Source of the DNA: Solibacteraceae bacterium
GTDB taxonomy: Bacteria; Acidobacteriota; Terriglobia; Bryobacterales; Bryobacteraceae
Reading direction: 5' to 3'
DNA length: 64,000 nt
Assembly (NCBI GenBank): GCA_026984795.1
Contig: JALSRK010000024.1
Coordinates: 372,001-436,000, forward strand
Part shown: one piece after another, positions 1 through 64,000 of the stretch
Layout: each line of letters opens with the position of its first letter
Position numbering within the stretch: the stretch's first letter is position 1
The notes under the pieces: generated by a model
Told to the model about the DNA's origin: nothing
Databases searched by the model: none
The model's input: only the letters and a program-made list of their open reading frames with translations
Program-made: the position numbers and the translations under genes

Positions 1-556
1 GCCCGAACCTGAGGCGGAGGCCGAGGCGCCTGTAACCGAAGCCACGGAAACCGCGCCGGCCGAGAGCGGCGAAACGCCGCCGGACCCACTGGCGGAAACC
101 GGGCTGCCGGCAGAGGGCGACGCCGCTCCGGCCCCGGAGGCAGCCGCCGGCCAGGAGGCGCCAAACCTTGGTCCGCCGCCCGCTGAGGCATGGGCTGCCG
201 TAGAACCGGAGAAGCTCCAAGCGCAGCCTTCTACTGAGGCCGAGGCGGAAGAGCAAGGCCTGGCGGACGAAGCCGCCGAGTCCATCGAGGCGGAGCCTGC
301 TGAAGAGTCAGCCGCCGAAGCCGTAGCCGAAACCGAACGGGAGACAAAGCCGCAAGCCGAAGCGCAGCCCGCCGCCGAGGAGCCCCCTGCGGAAGCCCAG
401 GCCGGCGAAACTGCTGAGGCGGAGGACAAACAGGAGGACGGCAGCGACAGCTCCGGCGATGGGACCGGGGGCGCAACTACAGGCGGCGCCGGCAAGGCCG
501 GCCGCTCCGACGACAAGCCCAGTTTCGACTATCTATCGTTCGTGAAAGCAATGTAG
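1..556 (+). CDS. C-terminal part of an acidic Ala/Glu/Pro-rich protein (5' end outside window)
   Basis: An open frame runs from position 2 without a stop to TAG at 554-556, giving at least 184 residues; the start lies upstream of the window. The visible part is low complexity: runs of Glu, Ala and Pro, then a Gly/Ser-rich stretch, ending with a short less biased tail reading DDKPSFDYLSFVKAM. Strongly acidic Ala/Glu/Pro tails of this sort are usually disordered linkers or interaction tails. No enzymatic domain is visible and I do not assign a function. The consistent reading frame and third-position GC support real coding. It is followed by a strong stem-loop terminator and a convergent gene. 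Confidence 0.7.
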   Translation, partial: PEPEAEAEAPVTEATETAPAESGETPPDPLAETGLPAEGDAAPAPEAAAGQEAPNLGPPPAEAWAAVEPEKLQAQPSTEAEAEEQGLADEAAESIEAEPAEESAAEAVAETERETKPQAEAQPAAEEPPAEAQAGETAEAEDKQEDGSDSSGDGTGGATTGGAGKAGRSDDKPSFDYLSFVKAM

Positions 557-628
557 GAATCCGGTTGCCAGGCGAACCACGATCTGAGGCCGGAGGTCTG
601 GATCCTGCGAGTCACCCGCTTGGGCGGA

Positions 629-680
629 GGCCGGATCCCGAGGAGTCAACCAACCCCGCGGGATCCGGCCTTATTCTTTC
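629..680 (+). terminator. Intrinsic terminator between convergent genes
   Basis: A perfect 12-bp stem (629-640 pairs with 659-670, GGCCGGATCCCG) with an 18-nt loop is followed by a T-rich stretch (TTATTCTTT) on the + strand. It lies 73 nt after the stop of the incomplete + gene and abuts the stop codon of the minus-strand gene, so it may serve both. Confidence 0.7.
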
Positions 681-1726
681 TCTGGTTCTTCTTCCGGTTT
701 GTCCGGCTTCCCTGTCTTCGTCTCTGCAGGCACGGGCTCGGCGGACCCCTCGAAGGTGATGGTCGAGTCGGTCGCCATCACTGTGGATTCCACCGTGAAC
801 ATCCGGTAGTTGGTGTAGGCGGTCTTGTTCAGCGTGCAGCGTTGCTCCCACCTCTGGCAGCCCAGCGCCTCCGAGCGCACCGGGAGCAGGTGCTCGCTGC
901 CGCCGACGGGGACCAGAGCATAGTCGATGGCTACTTCCAATACGTCTTCCGGGTAGGAGATCGGCAGGTCTTTGGCGCGGAACTCCGCCCGGAGAACATC
1001 GAGCGTGTCGTCGTCGATCCACACGGTCCCTTCAAAGGCCGGGTAAAACTGCTCGCCGCCGAAGATGAGCTTCCACCGTGAGTTCTCCTGCTCGACGGAA
1101 TAATCGTAGACCCGCGCATCCCGGCCGTTGAACGCTTCGTTCCGGACGAACCGGAAGGCCGCCCGGGCGCCGGGACTGAAGATGTTGAGCAGCATCGAGA
1201 CGTAGTCGCCCGTGGTCCACATGCCGGTGGCCATTGGGGAGGCGGCCTTCAGAGGTTTTCCATTGCGTTTCAATCCCCGGTAGGCCTCCTTGCGGTCCAC
1301 CCACAGCAGCTCGCCGGTGATGCGGTCGCGGCGCCGCCACTTCGGGTTCTTCCGTGAACCGGCGCGGAAGCGCTCCGTCGTCTGGTCGCAAACATAGTTC
1401 GGCAGGTCCTTCTCCCGGTCGAAGAGCCGGTCGCGGACGGCGACCAGAAAGGCGTCCCAGCCTTCCGGGATGACCGCCCTGCCCACCGCGACGCCGCCTG
1501 ATACGGGCGCCCCCGTGGCCGCTCCCCCCACGTAGACGCATTCCACACCCTTTCCACCGGCTTTTTCCTCCCGCGCCGGGACCTCTGCTCCGCGCTGTAA
1601 CCGCGGCCGCGCGTCTTCGTCGGCGTCGGCCGGGTTCGGGATGTAGCCCTCGGGACAAGCGTTCTGCTGCCCCAGGCAGGCCGCCCCCAGACAACAAAAC
1701 GCCGCGAAAGTGCGCAACAGGGTCAC
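671..1726 (-). CDS. Exported protein of unknown function, paralogue of the gene at 1729-2913
   Basis: A 351-residue protein. A GTG start at 1726 is chosen because it sits 2 nt after the TGA of the upstream gene, implying translational coupling, and gives a hydrophobic signal peptide (residues about 2-20, ending ACLGQQ). The mature part starts with a CPEGYIPN segment and contains VECVYVG, LPNYVCDQTTERF and RNGKPLK blocks, all matched in the neighbour. The C-terminal half reads as beta-rich strands with regularly spaced Trp, and the tail is Glu/Lys/Pro-rich. Paired Cys residues late in the protein (LGCQRWEQRC) suggest a disulfide in an extracytoplasmic compartment. The family looks lineage-specific; a LolA-like or lipid-binding fold is possible but is only a guess. 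Confidence 0.8.
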   Translation of the reverse strand: MTLLRTFAAFCCLGAACLGQQNACPEGYIPNPADADEDARPRLQRGAEVPAREEKAGGKGVECVYVGGAATGAPVSGGVAVGRAVIPEGWDAFLVAVRDRLFDREKDLPNYVCDQTTERFRAGSRKNPKWRRRDRITGELLWVDRKEAYRGLKRNGKPLKAASPMATGMWTTGDYVSMLLNIFSPGARAAFRFVRNEAFNGRDARVYDYSVEQENSRWKLIFGGEQFYPAFEGTVWIDDDTLDVLRAEFRAKDLPISYPEDVLEVAIDYALVPVGGSEHLLPVRSEALGCQRWEQRCTLNKTAYTNYRMFTVESTVMATDSTITFEGSAEPVPAETKTGKPDKPEEEPEKE

Positions 1727-1728
1727 GT

Positions 1729-2913
1729 TCAGTCCTGCTCTTTCTTCTTCGGCTCGTCCGGCGGGGCCTCGGCGCCCTCGGCCTGCCCTTCGTAGGTCAC
1801 GTTCGTATCCACTGTCGAGATGGTCGATTCGGCGGTGAACTTGCGGTAGTCGCGGAACTCGATCTCGTTTCTGGTGCAGGCGGCGCTGTAGCGCTTGCAG
1901 GAGAGGTTTTCCGAGCGCGTGATCAGGATGTACTCTTGACCGCCGATCTCGACCGGACCGTATTCGGACGACATCTCGATACGATCGAGCGGATAGCTGG
2001 CCGGGATCTCGACCGCCTTCATCTCCACGCGCATCACCCGCCTGGTCTCCGGATCGATCCAAACCGAACCCTCGTAGGCTGGCTGCAACCGGTTGCCCTC
2101 GAACGAGACCTTCCAGTGCGAAGTCCGCGCGCCGACTCTGTAGTTGTAGATGCGCACGGGCCTCCCGGCGATCTCGCCTTCGCCCGCGGGTCTGAACTCC
2201 GCCGCGGTGCGGGGATGGAACAGGTCCTGCAACAGCGTGCCGAACTCGCCCATTGACCAGGAGCCGCTGTAGCGGGGATCCTTCTTCACCGGCTTGCCGT
2301 TGCGGCGGATGTTCTGATACCGCTCGCGGCCCCGCAGGAACAGCACGTCGGCCTCGATGCGATCCCGGCGCTTCCACTTCTCGCCCCGGGAGCTGCTCGA
2401 GTAGCGGGTGGTCACCTGGCGGCAGGTGAAATCCGGCAGCGTCTCGCTGAACTCGAAGACGGCCGCTCGGGCCGCCTCGATGAACGGATCGCCGCTCGGG
2501 CCGGCCACGTCGCCGCCACGCTCCTCGATGACATGACCGCCCTCGTCCACCACCGTTTCGGCGAAGACGCACTCGACACGCGGCTCGGCCTCCTTCGAAG
2601 GGGCTTCCGGTTCGGCGGAACCACCGCGCCGGAATACCGGCGGGCGCTCGTCGCTCGAGGGCGCGGCTTCTACGGCGATGTAGCCCGCCGGACACGGACC
2701 CTGAGCGGCCGGCTCGGCCGCCTCGGCTTCGGACTTTCGTTTCAGTTGCGGGCGTTTTGTGGGTTCGGCGCGCGGCTCGGGAGGGGGTTCGGTCCGCGGA
2801 GGGCGCCGCGGGCGGGGCTTCACCACCAGCGGCCCTTCGTGTTGGGCCGGGGCCGGCGCCGGCATCGCCGCCAGCACCGCCAGCAGGGCGAGCGCCGCCA
2901 AGAGAATCCGCAT
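1729..2913 (-). CDS. Exported protein of unknown function, tandem paralogue
   Basis: A 394-residue protein starting at ATG 2913, preceded by AAGGGGGGA at 7-nt spacing; an earlier in-frame ATG (2931) overlaps that ribosome site and is less likely. Signal peptide residues 1-24 (MRILLAALALL...APAQ). A Pro/Arg-rich linker follows, then the same blocks as the downstream paralogue: CPAGYIAVE, VECVFAE, LPDFTCRQVT, RRNGKPVK and a late Cys pair (LSCKRYSAAC). The two genes are in one transcription unit and evidently arose by tandem duplication, but they have diverged well beyond recent copies. Function unknown; an exported or periplasmic location is the only supported statement. Confidence 0.8.
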   Translation of the reverse strand: MRILLAALALLAVLAAMPAPAPAQHEGPLVVKPRPRRPPRTEPPPEPRAEPTKRPQLKRKSEAEAAEPAAQGPCPAGYIAVEAAPSSDERPPVFRRGGSAEPEAPSKEAEPRVECVFAETVVDEGGHVIEERGGDVAGPSGDPFIEAARAAVFEFSETLPDFTCRQVTTRYSSSSRGEKWKRRDRIEADVLFLRGRERYQNIRRNGKPVKKDPRYSGSWSMGEFGTLLQDLFHPRTAAEFRPAGEGEIAGRPVRIYNYRVGARTSHWKVSFEGNRLQPAYEGSVWIDPETRRVMRVEMKAVEIPASYPLDRIEMSSEYGPVEIGGQEYILITRSENLSCKRYSAACTRNEIEFRDYRKFTAESTISTVDTNVTYEGQAEGAEAPPDEPKKKEQD

Positions 2914-2986
2914 GACAAATCCCCCCTTCATTGTCTATCGTGGTGGACGGGCCCGGGGATGCCTCTGTTGCAGGAGTTTCGGCCTC

Positions 2987-4294
2987 ATGCGCGAACGGCT
3001 GGAGCGGTACTTCGAATTCGAGCGCCTCAACACCACCTGGAAGACCGAGATCCTCGCCGGCTGCACCACCTTCCTGACGATGGCCTACATCGTCTTCGTC
3101 AACCCCTCGATCCTCGAGCAGGCCGGGATGCCGTTCAAGGCCGTCGTCGCCGCCACCTGTATTTCCGCGGCTTTCGGCAGCATCCTGATGGGCGTGCTGG
3201 CCCGCTACCCGGTGGCGATGGCCCCGGGCATGGGCCTGAACGCCTATTTCACCTACTCCGTGGTCCAGGGCATGGGCGTGCCGTGGCAGGCGGCTCTCGG
3301 GGCGGTGTTCCTTTCCGGCGTCATTTTCTTCGCATTGACGGCGGGTGGCATCCGGGAGCTGATCCTTTACTCGATCCCTCGTGAGCTGTACGCCGCCGTG
3401 GCCGTCGGCATCGGGCTGTTCATCGCCCTGATCGGGCTCACCTCGGCGGGCATCGTGCACTCGGATCCGTCCACCGTACTCAAACTCGGCGACCTTCGGG
3501 AAGGTCCCGCCGCCCTGGCCCTGTTCGGCCTGCTGCTCACCGCCGCCTTGATGGTCTGGCGCGTGCGCGCCGCCATGCTGCTGGGCGTGCTGGCCACCAC
3601 CGCCGTGGGCGCCGTCGCCGGACTCGTCCAGTGGAATCCCACGATGTACAGCATCCAGGAGATCACGGCCACGGCGTTCGCTCTCGATGTAGGCCGGGTG
3701 CTGAAGCCCGACATGTTCCATGTGGTGCTCGTCTTCCTCTTCGTCAACCTCTTCGATGACATCGGGACGCTGGTGGGCGTGGGCAAGAAGGCGAACCTGT
3801 TCGACGCGCAGGGCCGCATCCCCCGCGCCAACCGCATGCTGTTCACCGGCGCCGCCGCCACCACGTTCGGCTCGCTGGCCGGCACCTCGACGGTGACCCA
3901 CTACATCGAGAGCGCCGCCGGGGTCGTCGCCGGCGGCCGCACCGGCGTCACCGCCATCGTCACCGGACTGCTGTTCATCGCCGCCATGTTCGTCGCGCCC
4001 CTGGTGGGAGCCATCCCCGCCGCGGCCACCGCTCCCGTCCTGATCCTCGTGGGCTCGCTCATGATCTCCCACGCCGGCGAGATCGACTGGAACGAGCCGG
4101 CCATCGCCGTGCCGGCCTTCCTGACGATCATCATGATCCCCTTGACCTTCTCCATCGCCAACGGCCTGGCCATCGGCTTCATCGCCCACACGCTGCTCAG
4201 GATTTTCAAGGGCGAGGCGCGGCAGGTCTCCTGGCTCGTTTACGTCCTGACGGCGCTCTTCCTGGCCCGGTTCATCTTCTTGGGCGGCGAGTAA
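2987..4294 (+). CDS. NCS2 family purine permease (AzgA-like)
   Basis: A 435-residue polytopic inner-membrane protein of about 12 hydrophobic segments. It opens with the family-typical sequence TTWKTEILAGCTTFLTMAY, followed by VNPSILEQAGM and GMGLNAYFTY, the pattern of the AzgA subgroup of NCS2 transporters for adenine, guanine or hypoxanthine. LFVNLFDDIGTLVGV and STVTHYIESAAGV correspond to the conserved substrate-binding transmembrane helices of the family. The ATG at 2987 is preceded by CAGGAG at 10-nt spacing; upstream in-frame codons lie antisense to the divergent gene and are rejected. Proton-coupled uptake of nucleobases is the expected role; which base is carried cannot be read from sequence. 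Confidence 0.9.
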   Translation: MRERLERYFEFERLNTTWKTEILAGCTTFLTMAYIVFVNPSILEQAGMPFKAVVAATCISAAFGSILMGVLARYPVAMAPGMGLNAYFTYSVVQGMGVPWQAALGAVFLSGVIFFALTAGGIRELILYSIPRELYAAVAVGIGLFIALIGLTSAGIVHSDPSTVLKLGDLREGPAALALFGLLLTAALMVWRVRAAMLLGVLATTAVGAVAGLVQWNPTMYSIQEITATAFALDVGRVLKPDMFHVVLVFLFVNLFDDIGTLVGVGKKANLFDAQGRIPRANRMLFTGAAATTFGSLAGTSTVTHYIESAAGVVAGGRTGVTAIVTGLLFIAAMFVAPLVGAIPAAATAPVLILVGSLMISHAGEIDWNEPAIAVPAFLTIIMIPLTFSIANGLAIGFIAHTLLRIFKGEARQVSWLVYVLTALFLARFIFLGGE

Positions 4295-4312
4295 CTGCGG
4301 GCCAGCCGGCGT

Positions 4313-5164
4313 TCAGCTTTCGCCGTCTTCGCCCTGTTCTGCGGCGACGATCTCGTAAACCCTCCGCTTGGGCAGCTTGAATCGCCGGGCCACGGCCTTG
4401 ATCGCCTCCATGCGCGAGACCCCCGCCGCCGTCTGCTCGTCCACCGCCGCCCGGATGGCTCCTTCATCCGGCTCCGGGGCCTTCTCCTCGGGCGGCTTGC
4501 CGATCACGATGGTGAACTCGCCCTTGATCGAGTTGCGCCTGGCCAGCTCCTCGCGCACCTCCTCGGCTGTGCCCCGCAGGAACTCCTCGTGGATCTTCGT
4601 CATCTCGCGGGCGGCGACGATCGGGCGGTCACCGGCCACCTGGCGCAGATCGTCCAGCGTGGCGAGGATCCGGTGCGGGGCCTCGAACAGAATCACCGTC
4701 GTGTCCATTTCTGCGATGCGGCGCAGCGTTTCCCGCCTCTGCGCCCCGCGGGGCGGCAGGAATCCGAGGAACGTGAACCGGTCCGAGGGCAGCCCTGAAG
4801 CCGCCAGCGCCGTGAGCGGGGCCGACGGTCCCGGCGCGGGGACCACCGGGATGCCTTCCTCGGCGGCCCGGCGGACCAGCCGGTAACCGGGGTCGGAAAC
4901 CACCGGCATCCCGGCGTCGGAGACCAGCGCTACGGACTTGCCCTCGCGCAGCCGCTCGATCAGCTCCTCGGCCCGCTGCTCCTCGTTGTGCTCGTGGTAG
5001 CTGACGAGCGGCTTGCTGACGCCGAAGTGCGCCAGCAGCTTCCGCGTGTGGCGGGTGTCTTCGCAGGCGATGATGTCGGCCTCCTTGAGCAGACGCACGG
5101 CGCGGTAGGTGATGTCTTCCAGGTTCCCGATCGGCGTGGCGACGAGGTAGAGCGTACCCGGCAT
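4313..5164 (-). CDS. rsmI: 16S rRNA (cytidine1402-2'-O)-methyltransferase RsmI
   Basis: A 283-residue protein, the normal length of the family. It begins with GTLYLVATPIGNLEDITYRA, the hallmark N-terminus of RsmI (tetrapyrrole-methylase fold), followed by CEDTRHTRKLL, SYHEHNE, ALVSDAGMPVVSDPGY (SAM-binding loop), GFLPPRG and FEAPHR. The C-terminal 50 residues form the small helical RsmI domain ending in LPKRRVYEIV. The enzyme methylates the ribose of C1402 in 16S rRNA in the decoding centre. The ATG at 5164 starts exactly at the conserved MPGTLYLV; the longer upstream reading is not conserved in character. It is convergent with the purine permease, separated by 18 nt. Confidence 0.97.
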   Translation of the reverse strand: MPGTLYLVATPIGNLEDITYRAVRLLKEADIIACEDTRHTRKLLAHFGVSKPLVSYHEHNEEQRAEELIERLREGKSVALVSDAGMPVVSDPGYRLVRRAAEEGIPVVPAPGPSAPLTALAASGLPSDRFTFLGFLPPRGAQRRETLRRIAEMDTTVILFEAPHRILATLDDLRQVAGDRPIVAAREMTKIHEEFLRGTAEEVREELARRNSIKGEFTIVIGKPPEEKAPEPDEGAIRAAVDEQTAAGVSRMEAIKAVARRFKLPKRRVYEIVAAEQGEDGES

Positions 5165-5433
5165 CTGTTGCCAGTATGGCGCACGGTGCCCCCGAGTGAC
5201 CCCGTAGGCGGACCCGGATGACAGTCTCCATCCCGGCAGCACATCGAGCGTCTGCGGTCGCCCCAAATTGTCGGACGGGCTGTGCTCTGGCGCTCAGCGG
5301 GCCGGAGCCGATGAGCCCCCGCCGGAGTGCCGCCGCGCAAGGACGAGAGCGACGGTTTCTTGACGGATCTTGAAACTTTTCGCTCACCGCTCCTTCGGCT
5401 GAAGGTCCCAAATGAGTAAAGTGATCTTTTTTC

Positions 5434-5461
5434 TTGACGCAAAAAAAAGCCGTTCCATAAT
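5434..5461 (+). promoter_or_regulatory. Sigma-70-type promoter of the Cys-rich protein gene
   Basis: TTGACG (5434-5439), a 16-nt spacer containing an A8 run, then CATAAT (5456-5461). The start point would fall near 5468, giving a leader of about 80 nt before the GGAGGT ribosome site at 5535. This is among the best consensus promoters in the window. The rest of the 385-nt gap from 5165 to 5549 shows no other feature. Confidence 0.65.
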
Positions 5462-5549
5462 GAGGCTGAGCGTATCCCTCGCCGCGGGGTATCGCCACGC
5501 CGGCCCGCTGCCGCGCCGACGAAGCAAGCGATCCGGAGGTAGAAAGGCC

Positions 5550-6080
5550 ATGGCGCGAAAAACCCTGCGCGTCACCCTCCCCGCAGCGTGTGTAGCACTT
5601 CTCTTGCCCGCAATTCTCTGGGTGTATGGGAACCACGGAGGCAGCAGCGCGCTTTCCACGTATCTTATGGTTGACGCTGACAATCACCGGATCCCGGATT
5701 TGTTCACCGGGACCGACGGGACGCCCGTGGATTTGCGCGGACGGCTGCCAATCCAGGACCACAGAGGTTCTTGGGAGAGCAAGGGCTCACGTTGTGCAGA
5801 GGGCTTGGTGAGAACCGCCTTCCGCGCGTTGGACATCCCAGCGGTCTACGCGGCGGACTGCGTCCAGAGCTCGTGTGGCGGAGCTTACATGGTTCCTCAC
5901 AATTGCTACTGTGGTTTCGACTGTGGGGGAGGCTATTTCAACATGTACTTCTCGGACCCAAACTATGGCAGTTGCTGCGACGGCTGGTACTACACCGGCG
6001 AAGAAGCGTGCGACGGCTGCCGGTGCGAAGAGGACCAGTGCACGATACCGGACTGTGATGAGTCGAAGTGCGGGCAGTGA
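5550..6080 (+). CDS. Cys-rich exported protein of unknown function
   Basis: A 176-residue protein starting at ATG 5550 after GGAGGT at 9-nt spacing. Residues about 5-26 form a hydrophobic signal segment. Beyond it there are 14 Cys residues, concentrated in the last 70 residues: pairs and triplets such as HNCYCGFDCGG, GSCCDGW, EACDGCRCEEDQC and a final KCGQ. The even number and the export signal suggest a disulfide-knotted secreted or surface protein; metal binding is an alternative. The gene has its own strong promoter and is followed after 22 nt by a beta-propeller gene with a strong ribosome site, so the two are probably co-expressed. I recognise no family. Confidence 0.8.
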   Translation: MARKTLRVTLPAACVALLLPAILWVYGNHGGSSALSTYLMVDADNHRIPDLFTGTDGTPVDLRGRLPIQDHRGSWESKGSRCAEGLVRTAFRALDIPAVYAADCVQSSCGGAYMVPHNCYCGFDCGGGYFNMYFSDPNYGSCCDGWYYTGEEACDGCRCEEDQCTIPDCDESKCGQ

Positions 6081-6102
6081 CCGTGGTTTGAAGGAGGTCG
6101 AG

Positions 6103-7059
6103 ATGACAGCAAAGTTGCACTCCGGAGTCTTGGCCGGTATGGCCCTCCTGCTTGGTTCGGCCTTGGCCTCGGCCGGGCTCACCCTTTCTCCCGTTCGATC
6201 GATCGAACTGCCCGATGACCTGACCGCCAAACCAATTCCCAAATGGGAGAACGGTTATATTGTCCGCTACGAAATCGAGCCCGTAGCGGCGGTGGTCGCT
6301 TACGACCGCAATGGCCGGCGATTATTCAGAACCCCGCTTTCCTTCCCCGAGGCCGAACGCGTACTTCCCAGCGGTGTGGCGGCGTCCCGCGACGGACGGT
6401 TCGCCGTACACGGAAGCGCGTTTCACGCCGACGGGCTGGTAGTTCCCTTCGTCGCCTGGCTCGATGCCGCCGGCAGGATCACCCGGGTGCTCCGGTGGAC
6501 CGACTATGCTCCGTTCCAGCTCTGCTTCGCCCCGGACGGCACGCTCTGGATGGCCGGCTGGGCCCTGCGCCGGCCGGGTGAGGAGACACTGCCTGACCAC
6601 GACATTCTTCGAGCCTACGCTCCCAACGGCGAACTCAAAGTTACCGCGCTGCCTTTTTCCAGCTTCGCAACCTCGGCGAGGCGCCATCCCGCGAAAGAGA
6701 GCCGCCTTGTCGCCAACGACAAGACCCTCCTCTTCTACAGCAGGACAGCCGGGGAATGGGTAACGCTCTCCTTCGACGGCGAGATCTTGTCCCGAAGTCC
6801 CGTGCCGCCTCCACGCCCGGACATCGACATCTTGACCGGCTTTGTCCTGGCTCCGGATTCGAGCGTCTACCTGAGCGCCCAGATGCGGCTCGACGGCCGC
6901 AAGAGGGGCAGCTCCGTGCTCCGGTGGGACAAGGCTACTGGAGCGTGGCGGGAAATCCTGTATGACAACACTGGCGTGGTCGCTGTCTTCGGGGCGGAAG
7001 GCGACCAACTGATCGTCAGCCGGCGCTTGCCACAGTTCGACTGGGTCCGGATCGATTAG
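6103..7059 (+). CDS. Exported beta-propeller-like protein
   Basis: A 318-residue protein. The ATG at 6103 follows AAGGAGGT (6091-6098) at ideal spacing and begins a signal peptide (residues 1-23, ending LASA). The body shows the repeated strand pattern of six-bladed propellers, with blade-like units around VAAVVAYDRNGRRLFR, LCFAPDGTLWMAGW, ILRAYAPNGELKV, VTLSFDGEILSRS, FVLAPDSSVYLSA and SVLRWDKATGAWREI. Such NHL/SMP30-type folds act as binding scaffolds or enzymes; no catalytic residues are identifiable. It lies 22 nt after the Cys-rich protein gene, probably in one transcript, so a joint extracytoplasmic role is plausible. Confidence 0.75.
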   Translation: MTAKLHSGVLAGMALLLGSALASAGLTLSPVRSIELPDDLTAKPIPKWENGYIVRYEIEPVAAVVAYDRNGRRLFRTPLSFPEAERVLPSGVAASRDGRFAVHGSAFHADGLVVPFVAWLDAAGRITRVLRWTDYAPFQLCFAPDGTLWMAGWALRRPGEETLPDHDILRAYAPNGELKVTALPFSSFATSARRHPAKESRLVANDKTLLFYSRTAGEWVTLSFDGEILSRSPVPPPRPDIDILTGFVLAPDSSVYLSAQMRLDGRKRGSSVLRWDKATGAWREILYDNTGVVAVFGAEGDQLIVSRRLPQFDWVRID

Positions 7060-7149
7060 GGCGACGGCGGCGCGCCGGCTCTCGTGCTTGTGCGGCGCAG
7101 GCCGCGCCTCACGGCGTCCAGCTTTTCCAGCGGTCGCCGCCGAACAGCG

Positions 7150-7214
7150 CCCGGCCGGTCGGTTCCGAACGTCAGGACGGCCGCAAGCGGGACTTGCGGA
7201 TTCGGGTTGCCGGG
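7150..7214 (-). pseudogene. Remnant of an arylsulfotransferase N-terminal segment
   Basis: Within the 250-nt gap 7060-7309 the minus strand encodes GNPNPQVPLAAVLTFGTDRP, matching NPNPAAPLAAVVRFKADRP near the N-terminus of the intact arylsulfotransferase just upstream (7310-9037). Thirteen or so of 20 positions agree. Beyond this block the frame reads into unrelated Arg-rich sequence, so this is a decayed fragment of a second copy rather than a gene. The remainder of the gap shows nothing else. Confidence 0.4.
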
Positions 7215-7309
7215 CACCTGAGGCGAGCCGGTGAGTCGCGGTCCCCTGCCGGTGCAGGCACCGTACCGGATCGGGAAACATAGCGGCGGCGGCTCGACAG
7301 GGCGTCGTG

Positions 7310-9037
7310 TTATCGGGAGCCTTCTTTGTTGCCGGCTCGGGGACCGCCGGCGGCCGGTCTGGTGAACGGCAGCGGAACTCGTTTGGCGCCGAACAGCAGC
7401 CAGTCGACCTTGGGCGGCCGCGCCTCTTCGGCCAGCACGACTTCATAGAGCAGCTCGGGCGGGTTCGTGTGGGCGAACTCCCGCACCAGCGGCCACGGTC
7501 TTCCCCGCCCCTTCTTCACTCGGCGCGTGGAGCCGCCGTAGCAGACCAGCACGTTTCCCCGTTGCGGCAGCCAGTCGGCGTCGCCCATGGCGTAGGTGGT
7601 CACTGCGTCGGGGCCCGGGCGGTCCGAGACCCAGACGAGCCGCGCCGTCTTGGTTTCCGGGTCCAGCGCGAACTCCATGGCCCGGCTATAGCTTTCGGCG
7701 ATCGGTTTCGCCGGCGTGAACGGCCGGCTCTCCCAGATGCCGTTGTTGAACAGCAGCAGCGTGCCTTGCGGCGTCAGCTCAGGGGCGTGTTGGTACCAGG
7801 GCCAGGTGAACTCGCCCACGGGCCGGAACAGCAGCGGGCGGAAGCGTTCGGACCACCCGGTGGGTTCGGAGAAGATCCAGTCAAGCTCGCCGCCCGGCCG
7901 CCGGATCTTCAACACGGCGCTCAGCTTGCGCAGGTTCAGCAAGATGGAGTCGTCGCGCGGGTCGTAGAAGAGACCGTTGCCGTGCGTCCAGTCGAGCGTC
8001 TCGGGATAGCCGCGAATGATCCAATAGCGGTTCAGCGTCCGGTGGCCGATGAAGTACGGGTCCAGGTGATCGAAGGCATTCCACCGCCAGACGAGCTTGC
8101 CCTCGCGGGTGAACTCGATCACTTCGTCGCCCATCACCTTCTGGGTCTTGCGCGGGGCGTCCGGATCGGTGTCGCTCGTGTAGTAGTTCTCGATTCTTCT
8201 CACCTCGCCGCCCAGCACCAGCAGGTGGCCGTTGGGCAGCGCTTCGATGTCGTGGTGGAACGCGGCGGTGGGAATCGGGATCGCCCCTTCGGCCGGCCCC
8301 TGCGGCCGTTTCGCCGCGTACCACTGACGCACGACGTTGCCCAGCATGTCGATCTCGATCGCGCGCTGGTCGGCGCCCAGAAAAACGATGTTGCCGTTCG
8401 GCAGGGGTTCGAAATCGCTGATGCGGATGCTCGAGCGGTAGTACCAGACAGGTTCGCCGCGGGCGTCGAGCGCCAGCAGAAGCCCATATTTCACGGCGAA
8501 GTCCGGCTCTCCGGCCGGCGCGCCCGGGCGGCCCCGCGGCGCTGGACCAGAGTCCGCCCGGCCCAGGCGCCGCACGCTGAGGATCGTCACGCCGGGTTCC
8601 ATCCGCTCCGGGCGGCTTGCCTTGACGAGAATCGGCGGGAACTCGCGGCGGTCCTCGGGTAACGGTGGCGTGGTGAACTCGAGGGCCTCGCGGGCTTCGG
8701 CCGTCTTGCCGCTCGCGTCCTCGATACGAACCCGGATATGGTGCTTGCGGGCCGGGCGCATGCCGATCACCGGCAGGCCCTTCTCCGGATCATGGGAGGC
8801 GCCATAGCGCAGCTCCCAGGTGTTCTCCCCGTCGCTGACCCGGATGGTCGTGGTTACCGGCCGGTCCGCTTTGAACCGGACCACGGCTGCCAGCGGTGCC
8901 GCCGGATTCGGGTTCGGCCCGATTTCCGGCCGCTGCACGAACGCTGGCTGTCCGAGGAGGGCGCCGGCTCCTAACAAAGCCAGGGCGGCCACGCTCGTCG
9001 CCGCCCGTGTGGTTGTGATGTCGCAGCGCCTTTCCAC
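7310..9037 (-). CDS. Exported arylsulfotransferase-like protein (ASST family)
   Basis: A 575-residue protein with GTG start at 9037 and a signal peptide (residues about 10-30, ending LLGQP). After an N-terminal Ig-like beta domain (PLAAVVRFKADRPVTTTIRV), the bulk is a six-bladed propeller of arylsulfotransferase type: EPVWYYRSS, FEPLPNGNIVFLG, FHHDIEALPNGHLLVLGGE, DWTHGNGLFYDPRDD and WYQHAPELTPQGTLLLFNNG. The His residues in the last three blocks match the family's active-site histidines, one of which carries the sulfo group. Such enzymes move sulfate between phenolic compounds in the periplasm. The ribosome site is weak. No thiol-disulfide helper gene is adjacent, unlike some enterobacterial loci. 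Substrate unknown. Confidence 0.85.
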   Translation of the reverse strand: MERRCDITTTRAATSVAALALLGAGALLGQPAFVQRPEIGPNPNPAAPLAAVVRFKADRPVTTTIRVSDGENTWELRYGASHDPEKGLPVIGMRPARKHHIRVRIEDASGKTAEAREALEFTTPPLPEDRREFPPILVKASRPERMEPGVTILSVRRLGRADSGPAPRGRPGAPAGEPDFAVKYGLLLALDARGEPVWYYRSSIRISDFEPLPNGNIVFLGADQRAIEIDMLGNVVRQWYAAKRPQGPAEGAIPIPTAAFHHDIEALPNGHLLVLGGEVRRIENYYTSDTDPDAPRKTQKVMGDEVIEFTREGKLVWRWNAFDHLDPYFIGHRTLNRYWIIRGYPETLDWTHGNGLFYDPRDDSILLNLRKLSAVLKIRRPGGELDWIFSEPTGWSERFRPLLFRPVGEFTWPWYQHAPELTPQGTLLLFNNGIWESRPFTPAKPIAESYSRAMEFALDPETKTARLVWVSDRPGPDAVTTYAMGDADWLPQRGNVLVCYGGSTRRVKKGRGRPWPLVREFAHTNPPELLYEVVLAEEARPPKVDWLLFGAKRVPLPFTRPAAGGPRAGNKEGSR

Positions 9038-9076
9038 GGTGGCCTCGTTTCGAGTTGGCTTCCTTGCGGGTTGCCG

Positions 9077-9814
9077 TTATTCTGTGGTGATTCTGAGGTT
9101 CGCGAACCAGGCGTCGGTCGAGGGTTCCGTCCACAAAGCTACGGCGCCGCGGGCGTCCGGTCCAAGTTTCAGATCGTTCACCAGCAAAGTGGGCTGCTCG
9201 TTCCCATCGAGATAGAGCCGCGCTTTCTCGCCCTTCACGACGATCTTGACGTGAGTCCACCGGCCCGGAACCAGATCGGCATACGTCTCATACTTGCCCG
9301 GCGTCTCCTTGCGCAACCGGAACCAGGGATAGTCCGGGAAGGAGATGTATTGAACCGAGTGGTTCCGCCGGAGCTGGTCCTCGGCGCGGCCGTTGGCGGG
9401 CCGCAGATAGATCGCTTCGTACTTGGAAAGGTCCGGCGCCACGTGGAACGCGACGCCGATGAAGCCGCGGGCCTGCGGGCCGGCTCCTTCCCGAGGCTGG
9501 CCGGCGAGGTCCACTTCGATCGCCCCATTGTGGAACTCGAGGCCTTTGACGATCACCAAAGGGTGCGGCCGCTCGCGCGGCGGGCCCGCGGGGCGTCCGC
9601 CGGGGCCGCGGCGCCCGGGTCTGGCGGGCCGTTCCGTGCTCACGACGTGGAGCGCCTTTCGGCCATTGAAGACCGCTACATCGCCCTTGGTCTTGTGGAA
9701 TTCCAGCCCCTCGGTCGAGTCGAGCGGGAGAACCTTGATTGCGCCCGCCACGCCTCCAGCCAACGCCGTGAGCGCCGCCACGGCCAGAACCCAGATGTTG
9801 CTTCGCACACGCAT
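9077..9814 (-). CDS. Exported laminin-G/DUF1080-like protein
   Basis: A 245-residue protein; ATG 9814 is preceded by GGAGG at 9-nt spacing and starts a signal peptide (residues 1-25, ending GGVAGA). The mature domain reads as a concanavalin-like jelly roll: LEFHNGAIEVDLAG, GFIGVAFHVAPDLSKYEAIYLRPANG, WFRLRKETPGKYETYADLVPGRWTHVKIVVKGEKARLYLDG and AVALWTEPSTDAWFANLRI. This strand order resembles the DUF1080/LamG fold common in planctomycete and acidobacterial carbohydrate-active proteins. A low-complexity Pro/Arg/Gly insert lies at about residues 63-83. Likely carbohydrate binding or hydrolysis; no catalytic acid is obvious. It is transcribed ahead of the arylsulfotransferase, 39 nt apart. Confidence 0.75.
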   Translation of the reverse strand: MRVRSNIWVLAVAALTALAGGVAGAIKVLPLDSTEGLEFHKTKGDVAVFNGRKALHVVSTERPARPGRRGPGGRPAGPPRERPHPLVIVKGLEFHNGAIEVDLAGQPREGAGPQARGFIGVAFHVAPDLSKYEAIYLRPANGRAEDQLRRNHSVQYISFPDYPWFRLRKETPGKYETYADLVPGRWTHVKIVVKGEKARLYLDGNEQPTLLVNDLKLGPDARGAVALWTEPSTDAWFANLRITTE

Positions 9815-10065
9815 CGCTGTTGTCCTCCATTCCAGTCCGCACTCTATCATGAGGCTCTCGCCGAGGGAACTGGTTTTCTTACGGGCCAGAGTAGACACGT
9901 AACAAATCGCCAGGTCCACGCTGCAGATCCGGTCCGAGCCGCCCGGGCGGCGTGACGGTGGAGCGCGGGAGAAGTTTTTCACCGGCGCTTGCAGTTGGTC
10001 AGACTTTGATATTGGATAGTGCATGTTTGGCGGGTCACAGGCGCGACATACTGGAGGCAAACGTC

Positions 10066-13000
10066 ATGTTTCGTAAACAACTGGTCGCTTCTCCCCGGCG
10101 CTTGGAGCTGCTGGCGGCCGCTGTGCCGCTGGCCGCCGCCGGGTTGCTGATTCTCACCACCGGGGCGCAGGAAACCCGCCGCCGGCCGCCGAGGCCGGAC
10201 TTCGCCACTTTCGAAGACGCCGCCGAGGCCGCCCGCTGGAAAGCCGTCGGGAAGGCCGAAGTGGCCGCAACGCGCGACTTCCCCTCCTGGCAGACCCATA
10301 GCTTGAAGGTCCGCGTCCCGGCCGGCGCGTCGGGGGGCGTGGAAACCGATTACGTCCCCGAGGACTGGCACCGCTTCGAGGCCCTGCAGTTTTTCACCTA
10401 CGCCGAGGCGCCGGCATCGCTCGAAGTCGAGGTGCGCGATGCCCGGGGCGGGAGCGCGCGCCAGCAGGTGGAAGTGAAAAAGGGCGTCAACCACGTTCAG
10501 GTGCGCAACAGTGGTTTCAAGGGCGTGAACCTGCGCCGCATTGACGGGCTGGCCTTGCACGTGCAGCCCCCTCGGGAGGGCGCCACGCTCTACCTCGACC
10601 GCTTCCGCCTCACCGAGTACAACGAAGTGCTGGCCCGCTTCGGCAAGATGGATGCGCCGTACGGGCTGGACGTCGAGACCCCCCATGTGAAGTGGGCGCG
10701 ACCGTACGCCGGCGGACCCGTTCATATGCTCATCGTCCCCGACGTGGCCCACGGACGGGCCGCTGTCGAAATCGCCCAGCGTCTCGAATGCCGGCTCGAC
10801 CCGGTGACACTCGGAGCCAGCTCCGGAAAGAACCGCTGGGGCTTCGGTGACTTCTACGGCCAGCGGGGCTACTCCTACGGCGCGCCGTTCACCTTGGCCT
10901 ATACCTATCTCGCCGACCGGCTGCTGAACGGGCCGGAATACGACGTCATGGTGCTGCCCGGTAGCCGGCCCTGGGACGAGTTCCCCGAAATCGTGCGCCG
11001 CAAGATCCGCGAGCGGGTGGAGCGCGGCATGGGGCTGGTACTGATCGATCCGCGGGTCAAAGACCGCAAGAGGGCGGTCGATCTCTGGAAGTTGAGCGCG
11101 CTGGAGTTGCTCGACGCCAAACCGGTTCCCGCTGGCGGCCGGCCCTGGAAGGCCGCCGCCGATCACTTCATCATCCGCAACGTCCCTTTGGACGCATTTC
11201 CTTATGACCAGTTGAGCCACCGCAAGAGCCGGGCGCTCGGCACGGTGCTGCTAAGGGCGGGCGACAACGACCCGATTCTCGCCGTGCGGCAGGTGGGCAA
11301 GGGCCGCGTCGTCACCGCCGCCTGGGTGCAGCGCGGCATGATCCCGCTGGTCGAAAACCAGTGGAATACCGAGGCCACCTGGCGCTACTGGGAGTACATG
11401 TACTCGCTGCTGGCGCGGGCCATCGTCTGGGCCGCGGGCAAGGAGCCTTCGGCAGGTCTCGACTCCATCGGATTCGACAGCTCGGGCGGCATACGCTACG
11501 CCGTGGTCCACGCCGCGGCTCCCGCGGGCAGCCAGGTCCGCACCACCGTGCGCGACGAGTTCTGGGAGACCGAGAGCACCGGCCTGGAGAAGATCGAGCG
11601 GCCCGGCTCGGAGATCACCGTCGCCCTGCCGTCCCCGCCTCGCGGTGTCCGCCACTTCGTGGACGTCATCCTCCAGGACGCCCAGGGCAAGGTCATCGAC
11701 TGGGGCTCGGCCACGTACACCACCCGGCCGGCTACGCTCGTCGAGGACATCGAGTTCTCCTCGGACCGTTTCCGCCTGGGCGAGGCGGTCACCGGCGAAG
11801 TGCGCCTCAGCGGCTCTCTCGACGGCGTCCATCTCCGGCTGCGCCTCTATGACAACTATGGGCGCCTGCTCCGGGAACAGCGGCTGTCGCCTTCCTCGGC
11901 CGCGGTTCCCTTCTCGCTCTCGAGCGAAGGCTGCCTCACGCGTCTGGCGCGGCTCGACGCCGAAGTGCTGGCCGGCGGCAAGCTCCGGCACCGCAGGCGC
12001 AAGGAGGTCTTCATCCTCCAGCCGCGCAAATGGGACCACTACGACATCGTCATGTACCTGTTCGGGACCGACCCGGCGCCGGGGCTGTGGGACACCGTCC
12101 AGCAGCGGCTCAAAGAGATGTACGTCACCACGCTCTCCAGCTATCCGCTGGAGCTCTCCAAGCACGCCAACTTCGGCATCCAGGCGCAGACGCGGATCTC
12201 CGGGCAGGAGTCGCCCGACGGCGAGGCCCGCAAGCCTTACCTCGAGCGCAAGCGGAAGTACTACGAGACGCACGACAAGAAGTACCTGGAGCGCCTCTAC
12301 TGCCTCAACGACCCGGCCTATCTGGAGCAGGAGCGCCGCGAGATCGAGAAGCTGGTCACACCCTGGGTCCCGTTCTCGCCCATGAGCTACTACATCTATG
12401 AGGAGCCGTCGCTCACCTGCTATGACGACGCGTTGGACCTTTGCTTCTCGCGCTATTGCATGAGAAAGATGCGCCGGTGGCTCCAGAAGGAGTACGGCAG
12501 CCTCGAGGCGCTGAACCGCCAGTGGGGCACGAGCTTCACGCGCTGGGACGACGTCGTCCCGGACACCGCCGAAGAGGCGCAGAAGCGCGGCAACTATTCC
12601 TCCTGGGCCGACCACCGGACCTTCATGGAGATCACCTACGCCGCGAACTACGCCTACGTGAAGCGGTTGCTCCACGAGCACGACCCGGACGGGCTGGTGC
12701 TGCTCTCCGGCACCCAGTCGTCTGCGCCGCACAACGGCTGCGACTACTCGCGGCTCGACTTCATCGTCGATCACCTCAACCCGTACAACCACGAGGGCCA
12801 GCTCGAGTTCCACCGCAGCTTCAACCCGAAGATCAAGCTCTCCGGCGGCTCCGGCTACGGCGTCCACGGCCGGCGTGTACTTTACAACTTCTACAAGAAC
12901 CTCTTTCATGGCTACTGGGCCGGCTCCTACGTCTTCTGGCAGTACTCGATCCTGAACCCCGACTACCGTTTCTGCCAGAGCGCCAAGGACATCCGCGAGG

Positions 13001-14265
13001 GCTACCGCGAGCTGGTGGACGGCGGCATCGCCCGACTGATCCGCGGGGCGAAGCGCGAAAACTTCGGCATCGCGATCCACTATTCCTACCCGAGCATCCA
13101 CGCCGCCTGGATCGTCGATGGGCGGAGTTTCCCGCCGGTGGGCCGCGGTCCTAACGACCTGGGCACGAACTGGGGCCCCACCGGCAACAAGTTCCGGGCC
13201 GTCCGCGACGGCTGGACCAGCGCGCTCGAGGACCTGGGGCTGCAGTACGACTACGTCTCGCGGCAGCAGATCGAGAGCGGCGAGCTGCTGGCGAAGAAGT
13301 TCCGGGTGCTCATCCTTCCCTTTTCGCTGTCGCTCACCGATGAGGAAGTAGCCGCGATCGAGAAGTTCGTCGAAGCCGGTGGCGCGGTGATCGCCGACGG
13401 GCAGGCGGGCGTCATGGACGGCCACGCCCGGTGGCTGCAGGCCGGGTCGCTCGACGAGGTCTTCGGCATCCGGCGCCCGAAGCCGGCGCGGCAACAGGAA
13501 GTTGCATCCGGCGAGCCGGAGAAGGCTCTCGAGCTCGCCGGCGGTGAGGCGCTGGACCAGATAGACGGGGCGCCGGTCTTGATCCGCCGCTCGTACGGCA
13601 AAGGCACGGCGGTGTATCTGAACTACTTCCTGGCCCACTACGTCGAGCATCGGCGCGAAGGCACGGCCAAGCGCGAGCGGGAGCTGATCGGGCGGGCGCT
13701 GGCCGAGTGCGGCGTCCGGCCGCCCTACCGCGTCTTGACGGCCGCGGGGCTGCCGATGGAGAACTACGAGCTCATCCCCTACCGCGCCGGTTCCGGGCGG
13801 CTGCTGGGACTGATCAAAGAAAACCACTACCGCGTGCGCACCGAAGCCTTTCAGCTCACACTCGACCGGATCTGGCATGTCTACGACGTGCGCGCCAAGC
13901 GATACCTGGGCGAGACCAGTGTGATCCGCGACACGATCCGGACCGCCGAACCCAAGCTCTACGCGCTGCTGCCGGACAGGATCGGGGCGGTGAAGATTTC
14001 CGCCGGCGAGGCGCGGCGGGGAGAGCCGCTCCGCTATAGAGTGAAAGCCGGCCTGCCTCGCGGCATGGAAACCGCGATCGTTGTGCGCGTCTACCGGCCT
14101 GGCGGACGGCTGGCTCGAGAATACTCGGAAACCCTCGAAACCCGGTCGGGCGAAGCCGCGGGGAGCTTCCCGCTGGCTCTCAACGATCCCGCTGGGAAGT
14201 GGAAAGTGGTGGTCACCGAAGCGCTCAGCGGCGCCAAGGCGGCGCTGGAGTTCCATTTGGATTGA
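10066..14265 (+). CDS. Very large exported GH42-like multidomain glycosidase
   Basis: A 1399-residue protein. ATG 10066 follows GGAGG (10052-10056). A hydrophobic export segment lies near residues 14-32. Next come a jelly-roll carbohydrate-binding region (about 45-185), a Rossmann-like ThuA/glutaminase-type region (about 215-370, HMLIVPDV...VMVLPGSRPWDEF), Ig-like strands (about 480-650) and a TIM barrel (about 680-1060). The barrel carries YYIYEEPSL (putative acid/base Glu near 779) followed by KEYGSLEALNRQWGTSF, the characteristic GH42 beta-galactosidase run. A second glutaminase-like domain (about 1075-1240), as in GH42 trimerisation domains, and a C-terminal Ig-like domain follow. GH42 enzymes are normally 650-700 residues, so this one is doubled by added modules. 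Activity on a beta-galactoside-type glycan is an inference. Confidence 0.8.
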   Translation: MFRKQLVASPRRLELLAAAVPLAAAGLLILTTGAQETRRRPPRPDFATFEDAAEAARWKAVGKAEVAATRDFPSWQTHSLKVRVPAGASGGVETDYVPEDWHRFEALQFFTYAEAPASLEVEVRDARGGSARQQVEVKKGVNHVQVRNSGFKGVNLRRIDGLALHVQPPREGATLYLDRFRLTEYNEVLARFGKMDAPYGLDVETPHVKWARPYAGGPVHMLIVPDVAHGRAAVEIAQRLECRLDPVTLGASSGKNRWGFGDFYGQRGYSYGAPFTLAYTYLADRLLNGPEYDVMVLPGSRPWDEFPEIVRRKIRERVERGMGLVLIDPRVKDRKRAVDLWKLSALELLDAKPVPAGGRPWKAAADHFIIRNVPLDAFPYDQLSHRKSRALGTVLLRAGDNDPILAVRQVGKGRVVTAAWVQRGMIPLVENQWNTEATWRYWEYMYSLLARAIVWAAGKEPSAGLDSIGFDSSGGIRYAVVHAAAPAGSQVRTTVRDEFWETESTGLEKIERPGSEITVALPSPPRGVRHFVDVILQDAQGKVIDWGSATYTTRPATLVEDIEFSSDRFRLGEAVTGEVRLSGSLDGVHLRLRLYDNYGRLLREQRLSPSSAAVPFSLSSEGCLTRLARLDAEVLAGGKLRHRRRKEVFILQPRKWDHYDIVMYLFGTDPAPGLWDTVQQRLKEMYVTTLSSYPLELSKHANFGIQAQTRISGQESPDGEARKPYLERKRKYYETHDKKYLERLYCLNDPAYLEQERREIEKLVTPWVPFSPMSYYIYEEPSLTCYDDALDLCFSRYCMRKMRRWLQKEYGSLEALNRQWGTSFTRWDDVVPDTAEEAQKRGNYSSWADHRTFMEITYAANYAYVKRLLHEHDPDGLVLLSGTQSSAPHNGCDYSRLDFIVDHLNPYNHEGQLEFHRSFNPKIKLSGGSGYGVHGRRVLYNFYKNLFHGYWAGSYVFWQYSILNPDYRFCQSAKDIREGYRELVDGGIARLIRGAKRENFGIAIHYSYPSIHAAWIVDGRSFPPVGRGPNDLGTNWGPTGNKFRAVRDGWTSALEDLGLQYDYVSRQQIESGELLAKKFRVLILPFSLSLTDEEVAAIEKFVEAGGAVIADGQAGVMDGHARWLQAGSLDEVFGIRRPKPARQQEVASGEPEKALELAGGEALDQIDGAPVLIRRSYGKGTAVYLNYFLAHYVEHRREGTAKRERELIGRALAECGVRPPYRVLTAAGLPMENYELIPYRAGSGRLLGLIKENHYRVRTEAFQLTLDRIWHVYDVRAKRYLGETSVIRDTIRTAEPKLYALLPDRIGAVKISAGEARRGEPLRYRVKAGLPRGMETAIVVRVYRPGGRLAREYSETLETRSGEAAGSFPLALNDPAGKWKVVVTEALSGAKAALEFHLD

Positions 14266-14299
14266 ACGGGCGCGGCGTTTGCGGTCAGACCCGCGGCGA

Positions 14300-14330
14300 G
14301 CGCGCCGGTCTCGGCCGGCGGCCGGCGCGC
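14300..14330. other. Perfect 9-bp GC hairpin between genes
   Basis: GCGCGCCGG (14300-14308) pairs with CCGGCGCGC (14322-14330) around a 13-nt loop, between the GH42-like gene and the DinB-like gene. There is no T-tract, so it is not a classical terminator; it may slow polymerase or protect mRNA ends. Confidence 0.4.
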
Positions 14331-14434
14331 AACATTTCACTCAGCAGCGAGGCGCCGCCCGCCATAGACTGGAAAGGACCGTGGGCGCCGCGGCGTCCGT
14401 ATCAGCGACACTGGAACGAGGAGGGAAACACACC

Positions 14435-14971
14435 ATGAGTCGAATTGCGAGAGCCGCCGCCTTGCCGGCGGTAGCGCTGATGTTCACGGCCGGTTTGACG
14501 CCGTCGTATGGGGGCACGTTCAAAGATGAGGCCCTCGCGACCCTGGCCACCCTGGAAAAGAAAGTCGTCAGCCTGGCCGAAGCGGTTCCCGCCGAGAAGT
14601 ACACCTGGCGGCCGGCCGAAGGCGTGCGCTCGTTCAGCGAGGTCTTCCTGCACATCGCCGCGGCGAACTACGGCATCCCGCGGGTGATCGGCACTCCGCC
14701 GCCCGAGGGCTTCCAGTTCCGCGGCTATGACAAGCTGACCACGGACAAGGCGGAAGTTCTGAAGAAGCTGAAGGCCTCGTTCGCCCATGCCCGCAAGGCC
14801 GTGGAGGCGCTCGATCCGGCCGACGCCGACAAGCCGGTGAAGATGTTCGGCAGCGATACGACCGTCCGCGGGGTCTGCCTTAGAATGATTGAGCATCTCG
14901 GCGAGCACCTCGGCCAGTCGATCGCCTACGCCCGGATGAACGGCGTCGTTCCTCCGTGGAGCCGGAAGTGA
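14435..14971 (+). CDS. Exported DinB-family protein
   Basis: A 178-residue protein. ATG 14435 is preceded by GAGGAGGG (14418-14425). A signal peptide spans residues 1-26. The mature part reads as the DinB four-helix bundle: LEKKVVSLAEAVPAEKYTWRP at the first helix, FSEVFLHIAAANYG with the first His, and IEHLGEHLGQSIAYARMNGVVPP with the two C-terminal His. The three His of the DinB metal site are therefore present (near 65, 152 and 156). DinB/YfiT-like proteins bind divalent metal and include thiol transferases; exported versions are common in Acidobacteria but uncharacterised. The stop overlaps a GTG start of the next gene. Confidence 0.85.
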   Translation: MSRIARAAALPAVALMFTAGLTPSYGGTFKDEALATLATLEKKVVSLAEAVPAEKYTWRPAEGVRSFSEVFLHIAAANYGIPRVIGTPPPEGFQFRGYDKLTTDKAEVLKKLKASFAHARKAVEALDPADADKPVKMFGSDTTVRGVCLRMIEHLGEHLGQSIAYARMNGVVPPWSRK

Positions 14972-15510
14972 GCAGCGGGGGCAAAGACAGAAAAAAAAGA
15001 GGGGCGAGGCGGCCCGTAGCCGGCCAGGTGCTGAGCGTTTGCGCGGTGTTGCTCTTCCTTGGCGCGGGGTGTTCGCCCGGCGGCGCACCCCAGGGCGGAC
15101 AGGCCGCCTTCGTCCTGAACTACGATCTGATTCTCGGCCCGCTGAACGGACCCACGCCGGCAGACCGGGATGTGATCCAGGACACCATCCAACTCATCAA
15201 GGATGGTGAACATACATTGGCGCTCAACCGGCTGTCGTCCTTGAGCGAGCGCTATCCTGAAAACTCGGGGCTCCGGATCCTTCTCTCTTATGTGCTCCTC
15301 GAGACCGGAAACCTCGTCGGAGCATTCGAGCAAGCTGAGGAAGCCCATGAGCTTGACGGTGAGAATCCTTACAAGTGCTGGTACTTGGCAAAGGTCTCAC
15401 TCATGACGGGCCACATGGGGATGTGCCACCGGGAGCTCGAGCATCTGCGCAAGGCCGGGCAGATGCAGGATGCGGTCTCGGAGCTGGAGACCGAGCTCGG
15501 GAGCGAGTGA
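14968..15510 (+). CDS. Probable lipoprotein with helical (TPR-like) repeats
   Basis: A 180-residue protein. The GTG at 14968 is taken because GTGA overlaps the TGA of the DinB gene and GGAG lies 6 nt upstream; GTG 14956 would add four residues. After a basic N-terminus (KDRKKRGARR) comes a hydrophobic run ending LFLGAGCSPGG, a loose lipobox with Cys as candidate acylation site. The remainder is helical with TPR-like spacing: LNRLSSLSERYPENSGLRILLSYVLLE, LVGAFEQAEEAHELDGENPY, CWYLAKVSLMTGHMGMCHRELEHL. A scaffold anchored in a membrane is the likely role. Translational coupling suggests it works with the DinB-like protein, but no partner enzyme is obvious. Confidence 0.7.
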   Translation: MSSGGKDRKKRGARRPVAGQVLSVCAVLLFLGAGCSPGGAPQGGQAAFVLNYDLILGPLNGPTPADRDVIQDTIQLIKDGEHTLALNRLSSLSERYPENSGLRILLSYVLLETGNLVGAFEQAEEAHELDGENPYKCWYLAKVSLMTGHMGMCHRELEHLRKAGQMQDAVSELETELGSE

Positions 15511-15679
15511 GGCTGGTATCGTTCTGGGCTGCGGTGACCCGGGCGGCGCCGGTCACCACGAGTGAGGCGGGCGGGGTTGCCGGCTCGGCTTCGGGGCGCC
15601 CTGGGCAGCAGGGAACAAGGTACCATTCTTCGCTTGGCGGCGCCTCGGGGCGTGTCACCGCGCGCGCCGTGTGTGTACG

Positions 15680-17299
15680 ATGGGCTTTACCGTACGAGAC
15701 GTCTTCGCCCGCCAGGCCGAACGGTTGTGGGGCGCCGTCGAGCGCTTCGAGGCACGGTCTGCCCGGCGCCTCGACTGGATCGCCGCCGGAGCCGTGCTCT
15801 TGGGGCTTCTTGGCCGCTTCTCGATCGCCTGGCGATCTTATCTGAATCCGGACGAGGCCTGGCACTCCCTTCTCGCCAACGCTTCGGGCCTCGTAGCGCT
15901 GTGGGCCGAATCCGCGCGCTCGACGCACCCGCCCGGGCTGATCTTCATCGTGCATTTCCTCAAACGGTTCGGAACGAGCGAACCGCTGCTGCGGAGTGTC
16001 TCGGTCTTGGCCGGCGCAGCGGCGGCGTGGTTCGTCTATCGGTGGTTGTCGGCCCGCGGCGACCGGGCGGGGGCGGTTTCCGCCGCCGTCATGCTGGCGC
16101 TATCGCCTATGCTGATGGGCTTACACGCCCAGGTCCGGGGCTACGCGCTGGCAACGGCCTTGGCCGCGGCGTCGCTGTGGCTCCTGGAAACAGCCGTCGC
16201 GCGGGATTCGGCGCTGCGGCTGGCCGGTTATGCGTTGCTGGCGGCGTTGGCCGTCCTCACCGAGTACCCGGCCGCCTTCCTCTTGCCGGCTGCGGCGTTC
16301 TACTCCTGGGTTCTGCTTTGCGAGCCCGGCCGGGGCCGCCGGATGAAGCTCGCCTGGTTTGCGGTTCAGTTCTTGCTCGCTGCTTTGTGCCTGTCGCTCT
16401 ACTACAGCCATGTGGTCCACGCCGCCAAATGGCGCGCTTCGTTAGAGTATCTGGCGCGGTGGTTGGCGCCCTACCTGCCGCGGGAAGGCGAGGACAGCAT
16501 CGTCTTCGCTCTGCGGGGAACATTCGGACAGTTCCGGTTCCTTATCCCGTCGATCCCCAGCGCGGCGGCGGGCATGGCCCTGGGAGCGGGGGTGCTCTTC
16601 ATGTGGCTCTGGACCTTCAGCCGCCGTTCGCTGGCGAACGTTTTTCTTTTCCTTCTGCCGTTCGCCGCCGCCTTTGCCGCGGCGCTGCTCCGGCTCCACC
16701 CTTACGGCATGACCCGCCAGACGAGCGTACTGGCGATCTTCACCGCCGGCAGCGTGGGCCTGGCCCTTCAGCGCTTGTTCCGGCAGCGCCTCTTGCCCGC
16801 TGGTCTGGCGGCCGTGCTGTTCGCGGCCCCGTGGCAGGTGGCCAAGTTCCGCGACTGGAACAACGTCCCCTGGGAGCGGAACCGCCGGAAGGACATGGCC
16901 CGGGCGGTCGACTACCTGCGGACCAGGATCCCTGCCGGGGCCGCCGTGGTCACCGACGCCGAGACACGCCTGACGATGGCCGCTTACCTGGAGCCTGAGC
17001 GGCCGTTCCCCGAACTCGAGGCGCTCCCTGCGACCCAGACCATCGGCGGGCTCACCTGGTTCGCCGCGCGGTGGTCGTTCGCCGGCGGATCCGATCTGGT
17101 GGCCGACATCGCCGCCTTCCGCGAACGCCATCCGGATTGGAGCGGTCCGCTGTACCTGGCCGACGGCGGATTCGTAACAGTGGCCTGTACGGCCGCCCAA
17201 GGGCGCCCCGGCCTGCGGCGCATCCGGGAGTTCGGCGGGGCGCTCTGCCTCCTGGAGGTGGAGCCCGCCGGCGAGGCCCCTCAGCCCGGTTCGCTATAA
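15680..17299 (+). CDS. GT39/PMT-like membrane glycosyltransferase
   Basis: A 539-residue polytopic membrane protein of the dolichyl/polyprenyl-phosphate-sugar glycosyltransferase type. The family landmarks are present: NPDEAWH in the first periplasmic loop (Asp58-Glu59, the catalytic acidic pair) and THPPG (His83). About ten hydrophobic helices follow, then a soluble C-terminal domain of about 140 residues. ATG 15680 is preferred over GTG 15671; neither has a strong ribosome site. Such enzymes transfer a sugar from a polyprenyl phosphate to lipids or proteins on the outer face of the inner membrane. It is followed after 16 nt by a divergent paralogue. Acceptor and sugar are unknown. Confidence 0.85.
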   Translation: MGFTVRDVFARQAERLWGAVERFEARSARRLDWIAAGAVLLGLLGRFSIAWRSYLNPDEAWHSLLANASGLVALWAESARSTHPPGLIFIVHFLKRFGTSEPLLRSVSVLAGAAAAWFVYRWLSARGDRAGAVSAAVMLALSPMLMGLHAQVRGYALATALAAASLWLLETAVARDSALRLAGYALLAALAVLTEYPAAFLLPAAAFYSWVLLCEPGRGRRMKLAWFAVQFLLAALCLSLYYSHVVHAAKWRASLEYLARWLAPYLPREGEDSIVFALRGTFGQFRFLIPSIPSAAAGMALGAGVLFMWLWTFSRRSLANVFLFLLPFAAAFAAALLRLHPYGMTRQTSVLAIFTAGSVGLALQRLFRQRLLPAGLAAVLFAAPWQVAKFRDWNNVPWERNRRKDMARAVDYLRTRIPAGAAVVTDAETRLTMAAYLEPERPFPELEALPATQTIGGLTWFAARWSFAGGSDLVADIAAFRERHPDWSGPLYLADGGFVTVACTAAQGRPGLRRIREFGGALCLLEVEPAGEAPQPGSL

Positions 17300-17300
17300 T
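17295..17300 (+). promoter_or_regulatory. Perfect -10 element before the second GT39-like gene
   Basis: TATAAT at 17295-17300 overlaps the end of the upstream gene and lies 15 nt before ATG 17316. No convincing -35 is seen at 16-18 nt. If used, the leader would be about 9 nt, giving the second paralogue its own expression. Confidence 0.35.
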
Positions 17301-17315
17301 CGCGCTTCGCCGTCT

Positions 17316-18977
17316 ATGCCGCGGCTTCGCCTTCTTCCGAAGACCGACGAATGGCCCGGGTGGCGCATCGACGCCATCGCGCTGCTGACCCTCGCCGCCG
17401 GATTCGGCTTGCGCTACCGGGCGGCGACAGGCTCCTTCGTCAATCCGGCCGAGGCCTGCCAGGCGCTGCTGGCTGCGCCGGACGCGCTACCTGCGCTTTG
17501 GTCGAGCGCACTACGATGGCCCGAGCCGCCACTGTTCCTCTTATTACTGCACTACGCCCGCGAGCTGGCGCCGACGGATCTGGGGACCCGGCTCATTCCG
17601 TTGATCGCCGGCACGCTGTCGCCGTGGGCGGTCTACCGTTGGCTCGGCCGGGTCTGGGCCCGGTTGGCCGGATTGGCGGCTTTGGCAATGCTTTGCTTGG
17701 CGCCCGAACTGATCCACCTCAGCGCCGAGGCCCGGGCCGACACTTTGGCCCTCCTCCTCATGGCAGGGGCCCTCTACTTGCTGGATCGCGCTATCGAGGC
17801 CAGCTCAGCGTGGCGGATGGCGGGCTTCACCCTCTGCCTTTGGGGAGCAATCCTCTCGGACTACTCGGCGGCTTTCTTCACCCTCGGAGCCGCCGCCTAC
17901 TTCTTTCTGCGAAGCCGGGGGGAGCGTTTCCCCGGTAGCGCCTGGACCATCTGGGGATTGTCCCAGGCAGGAGCCGCCGCCCTATATGCGGCGCTGTGGA
18001 CCGCCCACATCCGGCCGCTCCGCATGGCCGCTGCCGATGCCTCCGGAGCCGGCGGGTGGCTGCGGCACGTCTGCTCCCCACCGGAGCAGAACGGGGGGCT
18101 CTGGAGCCTATTGAGCGGTGCGGAGCATTGGCGTTTTTCGCTACCGGCGCTCGCTCCGGCCGTCCCGGCGCTCCTGCTGTTTCTGGCGGGCTTGTACTTC
18201 GCCTGGCGCAGGTCCCCGGACGGCGCCGTCTGGCGCGGCCGGGCCATGGTGGGGCTTCTGGTGATTCCCTTCCTCGGGACCTGCGGAGCCTCGGCGGCCG
18301 GGCTGTTTCCCTGCGGTCGCGCGGAGGGTGGGGCCCCGCTCGCGCTATTCGCCGCCACCGGCATGGCGATCGCCATAGACCGGCTCGCCCGTCGATGGAT
18401 CGTGCCGCTCACGTTGGTCGCCGCCGTCGCCTTCGCCGCCTGGCACGGTGTGCGGAGCCCTTATGCGGGCGAAATCGTCCGGCCCGACACCCGGAAGGAG
18501 CTGATGGACCGGGCCCTCGACTTTCTGAAGCGCTCAGTGCCGCCCGGGACGGTGATCCTCACCGAGGGGGAACTCAGGGTCGTGCTGGCCTACTACCTCG
18601 AGCCGGACGCACGCCTGCCGGAGACTCATGGCGGGCCTTCGGAAGAGGCCATCGCCGGCTGGCGGTTGTTCGCCAACCGCTGGGCGTTCGCCTCCGTTGA
18701 AGAGCTGCGCCCAGACCTGCGCCTCCTACGGGAACGCTATGGTTTCGGACCGGACGTCCGCATCTGGGTGCTCGACGGGGGTACTCGCCCCTCGCTCAGA
18801 CCCTACTTCGAACAGTGGAACCGCCGCGGTGAACTACCCCACCTTTACGAGTTCGGCCGAGCCATGGTTGCCGTGCTGACGCCGCGCGGCTTCTTGTGGG
18901 GAGATCCACGGCCTGAAGCGGCTCGGGAATCCCCGCCGGCAAGCACCCGCGCGCCCGGGTCTCCCGGCCGCCGGTAG
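17316..18977 (+). CDS. GT39-like membrane protein lacking the catalytic acidic pair
   Basis: A 553-residue paralogue of the preceding gene with the same architecture: short cytoplasmic N-terminus, first loop, about ten helices and a soluble C-terminal domain beginning near DTRKELMDRALDFLKRSVPP, which parallels RRKDMARAVDYLRTRIPA in the neighbour. The key positions differ: NPDEAWH is replaced by NPAEACQ (Asp to Ala at 45) and THPPG by PEPPL (His to Glu at 70). Loss of both landmarks suggests it no longer catalyses the canonical transfer; it may be a regulatory or partner subunit of the intact enzyme. The frame is otherwise undamaged over 550 codons, so it is under selection rather than decaying. 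Confidence 0.8.
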   Translation: MPRLRLLPKTDEWPGWRIDAIALLTLAAGFGLRYRAATGSFVNPAEACQALLAAPDALPALWSSALRWPEPPLFLLLLHYARELAPTDLGTRLIPLIAGTLSPWAVYRWLGRVWARLAGLAALAMLCLAPELIHLSAEARADTLALLLMAGALYLLDRAIEASSAWRMAGFTLCLWGAILSDYSAAFFTLGAAAYFFLRSRGERFPGSAWTIWGLSQAGAAALYAALWTAHIRPLRMAAADASGAGGWLRHVCSPPEQNGGLWSLLSGAEHWRFSLPALAPAVPALLLFLAGLYFAWRRSPDGAVWRGRAMVGLLVIPFLGTCGASAAGLFPCGRAEGGAPLALFAATGMAIAIDRLARRWIVPLTLVAAVAFAAWHGVRSPYAGEIVRPDTRKELMDRALDFLKRSVPPGTVILTEGELRVVLAYYLEPDARLPETHGGPSEEAIAGWRLFANRWAFASVEELRPDLRLLRERYGFGPDVRIWVLDGGTRPSLRPYFEQWNRRGELPHLYEFGRAMVAVLTPRGFLWGDPRPEAARESPPASTRAPGSPGRR

Positions 18978-19094
18978 TCGGCTGTCCGCCGGGTTAACAC
19001 TTGTAATATTTCCCGGCCGTGGCCTCGGGCCGCGACCCGCGGAAAACTTTCGTTTTCATGAGCCGCCGCTTCCGTGCTACGTTATAGTTACGAG

Positions 19095-19179
19095 GGGGCG
19101 GATGAGTCCTGTCCGTTCCCTTCCAGATGCTCTGACTCAACGCTTCGGCCCGTCGCCAGCGCTGTGGCGGGCCTTTTTT
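19095..19179 (+). ncRNA. Putative small RNA ending in an intrinsic terminator
   Basis: In the 350-nt gap 18978-19327 a TATAGT element (19083-19088) lies about 60 nt before a strong terminator. The enclosed 85 nt, starting GGGGGCGGATGAG, contains no credible reading frame. The terminator is 170 nt beyond the preceding stop codon and 150 nt before the next start, so it may define an independent transcript or a leader-type regulator. No -35 is convincing and I recognise no known RNA family. Confidence 0.3.
19147..19179 (+). terminator. Strong intrinsic terminator
   Basis: A 10-bp stem (19147-19156 with 19164-19173, two G-T pairs) with a 7-nt loop CAGCGCT is followed directly by six T. It separates the GT39-like pair from the PIG-L gene. 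Confidence 0.75.
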
Positions 19180-19327
19180 CTTGCTCCCGGCCCGTCTAGG
19201 TCCTTCTTCGGTTCCGTTTCCCGGGTGTTTTCTGCGCAGCCCCGAAATGGCGCGTCCGCTTCTCCCCGGCCCGTCCAAGAGTCCTTCCCGCGGCCCGGGG
19301 CCGGGCCCTGAAGGTAGACTTTCATAC

Positions 19328-20080
19328 ATGCGGCTGCGAATCACCGCCATCCACGCGCATCCGGACGACTGCGAGTTCCTGGCCGGCGGCACGTTGGCGA
19401 TGCTGGCCGGGAAGGGCCACCAGATCACCATCGTGACGATGACGCCCGGCGATTGTGGCTCCCCGGACCTGCCCCCGGAAACGATCTCCTCGATCCGGCG
19501 GCGGGAGGCGGCCGCAGCGGCGGCGGTCATCGGGGCGGACTACCTCTGCGCGGAGTTCCGCGATTTCCAGATCTTCGAGACCGACGAGGCGCGGCGGCGC
19601 GTTTGCGCTATCCTGCGGCGGACGCGGCCGGACGTGGTGCTCACCGCTTCACCCGTCGACTACATGGCCGACCACGAGATCACCAGCCGGCTGGTGCGCG
19701 ACGCCTGTTTCGGAGCCCCGATCCGCAACTATGACACCTCGGCCTTCGACCCGGCCCCCGCGCTGGACGCCATCCCGCACCTCTACTGCATGGACCCCAT
19801 CGGAGGCGTGGACCGGGACAACGTACCGGTGAAGCCCGACTTCACGGTAGACATCGCCGCCGTGTTCGAAACCAAACGCCGCATGCTCGCCTGCCACGCC
19901 TCGCAGCGCGAGTGGCTGCGGGCGCAGCACGGCATCGACGAGTACTTGGAAATGATGGAGCGGTGGAGCCGCGAGATCGGCGCGCGCGCCGGGTTCGAGT
20001 TCGGCGAGGGCTTCCGGCAGTACGTGGGCCACCCCTACCCCCAGACGCCGCTGCTGCAGCAGGCCCTGTTCTCCACTTGA
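19328..20080 (+). CDS. PIG-L family deacetylase (LmbE-like)
   Basis: A 250-residue protein. It opens with the zinc-binding signature AHPDDCEF (residues 9-16) followed by LAGGTLAMLAGKGHQITIVTMTPGDCGS, and the third ligand lies in YMADHEIT, the complete metal site of the LmbE/PIG-L family. These enzymes de-N-acetylate sugar moieties such as GlcNAc-linked small thiols or glycolipids. The protein is cytosolic, without a signal peptide. The ATG at 19328 has no ribosome site; a TAGACT element ends 7 nt before it, suggesting leaderless translation. A small PH-domain gene follows after 77 nt. The natural N-acetyl substrate is unknown. Confidence 0.9.
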   Translation: MRLRITAIHAHPDDCEFLAGGTLAMLAGKGHQITIVTMTPGDCGSPDLPPETISSIRRREAAAAAAVIGADYLCAEFRDFQIFETDEARRRVCAILRRTRPDVVLTASPVDYMADHEITSRLVRDACFGAPIRNYDTSAFDPAPALDAIPHLYCMDPIGGVDRDNVPVKPDFTVDIAAVFETKRRMLACHASQREWLRAQHGIDEYLEMMERWSREIGARAGFEFGEGFRQYVGHPYPQTPLLQQALFST

Positions 20081-20157
20081 GCGCGCCCTGTCCGTACCCG
20101 GGCTATAAGAGAATCCCCGGTCTGAAAATCTGCGTCCGCCCGTTACGATCGGAGCTG

Positions 20158-20607
20158 ATGACCTACGCAACCAAGGTGGACTGGTGGCTGGCGCTGCTGG
20201 TGGCCGGGGCCTTGGCCGCGGGGCCGGTGATCGGTTTCGTTACGGCTCCGACTCCCGAAGAGGGCCTGCGGGTGGCGCTGTATGTGGCGATCTTCGCTCT
20301 GTCGGCCTTGGCGGTGATCTTCTTGTTCGCCTGGCCGGTCCACTACCAGATGCAAGAGCGGGAGCTGGTGGTCCGCTCCGGACTGTTGCGGTGGAAGATC
20401 CCTTACGAAAGGATCACCCGGGTGCGCCGTACGCGCAAACCACTCAGCAGCCCGGCCTGGTCCCTGGACCGGCTGCAGATCGACTGGGGCGGGGACACCA
20501 TCCTGATCTCGCCGAGAGACCAAGAGCGGTTCCTCGAAGACCTCGCCGCCCGCGCCGGCCTCGAACGCCGCGGAGCGGAGTGGGTGCAGGGAGCCCCGCC
20601 GGTCTGA
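20158..20607 (+). CDS. Small membrane protein with bacterial PH domain
   Basis: A 149-residue protein: two membrane helices (residues about 9-28 and 39-60) followed by a domain reading HYQMQERELVVRSGLLRWKIPYERITRVRRTRK. That order, 'x-Y-x-i-x-d-x-x-L-x-i-r-x-G-l', is typical of short bacterial PH (bPH/SunI-like) domains. It ends with ILISPRDQERFLEDLAAR, also characteristic. The ATG at 20158 has GGAG only 3 nt upstream, so translation may be inefficient. Function unknown beyond membrane association; SunI relatives give immunity to some bacteriocins but nothing nearby supports that here. Confidence 0.75.
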   Translation: MTYATKVDWWLALLVAGALAAGPVIGFVTAPTPEEGLRVALYVAIFALSALAVIFLFAWPVHYQMQERELVVRSGLLRWKIPYERITRVRRTRKPLSSPAWSLDRLQIDWGGDTILISPRDQERFLEDLAARAGLERRGAEWVQGAPPV

Positions 20608-20695
20608 GGGCCGGGTTCAGGCCGCTGGCGAGACAGCCGTCCCCGGCTGCGGCCACATCGAGCGCCTTGGCAGCGACGACGGGCGGCGGCGCGAG

Positions 20696-21085
20696 AGCCT
20701 ATTCTTCCTCGCGCGTGGCCACCTCCACCTGGCCGGCCTCCTTGGCCTTGGCCTTCCGCGCCTCCCAGAGATGCCGGTTGCGGTTCGTCTTCCAGTACTT
20801 GTTGCCCCACCAGGCGTCGTTGTCCTCGGCGAAGGCGCCGGCCATCACCGGATTGGAGCGGTTTTTCTGCACCCAGGCCGCCAGCACCGGATCGGCGCTC
20901 TTGCGGAGCTGCTTCGAGACGGTGAAGGTGAGCCGATCCGAGTGCCTGGCTCCGGGCCGCCGGAAGTAGACGGTGAGGTAGCGCTCCTTGTGGAACGCCA
21001 TCGGCAGCAGCGTCCGGCCGACTTTGGCCGCGGCGGCGCTGAGGTGCTCGCCGACGCCATCGAGCTCCTTGGCCCACTTGTAGCT
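20696..21085. repeat. Direct repeat, left copy (pair with 32790-33179)
   Basis: A 390-nt block nearly identical to 32790-33179 (offset 12,094 nt), with five substitutions counted by eye (about 98.7% identity) and no indels. Both copies are in the same orientation. Similarity drops abruptly at the right end of the block although the gene homology continues. Confidence 0.9.
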
Positions 21086-21181
21086 GGTGATCTGATCGGC
21101 GGCGACGCGGAAGCTCTGGTCGCCGAACTCGAAAGCGAGTCCCGTGGAATCGTTCAGCTTCAACAAGCCGTCGGTGCTCAC
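20699..21181 (-). pseudogene. 5'-truncated copy of the exported protein gene at 32793-33404
   Basis: The C-terminal 125 residues are almost identical to the intact copy (QITSYKWA..., RNRHLWEARKAK..., ATREEE). The region before that is homologous but diverged (DGLLKLNDSTGLAFEFGDQ against DGHLTLNESNGLVFQYGDQ). Homology ends near 21185, corresponding to about residue 44 of the intact protein, so the signal peptide is missing. The first usable start in frame would be GTG 21181; the longer frame begins only with TTG at 21283 in sequence that does not match. The protein would stay in the cytoplasm, so it is probably non-functional. It marks the left edge of the 12-kb cassette. Confidence 0.7.
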
Positions 21182-21325
21182 TCTTGGGATCCTGACGGTG
21201 ATGAAGCGATTGGCACTGCTGGCAGAGTTGCTGGAACCGGTGCCCAAACGGCTTCGATTCCTGATCTTTCGTACGCGAGGCAAGCCGCCCTACCGTGCCC
21301 CGTGGATTTGGCAGCTGGTTTGGAA

Positions 21326-23485
21326 CTATTCGCCGGCCGCGCCTCGAGCGGTGTCGTTCAACCCGAGCCTAATCGTGGTTATCGAATGGGGAGGGAGCCG
21401 ATAGCTGAAGTTGGAAGACAGCCCGCGAATCCGGTCACGCCGGATAGAAACCGTAATCCTGTCGAAATCGTTGACCGAGTCCACCGATTCGGCAGCAATC
21501 TGCCACAACTCGCCTTGAGGTCTCACACCCGCGCCACGAATGTCAAAATCGGTCTCCATCGGCTGGTCTGGGTGCAGGTTGATGAGGTGGAGAAAGATCG
21601 ATCGCGCGTTCTCTGAACGCGTGGCGACCGCGTCCAAATAAGAAATGCCGGACCAACCGAACTCCGGGACAGTGAAAGTAGGCGCACTGGAGCGGCTCAT
21701 GAGAAGGGTTGTGCCTGAGTGGTTGCTGTAAAGTTGCATCGCCAAACCGGGCGGGGTGAGAAAGGCCCGAGTGCTGTCAGTTCTTATCGCACCTAAACTG
21801 TTGATGAGGTGCGTTCGGATTCCGATGGGGACCCGGTCGCAGAGCCGCATGAGGACGTGCAAGACCCGGGCGGTGAAGATCGCTGCCCGGAGCGTCTGAT
21901 TGAACTCAAGCCCAGAGCGATTCAAGAGGTCGATGAACTGATTGACGGCGGAGCGTCCGGGTGATTCGCTCGGCCGCCGGTACGACCAAGACCACGTATT
22001 CCACTCGTCGAGGGCGATGTCGATCCGGTTGGGGCCAGCAGCAATCCCATCGATCTGGGAGAGGACGCGGCGCAAGTTCTGTTCCAGGATCGACGGTTCC
22101 GCCACGACCGCTCTGTAGAACGCCACCGATCCTTCGGTGAAAGGTGGCGGGGTGAAGCCCACTGGGAAGTAGTGGTGCAAGGAAAGGAAATCGATTTGGC
22201 TCCACCCGCGGCGGAGCACCACCGCGTTCCAGGCATCAGCATTGTGGTCGGGCTGCCGGCCCGGCTGAGGTATGAACAGCGACCTGCCTCCCACAGCGGT
22301 GATCGTGATCTTCGGGTCGGCCCTCCTCATCGCCTTGGCGATGGGGACCATATAGGTCGCGTAGCCGCGCGCATTCGTGTGGCCGCTCTGGAAGGGTTCG
22401 CCCCAAACCTCATTACCGATCGACCACTGCCTCACCTTGTACGGTTTCCGCCTCCCGTTCGCCGCCCGCTTCGCACCCCAGACTGACTCCGAAGTCCCGT
22501 TGCAGTACTCTACCCAGGCAGCCGCCATGTCGGGCGTGCCGGATCCGAAGTTAACAGTGATATAAGGCTGCGCCCGCAGTCGCTCACAAAACTGTAGAAA
22601 CTCATCGGTGCCGAAGTCGCCGTCGTCCATCCCGTTGTTGTACCCGTAAGGCTGGCCGAAGGGAAGGATATCCTGCTGGGGGCGTAGATCGCGCGGCCCG
22701 ATGGCTTTCCTCCAATCGTAGCAGTCGGCATAGCCGCCACCCGGCCACCGCAATACCGTCGGCCGGACTTTCCGGACCAGCTCTAAAACGTCTTGTCTCA
22801 GACCGTCAACGTTGTCAGCCGGCATGAGCGAAGCCGCACCAATCCACTTTGTTCCGGGACGGTTGAAGGCGATCCGGAATACTGCGGGCCTCAGGGCTCG
22901 ATTCGGCGTCAGCCAGACCTGATACTTCTTCCAGTCACCCGGCTGCAGCCGCAATTCCGCATGCGCTGCCACCGTCCCGTCAGCGGCTTCGAGACGGAAC
23001 GAAACCGGCTGATTCGCTGGGGTCGCCTTGATCCACGCGTAGGCGACATAGGGTTTTCCGGCGAGAATGTCAAAGCCCGTTTGACGGATGCCGCGCCATT
23101 CCGTGGAAGTTCCGAACAAGGAGACTCGCTGTGAGGCGCGCCCTACCATTGCGCTCGATTGATCGATGACGTAACTGACGTGGGTCCGGTCGGGGTCCGG
23201 CTCCCAAGGAACAGCTACTTGGGTGCGGTCCGGATCAATAGGAAAGAATTTCCGATTGCGCAGCAGCTCCGCCCATAGACCGCTCTGAATGACCCGGTCA
23301 AAGTGCTCCAAGTGGTGGCCGTAGATGCGCTGATCCACCTCATGAATAGTGTTGTGGACGTCGACCCGGAAGCTGGCGTGAATCTGAGCCGGCGCCGGTC
23401 GCAGAGAGAGAATCACGCTCAAACCGAGAAGAAGAAGGCACGGATGGCTGGAGCACGTACCGCAGGTTGATGGAGGCAGCAGCAT
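21326..23485 (-). CDS. Exported GH51 alpha-L-arabinofuranosidase
   Basis: A 719-residue protein with a signal peptide (residues about 16-34). It has the GH51 plan: N-terminal jelly roll with FGHHLEH-like motif (RIYGHHLEHF), then a TIM barrel containing LRWPGGGYADCYDWRKAIGP, YGYNNGMDDGDFGTDEFL, the acid/base motif WSIGNEVWGE (Glu359) and the likely nucleophile in IALDEWNTW (Glu494), followed by a C-terminal beta domain. GH51 enzymes release terminal arabinofuranose from arabinan, arabinoxylan or arabinogalactan. The ATG at 23485 overlaps the stop of the dehydratase gene in TGATG, so the two are translationally coupled. Its codon use is visibly richer in A/T than neighbouring core genes. Confidence 0.9.
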   Translation of the reverse strand: MLLPPSTCGTCSSHPCLLLLGLSVILSLRPAPAQIHASFRVDVHNTIHEVDQRIYGHHLEHFDRVIQSGLWAELLRNRKFFPIDPDRTQVAVPWEPDPDRTHVSYVIDQSSAMVGRASQRVSLFGTSTEWRGIRQTGFDILAGKPYVAYAWIKATPANQPVSFRLEAADGTVAAHAELRLQPGDWKKYQVWLTPNRALRPAVFRIAFNRPGTKWIGAASLMPADNVDGLRQDVLELVRKVRPTVLRWPGGGYADCYDWRKAIGPRDLRPQQDILPFGQPYGYNNGMDDGDFGTDEFLQFCERLRAQPYITVNFGSGTPDMAAAWVEYCNGTSESVWGAKRAANGRRKPYKVRQWSIGNEVWGEPFQSGHTNARGYATYMVPIAKAMRRADPKITITAVGGRSLFIPQPGRQPDHNADAWNAVVLRRGWSQIDFLSLHHYFPVGFTPPPFTEGSVAFYRAVVAEPSILEQNLRRVLSQIDGIAAGPNRIDIALDEWNTWSWSYRRPSESPGRSAVNQFIDLLNRSGLEFNQTLRAAIFTARVLHVLMRLCDRVPIGIRTHLINSLGAIRTDSTRAFLTPPGLAMQLYSNHSGTTLLMSRSSAPTFTVPEFGWSGISYLDAVATRSENARSIFLHLINLHPDQPMETDFDIRGAGVRPQGELWQIAAESVDSVNDFDRITVSIRRDRIRGLSSNFSYRLPPHSITTIRLGLNDTARGAAGE

Positions 23486-24660
23486 CAGATCACGTTTTCC
23501 GACTCTTCTTTTCCGAAGACCAAACCCTCCTGGGTAGAACCGATGAAGCTGTACTCTTGAATCAGTTCCTCAGTGAGCCGCACGCCCAGTCCGGGCGAAG
23601 TCGGCGGCGCGACGCAGCCGTCCTGAATCTCTAAGGGTTCCACCAAGAAACGGTCACGTAACGGATTCGGATACTGGCAGCACTCCAGCCACAGACAGTT
23701 CGGATGTGCGAACGCGAAGTGCAGATTCGCCATCAAGGCCGGCGCCCCCGCCCAAGAGTGCATCGCGATCTTCACACCCCGGTCCTCAGCGAGAGCCGCC
23801 AGGCGTTTCGTCAAGGTGAAACCGCCCGCGACGGAAAGATCAGGCTGAAAAATGTCGAGGGCATCCGCCGAGAGATACGCCTTGAGCTCCGCCACGCTGG
23901 TCAAACTTTCGCCGCCAGCGATCGGGTAGGAGACCATTCGGCGAAGTTCTGCGTACGCGGCTGGATCCTCGATTCGGAACGGTTCTTCCAGCCAGCAGGG
24001 ACCGCACTCTTCGATCGCCATCGCCAGCTCGATGACCTGGGCTTTCGACCAAGGCGAAGGTGAGCTGCCCTGGACCGCGTCCACCATCAGTTCAAACCGG
24101 TTACCGACCGCTTCCCGGAGCTTCTTCATGCTGCGAGCGGCGTTCGCAGGATCGAGAACCCGCCATTTGTAGGCGGTGAAGTTCTGCGAGATGGCGTGGC
24201 GAACTTCCACCACGAATTCCTCTGGAGACTCACAGCACCCAGCGCTGTAATAGACTCGGAGCCTTTGCTGGCGAGCTCCGCCGAGTAGTTCATAAACCGG
24301 AACTCCGAGAGCTTTTCCGGCCAAGTCGTGCAGCGCGATGTCGATAGCGCCGAGAACCCCAATCGGATAGCCGTGCCGGTTCCAGAACACCGAATGGTCG
24401 TAGAGCTTTTGCCACAGGCGCTCCGGTTGCAACGGGTCTTCCCCGACCAGCCAGCGCCTGAAGAAATCCACAAAGGGAGCGACGGCGGCCCGCACGCAGG
24501 CGCCTTGATACACCTCGCCCACCCCGGTCGTGCCGTCGTCCGCAACCACCTGGACGAACACCGAGCTCCACGAGTCGAAATACCCGCCGCTCCAACGCCA
24601 TCTCCTGCCGTCGGGGTTCCTGCAAGCCAACTGGATTGTTCTTAAGTCAGCGATTCTCAT
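23485..24660 (-). CDS. Enolase-superfamily sugar-acid dehydratase (mandelate racemase group)
   Basis: A 391-residue protein of normal family length. The N-terminal capping domain runs to about residue 120. The barrel shows a K-x-R motif (Lys165-Trp-Arg167), metal ligands Asp194 (LMVDAV), Glu225 (WLEEP) and Glu251 (GGES), and the Asp274/His301 pair (FQPDLS, MHSWAG) typical of the mandelate racemase subgroup. That group contains galactonate, arabinonate, rhamnonate and fuconate dehydratases, which give 2-keto-3-deoxy acids. In context between glycosidases and upstream of an aldolase-bearing operon, dehydration of an aldonate is likely. It uses AGA and TTA codons that are rare elsewhere in the window. 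Confidence 0.88.
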   Translation of the reverse strand: MRIADLRTIQLACRNPDGRRWRWSGGYFDSWSSVFVQVVADDGTTGVGEVYQGACVRAAVAPFVDFFRRWLVGEDPLQPERLWQKLYDHSVFWNRHGYPIGVLGAIDIALHDLAGKALGVPVYELLGGARQQRLRVYYSAGCCESPEEFVVEVRHAISQNFTAYKWRVLDPANAARSMKKLREAVGNRFELMVDAVQGSSPSPWSKAQVIELAMAIEECGPCWLEEPFRIEDPAAYAELRRMVSYPIAGGESLTSVAELKAYLSADALDIFQPDLSVAGGFTLTKRLAALAEDRGVKIAMHSWAGAPALMANLHFAFAHPNCLWLECCQYPNPLRDRFLVEPLEIQDGCVAPPTSPGLGVRLTEELIQEYSFIGSTQEGLVFGKEESENVI

Positions 24661-24670
24661 CTAGCATCTC

Positions 24671-25081
24671 TCAGTGCGGACCTGCAGGCAGCTGAAAACG
24701 GCTCGTCCAAACCTCGCACACTCCTTTCGGAATCGTGGGTGGTTCGTGCCGGTGAGCGTGCATGCCGACGCCCGGCAGCCAGCCGTCATGCGTGACTGAA
24801 TCCACCGCTCTCACGCCGCCGCTCACGGGGAGCGGGCCAAACAGTGCGCACATGGGCAAACCTGCGGCGTTCTTCTTCGGTTGTGATTCCGAGCGAGTAT
24901 CCTCGCGCGGTGCCACGCAAGCGGGCGGGTCGCAGGCTCCATCGTGATACGGGCAGGCGACCCCGATCCTTGCTCTCGGCAACTCTTGGCGAGGGAACTC
25001 GGTCGCCGGCCGGTACGGGCGATATTCCCCATCAGCAGGATCATCGAAATCGCGGATTTGCAAGTCCTCAGGGAGCTTCAT
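24671..25081 (-). CDS. Possible hypothetical protein, 136 residues
   Basis: An open frame of 137 codons fills most of the 451-nt gap between the dehydratase and the GH-A glycosidase, in the same direction. The ATG at 25081 has no ribosome site; a TTG at 25108 just after the upstream stop is an alternative. The sequence (LPVSGGVRAVDSVTHDG, GVGMHAHRHEPPTIP) is not obviously low quality, but I recognise no family and see no signal peptide or membrane segment. It could be a small cassette gene or the remnant of one. Nothing else is apparent in this gap. Confidence 0.3.
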   Translation of the reverse strand: MKLPEDLQIRDFDDPADGEYRPYRPATEFPRQELPRARIGVACPYHDGACDPPACVAPREDTRSESQPKKNAAGLPMCALFGPLPVSGGVRAVDSVTHDGWLPGVGMHAHRHEPPTIPKGVCEVWTSRFQLPAGPH

Positions 25082-25111
25082 GGTTTTCTGGGGCGCCGGT
25101 CTCGACAAACG

Positions 25112-26269
25112 TCACTCGCGTCCGTGCCCTACGTTAAGGGACCTGCTGCCCGGCCCGCTTCCCCTGGAGCTTCGCGCACGGAACTCACGAGCCTCTTCGA
25201 CCCACGCCGTCCACCCGGGTTTGGGGGAACCGTCCTCATACCGCAACCCGAGGGAGGTGAGGAACCTCATGAATGACTCGTTGTTGAGAAGCTCCGGACT
25301 GAGCAAGGGCTCAAGGGCGGTTTTCGTCCGTTCGTAATTCCAGTCCTGATACCCCTCCCAAATCACTCCGATGATTCGGCTGCGATGATTGTCGAGCCAC
25401 CGGAAAAAGCGGCGGATGAACTCGGCTTGAATCTCCGGCGAGGAGTTCACCTCCGGAGCCGACGCACAGCCCAGTTCGGTGATCAGGACTTTCTTGCGGC
25501 CGGCGGTTTCCAGAACGTGCGCGAGGGCGGCGGCGAAGTAGGCGGGACTATTGCTGTCCAACGGCGTTTCCCGACCCCTGCCGAACATGCTGACCGGAGC
25601 GTAGTACGTGACACCGAGATAATCCAGCTGGGGTTCAAGCTGGGACCACCAGGGCTCGAGCGAATTCCAGCGGAGCACCGTGCCGAGCCGAACGTGGGGC
25701 GCTGCTTGGCGGACGACCTTCGAAGCACGGGCGACGAACTTGACGTAACCGGGGAACTGCGCCTTGTGTTCCGAGAAGTACCAGTCCACTTCGTTGCCGA
25801 TAGACAGATAGTCGATGTAGCTGCCGAATCTGTCGAGGAACCCCTTCAGGAACAGTTCCCAGCGTTCCAGTACATAAGGATCATCAAACGGCCGCCCCCG
25901 GAGATACTCGGGCATCTGCAGCTCTTCCATGTGAACGTTGGCGATCGTGAAGGCGATCTTGAATCCATGGTGCTTGACGTAGCGCAGATGCCGGGCTACG
26001 CCGGAGATATGATCGACGTTGTTGTCCCAGTTGTAGCGGCCCGGCTCGGGTTCGTCCCAGCGACCGAGAACGATGGCGAGTGTGACGCCGGCCTCCCGCG
26101 CCCGCTCGAGCGCCGCGCTCCCCTTGTTGTCCGTGAAGAGGCCCTGAATGCCTAGGGGCTGGCCGGCGGCCGGAGAGCCATTCGCGGCCATGGTCGCCAG
26201 AAGCGTCAAGATTCCTACTCCGTGGCTCACTGCTCTTGACCTTGTCACGATTGTGGTTCTCGAAATCAC
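25112..26269 (-). CDS. Exported clan GH-A glycoside hydrolase
   Basis: A 385-residue protein. GTG 26269 is chosen because GGAGGAGGG lies just upstream; an earlier GTG (26299) would place that site inside the gene. A signal segment spans about residues 12-36. The TIM barrel shows DEPEPGRYNWDNNVDHISG after strand 2, SIGNEVDWYFSEHK after strand 4 (Asn-Glu, the clan GH-A acid/base) and KVLITELGCAS after strand 7 (nucleophile Glu). This is the GH5/GH39/GH53 arrangement; the exact family cannot be told by eye, and arabinogalactan endo-galactanase-type activity would fit the arabinofuranosidase downstream. It follows the Oar receptor gene by 94 nt. Confidence 0.8.
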   Translation of the reverse strand: MISRTTIVTRSRAVSHGVGILTLLATMAANGSPAAGQPLGIQGLFTDNKGSAALERAREAGVTLAIVLGRWDEPEPGRYNWDNNVDHISGVARHLRYVKHHGFKIAFTIANVHMEELQMPEYLRGRPFDDPYVLERWELFLKGFLDRFGSYIDYLSIGNEVDWYFSEHKAQFPGYVKFVARASKVVRQAAPHVRLGTVLRWNSLEPWWSQLEPQLDYLGVTYYAPVSMFGRGRETPLDSNSPAYFAAALAHVLETAGRKKVLITELGCASAPEVNSSPEIQAEFIRRFFRWLDNHRSRIIGVIWEGYQDWNYERTKTALEPLLSPELLNNESFMRFLTSLGLRYEDGSPKPGWTAWVEEAREFRARSSRGSGPGSRSLNVGHGRE

Positions 26270-26363
26270 GGCCCTCCTCCATTTGGCCCGCTCGGTCACC
26301 CGCTGGCGTTATGGATCCGGCAAGCCCCTGAGTTCAGAGAGTTCAGAGGGACCACGCCCATGG

Positions 26364-29300
26364 CTAGAAACGCAGCTTCAGCGCTAACTGGCCGATCCTC
26401 GCGTCGTGGGCGCGAGTGATGACCCCGCCCGCCTCCCACGTGGCGTTGCTCTGGTCCGGGTACAGAAAGTTAGGCCGGTTGAGCAGGTTGAAGAACTCGG
26501 CCCGGAACTGAAGATTCACCCTCTCAGTGAACTTGAACATTTTGAACAGCGAAAAGTCCAACGTTTGAAAGTTCGGGCCCGGAATGATGTTCCTTCCAGC
26601 ATTGCCGTACCGCCCGGCCGTTTCGGCACTCGATGACGGCGGATCCTTGAACGCGCTCTTGTCGAACCAGCCGTGAATGCTTCGTTCGTCCGCCGGGAGA
26701 CGGCCGTCGGCGATCCGATCGGCCCGCGCATCATTGACGGTGCAGCCGCAATTGTAGCCGGAACCCGCGAACACCGAGAACGGAAGCCCGCTTTGTAACG
26801 TCAGGATTCCGTTGATTCGCCACTGGCCGAGCACGGCGTTCATTACAGGACGCCAGTGATTCCCCACCGCTTTGCCTCGGCCGAACGGCAGATCGTAGTT
26901 GAAGGCGAACACGAAACGATGAGCCCGATCAAATGAGGAGCGCGCCCGGTCCGACCGCCTGTCGAAGGGATTGTGCCCCCGTCCGCTGGGGTTCGAATCT
27001 CCGCCTCCGGTGATTGTGCCGCCGCTCGCGTCGTCGATCGACTTGCCGAAGGTGTACGCCGCCAGGAATTGGAGGCCCGCCGACATCCGCTTTTCGAGCT
27101 TCACCTGCAGGGAATGGTAGATCGAAGAAAACGCGTTGGCCAGGGCTTCCACGTCTCCGACGTTGGGAACCGTCGCGTGGTGGATGCGGCGTTGCTCCGC
27201 CGTGGCCGGATCTCCTGGGGGTGTGGGATTGGCACTGAACGCGCCCGGTAGTTTGGTCCCCTTGGTTCCTACGTAGCCGATGTCGAAAACCATCTGGCCG
27301 GGCAGCGCTCGCTGGATGTTGAAGCTGAAGTACTGCGTGTAAGGCGAGCGGCTGTTAGGCTCGAACATCCGGTAGCTCCCCGAGGGGTTCTCCTTATCGA
27401 AATCCTCTACGGATGGGGCAAGATGCACCGGCAGGCCGTCGCTGAAGCGGTACATCGCCTCCACAGTGGTGAAATCCAGGTTGAACAGATTGAACTTCCG
27501 GGTGAACGGGGGGTTCAATCCGGCCTGCCGGACCTGCTCGAACGGGTTGAAGTAGGAGATTCCGTAACCACCGCGAATCGCCGTCTTGTCATTGACGGCG
27601 AACGCGAAGCCGAACCGGGGCGCCCAGTTGTTCTTGTCGGTCCTGACGAAGTTCCTGGAAGTATCGACCCCGGCGAACAGAACCCTGCCCCCAATGAGAT
27701 CGATGTTGGAAAGGCGATCAGCGACCTCTACGTGGCCCGGGTATAGGTCGTAGCGAAGCCCGATGTTCAGCGTGAGCCGCCGAGTTACATTGATCTTGTC
27801 CTGTGCGTAGAATCCATACTCGGTCATCCGGAGTCCCCGCGTCCCCACCGTCAAATCCTGCTGAATGACCGTCGCCCGGCCCGTGAGAAAGTCGGCAAAC
27901 GAGAGCCCGGTGAACAGCGGGACCATGATGTAAGCGCCTTTTCCGAAGAAGTTCTCATTGCCGTTGATGTGTCGGCGGCGAAAGTCGAAGCCGAACTTGA
28001 GGGTATGGCGTCCCTTGGTGCGTGAGAGGTTCTCGGACAGCTGGTAAGCGGTGGCAGCAGTCCGGTTTGGGGTGAACGGAGATGTGCCGATCCAGCTCGG
28101 TCCGGAACTAAAGAAGAACCACGGCAGCCCCACCGTGAGCTCGTCGATATTCACGTTCGGGATTCCGACCTGATCAGCCAAGTTCTGGCCGCCATCGGAC
28201 GTGCCCAGCAGAAACGAGTTTCGGTTCAAGCCGATGCGAAGTTCGTTCACCGTGTGTGGATTGAATGTGTGGACATGTGTGATCCCTCCGTTTTGGGCTC
28301 GGCTGTCTCCTGTACCGGCCAGCAGGTCCAGGACGACTCCGCAATCGATACACGGGCCCACTGTTCCACCCCCGAACGCGGCCGGCGTGTCGCTGCTGCC
28401 CTGAACAAAGCTGTAGTGGGCCGTTAGCGAGTCCCGGGTCGATATCTGATAATCAATCTTCACGTCGAACTGATCACTGTTGACGGAACGCGTCCCGCTC
28501 GTCGAGTAGTTGTTGATCGTCCCGCGGCCGGGAATCAACGTGCCAGGCTGGTTGGGCAGAGGGTACATCTGTGCGATCTTGGCGGCAGCAGGGTCGATGG
28601 CCGACGGGGGGATCCTTTGTCCTTCAAAGATCGTCCCCAGCAGCGCGTTCTCAAAGAGCGGCTGACCAGGCGGCAACGTCTCGCTGAAGTCGCCTTGGCG
28701 CTCCAACTCGGTGGGAACCGATTGAATCGTCGTGCCCCCCAGGCGGTCCCTGGTGCCTTGATAATCGATGAAAAAGAACGCGGTGTTGCGTACGACCGGA
28801 CCGCCGAGCGTGCCACCGAACTGATTGCGGCGCAACGGCTGCCGCGGAGCCTTGGCCTGCCCGGGCGCAAGGGCGACCTGGTTGTCAAAGAAGCCGTTCG
28901 CGTCCAGTATCTCGTTCCTCAGGAACCAAAACCCCGAACCATGCACCTCGTTGGTCCCGGACTTCAACTGCACGGCGACGATCCCACCAGCCGTGCGGCC
29001 GTACTCGGCTGAGAAGGTCGAGGTTTGAACTGCGAACTCCTCAATGGCGTCGATTGGCGGACGGACGTTCAGGTTGCCTACGTGATCGAGGTTGTCCACT
29101 CCGTTGATCACGAACATGTTGTTGTCAGACCGGGAGCCGTTGATGTTGTAGCCGGAGTTCGACTGATTCTGCATGCCGTCGTTCACTCCGGCGACGAGTC
29201 GGATGAGGTCAGCGAAATCACGGCCGTTCAAAGGCAGGTCGGCCACCTGCTGATGGTTGATGACCTGACCGATTTCGGCGGTTTCCAACCGCAACGCTTG

Positions 29301-29687
29301 CGACGCGTCGGCATGAACTTCGATTTGCTGCTCCACGGTGCCCACTTGCAGCACCGCGTCCACGCGCATGACTTGGTTCACCGTTAGCGTGAGCCCGGTC
29401 TGCACCCATCTCCTGAAGCCGGGTGCCGAGACTTCGACAGTATACGGACCGACGGGCAAGAACTCGACAACGTAGATACCCTCTTGGTTCGTTTCCGCCG
29501 TCTTCGTAATCCCCTGGCGGACCTGGGTGACTTTGATAGTCGCCCCGGGAATGACCGACTTCTGTTCGTCGTAAACCGTGCCAGTGATCTGCCCGGAGCC
29601 CACCTGGGCGGCGGCAGGGTTCGGCGATATCAAAGCGCAGACACCCCAAACAACCAAAGACGTTCCAACGACATGTAGCCCTGACAT
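26364..29687 (-). CDS. Oar-like TonB-dependent outer-membrane receptor
   Basis: A 1107-residue protein. ATG 29687 follows AGGAGG at 4-nt spacing and starts a signal peptide (about 1-30, ending AAAQ). A carboxypeptidase-regulatory-like domain (VGSGQITGTVYDEQKSVIPG to about 115) precedes a plug (LPLNGRDFADLIRLVAGVND, NINGSRSDNNMFVINGVDN, STFSAEYGRTAGGIVAVQLK) and a long beta-barrel ending in LALKLRF with a terminal Phe. This is the Oar architecture expanded in Acidobacteria and myxobacteria, used for large oligosaccharides or peptides. It heads an operon with two glycosidases and a dehydratase, so glycan uptake is the likely role. Expression is probably controlled by the adjacent GntR protein. 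Confidence 0.92.
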   Translation of the reverse strand: MSGLHVVGTSLVVWGVCALISPNPAAAQVGSGQITGTVYDEQKSVIPGATIKVTQVRQGITKTAETNQEGIYVVEFLPVGPYTVEVSAPGFRRWVQTGLTLTVNQVMRVDAVLQVGTVEQQIEVHADASQALRLETAEIGQVINHQQVADLPLNGRDFADLIRLVAGVNDGMQNQSNSGYNINGSRSDNNMFVINGVDNLDHVGNLNVRPPIDAIEEFAVQTSTFSAEYGRTAGGIVAVQLKSGTNEVHGSGFWFLRNEILDANGFFDNQVALAPGQAKAPRQPLRRNQFGGTLGGPVVRNTAFFFIDYQGTRDRLGGTTIQSVPTELERQGDFSETLPPGQPLFENALLGTIFEGQRIPPSAIDPAAAKIAQMYPLPNQPGTLIPGRGTINNYSTSGTRSVNSDQFDVKIDYQISTRDSLTAHYSFVQGSSDTPAAFGGGTVGPCIDCGVVLDLLAGTGDSRAQNGGITHVHTFNPHTVNELRIGLNRNSFLLGTSDGGQNLADQVGIPNVNIDELTVGLPWFFFSSGPSWIGTSPFTPNRTAATAYQLSENLSRTKGRHTLKFGFDFRRRHINGNENFFGKGAYIMVPLFTGLSFADFLTGRATVIQQDLTVGTRGLRMTEYGFYAQDKINVTRRLTLNIGLRYDLYPGHVEVADRLSNIDLIGGRVLFAGVDTSRNFVRTDKNNWAPRFGFAFAVNDKTAIRGGYGISYFNPFEQVRQAGLNPPFTRKFNLFNLDFTTVEAMYRFSDGLPVHLAPSVEDFDKENPSGSYRMFEPNSRSPYTQYFSFNIQRALPGQMVFDIGYVGTKGTKLPGAFSANPTPPGDPATAEQRRIHHATVPNVGDVEALANAFSSIYHSLQVKLEKRMSAGLQFLAAYTFGKSIDDASGGTITGGGDSNPSGRGHNPFDRRSDRARSSFDRAHRFVFAFNYDLPFGRGKAVGNHWRPVMNAVLGQWRINGILTLQSGLPFSVFAGSGYNCGCTVNDARADRIADGRLPADERSIHGWFDKSAFKDPPSSSAETAGRYGNAGRNIIPGPNFQTLDFSLFKMFKFTERVNLQFRAEFFNLLNRPNFLYPDQSNATWEAGGVITRAHDARIGQLALKLRF

Positions 29688-29829
29688 GCCACCTCCTGGA
29701 TTCCTTGATAGCGCTGTTGAAGCTCGCACCAAGTGCCCCGCGAGCGTTTTCCGCAACGGGATCAGCCAGTGCCTGCACCGGCCGGCTGCGACCGCCCAGT
29801 CGAACCAGGATCGACGGGTTCCGGGAAAC

Positions 29830-29842
29830 ATGGTACGACCAT
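29830..29842. promoter_or_regulatory. Putative GntR/FCD operator at the Oar promoter
   Basis: ATGGT-ACG-ACCAT is a perfect palindrome with a 3-nt centre, matching the TGGT-N3-ACCA consensus of FCD-type GntR regulators such as LldR. It lies at the predicted start point of the divergent oar transcript, where binding would block initiation. A second site of the same form occurs at 30895-30905. Confidence 0.6.
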
Positions 29843-29846
29843 ATTC

Positions 29847-29875
29847 AGTCTGGCACTGAATCGGAACGCTGTCAA
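29847..29875 (-). promoter_or_regulatory. Promoter of the Oar/glycosidase operon
   Basis: On the minus strand a perfect TTGACA (29875-29870) is followed after 17 nt by CAGACT (29852-29847). The start would be near 29840, inside the palindrome, with a leader of about 150 nt to ATG 29687. The -10 is weak (3 of 6), as expected for a regulated promoter. Confidence 0.5.
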
Positions 29876-30022
29876 GGTTTTTCCGCTCCCCGTCTTCAGC
29901 GAATGGCGGGCTTCCTTGGATCGAGAGATTCAGCGGCGGCCTGTCGGCCCAAGCAGTTGTTCGGAAGAACTCCCGTAGTATCAACAGATCGAACGCCGAC
30001 GCCAAGGGCTTCGGGTTGAGTT

Positions 30023-30051
30023 TTGACTTCGTGGCATTCCCGGGTTAGTAT
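30023..30051 (+). promoter_or_regulatory. Promoter of the GntR regulator gene
   Basis: TTGACT (30023-30028), a 17-nt spacer and TAGTAT (30046-30051). The predicted start near 30058 gives an 87-nt leader to ATG 30145, or a leaderless GTG at 30058. The 457-nt divergent region 29688-30144 therefore holds two promoters and one operator. Confidence 0.55.
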
Positions 30052-30144
30052 GGTTGTGTGTCAAGGATAAGCCGGCGGGCGAACGACATGGTCCATCCAA
30101 GGCGCGAGACGCGGACCCCAGAGGGCGCGGAGGGGAAACGTCCA

Positions 30145-30879
30145 ATGGAAGCTCAGAGGGAGGACATCACCGCGTGGCTCGTCAGCTGCTTCAAACGGCT
30201 GCTCGCCGACGGTGCCCTGGCCCCTGGGTCAAGGTTGCCCCCGGAACGGGAGTTGGCGAAGATGTTTGGCGTCAGCCGATCCTCGCTCCGCCAAGCGCTA
30301 AAGGTGCTCGAAATCATGGGGGTTGTCACCCAACAAGTAAGCCGCGGTACCTACCTCAGCGACAACGCGTCAGCGATCCTCGCCGAGCCCATTGATTTTC
30401 TGGTTTTGCTGGATGGCATCTCCCACCATGAGTTGTTCGAAGCGCGCATGATGCTAGAGCCGGAGCTCGCCGCTCGGGCGGCGGAGCGAGCTACGACCGA
30501 CGACCTGCGGGCGTTGCGAGGAGCTCTGACCCAAATGAGGCGCGCGTTGTCGGACCAGATGAGATACATCGAGGGGGACGTTGCCTTCCACGATGCTGTT
30601 TTTGCAGCGGCGGGCAATCGCGTTTGCCAAGCGATGATGCGCGTCGTTCAGCGAGCTGTTCTGACCAGCATCGCCCGCACCTCGGGGTTGACTGAGCTCG
30701 AGCGTTCGTTCGCGTTTCACAAAGCAATCTACGTGGCTATCGAAAAGCGGCGACCGGACGAGGCCCGGCAGGAGATGATTCAACACTTGAAATTCGGCCG
30801 GGACAGGCTGTTGCTCGCTACCCAGAAGCCTGCAGTGGGCTTGGCAGAAAAGATCGCGGCCATGCGGGCGGCGTTATAG
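30145..30879 (+). CDS. GntR-family (FCD subgroup) transcriptional regulator
   Basis: A 244-residue protein. ATG 30145 is favoured over upstream GTG/ATG codons because GGAGGGG lies 9 nt before it and the product then begins right at the winged helix. Residues about 5-75 form the GntR wHTH (GSRLPPERELAKMFGVSRSS, LRQALKVLEIMGVV, RGTYLSD). Residues about 90-225 form the all-helical FCD ligand domain with a metal-type pattern including FHDAVFAAAGN and FHKAIY. Such regulators bind sugar acids, lactate or related carboxylates and release TGGT-N3-ACCA operators. Two such sites flank it, one at the oar promoter and one before the dehydrogenase gene, implying autogenous control of the whole cassette. 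Confidence 0.92.
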   Translation: MEAQREDITAWLVSCFKRLLADGALAPGSRLPPERELAKMFGVSRSSLRQALKVLEIMGVVTQQVSRGTYLSDNASAILAEPIDFLVLLDGISHHELFEARMMLEPELAARAAERATTDDLRALRGALTQMRRALSDQMRYIEGDVAFHDAVFAAAGNRVCQAMMRVVQRAVLTSIARTSGLTELERSFAFHKAIYVAIEKRRPDEARQEMIQHLKFGRDRLLLATQKPAVGLAEKIAAMRAAL

Positions 30880-30894
30880 GCGGAGGATGTCCAG

Positions 30895-30905
30895 TGGTCG
30901 GACCA
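30895..30905. promoter_or_regulatory. Putative GntR/FCD operator before the dehydrogenase gene
   Basis: TGGT-CGG-ACCA, a perfect copy of the TGGT-N3-ACCA form at 29830, lies in the 34-nt gap between the regulator's stop (30879) and the dehydrogenase ATG (30914). A TTATAG hexamer ends at about 30879. Binding here could block an internal promoter or transcription through the gap. Confidence 0.5.
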
Positions 30906-30913
30906 ACTCCGTT

Positions 30914-31972
30914 ATGAAAGCAATCGTTTACTACGGCCGACAAGACGTCCGATACGAGGAGTTCCCTGATCCGGAGGTGCCCAGGCCTCGCGAAGTAGTC
31001 CTCAAGGTGAGGTCCGCCGGTCTCTGTCACACCGACGTCAACGAGTATCTACATGGCCCCGTGTTCATCGCCCAAACCCCACACCCACGCACTGGGCGTT
31101 CGATTCCCCTGGTGATCGGCCACGAGTTTTCGGGTCAGGTCGTCGAGATCGGGTCTGACGTTCGAGGGACGAAGGTAGGGGATCGGGTGGCGGTGAACTC
31201 GGTGGACTCCTGCGGGAAGTGCTTCTACTGCATTCGGGGCCGCCGGGCACTCTGCCGGGATGCGGCCTACGTCGGCTTCTCCCGCGACGGGGGCTTTGCT
31301 GAGTACGCGGCGGTTCCGGAGGAATGCTGCCACCCACTGCCACCGAGCGTTTCCGACGAGGCTGGAGCGCTCGCGGAACCTTTCGCCGTCGCGCTGCACG
31401 GACTCTCGCAATCCGGGCTGCGAGTGGGCGACCGTGCCGTGGTCGTCGGTGCAGGTACCATCGGCATGTGCATGTTGCAGATCCTGCGAGTGGGTGGAGC
31501 CGAACACGTGTTCGTCGTTGAGAAATCGGAAGCCAAGAGAGAAATCGCAGAGCAACTCGGGGCCAGCGCAGTTATCAGCCCGGACCGGACGGACCCCGCT
31601 AAGGTGGTTCGTGATCTGACCGACGGCCTGGGGGCGGACATCGCTTTTGAGTGTGTGGGGTCGGCAGATAGCCTACGAACGGCTATCGAATGTGCGCGTG
31701 GGGATGGAACCGTGTGCGTTTTGGGCGTCTTCCCTGGACCGCTCGAGTTCAATTGGAATGACGTGCTGGCGCGGGAACAAAAGGTTCTGACCTCACTGGC
31801 GTACGCCGATGAGTTCCCGGTTGTCATCTCCATGTTGGCCGATGCGAGGCTGAAAGCTGAACCGTTGATTACGGGCTATCTGCCTCTTAGCCAACTGGTG
31901 GAGCTGGGGCTCAAGCGGTATGGAGCGGCGGGAGCCACAAACATCAAGACAGTGGTTCGGGTATGGGCATGA
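30914..31972 (+). CDS. Zinc-dependent medium-chain dehydrogenase (sugar/polyol type)
   Basis: A 352-residue protein of the MDR superfamily. Catalytic zinc ligands are Cys38 (AGLCHTD) and His70-Glu71 (IGHEFSG); the structural zinc site is the four-Cys lobe at 100, 103, 106 and 114 (SCGKCFYC...ALC). The Rossmann motif GAGTIGMCML lies near 180. The pattern resembles sorbitol, threonine and sugar dehydrogenases, NAD(P)-dependent oxidation of a secondary alcohol or an aldose. ATG 30914 starts the conserved MKAIVYYG; the ATG at 30887 abuts its own ribosome site and is rejected. It lies between the GntR gene and the RraA-type aldolase and likely provides the first or an intermediate oxidation in the cassette. 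Confidence 0.87.
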   Translation: MKAIVYYGRQDVRYEEFPDPEVPRPREVVLKVRSAGLCHTDVNEYLHGPVFIAQTPHPRTGRSIPLVIGHEFSGQVVEIGSDVRGTKVGDRVAVNSVDSCGKCFYCIRGRRALCRDAAYVGFSRDGGFAEYAAVPEECCHPLPPSVSDEAGALAEPFAVALHGLSQSGLRVGDRAVVVGAGTIGMCMLQILRVGGAEHVFVVEKSEAKREIAEQLGASAVISPDRTDPAKVVRDLTDGLGADIAFECVGSADSLRTAIECARGDGTVCVLGVFPGPLEFNWNDVLAREQKVLTSLAYADEFPVVISMLADARLKAEPLITGYLPLSQLVELGLKRYGAAGATNIKTVVRVWA

Positions 31973-32030
31973 CACACGTTCGCCCGTTTCAGGGGGTGAC
32001 CGCGGGGATCGCTCCTTGAGGGTCGTTCAG

Positions 32031-32696
32031 ATGAACAGGCAAGAGAGCACGAACCTCGTCGCCAGGCTTAGCGCTATTCCCTATGCCGGTGCAATCAGTG
32101 ACATCTTGGACGAGATGGGGTTTAGGAACCAAGTGCTGCCTCCGGAGATCCGACCCCTTCGGCCGGACCAGACCCTGGCCGGCCGGGCTTTTACGCTGCT
32201 CGGGACGGTGACTGACGAGCATGACCGGGACAAGATCCTTCTGCCCTACTTGAAAATGCTTGGAGACATCCGTCCGGGTGACGTGCTGGTGTGCCAGTCC
32301 AATGACACCACCGCGGCTCATCTCGGTGAGTTGTCGAGTGAAACCGCCCAGTACCGTGGCGCTCGGGGCGCAGTGATCGACGGCGGTACAAGGGATGCCG
32401 GGTACATTTTGCGAATCGGTTTCCCGGTCTTCGCTCGTTACACGACACCAAGAGACATCGTGGGACGCTGGCGGCTCGCGGACTACGCCGTACCCATTGA
32501 GATCGGCACCGTACGGATTGCACCCGGCGACTACGTCGTCGGGGACCGTGACGGCGTGGTGATCATCCCTGGGGACACCGCCGAAGAGGTCGTTATCAAG
32601 GCGGACCAGATTGTCCGCACTGAGAACTTGGTTCGTAAAGCGATTCTGGCAGGCGTGCACCCGCTGGAGGCGTACCGGAAATACGGTAAGTTCTGA
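32031..32696 (+). CDS. RraA-family protein, probable class II pyruvate aldolase
   Basis: A 221-residue protein matching the RraA/HMG-aldolase fold: AISDILDEMGFRNQVLPPEI at the N-terminus, GRAFTLLGT, GDVLVCQSND, HLGELSSETAQYRGARGAVIDGGTRD and GDYVVGDRDGVVIIP. Gly-Glu at 99-100 and the Arg121-Asp122 pair are the residues that hold metal and substrate in active aldolases, whereas RNase E-inhibiting RraA proteins do not require them. Active members split 4-hydroxy-2-oxo acids to pyruvate. Following a dehydrogenase and linked to a dehydratase, cleavage of a 2-keto-3-deoxy sugar acid is inferred. ATG 32031 has GAGG about 9 nt upstream. It ends the + operon. Confidence 0.85.
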   Translation: MNRQESTNLVARLSAIPYAGAISDILDEMGFRNQVLPPEIRPLRPDQTLAGRAFTLLGTVTDEHDRDKILLPYLKMLGDIRPGDVLVCQSNDTTAAHLGELSSETAQYRGARGAVIDGGTRDAGYILRIGFPVFARYTTPRDIVGRWRLADYAVPIEIGTVRIAPGDYVVGDRDGVVIIPGDTAEEVVIKADQIVRTENLVRKAILAGVHPLEAYRKYGKF

Positions 32697-32789
32697 GGGT
32701 TGAAGTAGTCTGCTAGTTGGCCCCACTTTCTATGCGGGCTGTCCGGGCCCGTGGGCAGGGCTCCGCAAGCTCTCCGAGGCTCCACAGAA

Positions 32790-33179
32790 AGCCTATTCTT
32801 CCTCGCGCGTGGCCACCTCCACCTGGCCGGCCTCCTTGGCCTTGGCCTTCCGCGCCTCCCAGAGATGCCGGTTGCGGTTCGTCTTCCAGTACTTGTTGCC
32901 CCACCAGGCGTCGTCGTCCTCGGCGAAGGCGCCGGCCATCACCGGATTGGAGCGGTTTTTCTGCACCCAGGCCGCCAGCACCGGATCGGCGCTCTTGCGG
33001 AGCTGCTTCGAGACGGTGAAGGTGAGCCGATCCGAGTGCCTCGCTCCGGGCCGCCGGAAGTAGACGGTGAGGTAGCGCTCTTTGTGGAACGCCATCGGCA
33101 GCAGCGTCCGGCCGACTTTGGCCGCGGCGGCGCTGAGGTGCTCGCCGACGCCCTCGAGCTCCTGGGCCCACTTGTAGCT
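32790..33179. repeat. Direct repeat, right copy (pair with 20696-21085)
   Basis: Right member of the 390-nt direct repeat bracketing the carbohydrate cassette; see 20696-21085. Recombination between the copies would excise 12,094 nt as a circle and leave one gene copy. Confidence 0.9.
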
Positions 33180-33404
33180 CGTAATCTGCTCGGCGGGAAC
33201 CTGGTAATTCTGATCGCCATACTGAAATACGAGCCCGTTGGACTCGTTCAGCGTCAGGTGTCCGTCGGTCCCCCACGGGATCTCCTGGACGGTCCCCTCC
33301 AGATACATGACCGCCTCCGGGCTCTCCTGAGCCAGACCGGAGCCGGCCAACAGCAACGCGGCGGCGGCCGCCGCGATGAGACGAATCGCCGTGTTTCGAT
33401 TCAT
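32793..33404 (-). CDS. Exported protein of unknown function (intact copy)
   Basis: A 203-residue protein. ATG 33404 has AGGAG about 12 nt upstream and starts a signal peptide (residues 1-25, AAAAALLLAGSGLAQ). The mature protein has strands MYLEGTVQEIPW and GHLTLNESNGLVFQYGDQ, a helical segment EQITSYKWAQELEGVGEHLS and a C-terminal Trp/Lys-rich part (WWGNKYWKTNRNRHLWEARK). The layout suggests a small beta domain with a basic helical tail. No known family. A truncated, near-identical copy lies 12 kb to the left, so this gene evidently served as a recombination partner. Confidence 0.75.
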   Translation of the reverse strand: MNRNTAIRLIAAAAAALLLAGSGLAQESPEAVMYLEGTVQEIPWGTDGHLTLNESNGLVFQYGDQNYQVPAEQITSYKWAQELEGVGEHLSAAAAKVGRTLLPMAFHKERYLTVYFRRPGARHSDRLTFTVSKQLRKSADPVLAAWVQKNRSNPVMAGAFAEDDDAWWGNKYWKTNRNRHLWEARKAKAKEAGQVEVATREEE

Positions 33405-33475
33405 GGCTGAGAATTCTCCTGCCCCCACCATCGGCACGGGCCGGGTAGGACTTTAGTTCCATCGCCGCCGAGGAT

Positions 33476-33940
33476 TTACCTTAGGCGGTTGCGTGTCCGG
33501 GGACCAGAGGGCCGCTCCCGGCTGGGGCGGCCGGACGTCCCCTGTCCCGGGCGGGCCGCGCCGGGTTCTGCGGCCAACGCCACCGGGGCCAGCGGATCGG
33601 CGAACAGGACTTGCAGGCCGCTTCCCTCCACGCGGCCCACGTCGCGCTGGCTGAGCAAGTAGTAGTCGAAGCCGCAGAGCGTCTCTTCGGGCAGCGGTTT
33701 GACGGGCCGTAGGGCCCGGATGCGGTAATAGGACCGGTAGAACTCGAGCGCCTCGCGGTTCAGCCACGTGGCGGCGATCGAGACCGTGCCTTCGGGCGCA
33801 GTAGCGGTCCGCTCCTTCAAGATCCGGGCGATGCGCTCCGTGTGCATGTCGAAACGCCAGTACTGGAAATAGCCCGCGTGCATCTGGGTGAGGGACTGCA
33901 CGATGAGCAGGGAGACCAGCGGCAGCGGGTGCGCCCGGAC
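33476..33940 (-). pseudogene. C-terminal remnant of a GT39/83-like membrane protein
   Basis: The minus strand encodes PLPLVSLLIVQSLTQMHAGY, then FQYWRFDMHTERIARILKER and a soluble domain FYRSYYRIRALRPV...YYLLSQRDVGR. This is the last membrane helix and C-terminal domain of polyprenyl-sugar glycosyltransferases, comparable to the region around RRKDMARAVDYLRTRIP in the gene at 15680. There is no N-terminal part: a TAG at 33941-33943 in the same frame ends the small upstream gene, and no helices precede it. The C-terminal tail is Pro/Arg-rich and looks like read-out into foreign sequence. It lies just outside the right repeat of the cassette. Confidence 0.5.
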
Positions 33941-34189
33941 CTAGTAAGGCGGGTTTACTCGGGAGAACTCGTAGTTGCGGGGATCCAGGCCCCGCTCTTT
34001 CAACTGGACGGCGCAGTCGGCGGGAGAGTCGCCCACCGCCTGGATCCTGGGCAGCGGCAGGGTCTTTGGGGTGTAGATCTCCTTGGCGATCCACTTGCCC
34101 GTGAGGGCGAGCCGTTCGCGGAACGTCAGGCTCTCCATCGCCCGCCCGACCAGCTTCGATACGTCCACGGCTGTCTCGATCAGAGCCAT
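33941..34189 (-). CDS. Small protein of unknown function, 82 residues
   Basis: ATG 34189 gives an 82-residue product: MALIETAVDVSKLVGRAMES, then a helix FRERLALTGKWIAKEIYTPK and a compact C-terminus ending YEFSRVNPPY. The composition is that of a folded cytosolic protein with amphipathic helices. A TACAAT element lies 12 nt before the ATG, implying a very short leader, and there is only GGGG as a ribosome site. No family recognised. It starts 31 nt upstream of the stop of the sulfatase gene in the sense that the two are adjacent on the same strand. The remnant behind it is in the same frame, separated by a single TAG. Confidence 0.5.
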   Translation of the reverse strand: MALIETAVDVSKLVGRAMESLTFRERLALTGKWIAKEIYTPKTLPLPRIQAVGDSPADCAVQLKERGLDPRNYEFSRVNPPY

Positions 34190-34220
34190 CCCCGATTCTC
34201 GATTGTACCGCAGCGCCGCC

Positions 34221-35783
34221 TCAGGGCTTGAAGCGGTCCTCGGCCCGCAGCCCGGCCCACGCCCGCCAGAGCCGAGCGAGCGCATCCACCACCTGAGGGT
34301 GCTCCTCGGCGACGTTGTGGAGCTCCGTGCCGTCGCGTTCGATGTCGTAGAGTTCCCAGGGGCCGTCGTCGATGGCCACCAGCTTCCACTGGTCCCGCCG
34401 CACCGCCCGCCCGTGGTTCCACTTCCAGAAGAGGGCGTCGTGGCCGCGGCGGCGCTCCCCGCGCAGCACCGGCACGAGCGACTTGCCGTCCAGGCGCAGG
34501 ACGCGGCGGCCCTCGAAGCGGCTGGGGTGGCGCACGCCGGCCACTTCGAGCAGCGTGGGAGCGATGTCGATGACGTGCGAAACCTCGCGCGTCAGGCCGC
34601 CCGGCTGGCCGATCTTGCCCGGCCACCAGGCGATCAGGGGAACGTGGATGCCGCCCTCGTGATCGTACTGCTTGAACCAGCGGAACGGCGTGTTGCCGGC
34701 GTTGGCCCAGCCATGGCCGTAGCTCTGGAACGTATCCTCGGGGCCGGGCATGATCTCCGGCAGGTTGCCGGGGCGCACGGGGCGGCCGTCGCGGGTCGTC
34801 TCGGGCAGGTAGGGGCCCTTGCGGTCCGGGCGGTACTCGACGTGACAGGCCCCGTTGTCGGTGAGGAACAGGACGAGGGTGTTCTCGAGGCGGCCGGAGG
34901 TCTCGAGAGCTTCCAGGATGCGGCCGATGCCGGCGTCCATGCGGGTGATCTGCGCCGCGTAGACCTCCATGCGCCGCTGCTGCCACTCCTTGTTCTTCAC
35001 GCGATCCCACGGGGGCACGTCCGGGTGCCGCGGCGAGAGCTCCCAGGCCGGGTCGATGACGCCCAGTTCCTTCATGCGCTCGTAGCGGGCCTGGCGGAGC
35101 TTGTCCCAGCCCTCGGCGTAGCGGCCCTGGTGCTTTGCGATCTCCTCCTCGGGCGCGTGCAGGGGCCAGTGGGCGGCGGTGTAGGCCACGTAAAGGAACA
35201 GGGGCTTGTTCTCCGGAGCCTGGCGGACGAAGCCCACCGCGGCGTCGGAGATGGCGTCGGTGTAGTAGAAATAGGGCCGCTGGTAGTCGGCCGAGGCGTC
35301 CTCGTTGTCCCGCATGAGGGTGGCTGGCGCGAAGTAGCTGGCGGCCCCGAGAATTGTGCCGTAGAAATGCTGAAAGCCGCGCTGCAGCGGCAGGCCGTCG
35401 AAATTGTCGGGCTTCGAAAGGTGCCACTTGCCGGCCATGTAGGTCGAGTAGCCGGATTGCCGCAGCAACTCGGCGACGGTGATGGCCTCCCGGCGCAGAG
35501 TGCGGTTCTCGTCGAGCGCCAAGTGATGGTAGACGCCGGTGAGCAGCGACGCCCGCGTGGGCACGCACATGTTCGCCACGTGGAACCGCGTGAAGCGGAG
35601 GCCCTCGCGGGCCAGGCGCTCGAGGTTCGGCGTCTCGATCTCGGAACCGTAAGGCGAGAGGTCGGCGTAGCCGATGTCGTCGCCGACGATGAGGACGAAG
35701 TTGGTGCGGTGGTCGGGCTGTTCCGGGGGGCCTCCGCAGGAGAGGCAGGCGAGAGCGGCGAGGACAGCGAAGATTCCCTTCAT
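34221..35783 (-). CDS. Type I sulfatase (arylsulfatase A-like)
   Basis: A 520-residue alkaline-phosphatase-fold sulfatase. The N-terminus is a signal sequence with a possible lipobox (CLSC, Cys16). Metal ligands begin at LIVGDDIGYADLSPYG; the formylglycine motif is CVPTRASLLTG with Cys73 to be converted, followed by AGKWHLS and FLTDNGACH. The sequence VIDIAPTLLEVAGV and the C-terminal WKLVAIDDGPWELYDIERD are standard for the family. It hydrolyses a sulfate ester, probably from a sulfated glycan or aryl sulfate, outside the cytoplasm. There is an insert of about 60 residues around 215-270 compared with the other two sulfatases in the window. It stands alone on its strand. Confidence 0.92.
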   Translation of the reverse strand: MKGIFAVLAALACLSCGGPPEQPDHRTNFVLIVGDDIGYADLSPYGSEIETPNLERLAREGLRFTRFHVANMCVPTRASLLTGVYHHLALDENRTLRREAITVAELLRQSGYSTYMAGKWHLSKPDNFDGLPLQRGFQHFYGTILGAASYFAPATLMRDNEDASADYQRPYFYYTDAISDAAVGFVRQAPENKPLFLYVAYTAAHWPLHAPEEEIAKHQGRYAEGWDKLRQARYERMKELGVIDPAWELSPRHPDVPPWDRVKNKEWQQRRMEVYAAQITRMDAGIGRILEALETSGRLENTLVLFLTDNGACHVEYRPDRKGPYLPETTRDGRPVRPGNLPEIMPGPEDTFQSYGHGWANAGNTPFRWFKQYDHEGGIHVPLIAWWPGKIGQPGGLTREVSHVIDIAPTLLEVAGVRHPSRFEGRRVLRLDGKSLVPVLRGERRRGHDALFWKWNHGRAVRRDQWKLVAIDDGPWELYDIERDGTELHNVAEEHPQVVDALARLWRAWAGLRAEDRFKP

Positions 35784-35894
35784 GAGCGTCTCCAGGAAGC
35801 AGGCGTCACGGCGCAGGACCGTGCATCCCCTCTAGCTTATGCGACCGCGGGCCGCAGGGCCGGAGAGGCCGGGGCTCGGCCGGCGGAAGGGCCG

Positions 35895-36836
35895 TCACGC
35901 CGGCTTCGTGTCCACCACCTCGAACTGGAGTCCGCCGGCCTCGAGGCGTTCGCCCTTCTTCGCGTGGACGGCGCGGACGTAACCCAGGGCGGCGACGGCG
36001 TCCAGCGCGGGCGAGTAGGCGGCTGACGTCAACACGCCGGCCTCTTTGCCCCCGGCGGTAAGGGCGGTTCCCGGCTCGGGCGCCTCATTGCCAGCGGCGC
36101 GAAGCCGGACCAGCAGGCGGTTCACGTGGCCCCGGGCCCGGACGCGTTCGACGATCTCCTGGCCGACGTAGCAGCCTTTGTTGAAGTGCACGGCGCGGAA
36201 GACCTGTGTCTCGTGGGGAATGTAACGTTCGGTCAGATCCTCACCGTAACGCGGGCGGCCGTTCTCCACGCGGACGATGTGGGCATCTTGCCAGGTGGCT
36301 TCCACGGCGCCGGCGGCGGCTAGCCGCTGAATGGCGGATTCCTTCTCCCCGGCGGGGACGAAGATGCGGAAGCCGGGCTGTCCGGTGAGAGAAACAGCGG
36401 CGACGACAGCACCGTCCCAGGCGGTGGTCTCGTGATCGCCTTCCGGAACGGGCGCCCCCGCGGCGGCGAGCGTCTCGGCGGCCCGCGGCCCCTCGACGGC
36501 CAGGGTGGCGAGCCGCGGAGTGACGTCTTCGAGCGTCACGTCGTCGGCGATGATGTAGTTGTCGAGAAGGGAATAGAGCTTCTCCCGGGTCTCGGGCTCG
36601 GTGTCCAGGAGGAAGTGGCTCGGGAAACAGAAGAGATCCATGTCGGCGAGGACGCGCCCCTGGGCGTTGAGCAGGAAGGCGTAGCATCCCTGGCCCGGCT
36701 GGAGCTGTTCGACGTGATTGGTGAGCATGGCGTGCAGGAAGCGCACGCGGTCCTCGCCGGTCGCTTTGACCTTCCCGCGCCCGCTCACATCGAGCAGAGC
36801 AGCCGTTTCTCGAAGAGCCTGGTAGCCGTCCGTCAT
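35895..36836 (-). CDS. ygfZ: YgfZ/GcvT-like folate-binding protein
   Basis: A 313-residue protein of the YgfZ family, related to the aminomethyltransferase GcvT. It carries the diagnostic KGCYVGQEIVERVRARGHVNR region with the conserved Cys at about 222 and FLHAMLTNHVEQLQPGQGCY near the N-terminus. YgfZ uses tetrahydrofolate and supports assembly or repair of certain iron-sulfur enzymes such as the tRNA methylthiolase MiaB. The ATG overlaps the stop of the upstream membrane protein gene in ATGA, showing translational coupling. Cytosolic; no unusual features. Confidence 0.92.
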   Translation of the reverse strand: MTDGYQALRETAALLDVSGRGKVKATGEDRVRFLHAMLTNHVEQLQPGQGCYAFLLNAQGRVLADMDLFCFPSHFLLDTEPETREKLYSLLDNYIIADDVTLEDVTPRLATLAVEGPRAAETLAAAGAPVPEGDHETTAWDGAVVAAVSLTGQPGFRIFVPAGEKESAIQRLAAAGAVEATWQDAHIVRVENGRPRYGEDLTERYIPHETQVFRAVHFNKGCYVGQEIVERVRARGHVNRLLVRLRAAGNEAPEPGTALTAGGKEAGVLTSAAYSPALDAVAALGYVRAVHAKKGERLEAGGLQFEVVDTKPA

Positions 36837-37210
36837 GACAGTGATATCCAGCGCAGCCAGGCGGCGATGAACAGAACGGTGAAGCCGGACACGACGACCC
36901 CCGTCATCAGCCGCAACTTCTTGGCTTCATCGACAATCGCCGAGCCCGCCATCAACGACACGGCGAAGATGTGCAGGACAAGCAGCATCTTAATGCCGAA
37001 CCAGAACATGTAGCCGGGCGGAAAGGTGCTCTTGGCGAGAAGGTTGTAAATCCCTGAGACCACGATGGCGCCCACCGCTACCCGGGACCACCGCCGGAAC
37101 GCCGGAGCATAGCTGCGGGCGCAGAACCGCGCGTAGAACGTACCGCCCAGCAACACCACCACCCCGGCGATGTGCAGCCAGCGGAAAACGATGGCCAGCC
37201 CAGTTTCCAT
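36833..37210 (-). CDS. Small four-helix membrane protein (CopD/DUF-like)
   Basis: A 125-residue integral membrane protein with four hydrophobic segments. ATG 37210 follows GGGAGAGG at good spacing. The first helix contains FRWLHIAGVVVLLGGTFYAR and the third FWFGIKMLLVLHIFAVSLM; the His residues in helices 1 and 3 are placed as in CopD or cytochrome b561-like proteins, where they may bind heme or copper. Family assignment is tentative. It overlaps ygfZ by 4 nt, so the two are co-translated, which may link it to Fe-S or heme metabolism by inference only. Confidence 0.7.
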   Translation of the reverse strand: METGLAIVFRWLHIAGVVVLLGGTFYARFCARSYAPAFRRWSRVAVGAIVVSGIYNLLAKSTFPPGYMFWFGIKMLLVLHIFAVSLMAGSAIVDEAKKLRLMTGVVVSGFTVLFIAAWLRWISLS

Positions 37211-37311
37211 TGAATTGCCTCTCCCCATCATTCTACGGGCCTGGGCGCGGACGGCGGGCGAAAGGACGCCGAATTGCCGTGGGTCAGGCGTTCGTGCTGC
37301 TATGGGCATAG

Positions 37312-37944
37312 ATGATCCACGAAGTTCTGCCGGTGGGGATGCTCCAGTGCAACTGCTCGATCTACGGTGACGAGCAGACCAGGGAGGCCATCGTCGTCGA
37401 TCCGGGCGACAACGTCGATACCATCCTGGCCGTGCTCCGCCGCCACGGGCTGAAGGTGACGGCGATCGTCGTCACCCACGGGCATATCGACCACGTGGCC
37501 GGAGCCCAGGCGCTGCGGCGGGCCACCGGCGCCCCGGTCTACATGAACGCGGCGGACCAGGAGCAGCTCGACCAGCTCGACTGGCAGGCCTCCTGGCTGG
37601 GCATGGCGCCGCCGGAGCGGGTGGAGGTGGACGCGGAACTCAAGGACGGGGACACGCTGGCGGTGGGCCCGATGGCATTGACTGTCCTTCACACGCCGGG
37701 GCACACGCGGGGCAGTTGCTGTTTGTGGATCCCGGCGGAGAGGAAGCTGATCGCCGGGGACACGCTCTTCCGGGACTCCATCGGCCGCACGGACCTCCCC
37801 GGGGGCGACAGCCGCCGGATCTTGGCTTCGATCAAGGAAAAGCTGCTCGGGCTTCCCGAGGAGACGCGCGTCTTCCCGGGTCACGGCGAAGAGACGACCA
37901 TCGGCCGGGAGAAGGAACTCAACTACTTCCTGCGGGACCTGTGA
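37312..37944 (+). CDS. Metallo-beta-lactamase-fold hydrolase (glyoxalase II-like)
   Basis: A 210-residue protein with the complete MBL metal site: THGHIDHVAGA (HxHxDH), HTPGHTRGS, AGDTLFRDSIGRTDLPGG and FPGHGEETTIG. The order and length match small hydroxyacylglutathione-hydrolase-like proteins. It probably hydrolyses a thioester or related glutathione-type adduct, although glutathione is often absent from such bacteria, so the natural thiol is uncertain. It is divergent from the small membrane protein gene and has no signal peptide. Confidence 0.9.
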   Translation: MIHEVLPVGMLQCNCSIYGDEQTREAIVVDPGDNVDTILAVLRRHGLKVTAIVVTHGHIDHVAGAQALRRATGAPVYMNAADQEQLDQLDWQASWLGMAPPERVEVDAELKDGDTLAVGPMALTVLHTPGHTRGSCCLWIPAERKLIAGDTLFRDSIGRTDLPGGDSRRILASIKEKLLGLPEETRVFPGHGEETTIGREKELNYFLRDL

Positions 37945-37951
37945 GGCGGAC

Positions 37952-38239
37952 CTACGGGCGATCCTCGTCCGGGACGAGTCCGGCGCGGCGCTGTTTCTCC
38001 ATTTCGGTGATGACGCTGGAGATGAGGTCCTTGGCCCCTTCGATCCCCTTCAGGATCAACTGGATGTCCATGGCCGGACGGCCCGGCTGGCGGGCGCTCC
38101 GGCAGTAGACGCCGTGCTGTCCGACCAGCACCAGGGCATCGGTGAGCAGGTCCAGCGCCACCGCCAGACGGCCCCGCTCCACCCCCATCTGAAACTCATG
38201 GCGCTCCAGCGCCTCGGCGTGTTCTTCGAAAACCGACAT
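37952..38239 (-). CDS. Small helical protein of unknown function
   Basis: A 95-residue soluble protein: an N-terminal amphipathic helix (FEEHAEALERHEFQMGVERG), LAVALDLLTDALVLVGQHGVY, then IQLILKGIEGAKDLISSVITEMEKQRRA and a charged tail. The second helix resembles the 'sLatqALvhLG' part of DUF1844, but the match is too weak to assign. It converges with the MBL gene (7 nt apart) and lies 41 nt downstream of the stop of the esterase on the same strand. Third-position GC is consistent with coding. Confidence 0.55.
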   Translation of the reverse strand: MSVFEEHAEALERHEFQMGVERGRLAVALDLLTDALVLVGQHGVYCRSARQPGRPAMDIQLILKGIEGAKDLISSVITEMEKQRRAGLVPDEDRP

Positions 38240-38280
38240 CGCCCCTCCGAATCACCCAGTCTCCCGCCGCGGCGGGTTGT

Positions 38281-39141
38281 TCATTGGATGATCTTGCGCT
38301 TCTCGAGGAAGCGAAAGATATCGCGGTAGAGGCGTTCCATCTGCTTGTCGTCGAAGCCGCCGTGGCCCCCGCCGCGCACGCTGATGAGTTCCGCGTCGGC
38401 CCCGGCCTCGCGCAGGGCCCGGGTGAGGTTCACGCCGTGCTCGTAAGGCACCGTGGGGTCGGCGTCGCCGTGGATGGTGAGTACCGGCGGCACGTCCTTG
38501 CGGACGTAAGTCATCGGGGAAACCCGCCGGGCGAGTTCGAGACGTCCCGGCTGTGCCGGCAGCCAGGTGACGGCGTACTTGCGCATGTGGGGCCCGGCGA
38601 GCTGGTCCGCCACGTCGGTGATCCCGTACCAGTTGACGACCGCGGCGACATGGGCCTCCGGCCCCAGACGGGCGCCTTTGGGGGTGAGCCCGACCATCAG
38701 AGCCAGGTGTCCACCGGCGGAAGTCCCGGTAACGACGATGCGCTTGGGATCGACGCGGTAACGCTTCGCGTTGTCCCGGAACCATTTCGCCGCATTCAGC
38801 ACGTCGGTCACCGCCGCCGGCGCCGTGGCGGTCTTCGCCAGGCGGTAGTCGACGTTGCACACCACGAAACCCTTCTCGAGGTAGGGGAGGCAATGGCGCT
38901 TGATCATGCGCTCCTTGGCCCCGCCCACCCAGCCGCCCCCGTGGATCACGATGACGCCGGGACGCTTGCCCAGAGCGGCTTTGCCGGGCTGGTAGATATC
39001 GAGGACGGTTTCGGAGTACTGGTCGTATGGAACATTGGCTTCGATCAGAACCCAGCTCGGGAGCTGTGCCGCCGGCGGCCGGACCTCCTGCCCCAGCAGA
39101 CACACAAAGGCAGTGAAGGCGAGCAGGATGCGTTTCCCCAT
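38281..39141 (-). CDS. Exported alpha/beta-hydrolase (BD-FAE/acetyl-esterase type)
   Basis: A 286-residue protein with a signal peptide (residues 1-18, ending LLGQE). It has an HGGGWVGG oxyanion motif, the nucleophile elbow GTSAGG (Ser near 144), VLTIHGDADPTVPYEHG (acid Asp) and RGGGHGGF (catalytic His). This is the BD-FAE/carboxylesterase type found with polysaccharide degradation, removing acetyl or feruloyl groups. The ATG at 39141 is selected because the signal peptide starts there; the longer frame begins inside the divergent gene. It is divergent from the CBM9-like gene by 31 nt, and the two probably share a regulatory region. Confidence 0.85.
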   Translation of the reverse strand: MGKRILLAFTAFVCLLGQEVRPPAAQLPSWVLIEANVPYDQYSETVLDIYQPGKAALGKRPGVIVIHGGGWVGGAKERMIKRHCLPYLEKGFVVCNVDYRLAKTATAPAAVTDVLNAAKWFRDNAKRYRVDPKRIVVTGTSAGGHLALMVGLTPKGARLGPEAHVAAVVNWYGITDVADQLAGPHMRKYAVTWLPAQPGRLELARRVSPMTYVRKDVPPVLTIHGDADPTVPYEHGVNLTRALREAGADAELISVRGGGHGGFDDKQMERLYRDIFRFLEKRKIIQ

Positions 39142-39172
39142 AAGCTCATTATGCCTTCTATACTTGATTCTA

Positions 39173-39865
39173 GTGCGCATTCTGTTACCCGTTCTGCTGG
39201 TTTTTCTGGCGGCGGCGCCGGCCGCCGGGCCGGAGACGATCGTCAGCCGGCGGGCGGCGAAGGACTTCCCGCTCACCGCCGACCCGGCCTCACCGTATTG
39301 GAAAGACGTCCCGGGCGTCATCGCCGAAAACGACGCCTACAACAAGCCGACGCCCGGCCACCGCACCGAGATCCGTTCCCAGTGGACGGACCGCCATCTT
39401 TACTTCCTGTTCATCTGTCCGTATCAGGAACTCTACCTGAAGCCGGACCCGGTCACGGACAAGGAAACGCCGGAACTCTGGGAATGGGACGTCGCCGAGG
39501 TCTTCATCGGAGCCGACTTCACCGACATCCGCCACTACCGGGAGTTCGAAGTCTCGCCGCGAGGCGAATGGGTCGACCTGGACATTCACAGCAACGATCT
39601 GAACTGGCCCCGGGACATGAAATGGAACTCCGGCTACCAGGTGAAGGCGCGCATCGACCGGGAAAGGAAAATCTGGTACGCCGAGATGAAGATCCCCTTC
39701 GCCAGCATCGACAGCCGCCCTCCCAAAGCGGGCAACGAGTTCCGGGTGAACTTCTACCGGCTGCAAGGGCCGCCGCCGGATCGCAAGCAGGTGACCTGGC
39801 GGCCGACGTTCACGCGCACCCACCACACGCCGGAGTCCTTCGGGCGCCTCGTGCTGGGAGAGTAA
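39173..39865 (+). CDS. Exported CBM9-like carbohydrate-binding protein
   Basis: A 230-residue protein with GTG start at 39173 and signal peptide (residues 1-18). The mature part is typical of CBM9-like single-domain proteins: WTDRHLYFLFICPYQ, ELWEWDVAEVFIGADFTDIRHYREFEVSPRGEWVDLDI, YQVKARIDRERKIWYAEMKIPFASI and EFRVNFYRLQG. In acidobacteria and planctomycetes such proteins appear near esterases and glycosidases and are assumed to bind sugars; no catalytic residues are known. It lies 4 nt before the first phosphohexomutase gene, so they may be co-transcribed. Confidence 0.8.
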   Translation: MRILLPVLLVFLAAAPAAGPETIVSRRAAKDFPLTADPASPYWKDVPGVIAENDAYNKPTPGHRTEIRSQWTDRHLYFLFICPYQELYLKPDPVTDKETPELWEWDVAEVFIGADFTDIRHYREFEVSPRGEWVDLDIHSNDLNWPRDMKWNSGYQVKARIDRERKIWYAEMKIPFASIDSRPPKAGNEFRVNFYRLQGPPPDRKQVTWRPTFTRTHHTPESFGRLVLGE

Positions 39866-39869
39866 GGCC

Positions 39870-41231
39870 GTGCTGCGCATCTCCCACGTCGGCCTCCGCG
39901 GCGTCGTCGGCCGGGGGCTCACCGCCGCCCATGTGCTGGATTTCGCCGCCGCCTTCGGGACCTTCCTCGAGCCGGGCTGCCGGGTGGTGATCGGGCGCGA
40001 CCCCCGGGCCAGCGGGATCATGCTCCGGGAAGGGGTGCTCGCGGGGTTGACGGCTTGCGGGCACGACGTGGTGGACCTCGGCGTCGTTTCGACGCCCGTG
40101 ATTCAGCACTGCATCCGGAACCTGGAAGCCGGCGGCGGGGTCTCCATCGGCGCCAGCCACAACACGGCGGACTGGAACGCCCTGAAGTTCTTCGGTCCGG
40201 AGGGAATCTATCTCTCGACGGCCGAGGCCGGCGAGCTGCTCGACATCTATCACTTGCGGCGGTTCGACTTCGCCCCGTGGGATCGTACCGGCAAAGCCGT
40301 CGAAGAGCCCTGCGCCGCCGAAGCGATCGATTCCTACGTGGCCGTGCTGGGCGAGCACTACGACTTCGAGAAGCTGCGCCGGTTCCGCGTCGTGGTGGAC
40401 TGCTCGAACGGAACGTCGTCGATGATCCTGAGGCGTCTGGAACAGCGCTACGGGCTGGACATGGTGCTGATCAACGAGCGAACCGAGGGCCGCCGCTTCG
40501 CCCACGACCCGGCGACGAACCGGGAAACGGTGGCGCTGCAGCTCGCCCCGCTGGTGAAGCCGCTGGGCGCCGACGCCGGGTTCCTCTTCGACATCGATTC
40601 CGACCGCGTCGCCCTGGCCACCGAGACCGGCGAAGCGGTGAGCGAGGAGATGGTGCTGCCGCTGCTGGCCGATTACCTGCTGCCGCGGCGCGAAGGAAAG
40701 CTCGTCATTACCAACCTCTCCACGACGGCCCTGGTGGAAGAGGTGGCGCGGCGCCACGGGGGCAAGGTGATCCGCGTGCCGGTGGGACGCCAGGCGGCGA
40801 TCGACGCGCTGACCAGCTACCGGCCGGAACAGGTGGCGATCGCGGGCGAAGGGACAGGGGCGGTGATGATGTCCCAGTTCCGCTTCGTCTACGACGGCAT
40901 CGCGGCCATGCTGGCGGTGCTGACGATGATGGCCGAGCAGGGGCGGCGGCTCTCGGAGATCCTGGCCGGCTATCCCGTCTACAAGATGTTGAAGACCCAG
41001 TTGCCGCTGGTTTCGGCCCGCGTCCCCGAACTGCTCACCGAACTGCAGGAGCGGTACGGCTCGGGCCGGGTCAATACTACCGACGGGTTGCGGGTCGACT
41101 GGCCGGACCGGTGGTTTCACGTGCGGGTGAGCCAGACCGAGCCGGTGATCCGCGTGATCGCCGAGCGGCGTGACGAGGAGCCACGGGAGCTGTTCGAGGA
41201 GCTGGTGGAGGCGGTGAGGAGACTGGATTGA
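39870..41231 (+). CDS. Phosphohexomutase (phosphomannomutase/phosphoglucosamine mutase family)
   Basis: A 453-residue protein of the alpha-D-phosphohexomutase superfamily. The catalytic phosphoserine loop is GASHNTADWNALK (Ser near 94), the metal loop DIDSDRVAL, the sugar-binding loop GEGTGAVM and the phosphate-binding loop SQTEPVIRVIAE. The N-terminus GLRGVVGRGLT is shortened relative to standard enzymes, and the usual TASHNP is GASHNT. The substrate loop GEGTG departs from both GEESG (glucose) and GEQSG (glucosamine) forms, so specificity is uncertain. Start is GTG at 39870. The gene overlaps its paralogue by 4 nt. Confidence 0.88.
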   Translation: MLRISHVGLRGVVGRGLTAAHVLDFAAAFGTFLEPGCRVVIGRDPRASGIMLREGVLAGLTACGHDVVDLGVVSTPVIQHCIRNLEAGGGVSIGASHNTADWNALKFFGPEGIYLSTAEAGELLDIYHLRRFDFAPWDRTGKAVEEPCAAEAIDSYVAVLGEHYDFEKLRRFRVVVDCSNGTSSMILRRLEQRYGLDMVLINERTEGRRFAHDPATNRETVALQLAPLVKPLGADAGFLFDIDSDRVALATETGEAVSEEMVLPLLADYLLPRREGKLVITNLSTTALVEEVARRHGGKVIRVPVGRQAAIDALTSYRPEQVAIAGEGTGAVMMSQFRFVYDGIAAMLAVLTMMAEQGRRLSEILAGYPVYKMLKTQLPLVSARVPELLTELQERYGSGRVNTTDGLRVDWPDRWFHVRVSQTEPVIRVIAERRDEEPRELFEELVEAVRRLD

Positions 41232-42589
41232 AGGTCCGCCAGCACAAGCTGAAGATCGGCGTCTCGGGCATCCGCGGCGAGGTGGGCGAGTTCCTCACCC
41301 CGCCGATGGCCTGCGCCTTCGCCCAAGCCTTCGGGACCTATGTGGGCCCCGGCCGGGTGGTGGTCGGCCGGGACACGCGACCCCACGGGCCGATGTTGGA
41401 GCACGCCGTGGCCTGTGGTCTGCTGGCGGCGGGCTGCGACGTGGTGCGGGTCGGGGTGCAGCCGACGCCGACCATTCAGATCTACGTAGCGAATCGGGGC
41501 GCCCGCGGCGGACTGGCCATCACGGCTTCCCATAATCCGCCCGAATACAACGCCCTGAAGCTGTTCAACTCGAGCGGCCTCTTCTTCAACAGCTACGAGC
41601 GCAGCGAACTCATCGACCTCTATCACCAGAGCAACTTTCACCACGCGACCAACGATGCCATCGGGTGGGTCCACGCGGATTACGGGCGGCCTGCCGGCAT
41701 CCACATCGAGCGGGTGCTGGCCCACGTGGACAAGGACCGGATCCGCCGGGCCGGATTCCGGGTGGCGGTGGACGCGGTAAACGGCGCCGGCAGCGAGATG
41801 ACGGTGGAGTTCCTGGGCGAGTATTTGGGCTGCGAGCTGGTCCCCTTGGCGGTGGATCCGCACAAGCCGTTTCCCCGCGTGGCCGAGCCCCGGCCCGATA
41901 CGCTGGGTGAGTTGGCCGCGGCGGTGAAGGAGTTCGGCTGTCACGCCGGCTTCGCGCAGGATCCGGACGCGGACCGCCTGGCCGTGGTCGCCGAGAACGG
42001 CCGGGTGCTGGATAACGACGACGTTCTGGCCCTCGTAGTGGACGCAGTGCTCGAGAAACAGCCGGGGGACGTGGTCGTGAACCTCACCACGTCGGCGGTG
42101 ATCGAAGACGTTGCCCGCCGCTACGGCTGCCGCGTGCACCGGACACCTGTCGGCGAGGCCAATGTGGTGGAGCGGCTGCTGGCCACCCGCGCGGTCATCG
42201 GCGGCGAAGGATCGAACGGCGGAGTGATCTTTCCCGCGGTGCACCCGTGCCGGGACAGCTACACCGGGATGGCGTTCCTGCTGGACCGCATGGCGGCCAC
42301 GGGCAAGACGGTCTCGGAGCTGGCGGCCGGCCTGCCGCGATACGTGCGGCGGCAGACGAAGGTCGCCTTCGAGCATGGCCCGCTGGGCGGCGTGATGCAG
42401 GCGCTCGAAGAGCGGTACCAGGGGGCGGAGACGGACCGCCGGGACGGGCTGAAGCTGATCTGGCCGGACCGGTGGGTCCACGTGCGGGCCTCCAATACGG
42501 AGCCGGTGATGCGCATCGCCGTGGAGGCGCGCTCAGCGGAAGAAGCCGAGCGGCTGTTCAGCGAAGTGCAGGGGATCGTCGCCTCTTGA
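41228..42589 (+). CDS. Phosphohexomutase, tandem paralogue (GlmM-like)
   Basis: A 453-residue mutase. It starts with TTG at 41228, overlapping the TGA of the upstream gene, with AGGAG suitably placed. Catalytic motifs: KIGVSGIRGEVGEFLTP, ITASHNPPEYNALKLF (phosphoserine), DPDADRLAVV (metal), IGGEGSNGGVIFPAVHPCRD (sugar loop) and RASNTEPVMRIAVEA (phosphate loop). The GGEGSNGG loop resembles bacterial phosphoglucosamine/phosphomannomutases of the archaeal-like group. The two mutases share 25-35% identity by eye and are co-translated, implying two different sugar phosphates or a hetero-oligomer. Confidence 0.88.
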   Translation: MKVRQHKLKIGVSGIRGEVGEFLTPPMACAFAQAFGTYVGPGRVVVGRDTRPHGPMLEHAVACGLLAAGCDVVRVGVQPTPTIQIYVANRGARGGLAITASHNPPEYNALKLFNSSGLFFNSYERSELIDLYHQSNFHHATNDAIGWVHADYGRPAGIHIERVLAHVDKDRIRRAGFRVAVDAVNGAGSEMTVEFLGEYLGCELVPLAVDPHKPFPRVAEPRPDTLGELAAAVKEFGCHAGFAQDPDADRLAVVAENGRVLDNDDVLALVVDAVLEKQPGDVVVNLTTSAVIEDVARRYGCRVHRTPVGEANVVERLLATRAVIGGEGSNGGVIFPAVHPCRDSYTGMAFLLDRMAATGKTVSELAAGLPRYVRRQTKVAFEHGPLGGVMQALEERYQGAETDRRDGLKLIWPDRWVHVRASNTEPVMRIAVEARSAEEAERLFSEVQGIVAS

Positions 42590-42601
42590 GACGCCCCGGG
42601 G

Positions 42602-42937
42602 CTACTCGGCGGCCGAGGAGGTGGAGGCTTCGCCGGCCTCGCCGGGCGGCAAGTAGAAATCGACCGTGCCCTTCTCCTGCAGCTTGAAGCGGCGCCGGAT
42701 CTCGAGCTCCTGCTCTTCGCGGCTTTCCTTCAAGCGCTGGATGCGCTGTTTCCGGTACTCGTTTTGCCGCCGCAGCATCTCGTTCTCGATCTCGAGCTGG
42801 CGGATCTGTTCGCGCTTTTCGAGCAGGGCCCGCAGACCGTTGGGGCCGGTGATCTGAAGGAAGGCATACACGCAAATCATGGTGACCAGAACAGCCAGTC
42901 CAAGATTCTTCCAGAGCGCCGACATAGGGCCCAACAT
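42602..42937 (-). CDS. Septum formation initiator family protein (FtsB/DivIC-like)
   Basis: A 111-residue bitopic protein: short N-terminus, one membrane helix (LGLAVLVTMICVYAFLQI), then a long coiled coil of leucine/charged heptads (LRALLEKREQIRQLEIENEM, KQRIQRLKESREEQELEIRR) and a segment reading FKLQEKGTVDFYLPPGE. The last part matches 'AReklg-xx-GEi-xyxl' at the end of FtsB/DivIC proteins. These link FtsL/FtsQ to the division site. Three starts are possible (TTG 42982, ATG 42937, ATG 42925); the middle one is used, without a strong ribosome site for any. It converges with the mutase gene by 12 nt. Confidence 0.8.
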   Translation of the reverse strand: MLGPMSALWKNLGLAVLVTMICVYAFLQITGPNGLRALLEKREQIRQLEIENEMLRRQNEYRKQRIQRLKESREEQELEIRRRFKLQEKGTVDFYLPPGEAGEASTSSAAE

Positions 42938-43017
42938 TTCTTTATAAGCTTGTTCGAGCCCCAGGTCTACTGAAAACGTCAAAAAGTGGTAAGAAAAACT
43001 TCATCGGCAGGTAACAG

Positions 43018-43338
43018 ATGACGGACAAGATCGTGGTCTTGAGTACATGCAGCTCGGAAGAAGAGGCGCGCAAGATCGCCCGGAGCCTCGTCGAGAAACG
43101 GGTGGCGGCCTGCGTGCAGGTGATCTCCGGCCTCCGGAGTGTCTATTGGTGGCAAGGCAAGATCGAAGAGGAAGGCGAGGCGCTGCTGGTGGTCAAGTCG
43201 CGGCGGGACCTCTTCCGGCGGCTGGAGGCCGAACTGCGGAAGCTCCACTCCTACGAAGTGCCGGAGATCGTCGCCTTGACGGTGGTAGATGGCTCGGCCG
43301 ACTATCTCGGCTGGCTGGACCGCGAGCTGGCCGGCTGA
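43018..43338 (+). CDS. cutA: Divalent-cation tolerance protein CutA
   Basis: A 106-residue protein with the whole CutA1 signature: VVLSTCSSEEEARKIARSLVEKR, AACVQVI, SVYWWQGKIEEEGEALLVVK and HSYEVPEIVALTVVDGSADYLGWL. CutA1 forms very stable trimers and affects copper and divalent-metal tolerance, though its biochemical role is unsettled. CGGCAGGTAACAG precedes ATG 43018, giving a fair ribosome site. Divergent from the ftsB-like gene, convergent with gntP (7 nt). Confidence 0.95.
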   Translation: MTDKIVVLSTCSSEEEARKIARSLVEKRVAACVQVISGLRSVYWWQGKIEEEGEALLVVKSRRDLFRRLEAELRKLHSYEVPEIVALTVVDGSADYLGWLDRELAG

Positions 43339-43345
43339 CGGCGCC

Positions 43346-44701
43346 TCAGCGCAAAGGAAGCAGCCAGGCAGCCAAGGCCGTCGCGAGAAAGCCGGCCACC
43401 CCGTTGACGGCCAGCAGCGGCGTCCAGGTCTTCAGGGCTTCGATCTCGGTAAGTCCGGACATCTGCTTGTAGACCCAAAAGCCGGAGTCGTTCATCCACG
43501 AGCCCACCAGCGAACCCGAGCCGATGGCGCAAGCCACGTACACCGTATGATACGAAGGCTCCGCCGCGAGGACGATGGGCGCCATGATCGTCGAAACCGT
43601 GATCATCGCCACCGTGCCGGATCCTTGCGCGATCTTGATCAGCACGGCGAGCAGGAAGCTAAGCAACAGCAAGGGGATGTTGTAGCTGCCGGCCATCTCG
43701 CCCAGCGCCTTGCCGACGCCCGCCTCCACCAGCATCCCGCCGAACGAGCCGCCGGCGGCGGTGATCAGGATGATCAGCCCGCCGTTGGCCAGGGCCAGCT
43801 CCACCGGCTTGGCCATCTCCGCCAGTGACATGCGGCGGCTGGTGGAGAGCAGGTGCAGCGCAACGGCGGCCGAGACCAGCAAGGCGAAGTTCGGATCTCC
43901 CAGAAAGCCGGTATAGACCGCCAGCGGGCTGGACTTGTCGACGGCATTCACCACGGTGTTCGAGGTGATCAGCAGCACCGGTAGCAAGATCGGCGCCAGT
44001 GAATGCCAGAAGCCCGGCAACTGGCTTTCGTCGCGGGCCGCGAGTTCCTCGAGCTCCTCGACCGACATGCCGGGCGTTTCACGGAACGGGACCTCATAGT
44101 TGCGGTCCCGCCAGATGGAGAACATCCAGCCGACGAAGGAGGCCGGGACGGCGATGAGAGCGCCGACGAGAATCATCACCCCGAGGTCGATCTTCAGCTC
44201 AGCCGCCATAGCCAGTGGGCCCGGCGTCGGGGGCACCAGGCTGTGGGTTACGGTCGCGCCGCAGCAGATCGACATCAGGAAAAGCAGGTAGTGCTTGCCG
44301 CTCCGGATCCGCATCGCCCGGGCCAGCGGCACCAGCAAGTAGAAGACCGTGTCGAAGAAGACCGGGATGGAGAGCACGTAGCCGCTCGTGACCAGCGACA
44401 GCGACGAGCGCTCCTCACCGAGGATGCGCACGAAGACGCGGACGATCTTGTCCGCCGCCCCGCTCTCCATCAGGCACTGGCCGATCAAGGCCGCCAGGGC
44501 GATCACGATGCCGATCTTGCCGCACAGCGTCCCGAACAGCCCCGCGACTTTGGGCATGATCTCGCCGAAGGGTACCTGGGGCGAGAGCACCCCGACGACG
44601 ATGGCCGCCACGATCAGGGCGATGAAGGCGTTGATCTTCAGGCGGATGATGAGAAGGAAGACGACGGCGATCGCGGCTACCAGCACGACGACGGGGTGCA
44701 T
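43346..44701 (-). CDS. GntP-family gluconate/organic acid permease
   Basis: A 451-residue inner-membrane transporter with about 12-14 helices. Family landmarks: RLKINAFIALIVAAIVVGV at the first pair of helices, FDTVFYLLVPLARAM, HSLVPPTPGPLAMA, ILITAAGGSFGGML, KIAQGSGTVAMIT and GSGSLVGSWMNDSGFW. GntP proteins take up gluconate and other aldonates with protons. It lies 11 kb from the sugar-acid cassette and might serve the same pathway, but nothing in the sequence proves co-regulation; no TGGT-N3-ACCA site is seen immediately upstream. No ribosome site stands out. Confidence 0.92.
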   Translation of the reverse strand: MHPVVVLVAAIAVVFLLIIRLKINAFIALIVAAIVVGVLSPQVPFGEIMPKVAGLFGTLCGKIGIVIALAALIGQCLMESGAADKIVRVFVRILGEERSSLSLVTSGYVLSIPVFFDTVFYLLVPLARAMRIRSGKHYLLFLMSICCGATVTHSLVPPTPGPLAMAAELKIDLGVMILVGALIAVPASFVGWMFSIWRDRNYEVPFRETPGMSVEELEELAARDESQLPGFWHSLAPILLPVLLITSNTVVNAVDKSSPLAVYTGFLGDPNFALLVSAAVALHLLSTSRRMSLAEMAKPVELALANGGLIILITAAGGSFGGMLVEAGVGKALGEMAGSYNIPLLLLSFLLAVLIKIAQGSGTVAMITVSTIMAPIVLAAEPSYHTVYVACAIGSGSLVGSWMNDSGFWVYKQMSGLTEIEALKTWTPLLAVNGVAGFLATALAAWLLPLR

Positions 44702-44798
44702 GGGTGAGATTGTACAAGATGCGCCGCCGCCGGTGGCCGGAAGCGGAACCGGTACGAAGAGATGGGCCGCCCCCGGCGCCTGCTAGGGTGGAAGAGGA

Positions 44799-45554
44799 AT
44801 GCGCTCGATTGGACTGGCGGAACTGCTGGTGATCGCGGGGATCCTGGCGCTGCTTTTCGGCGGCCGCCGGATCAGCGCTCTGATGGGAGCGTTGGGCCGC
44901 AGGCTGCGCGACACGTTCGATCAGGCGAAGTGGATCTACGAGTCCATCGGAGGAAGCGAGGAGGAGGCGCTCAAGGCTGAGGCCCGCGTGGGGGAGAAAC
45001 TGGCGGCCCGAATGCGCGAGAGCTATCCGCCGGACCCGGACCAGGGCGCGCAGGAACGCCTGCGGCGCCTGGGGGCGAAGCTGACGGCGCAAGCCGGGAA
45101 TCGTGAGTTCCATTTCCAAGTGGTCACGGCGCCCTTTGCCAATGCCTTCGCTCTGCCCGGCGGTTACGTATTCGTGACGCGGCCCCTGCTGGATGCGTGC
45201 CGCGGCGATGACGGGATGCTCGCCTTCTACCTGGGACACGAGATGGGACACATCCGGCTGCGTCACGCCGCTGAGCGCTACGCCGCCGAAGCCGTCCTGA
45301 AGGCGGTCGCGGCGCGGGCCGCGTTCGTGGCCGAGCTGCTGTCGAAGGGCTACTCCCGGGAGCAGGAGCGCGAGGCCGATCTCGAAGGGCTCCGCCTGGC
45401 GCGGCAAGCCGGCTACGATCCCCGGGCGGCCGTGCGGGCGATGAGGGCGATCGAACAGGCGGGCGAGGCCGCCGGCTGGCGCGAGTACCTCTCCACCCAT
45501 CCGCCGATGCGCGATCGAATCGCCACGCTCGAGCGCGAGGCAGCCAGGACGTGA
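44799..45554 (+). CDS. TatA-like segment fused to an M48 metallopeptidase
   Basis: A 251-residue protein starting at ATG 44799 after GGAAGAGGA. Residues 3-44 (IGLAELLVIAGILALLFGGR, then RISALMGALGRRLRDTFDQA) have the exact TatA/Hcf106 form: a short helix, Phe-Gly hinge, basic patch and an amphipathic helix. After a linker, residues about 80-250 are an M48 peptidase of the Oma1/BepA/LoiP type: FALPGGYVFVTRPLL, the zinc motif HEMGH (147-151), the third ligand in EREAD (190-194) and STHPPMRDRIATLE. M48 peptidases of this group degrade misassembled envelope proteins. A TatA-type anchor in place of a signal peptide is unusual and could direct it to the Tat site or simply tether it to the inner membrane. 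Confidence 0.85.
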   Translation: MRSIGLAELLVIAGILALLFGGRRISALMGALGRRLRDTFDQAKWIYESIGGSEEEALKAEARVGEKLAARMRESYPPDPDQGAQERLRRLGAKLTAQAGNREFHFQVVTAPFANAFALPGGYVFVTRPLLDACRGDDGMLAFYLGHEMGHIRLRHAAERYAAEAVLKAVAARAAFVAELLSKGYSREQEREADLEGLRLARQAGYDPRAAVRAMRAIEQAGEAAGWREYLSTHPPMRDRIATLEREAART

Positions 45555-45636
45555 GCAGATCCGCCTCCTGGACGGCGGGTTACGATGAAAAGCTGGCCTC
45601 GCGGGTTGCCGGCGGGGGCGGACAGGAGTCTCGCAG

Positions 45637-46668
45637 ATGAAAGCACTGGTGAAAGCGAAAGCCGAACCCGGACTGTGGCTCGAGGACGTGCCGGAGCCGG
45701 AAATCGGAATCAACGACGTGAAGATCCGGGTGTTACGGACCTCGATTTGCGGCACGGACCTGCACATCTGGAAGTGGGACGAGTGGGCGCAGAAGACGAT
45801 CCCCGTGCCGATGGTGGTGGGGCACGAGTTCGTGGGTGAGATCGTCGAGGTCGGCTCGAACGTGGCCGACTTCGAACCCGGCTTCATCGTCAGCGGCGAA
45901 GGCCATCTGGTCTGCGGCCGCTGCCGGAATTGCCTGGCGGGCCGGCGCCACCTCTGTGCCTACACCCAGGGCATTGGAGTGAACCGCACCGGGGCCTTCG
46001 CCGAATACATCGTGCTGCCGATGACCAACATCTGGCACCACGATCCTTCCATCGACCTCGACATCGCCAGCATCTTCGACCCTTTCGGCAACGCCGTCCA
46101 CACGGCGCTCTCGTTCCCCGTGCTGGGCGAGGACGTCCTCATCACGGGAGCCGGACCGATCGGAATCATGGCCGCGGCCATCGTTCGTTACGCCGGGGCC
46201 CGCTACGTGGTGATCACCGATATCAACCCGTACCGGCTGGATCTGGCGCGCAACACGGTCCGGGTGACGCGGGCGCTCGACGTGCGCACCGAGAAGATCG
46301 CCGACGTCCAGAAGGAGCTGGGCATGAAGGAAGGCTTCGACGTGGGTCTGGAGATGTCGGGCAGCGAAGTGGCCTTCCGCGACATGCTCGCCAATATGTG
46401 CCACGGCGGCAAGATCGCCATGCTGGGCATCCCCAACGGCGACATGGGGATCGACTGGAACACGGTGATCTTCAACATGCTCACTATCAAGGGCATCTAC
46501 GGCCGCGAGATGTACGAGACCTGGTACAAGATGACGGTCATGCTCCAAGGGGGCCTGGACATCAGCGGAGTGATCACCCACCGGTTCCACTACACCGAGT
46601 TCGAGAAGGCCTTCGAAGTGATGCTTTCCGGCAACGCCGGCAAGGTGATCTTGAAGTGGGCCGACTGA
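45637..46668 (+). CDS. tdh: L-threonine 3-dehydrogenase
   Basis: A 343-residue zinc MDR enzyme, the same length as E. coli Tdh. Catalytic zinc ligands lie in [13 protein letters not shown] (Cys38) and VGHEFVG (His/Glu); the structural zinc lobe is [47 protein letters not shown] and [14 protein letters not shown] are specific to threonine dehydrogenase. It oxidises L-threonine to 2-amino-3-ketobutyrate with NAD+. No kbl ligase gene accompanies it here, so the product may be handled elsewhere. Start is ATG 45637. Confidence 0.95.
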
Positions 46669-46674
46669 GCCGCG

Positions 46675-48072
46675 CTACTTGCCCGGGCGCTTGCCTCGAC
46701 GATCTCTCACGACCTCCGCGCGATGCTCCTCCATCTCGGCGAGCATCCGCCGAACCACATCCGGGTGCTCGGCGGCGACGTTGAACCGTTCGCCCGGATC
46801 GGTCTCCACGTTGAACAGCAGCGGTGGATCCTGGACCGTCGTCTTGCGAGTACCGTTGGCCGGGAAATTGGTAATGACGTGGAGCTTCCAGGGCCCGCGG
46901 CGGTAAGCTCGCAGCTCGTGGCGGACCCAGAGGAAGATACGCGGCTCGCGGCCCGGGGCGTTCTCGAAGAGAACGTCGGAGACGTCGGCGCCGTCGTAGA
47001 CGCGGTCGTTCGGCAGCTCGACCCCCGCCAGGGCGGCGAAGGTGGGCAGCAGGTCCATCATGGTGACGAAGGCCCGGCTCTTGACGCCGGCGGGGATGTG
47101 GCCGGGCCAGCGGGCGATGCAGGGCATCCGGACGCCGCCTTCCCAGGTGCTGCCTTTTCCCTCGCGGAAGGGTCCCGGCGAGCCGCCGTTCTCCTTCTTG
47201 GCCAGCCACGGGCCGTTGTCGCTGGTAAAGACGACCAGCGTCTCCTCGTCGATGCCCAGGCGCCGGATCTCGGCCAGCACCTCGCCGACGCTCCAGTCCA
47301 GCTCCTCGACCACGTCCCCGTACAAGCCCCGGGGGCTGCGGCCGCGGAACCGCTCGCCGGGATGCAGCGGCGGGTGTGGCTCGATGTGAGCCAGATACAG
47401 GAAGAACGGCTGTTTGCGCTCCTCCACGGCGAAGCGCATGAACCGGAGGGCGCGCTCGGTGAAACGCCGGGTCAGTTGGCTCTGATCGGGTTCCTGCTCG
47501 ATCACGTAAATGCCCTCCATCAGCGGCAGCGGAGGTACCACGCGGAGCCGGTAGATCGGGTGCTTTGGATTATTCTTGCGGCTCATGTCGTTCGAATACG
47601 GCAGGCCGAAGAAGCGGTGGAATCCTTGGTTGAGCGGCAGGTAGCGGCGCTTGCGCCCCAAGTGCCACTTGCCGATGCACGACGTGATGTAACCGGCCTG
47701 CTGCAGCGCTTCCCCCAAGGTCAGCTCCGATGGGGGCAGGCCCCGGTTGGTGACCGGCGGCAGGACGGCGTTCATGCCGAAGCGCACCGGCAGGCGGCCG
47801 GTCATCAACGCCGCGCGGCTGGGGCTGCACAGCGAGGAGGCCGAGTAGAACTGCATCAACTGCATCCCCTCACGGGCCATCCGGTCGAGGTTCGGCGTGC
47901 GGATCGTCGGATGGCCGTAGACGCCCAGGTCCCCGTACCCGAGATCGTCGGCGAGGATCAGAACGATGTTGGGGCGAGTCCCGGCGTACCGGGCGGCAGT
48001 GACGGCGGGCGCCGCCGCGAGCAGGATCAGCAGCGGGCAAAGCAACCGGAAGATCGAAGCTTGACTACGCAC
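46675..48072 (-). CDS. Type I sulfatase, tandem copy 2
   Basis: A 465-residue sulfatase. GTG 48072 is taken as the start because it lies 1 nt beyond the TAG of the upstream sulfatase and begins a signal peptide (residues about 7-28, ending VTAA). Key motifs: NIVLILADDLGYGDLGVYGH (metal), CSPSRAALMTG (Cys82, formylglycine site), IGKWHLGRKRRYLP and FTSDNGPWLAKKENGG. It closely parallels the neighbour in FGLPYSNDM, RGRSPRGLYGD and WSVGEVL. Tandem duplication with tight spacing indicates one transcription unit. Substrate is unknown; the pair may act on different sulfate positions of one glycan. Confidence 0.92.
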   Translation of the reverse strand: MRSQASIFRLLCPLLILLAAAPAVTAARYAGTRPNIVLILADDLGYGDLGVYGHPTIRTPNLDRMAREGMQLMQFYSASSLCSPSRAALMTGRLPVRFGMNAVLPPVTNRGLPPSELTLGEALQQAGYITSCIGKWHLGRKRRYLPLNQGFHRFFGLPYSNDMSRKNNPKHPIYRLRVVPPLPLMEGIYVIEQEPDQSQLTRRFTERALRFMRFAVEERKQPFFLYLAHIEPHPPLHPGERFRGRSPRGLYGDVVEELDWSVGEVLAEIRRLGIDEETLVVFTSDNGPWLAKKENGGSPGPFREGKGSTWEGGVRMPCIARWPGHIPAGVKSRAFVTMMDLLPTFAALAGVELPNDRVYDGADVSDVLFENAPGREPRIFLWVRHELRAYRRGPWKLHVITNFPANGTRKTTVQDPPLLFNVETDPGERFNVAAEHPDVVRRMLAEMEEHRAEVVRDRRGKRPGK

Positions 48073-48073
48073 C

Positions 48074-49426
48074 CTAGGTCTGCGGTTCCCCTGGCTTGGT
48101 TTCTTCGACGTGCTTCCTGATAAGCGCCAGCAGCTCCTCGACCACGGCCGGGTGCTCGGCGGCGACATCGTAATGCTCGCCGGGATCGTGGAGCAGGTGA
48201 TACAGCAGCGGCGGGTCGTGCCCCACTGCTTCCGGCTTCCCCGAGGCCGGCTCGCGGGTCTTTACGTGGATCTTCCAAGGCCCTTTGCGAACGGCCCACA
48301 CCTCGGCGCCTTCGTAGTAGAAGAAGAGCGGCTCCCGCCCCGGGTCGTTCTTCAGCAACACGGCCGAGAGATCCGCGCCGTCCAGGACGAGATCTTCCGG
48401 CGGCTTCACCCCGGCCAGCGCCGCCAGCGTCGGCAGAATGTCCATCGTCGTGCCGAAGGCCTGGGTCGTGACGGCCGCCGGGACATGGCCGGGCCAGCGG
48501 GCCAGGAACGGCTCCCGGTGGCCGCCTTCCCAGGTGGTGGCCTTCCCCTCGCGCAAGAGGCCCGCCGAACCGCCGTCGAGCTTCTTGGTCAGCCACGGAC
48601 CATTGTCGGAGGAGAACATCACGAGCGTATCGCCGTCCACGCCCAGCTCCTTCAGCATGCGCAAGATCTCTCCGACGCTCCAGTCGATCTCCTCCACCGC
48701 GTCGCCGTACCGGCCCCGGAGGCTCCGGCCGCGGAACCGCTCACTGGCAAACAGGGGCACGTGCGGCATCGTGTAGGGGAGGTACAAGAAGAACGGCCGC
48801 TTGCGGCCGACGGCGTCGCGGATGAAGGCGATGGCTTCCTCGGTATAGCGCCGAGTGAGATAACGCTGGTCCGGCTCCTGCTCAATGACCCGCTCACCGC
48901 GCATCAAAGGCAGTGGAGGGGGGTGGTAACGGGCGGCCCGGGGGTTGTGGGCCGTAGTCATGTCGTTCGAATAGGGAAGTCCGAAGTAACGGTCGAAGCC
49001 GTGGCGCGTGGGCAGGTACTGCGGCCGGTGGCCCAGGTGCCACTTGCCGATGCACGCCGTCGTGTATCCGGCCTTCTTGAGCAGCTCGGCGATAGTGACT
49101 TCGCTGTCGGGAATGCCGCCCGTCGAGTAAGGGAACAGCACCCGCGTCAAGCCCGAACGGATCGGCAGCCGCCCGGTGAGCAGAGCGGCCCGGCTGGGCG
49201 TGCAGACGTTGGCGGCCGAATAGAACTGGGTGAAGCGCATGCCCTCGGCCGCCATGCGGTCGAGATTCGGCGTGCGGATCGTGGGATGGCCGTAGCACGC
49301 CAGATCGCCGTAGCCAAGGTCGTCGGCGAAGAAAAAGACGAAATTCGGTTTGGACTGGGCGGCGGCCGCCACGGCTGCGAGAACGACAACCCAGGCCAGC
49401 CCGGCGAAGCGAAAGCGAGACGGCAT
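48074..49426 (-). CDS. Type I sulfatase, tandem copy 1
   Basis: A 450-residue sulfatase with a signal peptide (residues 1-23, ending AAAAQ). Motifs: NFVFFFADDLGYGDLACYGH, the formylglycine site CTPSRAALLTG (Cys75), IGKWHLGHRPQYLP, FSSDNGPWLTKK and YHLLHDPGEHYDVAAEHP. The overall plan equals that of the downstream copy, roughly half of positions agreeing by eye. It is the first gene of the two-gene unit. A Tat-exported oxidoreductase gene ends 87 nt upstream on the same strand and may belong to the same operon. Confidence 0.93.
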   Translation of the reverse strand: MPSRFRFAGLAWVVVLAAVAAAAQSKPNFVFFFADDLGYGDLACYGHPTIRTPNLDRMAAEGMRFTQFYSAANVCTPSRAALLTGRLPIRSGLTRVLFPYSTGGIPDSEVTIAELLKKAGYTTACIGKWHLGHRPQYLPTRHGFDRYFGLPYSNDMTTAHNPRAARYHPPPLPLMRGERVIEQEPDQRYLTRRYTEEAIAFIRDAVGRKRPFFLYLPYTMPHVPLFASERFRGRSLRGRYGDAVEEIDWSVGEILRMLKELGVDGDTLVMFSSDNGPWLTKKLDGGSAGLLREGKATTWEGGHREPFLARWPGHVPAAVTTQAFGTTMDILPTLAALAGVKPPEDLVLDGADLSAVLLKNDPGREPLFFYYEGAEVWAVRKGPWKIHVKTREPASGKPEAVGHDPPLLYHLLHDPGEHYDVAAEHPAVVEELLALIRKHVEETKPGEPQT

Positions 49427-49513
49427 GTCGGCTGTCTAAACCCGCATTATCACACTTCCGCCGGGCCGGCCAGGCGCCGGGGAACCGGACGGCCCCCGGC
49501 GCGGCGCGTCCGC

Positions 49514-50845
49514 TCAAGAGACGATCTCTTCTTTCTCCGGATCCCAGCAGACCTTCGTCTCGCGCTTGTAGGCCTCGACACTCATGAGGACCGTCGCCGC
49601 CTCCTCGAAGGCCCGGTGGACTCCGCAGCGCGGCATGGCGCGGCTGCGCACGCAGTCGATGAAGTTCTGCTGGTGGGACGAAACCTGAACTTCGTCCTCC
49701 TTCATCGAATAGACCGGCGGCACGGGGAAGTCACCCGGGGCGATGCCCACCTGGCGCGCCATAGCGTCGGCCTTCTTGCGCCGCTCCTTGAACTCGGGCT
49801 TCCATTCCGGCGCGTAGGTGCGGCAGAAGTCCGGCGAGACCTCCATCGTCATTTCCCGGCCCAAGTACTGCTCGACCTCGCCGTAGTGCGTGTTGTTGAA
49901 GGTGCTGGCGAAGGTGACGATCAAGTCCTGCTTCGGGTAGTCGAAGAGCACGTGCCAGGTGTCCGGGGCGTCGCGGCCGTCCTTCCAGAAGTAGACCCCG
50001 CCCTGGGTGACCGCGGTCTCGGGAATGCCCATCCCGGCGACCATGTTGGCCGAGTCCCACAGGTGGCTCATGAGGTCGCCGGCAATGCCGGTCCCGTATT
50101 CGAACCACTTCCTCCAGAGGAAGAAGCGCTCGGCGTCGAACGGGCGCTTGACGGGTGCGGCCTTGATGAAGCGCTCCCAGTCGATCGTGTCCGGGCCGGC
50201 GTCTTTCGGCATCTCGATGACGTTGTAGTACTGGAAGAATTGCCATTCCGGCCAGGCCCGGGTACGGTCGATGATCAGCCGGATGTTGGTGACTTTGCCA
50301 AGCTTGCCGCTGCGGTAGATCTCGCGCGCCTTGTGGAAGTAGCCGATGCTGTTGTACTGGTGGCCGAGCTGCATCACGATGCGGTTCTCGAGCACCGCCT
50401 TGCGCATCGCTTTGGCCTGGTCCAGACTCACGCACCAGCCTTTCTCGACGTAAACGTCCTTCTTGTTCTCGGCTGCCCCAATCGTCATCGGCGCGTGCCA
50501 GAAGTCGGGCGTGGCGATGACGACGGCGTCGATATCGGGATCCGCGACGACGTCCTCCCAAACCTTGGTCGTCTTCAGTTTGTCGTTCTTCGAATGTTCG
50601 CGGGCCCGCTTGAGGTTGCCGTCGTAGAGGTCACAAACCGTGTCTACGATGACGCCCTCGATCTCCTGGAACTTCTGCATCAGGTAGAAGCCCCGGGTCC
50701 CGACGCCGATCATGGCGACGTGTATCGTGTCATTCGGACTGCTTTGGGCCATCAGCGCCGGGGCGCCGGCGGCCATCCCCGCCGCTCCTGCCGCAGCCAC
50801 CTGCTTGACAAAAGTCCGGCGGTCTATCTTCGCTTTTTTGTGCAT
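49514..50845 (-). CDS. Tat-exported Gfo/Idh/MocA-family oxidoreductase
   Basis: A 443-residue protein. ATG 50845 follows GAGGAG at 9-nt spacing. The Tat signal KIDRRTFVKQVAAAGAAG lies at residues 6-23. The Rossmann part has MIGVGTRGFYLMQKF, DIDAVVIATPDFWHAPMTI and VYVEKGWCVSLDQAKAM, where the usual EKP is EKG. The C-terminal domain contains GIAGDLMSHLWDSANMVAGM, equivalent to the family's 'GGGxlxDhgxH' site. Exported relatives carry tightly bound NAD(P) and act in glycoside or inositol-type oxidation. Location ahead of two sulfatases suggests a role in sulfated glycan breakdown. Confidence 0.87.
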   Translation of the reverse strand: MHKKAKIDRRTFVKQVAAAGAAGMAAGAPALMAQSSPNDTIHVAMIGVGTRGFYLMQKFQEIEGVIVDTVCDLYDGNLKRAREHSKNDKLKTTKVWEDVVADPDIDAVVIATPDFWHAPMTIGAAENKKDVYVEKGWCVSLDQAKAMRKAVLENRIVMQLGHQYNSIGYFHKAREIYRSGKLGKVTNIRLIIDRTRAWPEWQFFQYYNVIEMPKDAGPDTIDWERFIKAAPVKRPFDAERFFLWRKWFEYGTGIAGDLMSHLWDSANMVAGMGIPETAVTQGGVYFWKDGRDAPDTWHVLFDYPKQDLIVTFASTFNNTHYGEVEQYLGREMTMEVSPDFCRTYAPEWKPEFKERRKKADAMARQVGIAPGDFPVPPVYSMKEDEVQVSSHQQNFIDCVRSRAMPRCGVHRAFEEAATVLMSVEAYKRETKVCWDPEKEEIVS

Positions 50846-50945
50846 GAGCAAGAGCTCCTCTCGATGGTGTGTTGTCCTAAGTAACTTTACCAAGAAGCTA
50901 CCCGGGTCTGGCTGCCGCGGGAGCGGCTGGATTGACATCCTCGGT

Positions 50946-51181
50946 ATGAGACGCGCAGTCCTGGTTCTCGTTGCCGCCTCCACCGCCGGCCTGGGCCGTC
51001 CCGCCGCCCCGGGTGAAGCTGATGACCGGCCGGTCCCACTGGCGCAGCCACAAACTTTCGGCGTCTGGATTCTCTGAGAAATCACCTTCTCCGCTCGCTC
51101 GGCCAGGCCCTGGACTCGATCCCGCCCGCGCGCTACAGGTGTGGGAAGGCAAGTGAGCCGGCCATGGCGCTACCGTGGTAG
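50946..51181 (+). pseudogene. Possible frameshifted DinB-family remnant
   Basis: In the 344-nt gap 50846-51189 an ATG at 50946 starts a signal-peptide-like run (MRRAVLVLVAASTAGLG) and reads to a TGA at 51077. In another frame the next segment encodes LRNHLLRSLGQALDSIPPAR, which resembles the first helix of DinB proteins (compare LEKKVVSLAEAVPAEKY in the gene at 14435), and stops at 51181. Together they could be the start of an exported DinB gene broken by a frameshift and truncated. The match is short, so confidence is low. Nothing else is seen in the gap. Confidence 0.25.
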
Positions 51182-51189
51182 GTAGCGGC

Positions 51190-52677
51190 ATGCATCGTTG
51201 GTCTGTTCTCTTCCTGACGGCGGCCCTCTCGGTAGCGGCGGAGATCCCCCAGCAGTGGCAGGCGGCGCTCGAGCGGATTTCGGCCCGTTCCCTGGCCGGC
51301 CACGTTTCGTTTCTCGCCTCCGACGCCCTGGAGGGCCGCGATACGCCGTCGAAGGGCCTCGAAGTGGCAGCCGAATACATCGCCTCGCGGTTCCGGGCCG
51401 CCGGCCTCGAGCCGGCGGGCGACGACGGCTATTTCCAGACGGCGCCTTGGATCGTGCGCGAGCAGCCGCGACGCACGGTGATCTCCCTGCGTGGGGTGGG
51501 GAAAGTGATCCGCCCCGCCGCGGCGCAGACTGCAGTAGCGGCGGACGAGGCCGGACGGTTCGATCAGAGCAGGTGCAAGGTCGTCGAACTCGGCCCGCGG
51601 CCGGTGACGCCGGGATTGGCAGGAGCCGTCATCGCCGCCATCGTACCCGCCAACGAATCCCGCCGCGAGCTGTTCCGCCGGTACGCGCGCCTGCGCCGGG
51701 CCCTGGCGAAGAACCCGCCGGCGCTGCTGCTTCTCGCCGAACAGAAAGGGGTCTTCTCCAACCGCTTGCGCCGGCCGAGGCTCATCGACCCGGCGGAGCC
51801 TCCGAGAGAAGAGTTCCCCGCCGTCGCCGTGAACGACGCCTCCTTCGCCGCCGAACTCGACGCAGCCCGGCGCGCCGGCCGCCGGGTGGAGCTGAGCATC
51901 CAATGGAGCGAACCCCACCGCCGGCAGGTCACCTTGCAGAACGTCGCCGCCGTCATCCGCGGGCGCGACCCCGAACTGCGGGACACCGCCGTCATGCTAA
52001 CCGCCCATTACGACCACATCGGCATGAAGGCCCAGGGCGAGGGCGACCGCATCTTCAACGGGGCCAACGACGACGCCAGCGGCGTGGCGGCGATGATCGA
52101 GATCGCCGAGACCCTGGCGCGCTTGCCACAGAAGCCCCGCCGCAGCATCCTGTTCGTCGCCTTCTTCGGCGAGGAGCGTGGCAGCCTGGGTGCGAAGCAC
52201 TACGTCCGCCATCCCGTCTTCCCGCTGGTGGCCACCGTGGCTGACATCAACCTGGAACACCTGGGACGGACCGACTCCAACGAGGGCCCGCAACTCCGCC
52301 GCCTGGCGGTGACCGGTTTTGAGCTCTCCAACGTGGCCGAGACCCTGCAGCGCGCCGGCCGGGCGACGGGGGTCACCGTCTACCGCCACGAGAAATACAG
52401 CGAACCTTTCTTCAGCCGCAGCGACAATATGGCCCTGGCGAAGAAAGGCGTCCCGGCCCACTCCGTGAGCGTGACCTTCTTCTTCCCTGACTATCACGGC
52501 GTGGGGGACCACTGGGACAAGATCGACTACGAGAACATGGCCGCGGTGACCCGCACCATCGCCCTCGGCGTGCTCGAGCTGGCCGAGAGCCGTGAGGCCC
52601 CCCGATGGAACCCGGAAAACACCAAGGCCGAACCCTACCGCGAGGCGCGGGAAGAGGCGGCGGCTTCAGAGAGGTAG
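51190..52677 (+). CDS. Exported M28-family metallopeptidase
   Basis: A 495-residue protein with signal peptide (residues 1-17, ending SVAA). The dizinc aminopeptidase motifs are complete: TAHYDHIGM (His, Asp region), FNGANDDASGVAAMIEIA (bridging Asp), FFGEERGSLGAKHY (Glu-Glu), DINLEHLGR (Asp) and YHGVGDHWDKIDYENM (final His). An inserted PA-like domain lies between about residues 110 and 260. M28 enzymes remove N-terminal residues from peptides outside the cytoplasm. ATG 51190 is used; GTG 51175 is possible. It is followed at once by an ICMT-like gene. Confidence 0.9.
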   Translation: MHRWSVLFLTAALSVAAEIPQQWQAALERISARSLAGHVSFLASDALEGRDTPSKGLEVAAEYIASRFRAAGLEPAGDDGYFQTAPWIVREQPRRTVISLRGVGKVIRPAAAQTAVAADEAGRFDQSRCKVVELGPRPVTPGLAGAVIAAIVPANESRRELFRRYARLRRALAKNPPALLLLAEQKGVFSNRLRRPRLIDPAEPPREEFPAVAVNDASFAAELDAARRAGRRVELSIQWSEPHRRQVTLQNVAAVIRGRDPELRDTAVMLTAHYDHIGMKAQGEGDRIFNGANDDASGVAAMIEIAETLARLPQKPRRSILFVAFFGEERGSLGAKHYVRHPVFPLVATVADINLEHLGRTDSNEGPQLRRLAVTGFELSNVAETLQRAGRATGVTVYRHEKYSEPFFSRSDNMALAKKGVPAHSVSVTFFFPDYHGVGDHWDKIDYENMAAVTRTIALGVLELAESREAPRWNPENTKAEPYREAREEAAASER

Positions 52678-53232
52678 ATGCTGAGACTTTTCGGCCTTCT
52701 TTGGGGCCTTTATCTGGCCGGGTTCATGGTGAACCATCTGCGGGTGCGGCGCCTGGGGAGGCACCGGGAACGCCGGGTGCGCACCGCCCGGTTCTCGGAG
52801 ATCGGCATGGCGCTGCAGTTCGGCGCCGTTGGGCTGAGCTTCGTCTGGCGGCGTTCCGAGGCGGCGGGCGGATGGCTGGCCGCTGCCGGCATCGCGCTGG
52901 CCCTGGCTTCCATCGCTCTCAACCACTACGCCCTGGCGCATCTGGGGCGCCAGTGGCGGCTGCGGGCGGTGATCGCCGAGGACCACGAGCTCGTCGAAAC
53001 GGGGCCCTACGGGTGGGTCCGGCACCCGGTCTACACGGCCTTCTTCGGTATGCTGGTGGCGACAGTTCTGGCGGTGGCCTCCCCGAGCACCGGCGCCTTG
53101 GCGGCGGCGCTCTTCGTCGCCGGCACGGAGATTCGGATCCGGGCCGAGGAGAAGCTGCTGGCGGAACGCTTCGGGCGGCGGTACCTCGACTACCGCTCCC
53201 GCACGCACGCCTGGCTGCCGCCGCTGCGCTAG
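52678..53232 (+). CDS. Isoprenylcysteine-methyltransferase-like membrane protein
   Basis: A 184-residue membrane protein whose ATG directly abuts the TAG of the peptidase gene. It has about four to five helices. The C-terminal part carries the ICMT/phospholipid methyltransferase signature VETGPYGWVRHPVYTAFFGM and EEKLLAERFGRRYLDYRSRT. These enzymes methylate carboxyl, lipid or small-molecule groups with SAM at the membrane. Bacteria rarely have prenylated proteins, so the substrate is unknown. The zero-gap junction indicates coupling to the peptidase. Confidence 0.85.
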   Translation: MLRLFGLLWGLYLAGFMVNHLRVRRLGRHRERRVRTARFSEIGMALQFGAVGLSFVWRRSEAAGGWLAAAGIALALASIALNHYALAHLGRQWRLRAVIAEDHELVETGPYGWVRHPVYTAFFGMLVATVLAVASPSTGALAAALFVAGTEIRIRAEEKLLAERFGRRYLDYRSRTHAWLPPLR

Positions 53233-53281
53233 CCGGAAGCGGCTCCGCGGGAGAAAAGAAGTGGGAGGATGGTGTTCGGCG

Positions 53282-54169
53282 ATGTGGGAAGCGCAACGCA
53301 AGTCAGGGTTTGAGGTTCGCGGCTGGCGCGGGCGGCTCCGGCGGCTGCTGGCTTGCGGGATGCTCGTAGCGATGCCGGCGGCGGCGCGAATCGAGGTCCA
53401 CGGCCACCGGGGCGCCCGGGCCGTCTTTCCGGAGAACACCCTACCGGCCTTCGAATACGCGATCGAGGCCGGGGCCGACTATCTCGAGCTCGACTTGCAG
53501 GTAACCAAGGACGGCGTGCTGGTGGTCTCGCACGACCCGGTGCTCCGGGAAGACCTCTGCCGCGGACCGGAGGGAGCCACGCGGGTGATCCACCACATGA
53601 CGCTCGCCGAGCTGAGTCGCTGGGACTGCGGGTCGCTCCAGGCGCCCGGCTTCCCGCGCCAGAAGCGCGTGCCCGGGGCGCGGGTTCCCACGCTCGACGA
53701 GGTGCTCGATCTGGCCGGGCGCGGCAGGTTCGGCTTCAACATCGAAATCAAGGTTCCGCGCCGGCCCGGCTACGCGCCGCCGGTCGGGGAGTTCGCCCGG
53801 CTGGTAGTCGAGGCGGTGCGGCGGCACGGGCTCGAGAAGCGGGTGATCGTCCAGAGCTTCCACTTCCCGGCGATTCGGGAAGTGAAGCGCCTGGCCCCGG
53901 AGTTGCGCACCGCCGCCCTGTGGAGCGGCCAAGAGAGGGACTTCGCGGAAATCGCCCGCGAGGCAGGCGCGGGAATCGTCTCGCCCCACTACCGCCTGGT
54001 AACCAAAGAGCAGGTGGACCGCGCCCACGCGGCGGGCATCGAGGTCGTCCCCTGGACGGCGGACGAACCACAGATCTGGGAGCGCCTGGCCGCCGCCGGC
54101 GTGGACGCCATCATCACCGACGACCCGGCGGCCCTGATCGCCTGGCTGAAGAAGCGCGGGCTGCGGTAG
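53282..54169 (+). CDS. Glycerophosphodiester phosphodiesterase
   Basis: A 295-residue protein with a hydrophobic export segment (residues about 22-38, ending PAAARIE). GDPD motifs: HGHRGARAVFPENTLPAFEY (general acid/base His), YLELDLQVTKDGVLVVSHDP (metal Glu/Asp and His), FNIEIK and VIVQSFHFPAIREVK. It ends with GIEVVPWTADEPQIWERLAA and GVDAIITDDPAALIAWL, also family-typical. It releases glycerol 3-phosphate from deacylated phospholipids. ATG 53282 is chosen; GTG 53261 would add seven residues and place GGGAGG inside the gene. It is third in the cluster with the peptidase and ICMT genes. Confidence 0.92.
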   Translation: MWEAQRKSGFEVRGWRGRLRRLLACGMLVAMPAAARIEVHGHRGARAVFPENTLPAFEYAIEAGADYLELDLQVTKDGVLVVSHDPVLREDLCRGPEGATRVIHHMTLAELSRWDCGSLQAPGFPRQKRVPGARVPTLDEVLDLAGRGRFGFNIEIKVPRRPGYAPPVGEFARLVVEAVRRHGLEKRVIVQSFHFPAIREVKRLAPELRTAALWSGQERDFAEIAREAGAGIVSPHYRLVTKEQVDRAHAAGIEVVPWTADEPQIWERLAAAGVDAIITDDPAALIAWLKKRGLR

Positions 54170-54181
54170 AGCGGAGGGGGC

Positions 54182-54778
54182 TTACTCGGAAAACAAGCCC
54201 AGCACGTGGGTGAAAAACCGTTCGCAATTGGGGGCCCCGGCGCGGACACGGCCGGCACGGATGCGCGCCAGCAGTTCCGGCGCGTGCGCCGTCTTGTGAT
54301 ACGGCCCCTTCCGTGTTTCGCGGCTCGCTCTCCGGAGCGATTCCAGCACGTCGGCCTTCAGGATCTGCTCGACGCACGGATTCCGCTTCAGTGCGGCGGG
54401 GCGAAAACCTTGCCCGTAGAATTCCGCCAGCGCTTCCGGATCGGCCAGGAACCATGCCTCCATCACCTGGACCATCCGGAAGACCCGCTCGGCGGCATGG
54501 GCCGCTCCGGCAGGCGGGCTCCAGTCCCGCCGATGGAAGAACGCTTGCCGCTTTTCTTCGCTCAGGGGGCCGTCGCTATCGAGCAGCGCCACCACATAGG
54601 CATCGGGGTGGCTCCGAAGGGCGTCGCAGAAGTCCTCCAGGGTCCGGTTTCCGCAGGCGATCAGACGAAACCCGCACCCCACGCGGCGCGCCCGCTCTCG
54701 CAGCTCGGCGAGGAACTCGCCCATTCCGCGGCGCAACCGTGGATCCCCTTCGAAGTACAGCCGGACTTCCTTCACCAT
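54182..54778 (-). CDS. DUF4276-like protein, possible Toprim-type nuclease partner
   Basis: A 198-residue soluble protein. It begins VKEVRLYFEGDPRLRRGMGE, with Glu10 where Toprim proteins have the first acidic residue, and has VALLDSDGP with Asp67/Asp69 in the position of the Toprim DxD. VQVMEAWFLADPEALAEFYG and the preceding region match the DUF4276 pattern 'mxqmmEaWfladpeal'. These proteins are usually encoded next to an AAA ATPase, as here: its ATG lies inside the last codons of the ATPase gene (7-nt overlap). The fold and metal-dependent cleavage are inferred from sequence only. Confidence 0.75.
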   Translation of the reverse strand: MVKEVRLYFEGDPRLRRGMGEFLAELRERARRVGCGFRLIACGNRTLEDFCDALRSHPDAYVVALLDSDGPLSEEKRQAFFHRRDWSPPAGAAHAAERVFRMVQVMEAWFLADPEALAEFYGQGFRPAALKRNPCVEQILKADVLESLRRASRETRKGPYHKTAHAPELLARIRAGRVRAGAPNCERFFTHVLGLFSE

Positions 54779-55920
54779 CGGTTGCCGCCGATTTCGCCTT
54801 TCCGCCAGAGTTCCCCGAGCCGGTAGCGCTCGAGCCACCGGGCGAGCCGGTCCGCTTCCAGACGCTGGATGCGGGTGCTGTTGTCGAGGTCCTTCTCGCA
54901 CACTAGAACCGACTCGGGATCGGCGCTCAGGGCGTCCACGAGCGCCTCGGAATGCGTGGTGACGATGATCTGCGTCCGCTCGGAGGCTTCCCGGAGCGCC
55001 TCGGCCACCAGTTGCAGAGCGTCGGGATGGAGGCCGATCTCGGGCTCCTCGATACAGATCAAGGGCGGCGGATCCGGGTCGAACAGCGCAGCCATCAAAC
55101 AGAGGAACCGCAAGGTGCCGTCGGAGAGGCGGGTGGCCGGAATCAGGCCGAGGTTCCGCTCGCGGATGCGAAGGAACATCGCTCCGCGCTCGGCGATGGT
55201 GAAGAGCTTTTCGAAACCGTCGACGAGGTCGCCGAGGCGCTCGGCGATACGGTCCCGGACCCCAGTCGGTTCCAAGCGGTTCAGTACCAAGGCCAGGTTC
55301 GAGCCGTCTTCTTCCAAGTGCTCCCCCGGCTCGGCCGCCGACACGCCTTGGCGGATCCTGGATGTCCGACCGGTGTCCCAGTTCCGGTAAATCCGAATCG
55401 CGCGCAGCCGCTCGCCTACAGCCGCTGGCTCCTTGGCAGCCAGCGGCGAGGCCAGCAGTTGGAGCGCAGCCTGTTGTGAAGGGATTCCCTGCTTCCACGT
55501 CTCGGTTCTGCCCACCGCACTCGTCCCGCGCACCGTCAGCTCCGTCGAGGTGCGAGTGAAGATCTCCTGAGAGGCGGCCTCCTCCACGGCAAGCAAACTC
55601 TCGCTGAGGATCGCGAAACTGCTATCGCCTAGTGCCTGGAAGACGAGACGGTACGCCATGGGCCGGGGCGCGTCCAAGGTGGCCTCCAGTTCGGCTGCAT
55701 CGCCTTCCGCCCCGGCGCGCCATACCCATTCGCGGGGCAAACCGCTTCGGGTCAGGGTCCGGTGGAAATCCACCGGCGCGCCGCGCAACAGCTCGATCGC
55801 GTCGATCAGATTGCTCTTGCCGGAAGCGTTCGGGCCGATCAGGACATTGAGCGGCCGGAGCTCCAGCTCCAACTCCCGGAACGAGAGGAGATTGCGCAGG
55901 CGGATCGAAGTGAAGGCCAT
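54772..55920 (-). CDS. AAA-family ATPase (AAA_21/OLD-like)
   Basis: A 382-residue ABC/SMC-type ATPase. It starts FTSIRLRNLLSFRELELEL, then Walker A GPNASGKSN (29-37), an ABC-like signature RLSDGTLRF (264-272), Walker B LICIEEPEIGLHP (287-299) and the switch His in VTTHSEALVDAL (His323). There is no coiled-coil arm of SMC size; the insert of about 200 residues corresponds to the OLD/PARIS-type ATPase layout. With the DUF4276-like Toprim protein it forms a two-gene unit of the kind found in anti-phage systems such as PARIS or AbiL. Whether it acts in defence is inference; no prophage or other defence gene is seen nearby. Confidence 0.88.
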   Translation of the reverse strand: MAFTSIRLRNLLSFRELELELRPLNVLIGPNASGKSNLIDAIELLRGAPVDFHRTLTRSGLPREWVWRAGAEGDAAELEATLDAPRPMAYRLVFQALGDSSFAILSESLLAVEEAASQEIFTRTSTELTVRGTSAVGRTETWKQGIPSQQAALQLLASPLAAKEPAAVGERLRAIRIYRNWDTGRTSRIRQGVSAAEPGEHLEEDGSNLALVLNRLEPTGVRDRIAERLGDLVDGFEKLFTIAERGAMFLRIRERNLGLIPATRLSDGTLRFLCLMAALFDPDPPPLICIEEPEIGLHPDALQLVAEALREASERTQIIVTTHSEALVDALSADPESVLVCEKDLDNSTRIQRLEADRLARWLERYRLGELWRKGEIGGNRW

Positions 55921-56130
55921 CCTGTTCCTCCTATTCTATGCCCGGCCTGCCGCCGGCCGGCTCCGACTCGCCGCGCCCTGGTTGCTAGAATAGATTCCAG
56001 TCGGCCGCTTCTTCCGGGCGTGGGGCGGCCTGGCTGACGCCACGGCGGGGCGCAAGGCTCCGCCGATGACCCGCCGCTACGGCGGGCTGGGAAACACGCC
56101 ACTCACACGACAAACACCGGAGGTTCGTGC

Positions 56131-56709
56131 GTGCGCTCGTTGTTCGTCTACGACGGCCATCTGTGCGGCGCCTGTTCCTATTGCTGCTGGGCGCTGAAGA
56201 CGCCAGTGCCCCGGTTCGTTCCTTCAGGTGAAGTGATCGAGGAGGAGGTGCAACCCGCCAACACCGCCTGCCGTTGGCTGCGGGACGAAGGCGGGTGCGC
56301 GAAGCATGACCGGCTTCCCGAAGGCTCGGCCTGCCGCGGCTACGCCTGCCCGTGGGTGCTCACCAGGATCCCGGAGACGCGGCGTCTGGTGCGGTTGGCC
56401 GGCGGCATCACCTATCCGTGGTCGGCGCACCGCCCCGACGTCTTTCAGAGTGTTCTGGCCGAGCCCTGGGTGGAGGCCAGGGGCGTGATGCCGCTGGTGC
56501 CCGACTGCATCCCCGCCGAGAAAGCCATCGAGCTGGTGCGGCGCACGGCTACGATTCCCGCCGCCCGCAGCCGCCGCGACATCCACGGCCACGTGGTGGA
56601 CGGCTTCGACGTGGCGCTCGAGCGCCTCACCGCCTCGGCGGATCTGGAGGCCGGCGAGGAGATCTGGGAGAAGGCTTTGCGTGAGGCGGGCCTGCCCCAG
56701 GCCGCCTGA
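56131..56709 (+). CDS. Cys-cluster (YkgJ-like) protein
   Basis: A 192-residue protein with GTG start at 56131 after GGAGG at 7-nt spacing. The N-terminal third holds seven to eight Cys in the YkgJ-type order: CGACSYCC, CRWLRDEGGCAKHDRLPEGS and CRGYACPW. The family binds zinc or an Fe-S cluster and is of unknown function. The C-terminal half is helical with RRDIHGHVVDGFDV. It is soluble and cytosolic. It stands alone between the ATPase pair and the second Oar receptor; the 210-nt gap upstream shows only a TAGAAT element about 140 nt before the start. Confidence 0.8.
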   Translation: MRSLFVYDGHLCGACSYCCWALKTPVPRFVPSGEVIEEEVQPANTACRWLRDEGGCAKHDRLPEGSACRGYACPWVLTRIPETRRLVRLAGGITYPWSAHRPDVFQSVLAEPWVEARGVMPLVPDCIPAEKAIELVRRTATIPAARSRRDIHGHVVDGFDVALERLTASADLEAGEEIWEKALREAGLPQAA

Positions 56710-56733
56710 AGAGCCGCGCGAGCCGCCGGTGGC

Positions 56734-59376
56734 CTACCAGCCGAAGCCGACGAGGAAACGGAACGTCCGCCCGTCGTTCAACGTGTTGGTGATGAAGCCG
56801 AACTCCGGCGCCCCCCAACGGTTGCCCGGCTCGGCGAACTGGGGCGTATTGAACAGGTTGATCGACTCGGCGCGGAAGCTCAGCCGCGTGTTCCGGGCCA
56901 TCTCCCAGGTCTTGCCCAACGATGCGTTCACGTTGGCGATCTTGCCCTTGCGGAAGACATTGTAGCCGAGGTTGCCGGCTGGATCGGTGGGCTTCATCGG
57001 ATAGAAGGCCGAGGCCGGTAGGCGCTCGACCGAGGTGTCCGGATCACCGATGGTGCGCCCTAGGATGGAAGGATCGGCCAGGTTCGGCCGGTCGCCGCCG
57101 TTGCCGTCCACGTTGCCGAAGCCGGGCCCGTCGAAGGTGGTGACGGCGAAAGGCGTGCCGGACTTTAGCAGGGCGATGCCGGTTACGGTCCAGCCGCCGA
57201 GCAGCTTGCCCAGCCAGCCGCTCCAGCCGGCCGCGGGCGTCTCATAGGCCGCCCGGACCAGGAAGGCGTGGGGCTGGTCGAAGTCGCTCAGGGCCTTGCG
57301 GTCCTTGTGGGTCTCGAACTCCCACTGGCTGCGCGAGAGGCGCGAGTCGGCCCCGGCGGCGGTATTCGTATACGAGGCGCCGAGGTCGATGGCCTTGCTG
57401 AACCAGTAGCCGGCGTCGATCGAGAAGCCGTGAAACCGCGGCACGACGAGCGAGACTCGGGCGGCGTCGAAGTAGCCCCGGGAGCCGTTCAGTACGTAGC
57501 GGATCTCGGCCAGGTCCGGAATCGGCCGGCGCTGGTTGATGGTCGCCGTAGTCTGCGGAATGCCGGGCACCGGGTGGGCCCGGTTCAGGTACCACATGAT
57601 CAGCAGCTTGTGCGACCGGCTGCCGACGTAGCCCAACTGCAGCCGCCACGTCCGCCGCAGGCTGAACTCCCAACTGAAGTTGTACTGGTGCGAGTAAGGA
57701 GTGGCCAGTTCCGGATCGAGCAGGTAGCGGTTCTCCAGAGCATCGGTGCGAGGGTGGCCGCTCTCCAGGCCCAGCGGATCGAGCAGATCCGGGGCCGGTA
57801 CGGCGATCTTCACGCTGCCCGGAGGCGAGAAACGGATCTGGCCGTAGGTGACCGGGAAGATCTCGCCGTACTGCAGCCCGTAAGCCCCCCGGATCACGCC
57901 CCGGCCCTCGCCGAGCCGCCAGGCGAACCCGAACCGCGGGGCCACGTTGTTACAGTCGCAATCGTATGGCACCACGTTCCAGCCGTCCACCTCGATGGGG
58001 CGCGTCACCGGAGCGTAGCGCAGCCCCACGCTCAGCGTGAAGTTCGGGGCTACCTGCCATTCGTCGTTGGCGTGGAACTGGAGGTCCCAGTTGCGGAAGC
58101 CCCGGTGGACGTGGCCGATGGAGATGATGTGCTGCGAGGGCGTTCCCCAGCGCAGGTTCTCGATGCCGGTGCGGCCGAAGTCGTTGCTGAAGGAGAAGAA
58201 CCCGCGGTGGACGTCGGTCTCGGTACCGTTGTACTGGCGCCGGGTGACGTCGAAGCCGGCGGTGAGGATATGGCCTCCGGCCTGACGCTGCAGCAGGCCC
58301 CCGCCGCGGAAGAGGTTGATCGCCCGGTCGATCGGGATGTTGCCGGAGGGTCCGAGGGGGGAGAGGCCGGCGACCAGAACCAGCGGCCCCACGGCGTTCT
58401 CCTCGGGGACGAGCAGCGAGGTGAGCCGGTCGAAACCCAGGGTGAAGTCAGTGATCGCAGCCGGGCTCCAGACGCGGTTCCAGGTGATACGGGCGGCGTG
58501 GGAGCGGGTGTCGGTGTCGGGATTCTGCCCGGCGACGAGCTGGAAGGCATCCACGGCCTGGCTGAAGAACCGGTAGCGCAGCAGCAGCCGGTCGGCCGCG
58601 CCGAGATCCTGGTCGAGTCCGATCGATGCGGTGTTGTGGTCGATCACCTGGGGCGCGTTGGTGTTCAGCGCCCGGGGATTGATGTCGGTGCGGTTGGGCA
58701 GTTCTTTCGGATACGCGGCCAGGTAGCGCTCGATGACGGCACGCTTGTCCGGGTCCGTCGTCAAGGGCGTCCGCTCGTCCGGCGCCGGCACCAGCACGTT
58801 GCCGTTCACGCTGCCCCGCAGCTTCTCCTGGCCCCCGCTCAGGAACCAGTAGGCGCCCTTCCACCCCTCCGCGCCGAGGTTGAAGCCGTAGCGGTTCTCC
58901 CGGGCCGGCTTCACGTCGCCCACCTGGAAGAAGGAGCGAGCGCTGAAGATGCTGTTCAGGTGCATGTAGTGCAGATCGCCGTGGAAGCCGCGCTGGGAGT
59001 AAGAGCCGACGTGGATCACCTCCGAGGGCGGATTGCCGAACTCGGCCCCGAAATAGCTGCGCTCGGCACGGAACTCGCTGATGATCGTCGCCGTGGTGCC
59101 CAGCCGGACGTTCAACTCCTTCAGCGCGTTGTTGTCTACCAGGTTGAACTGGACGTTCTCGTTCCGGCGGCTCTCGCCGGCGTCGGTGTTCACCTTGCCC
59201 AGGATGTTGAGCCGCACGCGTTCGGCGTCGGCCGCGGTGGGCGCGGACTCGGACTCCGCTTTCTCCGGGGAGATTTGCTCGGAGCCAGACTGGTGTTCAG
59301 GCGTCTCGGTGGCGGGAGCTTGCCCCCAGACGTACGACATGAAAAGGCAGGCGGCGATATACCGGGAAACCACCAT
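56734..59376 (-). CDS. Oar-type TonB-dependent receptor with reduced N-terminus
   Basis: An 880-residue outer-membrane protein. A short signal (residues about 6-19, ending VWGQ) is followed by an acidic Glu/Ser/Pro linker instead of the carboxypeptidase-regulatory domain. The plug region is cut down to about 100 residues ([52 protein letters not shown]), without the LPLNGR-type start. The barrel has the Oar signature [34 protein letters not shown] and [18 protein letters not shown], ending in an aromatic FGW. It probably forms a large porin-like uptake or protein-export channel. No carbohydrate genes are linked. Confidence 0.87.
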
Positions 59377-59627
59377 TTGATTCCGACCGCGAGACCGGGC
59401 AGCGTATCAGGAGCGAAGACGGCCGGCCGGCGCAGCAGCGTCCCTCGCCCGTCTCTCGTGAACCCCGGCGCGGCTACCGACGCCGTGCGGCTGGGTTCTT
59501 CCACGAGCTCCTTGGCTCATCATACCGCGGGTGCGCCGCCGTGAGTCCTTCGCCCCGGCGGCGGGCGCCGCCCCCGGGCTCCATGCCGCCCTCCTCGGAG
59601 CGGCTCCCATCGCGCGGGGGAGGGCGT

Positions 59628-59633
59628 TATAAT
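59628..59633 (+). promoter_or_regulatory. Perfect -10 element upstream of the oxidoreductase operon
   Basis: TATAAT at 59628-59633, 70 nt before ATG 59703. No clear -35 is found at 16-18 nt. The 326-nt gap 59377-59702 shows nothing else convincing. Confidence 0.4.
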
Positions 59634-59702
59634 CGCGGACAATCAGGTCTCATTCATTTCTGGCCTGGCGGGGCGATAGACTGAAAGGGTTGGTGGAGAA
59701 CC

Positions 59703-60986
59703 ATGAGGCAGACAAACGATACAGTGAAATCCCGCCGCCGGTTCCTGCAGACGGCGGCCGGAGTGCTGGCGAGCGCTCCGAGCGTTCTGCGGGCCGATCG
59801 GATCGGCAGTGACATCAAGGTCGGACTCGTCGGGTGCGGCGGGCGCGGCACCGGCGCCGCCGCCCAGGCGCTGGCCGCCGACGACAAGGCGGTGCTTTGG
59901 GCGATGGCCGACATCGACATGGGGCAGATCGAGAAATCGATGGCCCAGGTCGAGAAGCGGCAGGCGGGCAAGGTCAAAGTAGACCCGTCGCGGCGTTTCG
60001 TCGGGCTGGACGCCTTCCAGAAGGTGATCGACAGCGGCGTGGACGTGGTGCTGCTGGCGACGCCCCCGGGTTTCCGCCCCCAGCACCTGAGGGCGGCGGT
60101 CGAAGCCGGCAAACACATCTTTTGCGAAAAGCCGATGGCCACCGACGCCCCGGGGCTGCGGAGCGCAATCGAGTCAGCGCGCATGGCGAAACAGAAGGGC
60201 CTGTCGCTGGTCAGCGGTTTCTGCTGGCGCTATAACAGCATGATCCGCGCCGCCTTCGAGCAGATCCACAACGGCGCCATCGGCGATGTCGTAGCCTACT
60301 ACGCTACCTATTACACGAGCCCGGTGAAACCCATGCCTCCGGCCGATACCCGGCCCCCGGGCATGAGCGACATCGAGTGGCAGATCCGGAATTGGTACAA
60401 CTTCGTCTGGCTCTCGGGCGACAGCATCGTCGAGCAGGCCGTGCACAGCGCCGACAAGATCTCTTGGGCGATGCACGACAAGCCGCCGGTGAGCTGCGTC
60501 GGCGTCGGCGGGCGGCAGATCCCGGCCCACGGCGGCAACATCTACGATCACTTCGAGGTCAACTACCTGTACCCGAACGGCGTGCGGGCGTTCCTCGCTT
60601 GCCGCCAGCAGACCGGTTGCTACAACGAGAACGCGGACTATATCCTTGGCACGAAGGGGCGCTGCACCATCGGCCGCGGAACCCTGCCGCGGATCGAGGG
60701 CGAAACGAACTGGGTCTATCGCGGCCCCAAGAACAACATGTACCAGGAAGAGCACAACGTGCTGTTCCGCTCCATTCGCCGCGGCGAGCCCGTCAACGAC
60801 GGCGAGTGGATGACCACGAGCGTGATGCTCGCCATGTTGGGGCGCATGGTGGCCTACACGGGCCAGCAGCTCACCTGGGAACAGGCGATGAACTCCCAGG
60901 AGAAACGCGTGCCCGACCACATCGAGTGGAACATGAAGCACCCAGTGCCGCCCATCGCCCGTCCCGGGCAGACGAGGTTCCTATGA
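59703..60986 (+). CDS. Tat-exported Gfo/Idh/MocA-family oxidoreductase
   Basis: A 427-residue protein with Tat signal SRRRFLQTAAGVLASAP (residues 10-26). The nucleotide-binding fold has IKVGLVGCGGRGTGAAAQAL, VDVVLLATPPGFRPQHLRAA and IFCEKPMATDAPGLR with the catalytic EKP Lys. The second domain includes GDSIVEQAVHSADKISWAM, a variant of the active-site helix, and INGGNIYDHFEV-like strands. The family reversibly oxidises sugars, sometimes with nicotinamide that never leaves the enzyme. Its TGA overlaps the ATG of the SUMF1 gene, so the two are translationally coupled. It is only distantly similar to the oxidoreductase at 49514. Confidence 0.9.
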   Translation: MRQTNDTVKSRRRFLQTAAGVLASAPSVLRADRIGSDIKVGLVGCGGRGTGAAAQALAADDKAVLWAMADIDMGQIEKSMAQVEKRQAGKVKVDPSRRFVGLDAFQKVIDSGVDVVLLATPPGFRPQHLRAAVEAGKHIFCEKPMATDAPGLRSAIESARMAKQKGLSLVSGFCWRYNSMIRAAFEQIHNGAIGDVVAYYATYYTSPVKPMPPADTRPPGMSDIEWQIRNWYNFVWLSGDSIVEQAVHSADKISWAMHDKPPVSCVGVGGRQIPAHGGNIYDHFEVNYLYPNGVRAFLACRQQTGCYNENADYILGTKGRCTIGRGTLPRIEGETNWVYRGPKNNMYQEEHNVLFRSIRRGEPVNDGEWMTTSVMLAMLGRMVAYTGQQLTWEQAMNSQEKRVPDHIEWNMKHPVPPIARPGQTRFL

Positions 60987-62029
60987 GCGTCCGGCGGCCG
61001 GTGCTCCTGCTTGCCGCCGGCCTGGCCCTCGGTGCGCCGGTGGCGGTCGCCCAGCAGCGGGACCCAAAAGAACTCGAACTCGTCCGCCGCATCCGGGAAC
61101 GGATCCTGGCCACCTCTAAGGAAAAGGACCCGGCCGAGATGAAGCGATATCGGCTCCAGATTCCCGGCACTCACGTCTCCTTCAGCATGGTTCCGATCCC
61201 CGGCGGGGAATTCCTGATGGGCACGCCGGAATCGGAGCCTGGCCGCCGGCATGACGAAGGCCCCCAGCGGCGTGTCCGGCTGGACCCGTTCTGGATGGGC
61301 GAGTACGAGGTCACCTGGGACGAATACCGGCTCTTCATGCTGAAAGTCTCGAGCGGCCGCAAGGATGGCGACGAGCTGGTGGACGCCGTCGCCACCCCCA
61401 CGCCGCCCTATTCGGAGATGAGCTTCGGCATGGGCATCAACGGTTTCCCGGCCATCAGCATGACCCAGCACGCGGCGAGCAAATACGCCGAGTGGCTCAG
61501 CGCCAAGACCGGCCACTTCTACCGGCTGCCCACCGAAGCCGAGTGGGAGTACGCCTGCCGGGCGGGTACCACAACCGCCTATTCTTTCGGCGACGACCCC
61601 GGCAAGCTGGACGAATACGGCTGGTATTGGGACAACAGCGACGGCCGCTATCACCAGGTGGGCAAAAAGAAGCCCAACCCCTGGGGCCTGTACGACATGC
61701 ATGGCAATGTCTGGGAGTGGACCCTGGATCAGTACGCGCCTTATGAGCCGGCCCCGGCGGGCCAGGTGCTCGTCAATCCGTGGAGGAAGGCAACGAAACT
61801 CTATCCCCGGGTGATCCGGGGCGGATCCTGGTTCGATGAAGCGCTGCTGGCCCGGTGCGGGACGCGGCGAGGTTCGGAGTCTTGGAAATCGGAGGATCCC
61901 CAACTGCCCCAGAGCATCTGGTACCATACCGACGCCATCTGGCTCGGGTTCCGGCTCGTGCGCCCGCTGAAGCTCCCCGACGCCGAACAGATGTACGACT
62001 ACTGGAACAGTGCTACGGGTTTGGAGTAG
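60983..62029 (+). CDS. Exported SUMF1/FGE-domain protein lacking the canonical Cys pair
   Basis: A 348-residue protein with signal peptide (residues 1-23, ending AVAQ). The sulfatase-modifying-factor fold is clear: FSMVPIPGGEFLMGTPESEP, MGEYEVTWDEYRLFM, ISMTQHAASKYAEWLS, YRLPTEAEWEYACRAGTTT, GLYDMHGNVWEW, VIRGGSWFDEALLARCGTRR and LGFRLVR. In true formylglycine-generating enzymes two Cys follow the GGS(Y/W) run (GGSxxC...C); here these positions are Asp and Ala, with one Cys two residues later. It is therefore probably a structural or ligand-binding SUMF1-domain protein and not the activator of the window's sulfatases. It overlaps both neighbours. Confidence 0.87.
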   Translation: MSVRRPVLLLAAGLALGAPVAVAQQRDPKELELVRRIRERILATSKEKDPAEMKRYRLQIPGTHVSFSMVPIPGGEFLMGTPESEPGRRHDEGPQRRVRLDPFWMGEYEVTWDEYRLFMLKVSSGRKDGDELVDAVATPTPPYSEMSFGMGINGFPAISMTQHAASKYAEWLSAKTGHFYRLPTEAEWEYACRAGTTTAYSFGDDPGKLDEYGWYWDNSDGRYHQVGKKKPNPWGLYDMHGNVWEWTLDQYAPYEPAPAGQVLVNPWRKATKLYPRVIRGGSWFDEALLARCGTRRGSESWKSEDPQLPQSIWYHTDAIWLGFRLVRPLKLPDAEQMYDYWNSATGLE

Positions 62030-63065
62030 CGCCGGCGTTTTTGCGGTGACCGCCGCGGCGGCGCTGCTTACCTTCGGCGCTTCCCCTCCCTCCCTGCAAA
62101 CAGGCCTCGAATCCTATACCGCCGAAAAGTCCCTGATGGGGACCGTGGCCCGGATCACGCTCTACGCCCCGAACGCAGACCGCGCGGTGGCCGGCTTCCG
62201 GGCGGCCTTCGATCTTCTCGACGCCCTCGACGCCAGGCTGTCGGACTACCGGCCGGCGAGCGAGCTGATGAGCCTGAGCCGGTGGGCGGGCCAGGGGCCC
62301 GTGCCGGTGAGCCCGGAGCTGTTCGAGGTGCTCGATTTGGCGCGGCGGATCGCCGCCGAAACCGGCGGAGCCTTCGACCCCACCCTCGGCCCGCTCACCC
62401 GGATCTGGCGCCGCTCGCGCCGGGAAGGCCGGCTGCCCGAGCCGGAAGCCCTCGAGCGCGCCCGGAGGCTCTGCGGTTGGCGGAAGCTCGATCTCGATCC
62501 CGTCCGCCGCACGGCGTCGCTCGCCACGCCTGGCATGCAACTCGATCTCGGGGGCATCGCCAAGGGCTACGCCGCCGACCGGGCGCTGGAGCTGCTGCGC
62601 GGCATGGGCCTCCGGCAGACCCTGGTGGTGATCGGCGGTGAGATGGCCATCGGCGCGCCGCCGCCGGGCCGGAGCGGCTGGCGGATCGCCGTAGGGCCCG
62701 AGGAGACCGCCGGGCATCCGCGCCGGATCTTGCGGCTGTCGGACTGTGGCGTCTCCACCTCGGGCGACCTCCAGCAGCACCTCGACGTCGGGAACAGACG
62801 TTACTCGCACATCCTCGAGCCCGCCTCAGGGAAGGCGCTCACAGACGCCGCCACGGTCACCGTCGTGGCTCCTGCCGCAGCCCTCGCCGACGCCCTGGCC
62901 ACCGCGTTCGACGTGCTGGGCCCCGCTCTCTCCCAGTCCATCCTCGAGCAGCGGCGCGGAGTGAGAGCGCTCTGGTGGAAAACCGGAAGAGCCCGCCGCC
63001 GTGCGGGCGCCCCCGCGCCGGTTCTCGGCCGGCCGGCGGCGGCTCCCTTCCACCCAAGCCGGTAG
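62010..63065 (+). CDS. apbE: FAD:protein FMN transferase (ApbE)
   Basis: A 351-residue protein. GTG 62010 lies inside the last codons of the SUMF1 gene (20-nt overlap). A hydrophobic export segment covers residues about 8-25. ApbE motifs: KSLMGTVARITLYA at the start, LDALDARLSDYRPASELMSL, GGAFDPTLGPLTRIWR, DLGGIAKGYAADRALELL, GVSTSGDLQQHLDVGNRRYS and HILEPASGKALTDAATVTVV with metal-binding Asp/Thr. The enzyme attaches FMN through a phosphoester to Thr/Ser in redox proteins outside the cytoplasm. No obvious target protein is in the window. The extreme C-terminus (RARRRAGAPAPV) is low complexity. Confidence 0.92.
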   Translation: MLRVWSSAGVFAVTAAAALLTFGASPPSLQTGLESYTAEKSLMGTVARITLYAPNADRAVAGFRAAFDLLDALDARLSDYRPASELMSLSRWAGQGPVPVSPELFEVLDLARRIAAETGGAFDPTLGPLTRIWRRSRREGRLPEPEALERARRLCGWRKLDLDPVRRTASLATPGMQLDLGGIAKGYAADRALELLRGMGLRQTLVVIGGEMAIGAPPPGRSGWRIAVGPEETAGHPRRILRLSDCGVSTSGDLQQHLDVGNRRYSHILEPASGKALTDAATVTVVAPAAALADALATAFDVLGPALSQSILEQRRGVRALWWKTGRARRRAGAPAPVLGRPAAAPFHPSR

Positions 63066-63251
63066 GCTGACGATCCGCTCAGGCGTGCTCCTCCAGGGTT
63101 GCTCGGGGTCCCCGGAGCCCATACCCGCCTTCGGACCGGCAACTCGGCCGCTGCCACAGGGATGCTCCACGAACCGCTCCCTGGCAGGCGTCTTACGCAC
63201 AAGGTGACCAAAAAAGCGGGAGATTCTCTTCTTTTCCGGCCGGAGCCAACG

Positions 63252-63257
63252 TATACT
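63252..63257 (+). promoter_or_regulatory. -10 element suggesting a leaderless transcript
   Basis: TATACT at 63252-63257 lies 8 nt before ATG 63266, so transcription would begin at or next to the start codon. No ribosome site is present upstream of the ATG. The -35 is poor (TTCTTT at 63229-63234). The 200-nt gap 63066-63265 shows no other feature. Confidence 0.45.
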
Positions 63258-63265
63258 TCTGTGCT

Positions 63266-64000
63266 ATGGCAGACCAACCCACCACGCGGCCGGGCGCGCC
63301 GGGGGGCGAGAGCGCGCCGATCCGCACCGAACCCCTGCCACTGGAGTTCCCCGGCGTGCACTATTTCGACGAGGAAGAGATCGAGGCTGTCAGCCGGGTG
63401 CTGCGCTCCCGATCGCCGTTCCGCTACTACGGCATCGATCCCCAGGGAGAGGCGGAGGTGTTCGAGAGAGAGTTCGCCGGCTTCGTCGGGGTCAAGCACG
63501 CTCTGGCCGTCTCGAGCGGCACGGGCGCCTTGCACGTGGCCCTGGGCGCACTCGGGGTCGGTCCCGGACAGGAGGTCATCATCCCGGCCTATTTGTGGGT
63601 TTCGGTGATCGCCGCCGTGGTGAACCGCGGGGCGATCCCGGTGCTGGCCGACATCGACGAGACCTTCTGCATGGACCCCGCCTCGGTCGAAGCCGCTATT
63701 ACCGAGCGTACCTCCGGCGTCATTTTCGTCCACATGAGCGGCGCGCCCGGCCGGGTCGAGGAAGTCGCCGGCATCGCCCGCCGGCGCGGCCTCTTCTTGA
63801 TCGAGGATTGTGCCCAGTGCCTGGGCGGCGCTCTGAACGGACGCAAGGTGGGAACCTTCGGGGATATCGGCGTCTTCAGCTTCCAGGTGAACAAGAACAT
63901 GACGGCGGGTGAAGGCGGCTGCATCGTCACCGGCGACGAGGCGCTTTACCGCCGCGCCGTCGCCTGCCACGACCTCGGATACGCAAAGGACGGGGACGGC
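63266..64000 (+). CDS. DegT/DnrJ/EryC1/StrS-family aminotransferase (3' end outside window)
   Basis: At least 245 codons, open at the window edge. A Pro/Gly-rich start is followed by LEFPGVHYFDEEEIEAVSRV, then FAGFVGVKHALAVSSGTGAL (PLP phosphate contact), EVIIPAYLWVSVIAAVVNRG, VLADIDETFCMDPASVEAAI, VHMSGAPGRVEEV, LIEDCAQCLGGALNGRKVGT and FGDIGVFSFQVNKNMTAGEG. The last contains the likely PLP Lys (in VNKNMTAGEGG). The family transfers an amino group to keto-sugars for nucleotide-sugar or antibiotic synthesis. No partner sugar-nucleotide genes are visible before the window ends. Confidence 0.9.
   Translation, partial: MADQPTTRPGAPGGESAPIRTEPLPLEFPGVHYFDEEEIEAVSRVLRSRSPFRYYGIDPQGEAEVFEREFAGFVGVKHALAVSSGTGALHVALGALGVGPGQEVIIPAYLWVSVIAAVVNRGAIPVLADIDETFCMDPASVEAAITERTSGVIFVHMSGAPGRVEEVAGIARRRGLFLIEDCAQCLGGALNGRKVGTFGDIGVFSFQVNKNMTAGEGGCIVTGDEALYRRAVACHDLGYAKDGDG

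Follow-up and report, generated by a model that had tools for sequence, protein, structure and literature searches.

Two putative operators of a FadR-subfamily regulator in a putative sugar-acid and arabinoside utilisation cassette of a Solibacteraceae bacterium

Introduction

Regulators of the FadR subfamily carry an N-terminal GntR-type winged helix-turn-helix (HTH) and a C-terminal FCD domain. LldR, a member of this subfamily, has TKGT/ACMA sites with a 3-nt spacing (PMC4494728), and the box of E. coli PdhR is AATTGGTnnnACCAATT, with the core GGTnnnACC (PMC7660256, in its accessible part). In the FadR-subfamily TF-gene divergons of Suvorova et al. 2015 (PMC4494728), the site separates the gene of the regulator from a structural operon that runs the other way. 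According to the accessible sections of that paper, which draw on other phyla, Arg at position 28 of the regulator prefers a G/C pair in the operator, and a Gly in the wing likewise favours a G/C pair. Its text makes no mention of Acidobacteria or TonB, and the accessible sections of PMC4850484 mention GntR regulators near CAZyme genes only in general terms. For this bacterial group, the literature searched contained no report on an operator code of Oar-importer regulators. Here, we describe a regulator gene and two operator-like palindromes in a 64-kb stretch of genomic DNA from a Solibacteraceae bacterium (the window).

Results

The regulator, its cassette and two palindromes

The genes and sites of the cassette are as follows.

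21326..23485, minus strand: alpha-L-arabinofuranosidase-like enzyme (Pfam Alpha-L-AF_C, 3.2e-17)
23485..24660, minus strand: MR/MLE-superfamily sugar-acid dehydratase (galactonate/arabinonate-dehydratase-like; no equivalog cut-off exceeded)
25112..26299, minus strand: secreted-looking protein following oar (neither Pfam nor PDB gave a match)
26364..29687, minus strand: Oar-like TonB-dependent outer-membrane receptor (Pfam OMP_b-brl_4, CarboxypepD_reg, Plug)
29831..29841, no strand: putative operator site 1, TGGTACGACCA (13-bp form ATGGTACGACCAT), in the divergent oar/gntR gap
30023..30051, plus strand: promoter-like TTGACT-17-TAGTAT ahead of gntR (from a consensus scan only), 182 nt from site 1
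30145..30879, plus strand: FCD/GntR regulator of the FadR subfamily (Pfam FCD, GntR); GTG 30058 is a possible start of the frame
30895..30905, no strand: putative operator site 2, TGGTCGGACCA, within the dehydrogenase leader
30914..31972, plus strand: zinc-type alcohol/polyol dehydrogenase, first gene after gntR (Pfam ADH_N, ADH_zinc_N)
32031..32696, plus strand: RraA-like aldolase (Pfam RraA-like, 8.6e-35)

The assignment of the 30145-30879 product to the FCD type, made in the initial annotation, was upheld by Pfam. Both the N-terminal GntR HTH (PF00392, 3.5e-16) and the C-terminal FCD domain (PF07729, 2.4e-27) scored above cut-off, and a palindrome of the form TKGT-N3-ACMA lies near the gene, as in other members of the FadR subfamily. 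The product stayed below the equivalog cut-offs of LldR (NCBIfam NF007741; 100.3 bits vs 311) and PdhR (NCBIfam NF007001; 100.6 bits vs 330). Its best PDB match bears the name PdhR, and it also matched the FCD regulator chain 2di3, which we take to be C. glutamicum LldR. The same genome encodes two further FCD proteins, on contigs C16 and C73.

Both palindromes proved to be present at the positions given, and they are the only TGGTNNNACCA words in the 64 kb, where 0.39 would be expected; at least two such words occurred in 4 of 100 shuffled windows. The view that TGGT-N3-ACCA is a consensus of FCD-type regulators agrees with the accessible parts of PMC4494728, PMC7660256 and PMC2230225. Site 1 had been said to overlap the predicted oar start point, whereas the oar ATG with a good Shine-Dalgarno sequence is at 29687, 144 nt away, and an overlap with the promoter rests on the relatives described below. 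Site 2 lies in the 34-nt gap before the dehydrogenase if translation starts at ATG 30914, but within the reading frame if it starts at the in-frame ATG 30887. The start at 30914 is favoured because homologues align from its first residue.

Across the 5.23-Mb genome, TGGT-N3-ACCA occurs 28 times, i.e., once per 187 kb, which is rarer than the one chance match per 65 kb initially estimated. The word is not enriched genome-wide, because the same pattern read backwards as a control was found 47 times. However, 24 of the 26 sites elsewhere lie inside mechanically called open reading frames with a length of 80 codons or more, and one more (L094) lies inside a 452-codon frame. With 25 of 26 thus in open frames, the window locus holds two of the three non-coding sites of the genome; a check for many equally good intergenic matches found at most one other (L001, the sole other site outside a sizeable frame). 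At the genome rate, chance would place ~0.0002 sites (2e-4) in the 34-nt gap and 0.0026 in the two gaps combined.

Conservation of site 1 in relatives

Homologues of the regulator were sought in 200 same-family genomes and 257 genomes of the order. Regulators 41-63% identical to that of the window grouped with it in one clade (support 99/94 in a 28-row set and 95/91 in a 29-row set). Besides the window's own, this clade comprises 37 loci: 28 from a first set with wider flanks and nine from previously unused genomes. Dropped from the count were L054 and L055 (contig end) and L078 (partial gene).

Of the 17 loci in which oar is divergent, 14 had the strict word in the oar/gntR gap, as opposed to 1 of the 17 loci without such an oar (Fisher p 1e-5, a value that overstates independence because the loci are related). 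In 2000 simulations, the mean count was 0.12 and the maximum was 2. The first set contributed 11 of 14 loci with and 1 of 11 without divergent oar, and the fresh loci, which had no part in forming the hypothesis, 3 of 3 and 0 of 6. These later loci are only partly independent, because L183-L185 are closely related to L057/L060, and a genus label (g42) is shared by L186-L191 and L073-L076. All three exceptions with divergent oar hold forms with one mismatch: TGGTACTGCCA in L058, TGGTACGTCCA and TGGTACATCCA in L070, and TGCTTCAACCA and TGGCTCAACCA in L071. Upstream of the L070 regulator, TGGTACGTCCA and TGGTACATCCA stand in tandem, 15 nt apart, each within ATTGGTAC-TCCAAT. In L072, counted as lacking divergent oar, a pair of head-to-head oar genes at a distance of 3.5 kb has the word in between, and in L055 a strict site is found close to the start of an oar gene that lies 8 kb from the regulator.

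The strict word was seen at 3 of 42 FCD loci that belong to this family of genomes but are not orthologous. Two non-orthologous loci, L135 and L148, have sites downstream of the regulator. Against the reading of site 1 as an operator, the nearest relatives of the window regulator (L051, L053, L078) have neither a divergent oar nor the site. Even so, the check on orthologous loci found the counterpart of site 1 kept in most gaps with a divergent oar, and comparison with relatives thus strongly supports a regulatory role for this site.

Promoter layout around the operator

On the oar strand of many relatives, a TTGAC- or TTGCA-like -35 hexamer, read by eye, lies 17-18 nt from a -10 hexamer TACCAT that overlaps the operator. 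This overlap accounts for the first centre base of the operator, which was A in 12 of 13 sequences although it was not used to select them; the flanks of these 13 site-selected sequences averaged 0.28 bit per column. Since the -10 hexamer and the operator overlap in these relatives, the simplest reading is that repression would occur by covering the -10.

The window lacks the arrangement of an operator overlapping the -10 with 17-18 nt to TTGAC that is seen in many, though not all, clade members. Its TTGACA (29870-29875, minus strand) is 34 nt from TACCAT, twice the spacing in relatives, so their promoter layout is not kept here. A consensus scan of 29600-31000 returned no sigma-70-like promoter on the oar strand. 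A composite -35/operator pattern gave six matches in 237 same-family genomes (backwards control, 0), five of which were the source loci of the pattern; it had no match in the window's genome. The sixth match (L157), with no Oar in its vicinity, appears to be fortuitous.

One more element was considered in this gap as the site of a second regulator.

29843..29861, no strand: inverted repeat ATTCAGT-CTGGC-ACTGAAT with perfect 7-bp arms, between site 1 and TTGACA

Its core, TTCAGT-N5-ACTGAA, is unique in the genome, yet 17% of simulated gaps (0.17) yielded such a repeat, so this one may be due to chance and was rejected.

HTH residue and operator spelling

An alignment of 82 FCD loci included 26 in which the regulator is preceded by TGGT-N3-ACCA or TTGT-N3-ACAA. 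The HTH contact residue is Arg in 18 of 18 TGGT loci and Lys in 8 of 8 TTGT loci, the 26 loci falling mainly in three clades. The window regulator has Arg35 here (numbered from the Met at 30145). If position 28 is the Arg of PERELA, as our own numbering alignment suggests, this split matches the Arg28-G rule given in the accessible part of PMC4494728. The wing counts as counter-evidence: the window regulator reads QQVSRGTYL at the position of the G/C-favouring Gly vs mostly QRVGDGTYL in the rest of the clade. In another FCD group (L080, L118, L120, L121, L127, L128, L129, L151), Lys replaces Arg, and TTGTCTGACAA stands upstream (TTGTCAGACAA in L129).

Site 2 and the proposed mode of control

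Taken together, site 1 is almost certainly, and site 2 probably, an operator of the local FadR-subfamily repressor of this putative sugar-acid/arabinoside utilisation cassette. We consider it likely that this repressor acts through site 1 on the oar arm and through site 2 on the dehydrogenase arm. The 30145-30879 product would bind TGGT-N3-ACCA as a dimer, and we infer repression rather than activation. Occupied site 1 would block the oar promoter and thus switch off uptake and hydrolysis (oar, the family-less protein, the MR/MLE dehydratase and the arabinofuranosidase). Occupied site 2 might shut off the dehydrogenase and aldolase genes, acting as a roadblock to transcription that reads through from gntR or masking an internal promoter. 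Release of the repressor would then be brought about by a sugar acid or a metabolite derived from a pentose.

The case for site 2 rests on rarity and position. Dehydrogenase matches at E 1e-60 occurred in 14 of the 200 same-family genomes, the window's own included, the others being 37-42% identical; seven loci in the named genome collection were 28-32% identical. Neither set contained a usable orthologue for comparing the dehydrogenase leader, the closest relative being 42% identical. It is therefore conceivable, if rather unlikely, that only site 1 is an operator, that site 2 is a chance match and that expression of the dehydrogenase and aldolase follows gntR. The gap after gntR is free of the site in 27 of the 28 loci L051-L078 and in L183-L191, and a consensus scan found no promoter-like sequence near site 2. 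Chance must then have put into this gap, where so few are expected, one of the three non-coding sites that the 5.23-Mb genome contains, and the clade does contain one locus with the same arrangement, L077, in which the word stands between the regulator and an MFS transporter gene. The description of the regulator as bracketed by two operators fits the window locus but does not describe the clade.

The presence of two sites at one locus, 1064 bp apart, could also mean that they cooperate through DNA looping across gntR. This is very unlikely, as a single site in the oar gap suffices in relatives and no fixed paired spacing is seen in the clade. Still less credible is that the sites serve one of the two other FCD regulators of the genome: neither the C16 nor the C73 gene has such a site nearby, and the occurrence of the word follows that of the local regulator's orthologues. 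That both sites are accidental, as the lack of genome-wide enrichment and the 4 of 100 shuffled windows would allow, can practically be dismissed in view of all the conservation and residue-operator evidence. Control of both arms by the local repressor thus stands as the preferred reading.

A putative island with exchanged cargo

The cassette (~21.2-32.8 kb) has a GC content of 0.59-0.62 in 1-kb steps vs 0.64-0.70 on either side, and is bounded by direct repeats.

20693..21175, minus strand: left direct repeat, an N-terminally truncated copy of the right-hand gene (93% over 483 nt)
32787..33269, minus strand: right direct repeat, the 3' part of an intact 214-aa open reading frame (33437-32793)

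Its low GC content and the 483-nt direct repeats on either side make the cassette look like an 11.6-kb island acquired as a unit. A truncated left and an intact right copy would result if the unit had integrated through recombination with a partial repeat gene. There is no tRNA in 15000-40000 and no integrase among the listed open frames of the region. Homologues of the repeat gene, only 30-34% identical, were found in 4 of 149 other same-family genomes, and the search for an empty site among them yielded none. Elsewhere in the window, the stretches 46754-47957 and 48141-49332 are arranged in tandem, ~70% identical over 1.2 kb, and also resemble parts of 35510-35708.

The window Oar shares only ~31% identity with the Oars that accompany orthologous regulators and clusters with none of them. 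Other partners of these regulators include GH39 (L062, L066), GH127 beta-L-arabinofuranosidase (L067, L070), sulfatases (L072), GH38 (L055), an FGGY kinase (L071) and MR/MLE enzymes (L058, L070). As far as sequence comparison can tell, the regulator and its predicted operator are kept while the cargo of importer and enzymes changes. Since relatives keep the word before oar though importer and enzymes differ, the switch seems to be of an ordinary type, placed on a gene block that was apparently acquired. From the cargo, we would guess that the ligand is a sugar acid or an arabinose-derived compound.

Discussion

These observations raise the possibility of a portable control handle, in which the FCD repressor and TGGT-N3-ACCA are kept, whereas the Oar and the enzymes (GH39, GH127, sulfatase and GH38; arabinofuranosidase and sugar-acid enzymes in the window) are exchanged. 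The window would then hold one such unit, inserted as the island between direct repeats, and the HTH Arg or Lys would set TGGT or TTGT for each unit. We offer this idea tentatively, judging its chances to fall slightly short of even. More generally, the findings offer an operator code that can be tested for the regulators of Oar-type importers in a group that has been little studied. By way of the repressor, each importer is tied to a class of probable ligands. The findings also suggest a way in which such a cassette can travel together with the switch that controls it.

Compared with the described systems, the window regulator shares the GntR HTH and FCD domains with E. coli PdhR, which, however, serves pyruvate metabolism, whereas the neighbours here are sugar-acid and importer genes. 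With LldR it shares the FadR-subfamily type and the 3-nt-spaced sites, but the window locus has no lactate dehydrogenase or permease. In arrangement, the locus resembles the TF-gene divergons in the accessible part of PMC4494728, in which a site separates the regulator from the structural operon opposite; at the window locus, that place is taken by the gene of an Oar-like receptor, and the regulator gene is followed by a second site.

Follow-up and report, generated by a model that had tools for sequence, protein, structure and literature searches.

TatA adopts an N-out/C-in orientation (PMC11867995), and its FK motif has been termed essential (PMC13186574). Tat has also been suggested to have a clearance system, and WprA of B. 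subtilis interacts with Tat (PMC6708511). In M48 peptidases, an HP plug motif has been described as general (PMC7950410). Among these, BepA (YfgC) is periplasmic and carries a signal peptide and a TPR domain. HtpX is a polytopic M48 protein whose peptidase faces the cytoplasm. In the 64,000-nucleotide stretch of a Bryobacteraceae genome analyzed here (the window), one gene joins a TatA-type N-terminus to an M48 peptidase domain (Table 1), an arrangement for which we found no description in the open-access papers searched.

Comparison with TatA/TatE (PF02416, TIGR01411) revealed that roughly the first 38 residues of the fusion share the short helix, polar residue 8, FG hinge and LG pair (residues 32-33), whereas the FK motif and the acidic unstructured tail are missing and a peptidase domain is present. 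The best structural and sequence matches of the M48 core, with its HExxH, ExxxD and HPx4R plug motifs, are BepA/YfgC and the Geobacter M48 protein 3c37. Unlike BepA, the fusion has a TatA-type anchor and terminates right after the M48 domain without TPR, and it reaches 64.6 bits with the BepA equivalog model against a cut-off of 570. HtpX resembles it in being an M48 peptidase tethered to the membrane at the cytoplasmic face, as the fusion is predicted to be, but the fusion has a single, N-terminal hydrophobic helix, its anchor is unrelated, and the HtpX models give 10-19 bits, far below their cut-offs.

A TatA-type N-terminus joined to an M48 peptidase

The gene corresponds exactly to one ORF with an ATG start, and as the open frame begins four codons upstream of this ATG, other starts are implausible. 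A TatA-type N-terminus on an M48 peptidase had been proposed in the initial annotation, and this was confirmed: PF02416 (TatA_B_E) matches residues 4-38 at 21.6 bits in the full protein (curated cut-off 21) and at 24.9 bits (E 1.2e-5) in a scan restricted to residues 1-64, and the M48 domain, with HEMGH and EREAD, is complete. On the same 64 residues, the NCBIfam tatAE model (TIGR01411) gives E 2.1e-6 and 27.2 bits, below the model cut-off of 53.9. Scanning the entire 5.2 Mb genome with PF02416 yields only three places, namely a 57-aa TatA, a TatB-like 189-aa ORF situated 0.8 kb from TatC, and the fusion ORF; 19 of 24 residues are identical between the start of the host TatA (MRSIGLPELLVILGIAVLLFGGRK) and that of the fusion (MRSIGLAELLVIAGILALLFGGRR). 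In addition, hhalign of a profile of 21 fusion N-termini against 15 TatA/B proteins of the family gave a probability of 98.6% and an E of 5.8e-16 over 43 columns, 13 of these 21 N-termini individually hit PF02416 with an E of 0.01 or better and none of the 21 hits another Pfam family, and the full-family profile reaches the TatA structures 9e07, 7b7o and 2lzs via its N-terminus. Across 26 family genomes, TatA matches over the cut-off in frames longer than 240 codons are exclusively M48 fusions (G000, G016, G026 and G027). Residues 1 to about 38 of the fusion are homologous to TatA.

Table 1. Features of the TatA-like/M48 fusion gene, in window coordinates
Feature	Position	Strand	Evidence
TatA-like/M48 fusion gene, 251 aa	44799..45554	+	full length kept in 17 of 237 family genomes
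TatA-type N-terminus and short transmembrane helix, residues 1-20 (MRSIGLAELLVIAGILALLF)	44799..44858	+	Pfam/NCBIfam, hhalign, AlphaFold helix 6-20
TatA FG hinge, residues 20-23 (FGGR)	44856..44867	+	model helix break at residue 21
Basic helix, residues 24-51; LG (32-33) and W45 conserved clade-wide; no FK motif	44868..44951	+	
Peptidase M48 domain, residues 85-247	45051..45539	+	Pfam 105.8 bits; Foldseek to BepA 6ait and 3c37
HEMGH zinc-binding/catalytic motif, residues 147-151	45237..45251	+	H147, E148 and H151 invariant in the family
EREAD (ExxxD), third zinc ligand motif, residues 190-194	45366..45380	+	E190, A193 and D194 invariant
HPx4R active-site plug motif, residues 234-240	45498..45518	+	H234, P235 and R240 invariant

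In the AlphaFold model (mean pLDDT 82), the break after the first helix falls exactly at the FG hinge and is followed by a helix spanning residues 22-51 and the M48 fold. Homologues keep this hinge rather than a plain anchor, F-G being retained in 15 of the 21 aligned fusions; the remaining six have LG, FC, LL or FN at this site. Fusion N-termini are of two types, the window type with a full TatA start and another beginning about six residues later (LLKLLIIAGLLLFFGAKLLP); several fusions of the shorter type have TTG, GTG or no obvious start codon, so that their exact N-termini are uncertain. The existence of a type without the first 5-6 residues of TatA, together with the loss of the hinge in one member (G051, FLLA), indicates that some TatA features are not strictly constrained. 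The segment after the hinge had been described as a basic amphipathic helix. A basic helix it is, but the amphipathicity of about residues 24-51 is modest, 5% of shuffles reaching its moment, and the FK motif is absent from all 21 aligned fusions (T39-F40 in the window fusion; in the TatA/B comparison set, F39 is invariant and K40 nearly so). Moreover, its LG...W part is common to M48 relatives without the TatA helix, and the post-hinge region is thus a feature of the whole M48 clade.

The peptidase domain scores above the PF01435 (Peptidase_M48) cut-off of 20.3 bits, its modeled catalytic fold matches known M48 structures in Foldseek, and the active-site set (H147-E148-H151, E190-D194 and H234-P235-x4-R240) is complete and invariant across the fusion family. 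Judged from its sequence, the protein is a predicted M48 zinc endopeptidase with a complete active site, and zinc-dependent proteolysis is expected.

Within the window, the fusion gene lies beside genes for a GntP permease and a zinc alcohol-dehydrogenase-type enzyme; elsewhere, a short-chain dehydrogenase, fucosidase, LeuA or ValS adjoins it. No gene neighborhood or operon partner is conserved, and since the neighboring genes vary, they suggest no substrate. Downstream of the dehydrogenase gene, the window also contains two adjacent sulfatase-like genes (46675-49426, minus strand), both with LADDLGYGDL.YGHPTIRTPNLDRMA.

Distribution and a second lineage

The initial annotation raised the question of the same domain order in other Acidobacteriota, and a family profile indeed recovered the fusion in 17 of 237 Bryobacteraceae genomes at 316-380 bits (next protein, 159 bits). 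The fusion also occurs in another acidobacterial family (f38), in seven genomes. As the carrier assemblies are drafts, including several MAGs, an assembly chimera or frameshift might be imagined to have joined a tatA gene to an M48 gene. However, the same junction is seen in 24 genomes spread over two families, with roughly 40-50% identity between the proteins, the window gene is one open frame with one start, and a separate tatA exists in the same genome; the recurrence across genomes rules this out, and we give it practically no weight. The domain arrangement is genuine and recurrent, is built from two known parts, and is undescribed as far as the open-access literature searched shows. The Bryobacteraceae genomes scanned for M48 also encode many paralogues each, with as many as eight matches and differing frame lengths.

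Phylogenetic analysis placed the fusions of both families and a group of helix-less relatives in one M48 clade with support of 100/99, the inner branches of which are weakly supported. Of the nine helix-less members, one is acidobacterial (family f54) and eight belong to the phylum set that surrounds a Kiritimatiellales genome, where they occur in 8 of 388 genomes, the Kiritimatiellales genome itself counted. The helix-less proteins start near the position of residue 26 in the window protein, with sequences such as ...SLAYLLGRKSAPLFFKANWVxKSLAGTExEKI, and have no hydrophobic N-terminal stretch, the best 15-residue hydropathy being 0.2-1.0 vs 2.7 in the window protein. The catalytic domain thus exists there without an export signal, and these proteins are apparently cytoplasmic M48 peptidases. 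The conserved N-terminal motif of the helix-less clade (LGR..., W, KSLAGTExEKI) was observed at loci L159-L165, L153, L154 and L003. Among the M48 groups closest to the clade but outside it are exported proteins bearing lipoprotein-type signals, which makes an ancestral periplasmic location plausible for the fusion clade.

A second lineage combining TatA_B_E with M48 was found in five of nine genomes of the acidobacterial family f39 (L155, L156 and L167-L171; genomes G315, G526, G550, G1055 and G1060). These proteins have starts like MIGLPELLLIVLIILLVFGTTRLSR and match TatA_B_E at 20.4-22.0 bits in full and 24.1-25.9 bits with the N-terminal piece, but they differ from the window fusion in their length of about 350 aa, with a C-terminal extension, and in their M48 clade. 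They adjoin Rhodospirillales M48s with lipoprotein-type signals (96/88), and a branch with 100/99 support lies between them and the window's clade, indicating that TatA-type N-termini were joined to M48 at least twice. Given that lipoproteins are the closest M48 relatives of this second lineage, a TatA topology, if it holds, would imply a change of compartment. The predicted structure of a second-lineage protein was too poor for use (mean pLDDT 41.5). In two second-lineage genomes (L170:2-976 and L171:3-986, plus strand), the opposite-strand neighbor is also zinc-peptidase-like (HEVGH ... EISADRAG).

Membrane topology and relation to the Tat system

K/R residues number 4-7 in the 25 positions following the helix but only 0-1 ahead of it in each of the 17 fusions checked. 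This charge pattern, the N-out/C-in orientation of TatA, and the helix-less relatives without an export signal together suggest that the peptidase probably faces the cytoplasm, and a catalytic domain on the cytoplasmic side of the inner membrane is the most likely prediction. The role in envelope (periplasmic) quality control put forward initially would probably lie on the wrong side of the membrane. Alternatively, the N-terminus could be an ordinary signal anchor merely resembling TatA and inserted N-in/C-out, with a periplasmic peptidase like those of BepA and LoiP. We consider this improbable: although other M48 groups close by in the phylogeny are exported and the second fusion lineage adjoins lipoprotein M48s, the matches to the TatA profile are specific beyond hydrophobicity, the positive charges come after the helix instead of before it, and no export signal of any kind is present in the helix-less relatives.

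We favor, as reasonably probable, a cytoplasm-facing inner-membrane M48 zinc endopeptidase anchored by a TatA-derived short helix and hinge. The helix and hinge would tether the M48 domain to the cytoplasmic membrane in the N-out/C-in orientation, and the tethered domain, with its core and HP plug of the BepA/3c37 type, would act at the cytoplasmic face, in the compartment of HtpX. More speculatively, the short, mismatched helix might confine the protease to patches of thinned membrane, and the protease could there remove damaged membrane proteins or stalled export proteins.

The host genome has separate TatA, TatB-like and TatC genes, which rules out the fusion as its sole TatA, and TatA/B-type genes are present in 26 of the 26 family genomes checked; with the FK motif missing and separate TatA/B-type genes in the carriers, the fusion is probably neither a replacement TatA nor a working TatA alone. 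Its helix might instead co-assemble with the host TatA or dock on TatBC, bringing the peptidase to translocation sites, which we regard as rather doubtful; removal there of misfolded or stalled Tat cargo, or of surplus Tat components, belongs to the same tentative proposal. The near-identity of the N-terminus with the host TatA, the retention of polar residue 8 and FG in the window-type group, and the occurrence of TatA-type N-termini in two separate M48 lineages are consistent with it, as are the clearance system proposed for Tat and its WprA interaction (PMC6708511). The TatA of the same genome is also slightly more similar to the fusion than those of other genomes (14.5 vs 13.4 of 24 residues, a value reached by 1.1% of pairings), but co-evolution is weak (pairing test on six pairs; mirror correlation 0.18), and this similarity may reflect shared ancestry alone. 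Against the proposal also stand the lack, in every aligned fusion, of the FK motif that TatA has in its amphipathic helix, the second N-terminal type without TatA's N-terminal residues, the presence of the fusion in about 7% of a family in which TatA/B-type genes occurred in every genome checked, and the absence of linkage to tat genes in the neighborhoods examined. Recruitment of the fusion to Tat sites may occur. Oligomerization through the TatA-like segment, also raised in the initial annotation, would have to do without the FK motif, which is important for the rings formed by TatA. The full form of the recruitment idea, a dedicated Tat-pathway protease, that is, a TatA-like subunit with its own peptidase that arose twice in Acidobacteriota and acts on the cytoplasmic side to clear or process proteins at Tat translocation sites, seems to us rather unlikely.

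Implications for Tat and M48 biology

There is no settled view of how cells get rid of Tat cargo rejected in proofreading, and a peptidase carried on a TatA helix would make this question directly testable. Even without a link to Tat, the fusions show the short helix and hinge of TatA put to new use as the membrane anchor of M48 peptidases, and among the long proteins over the profile cut-off in 26 genomes, this reuse concerns M48 peptidases only.
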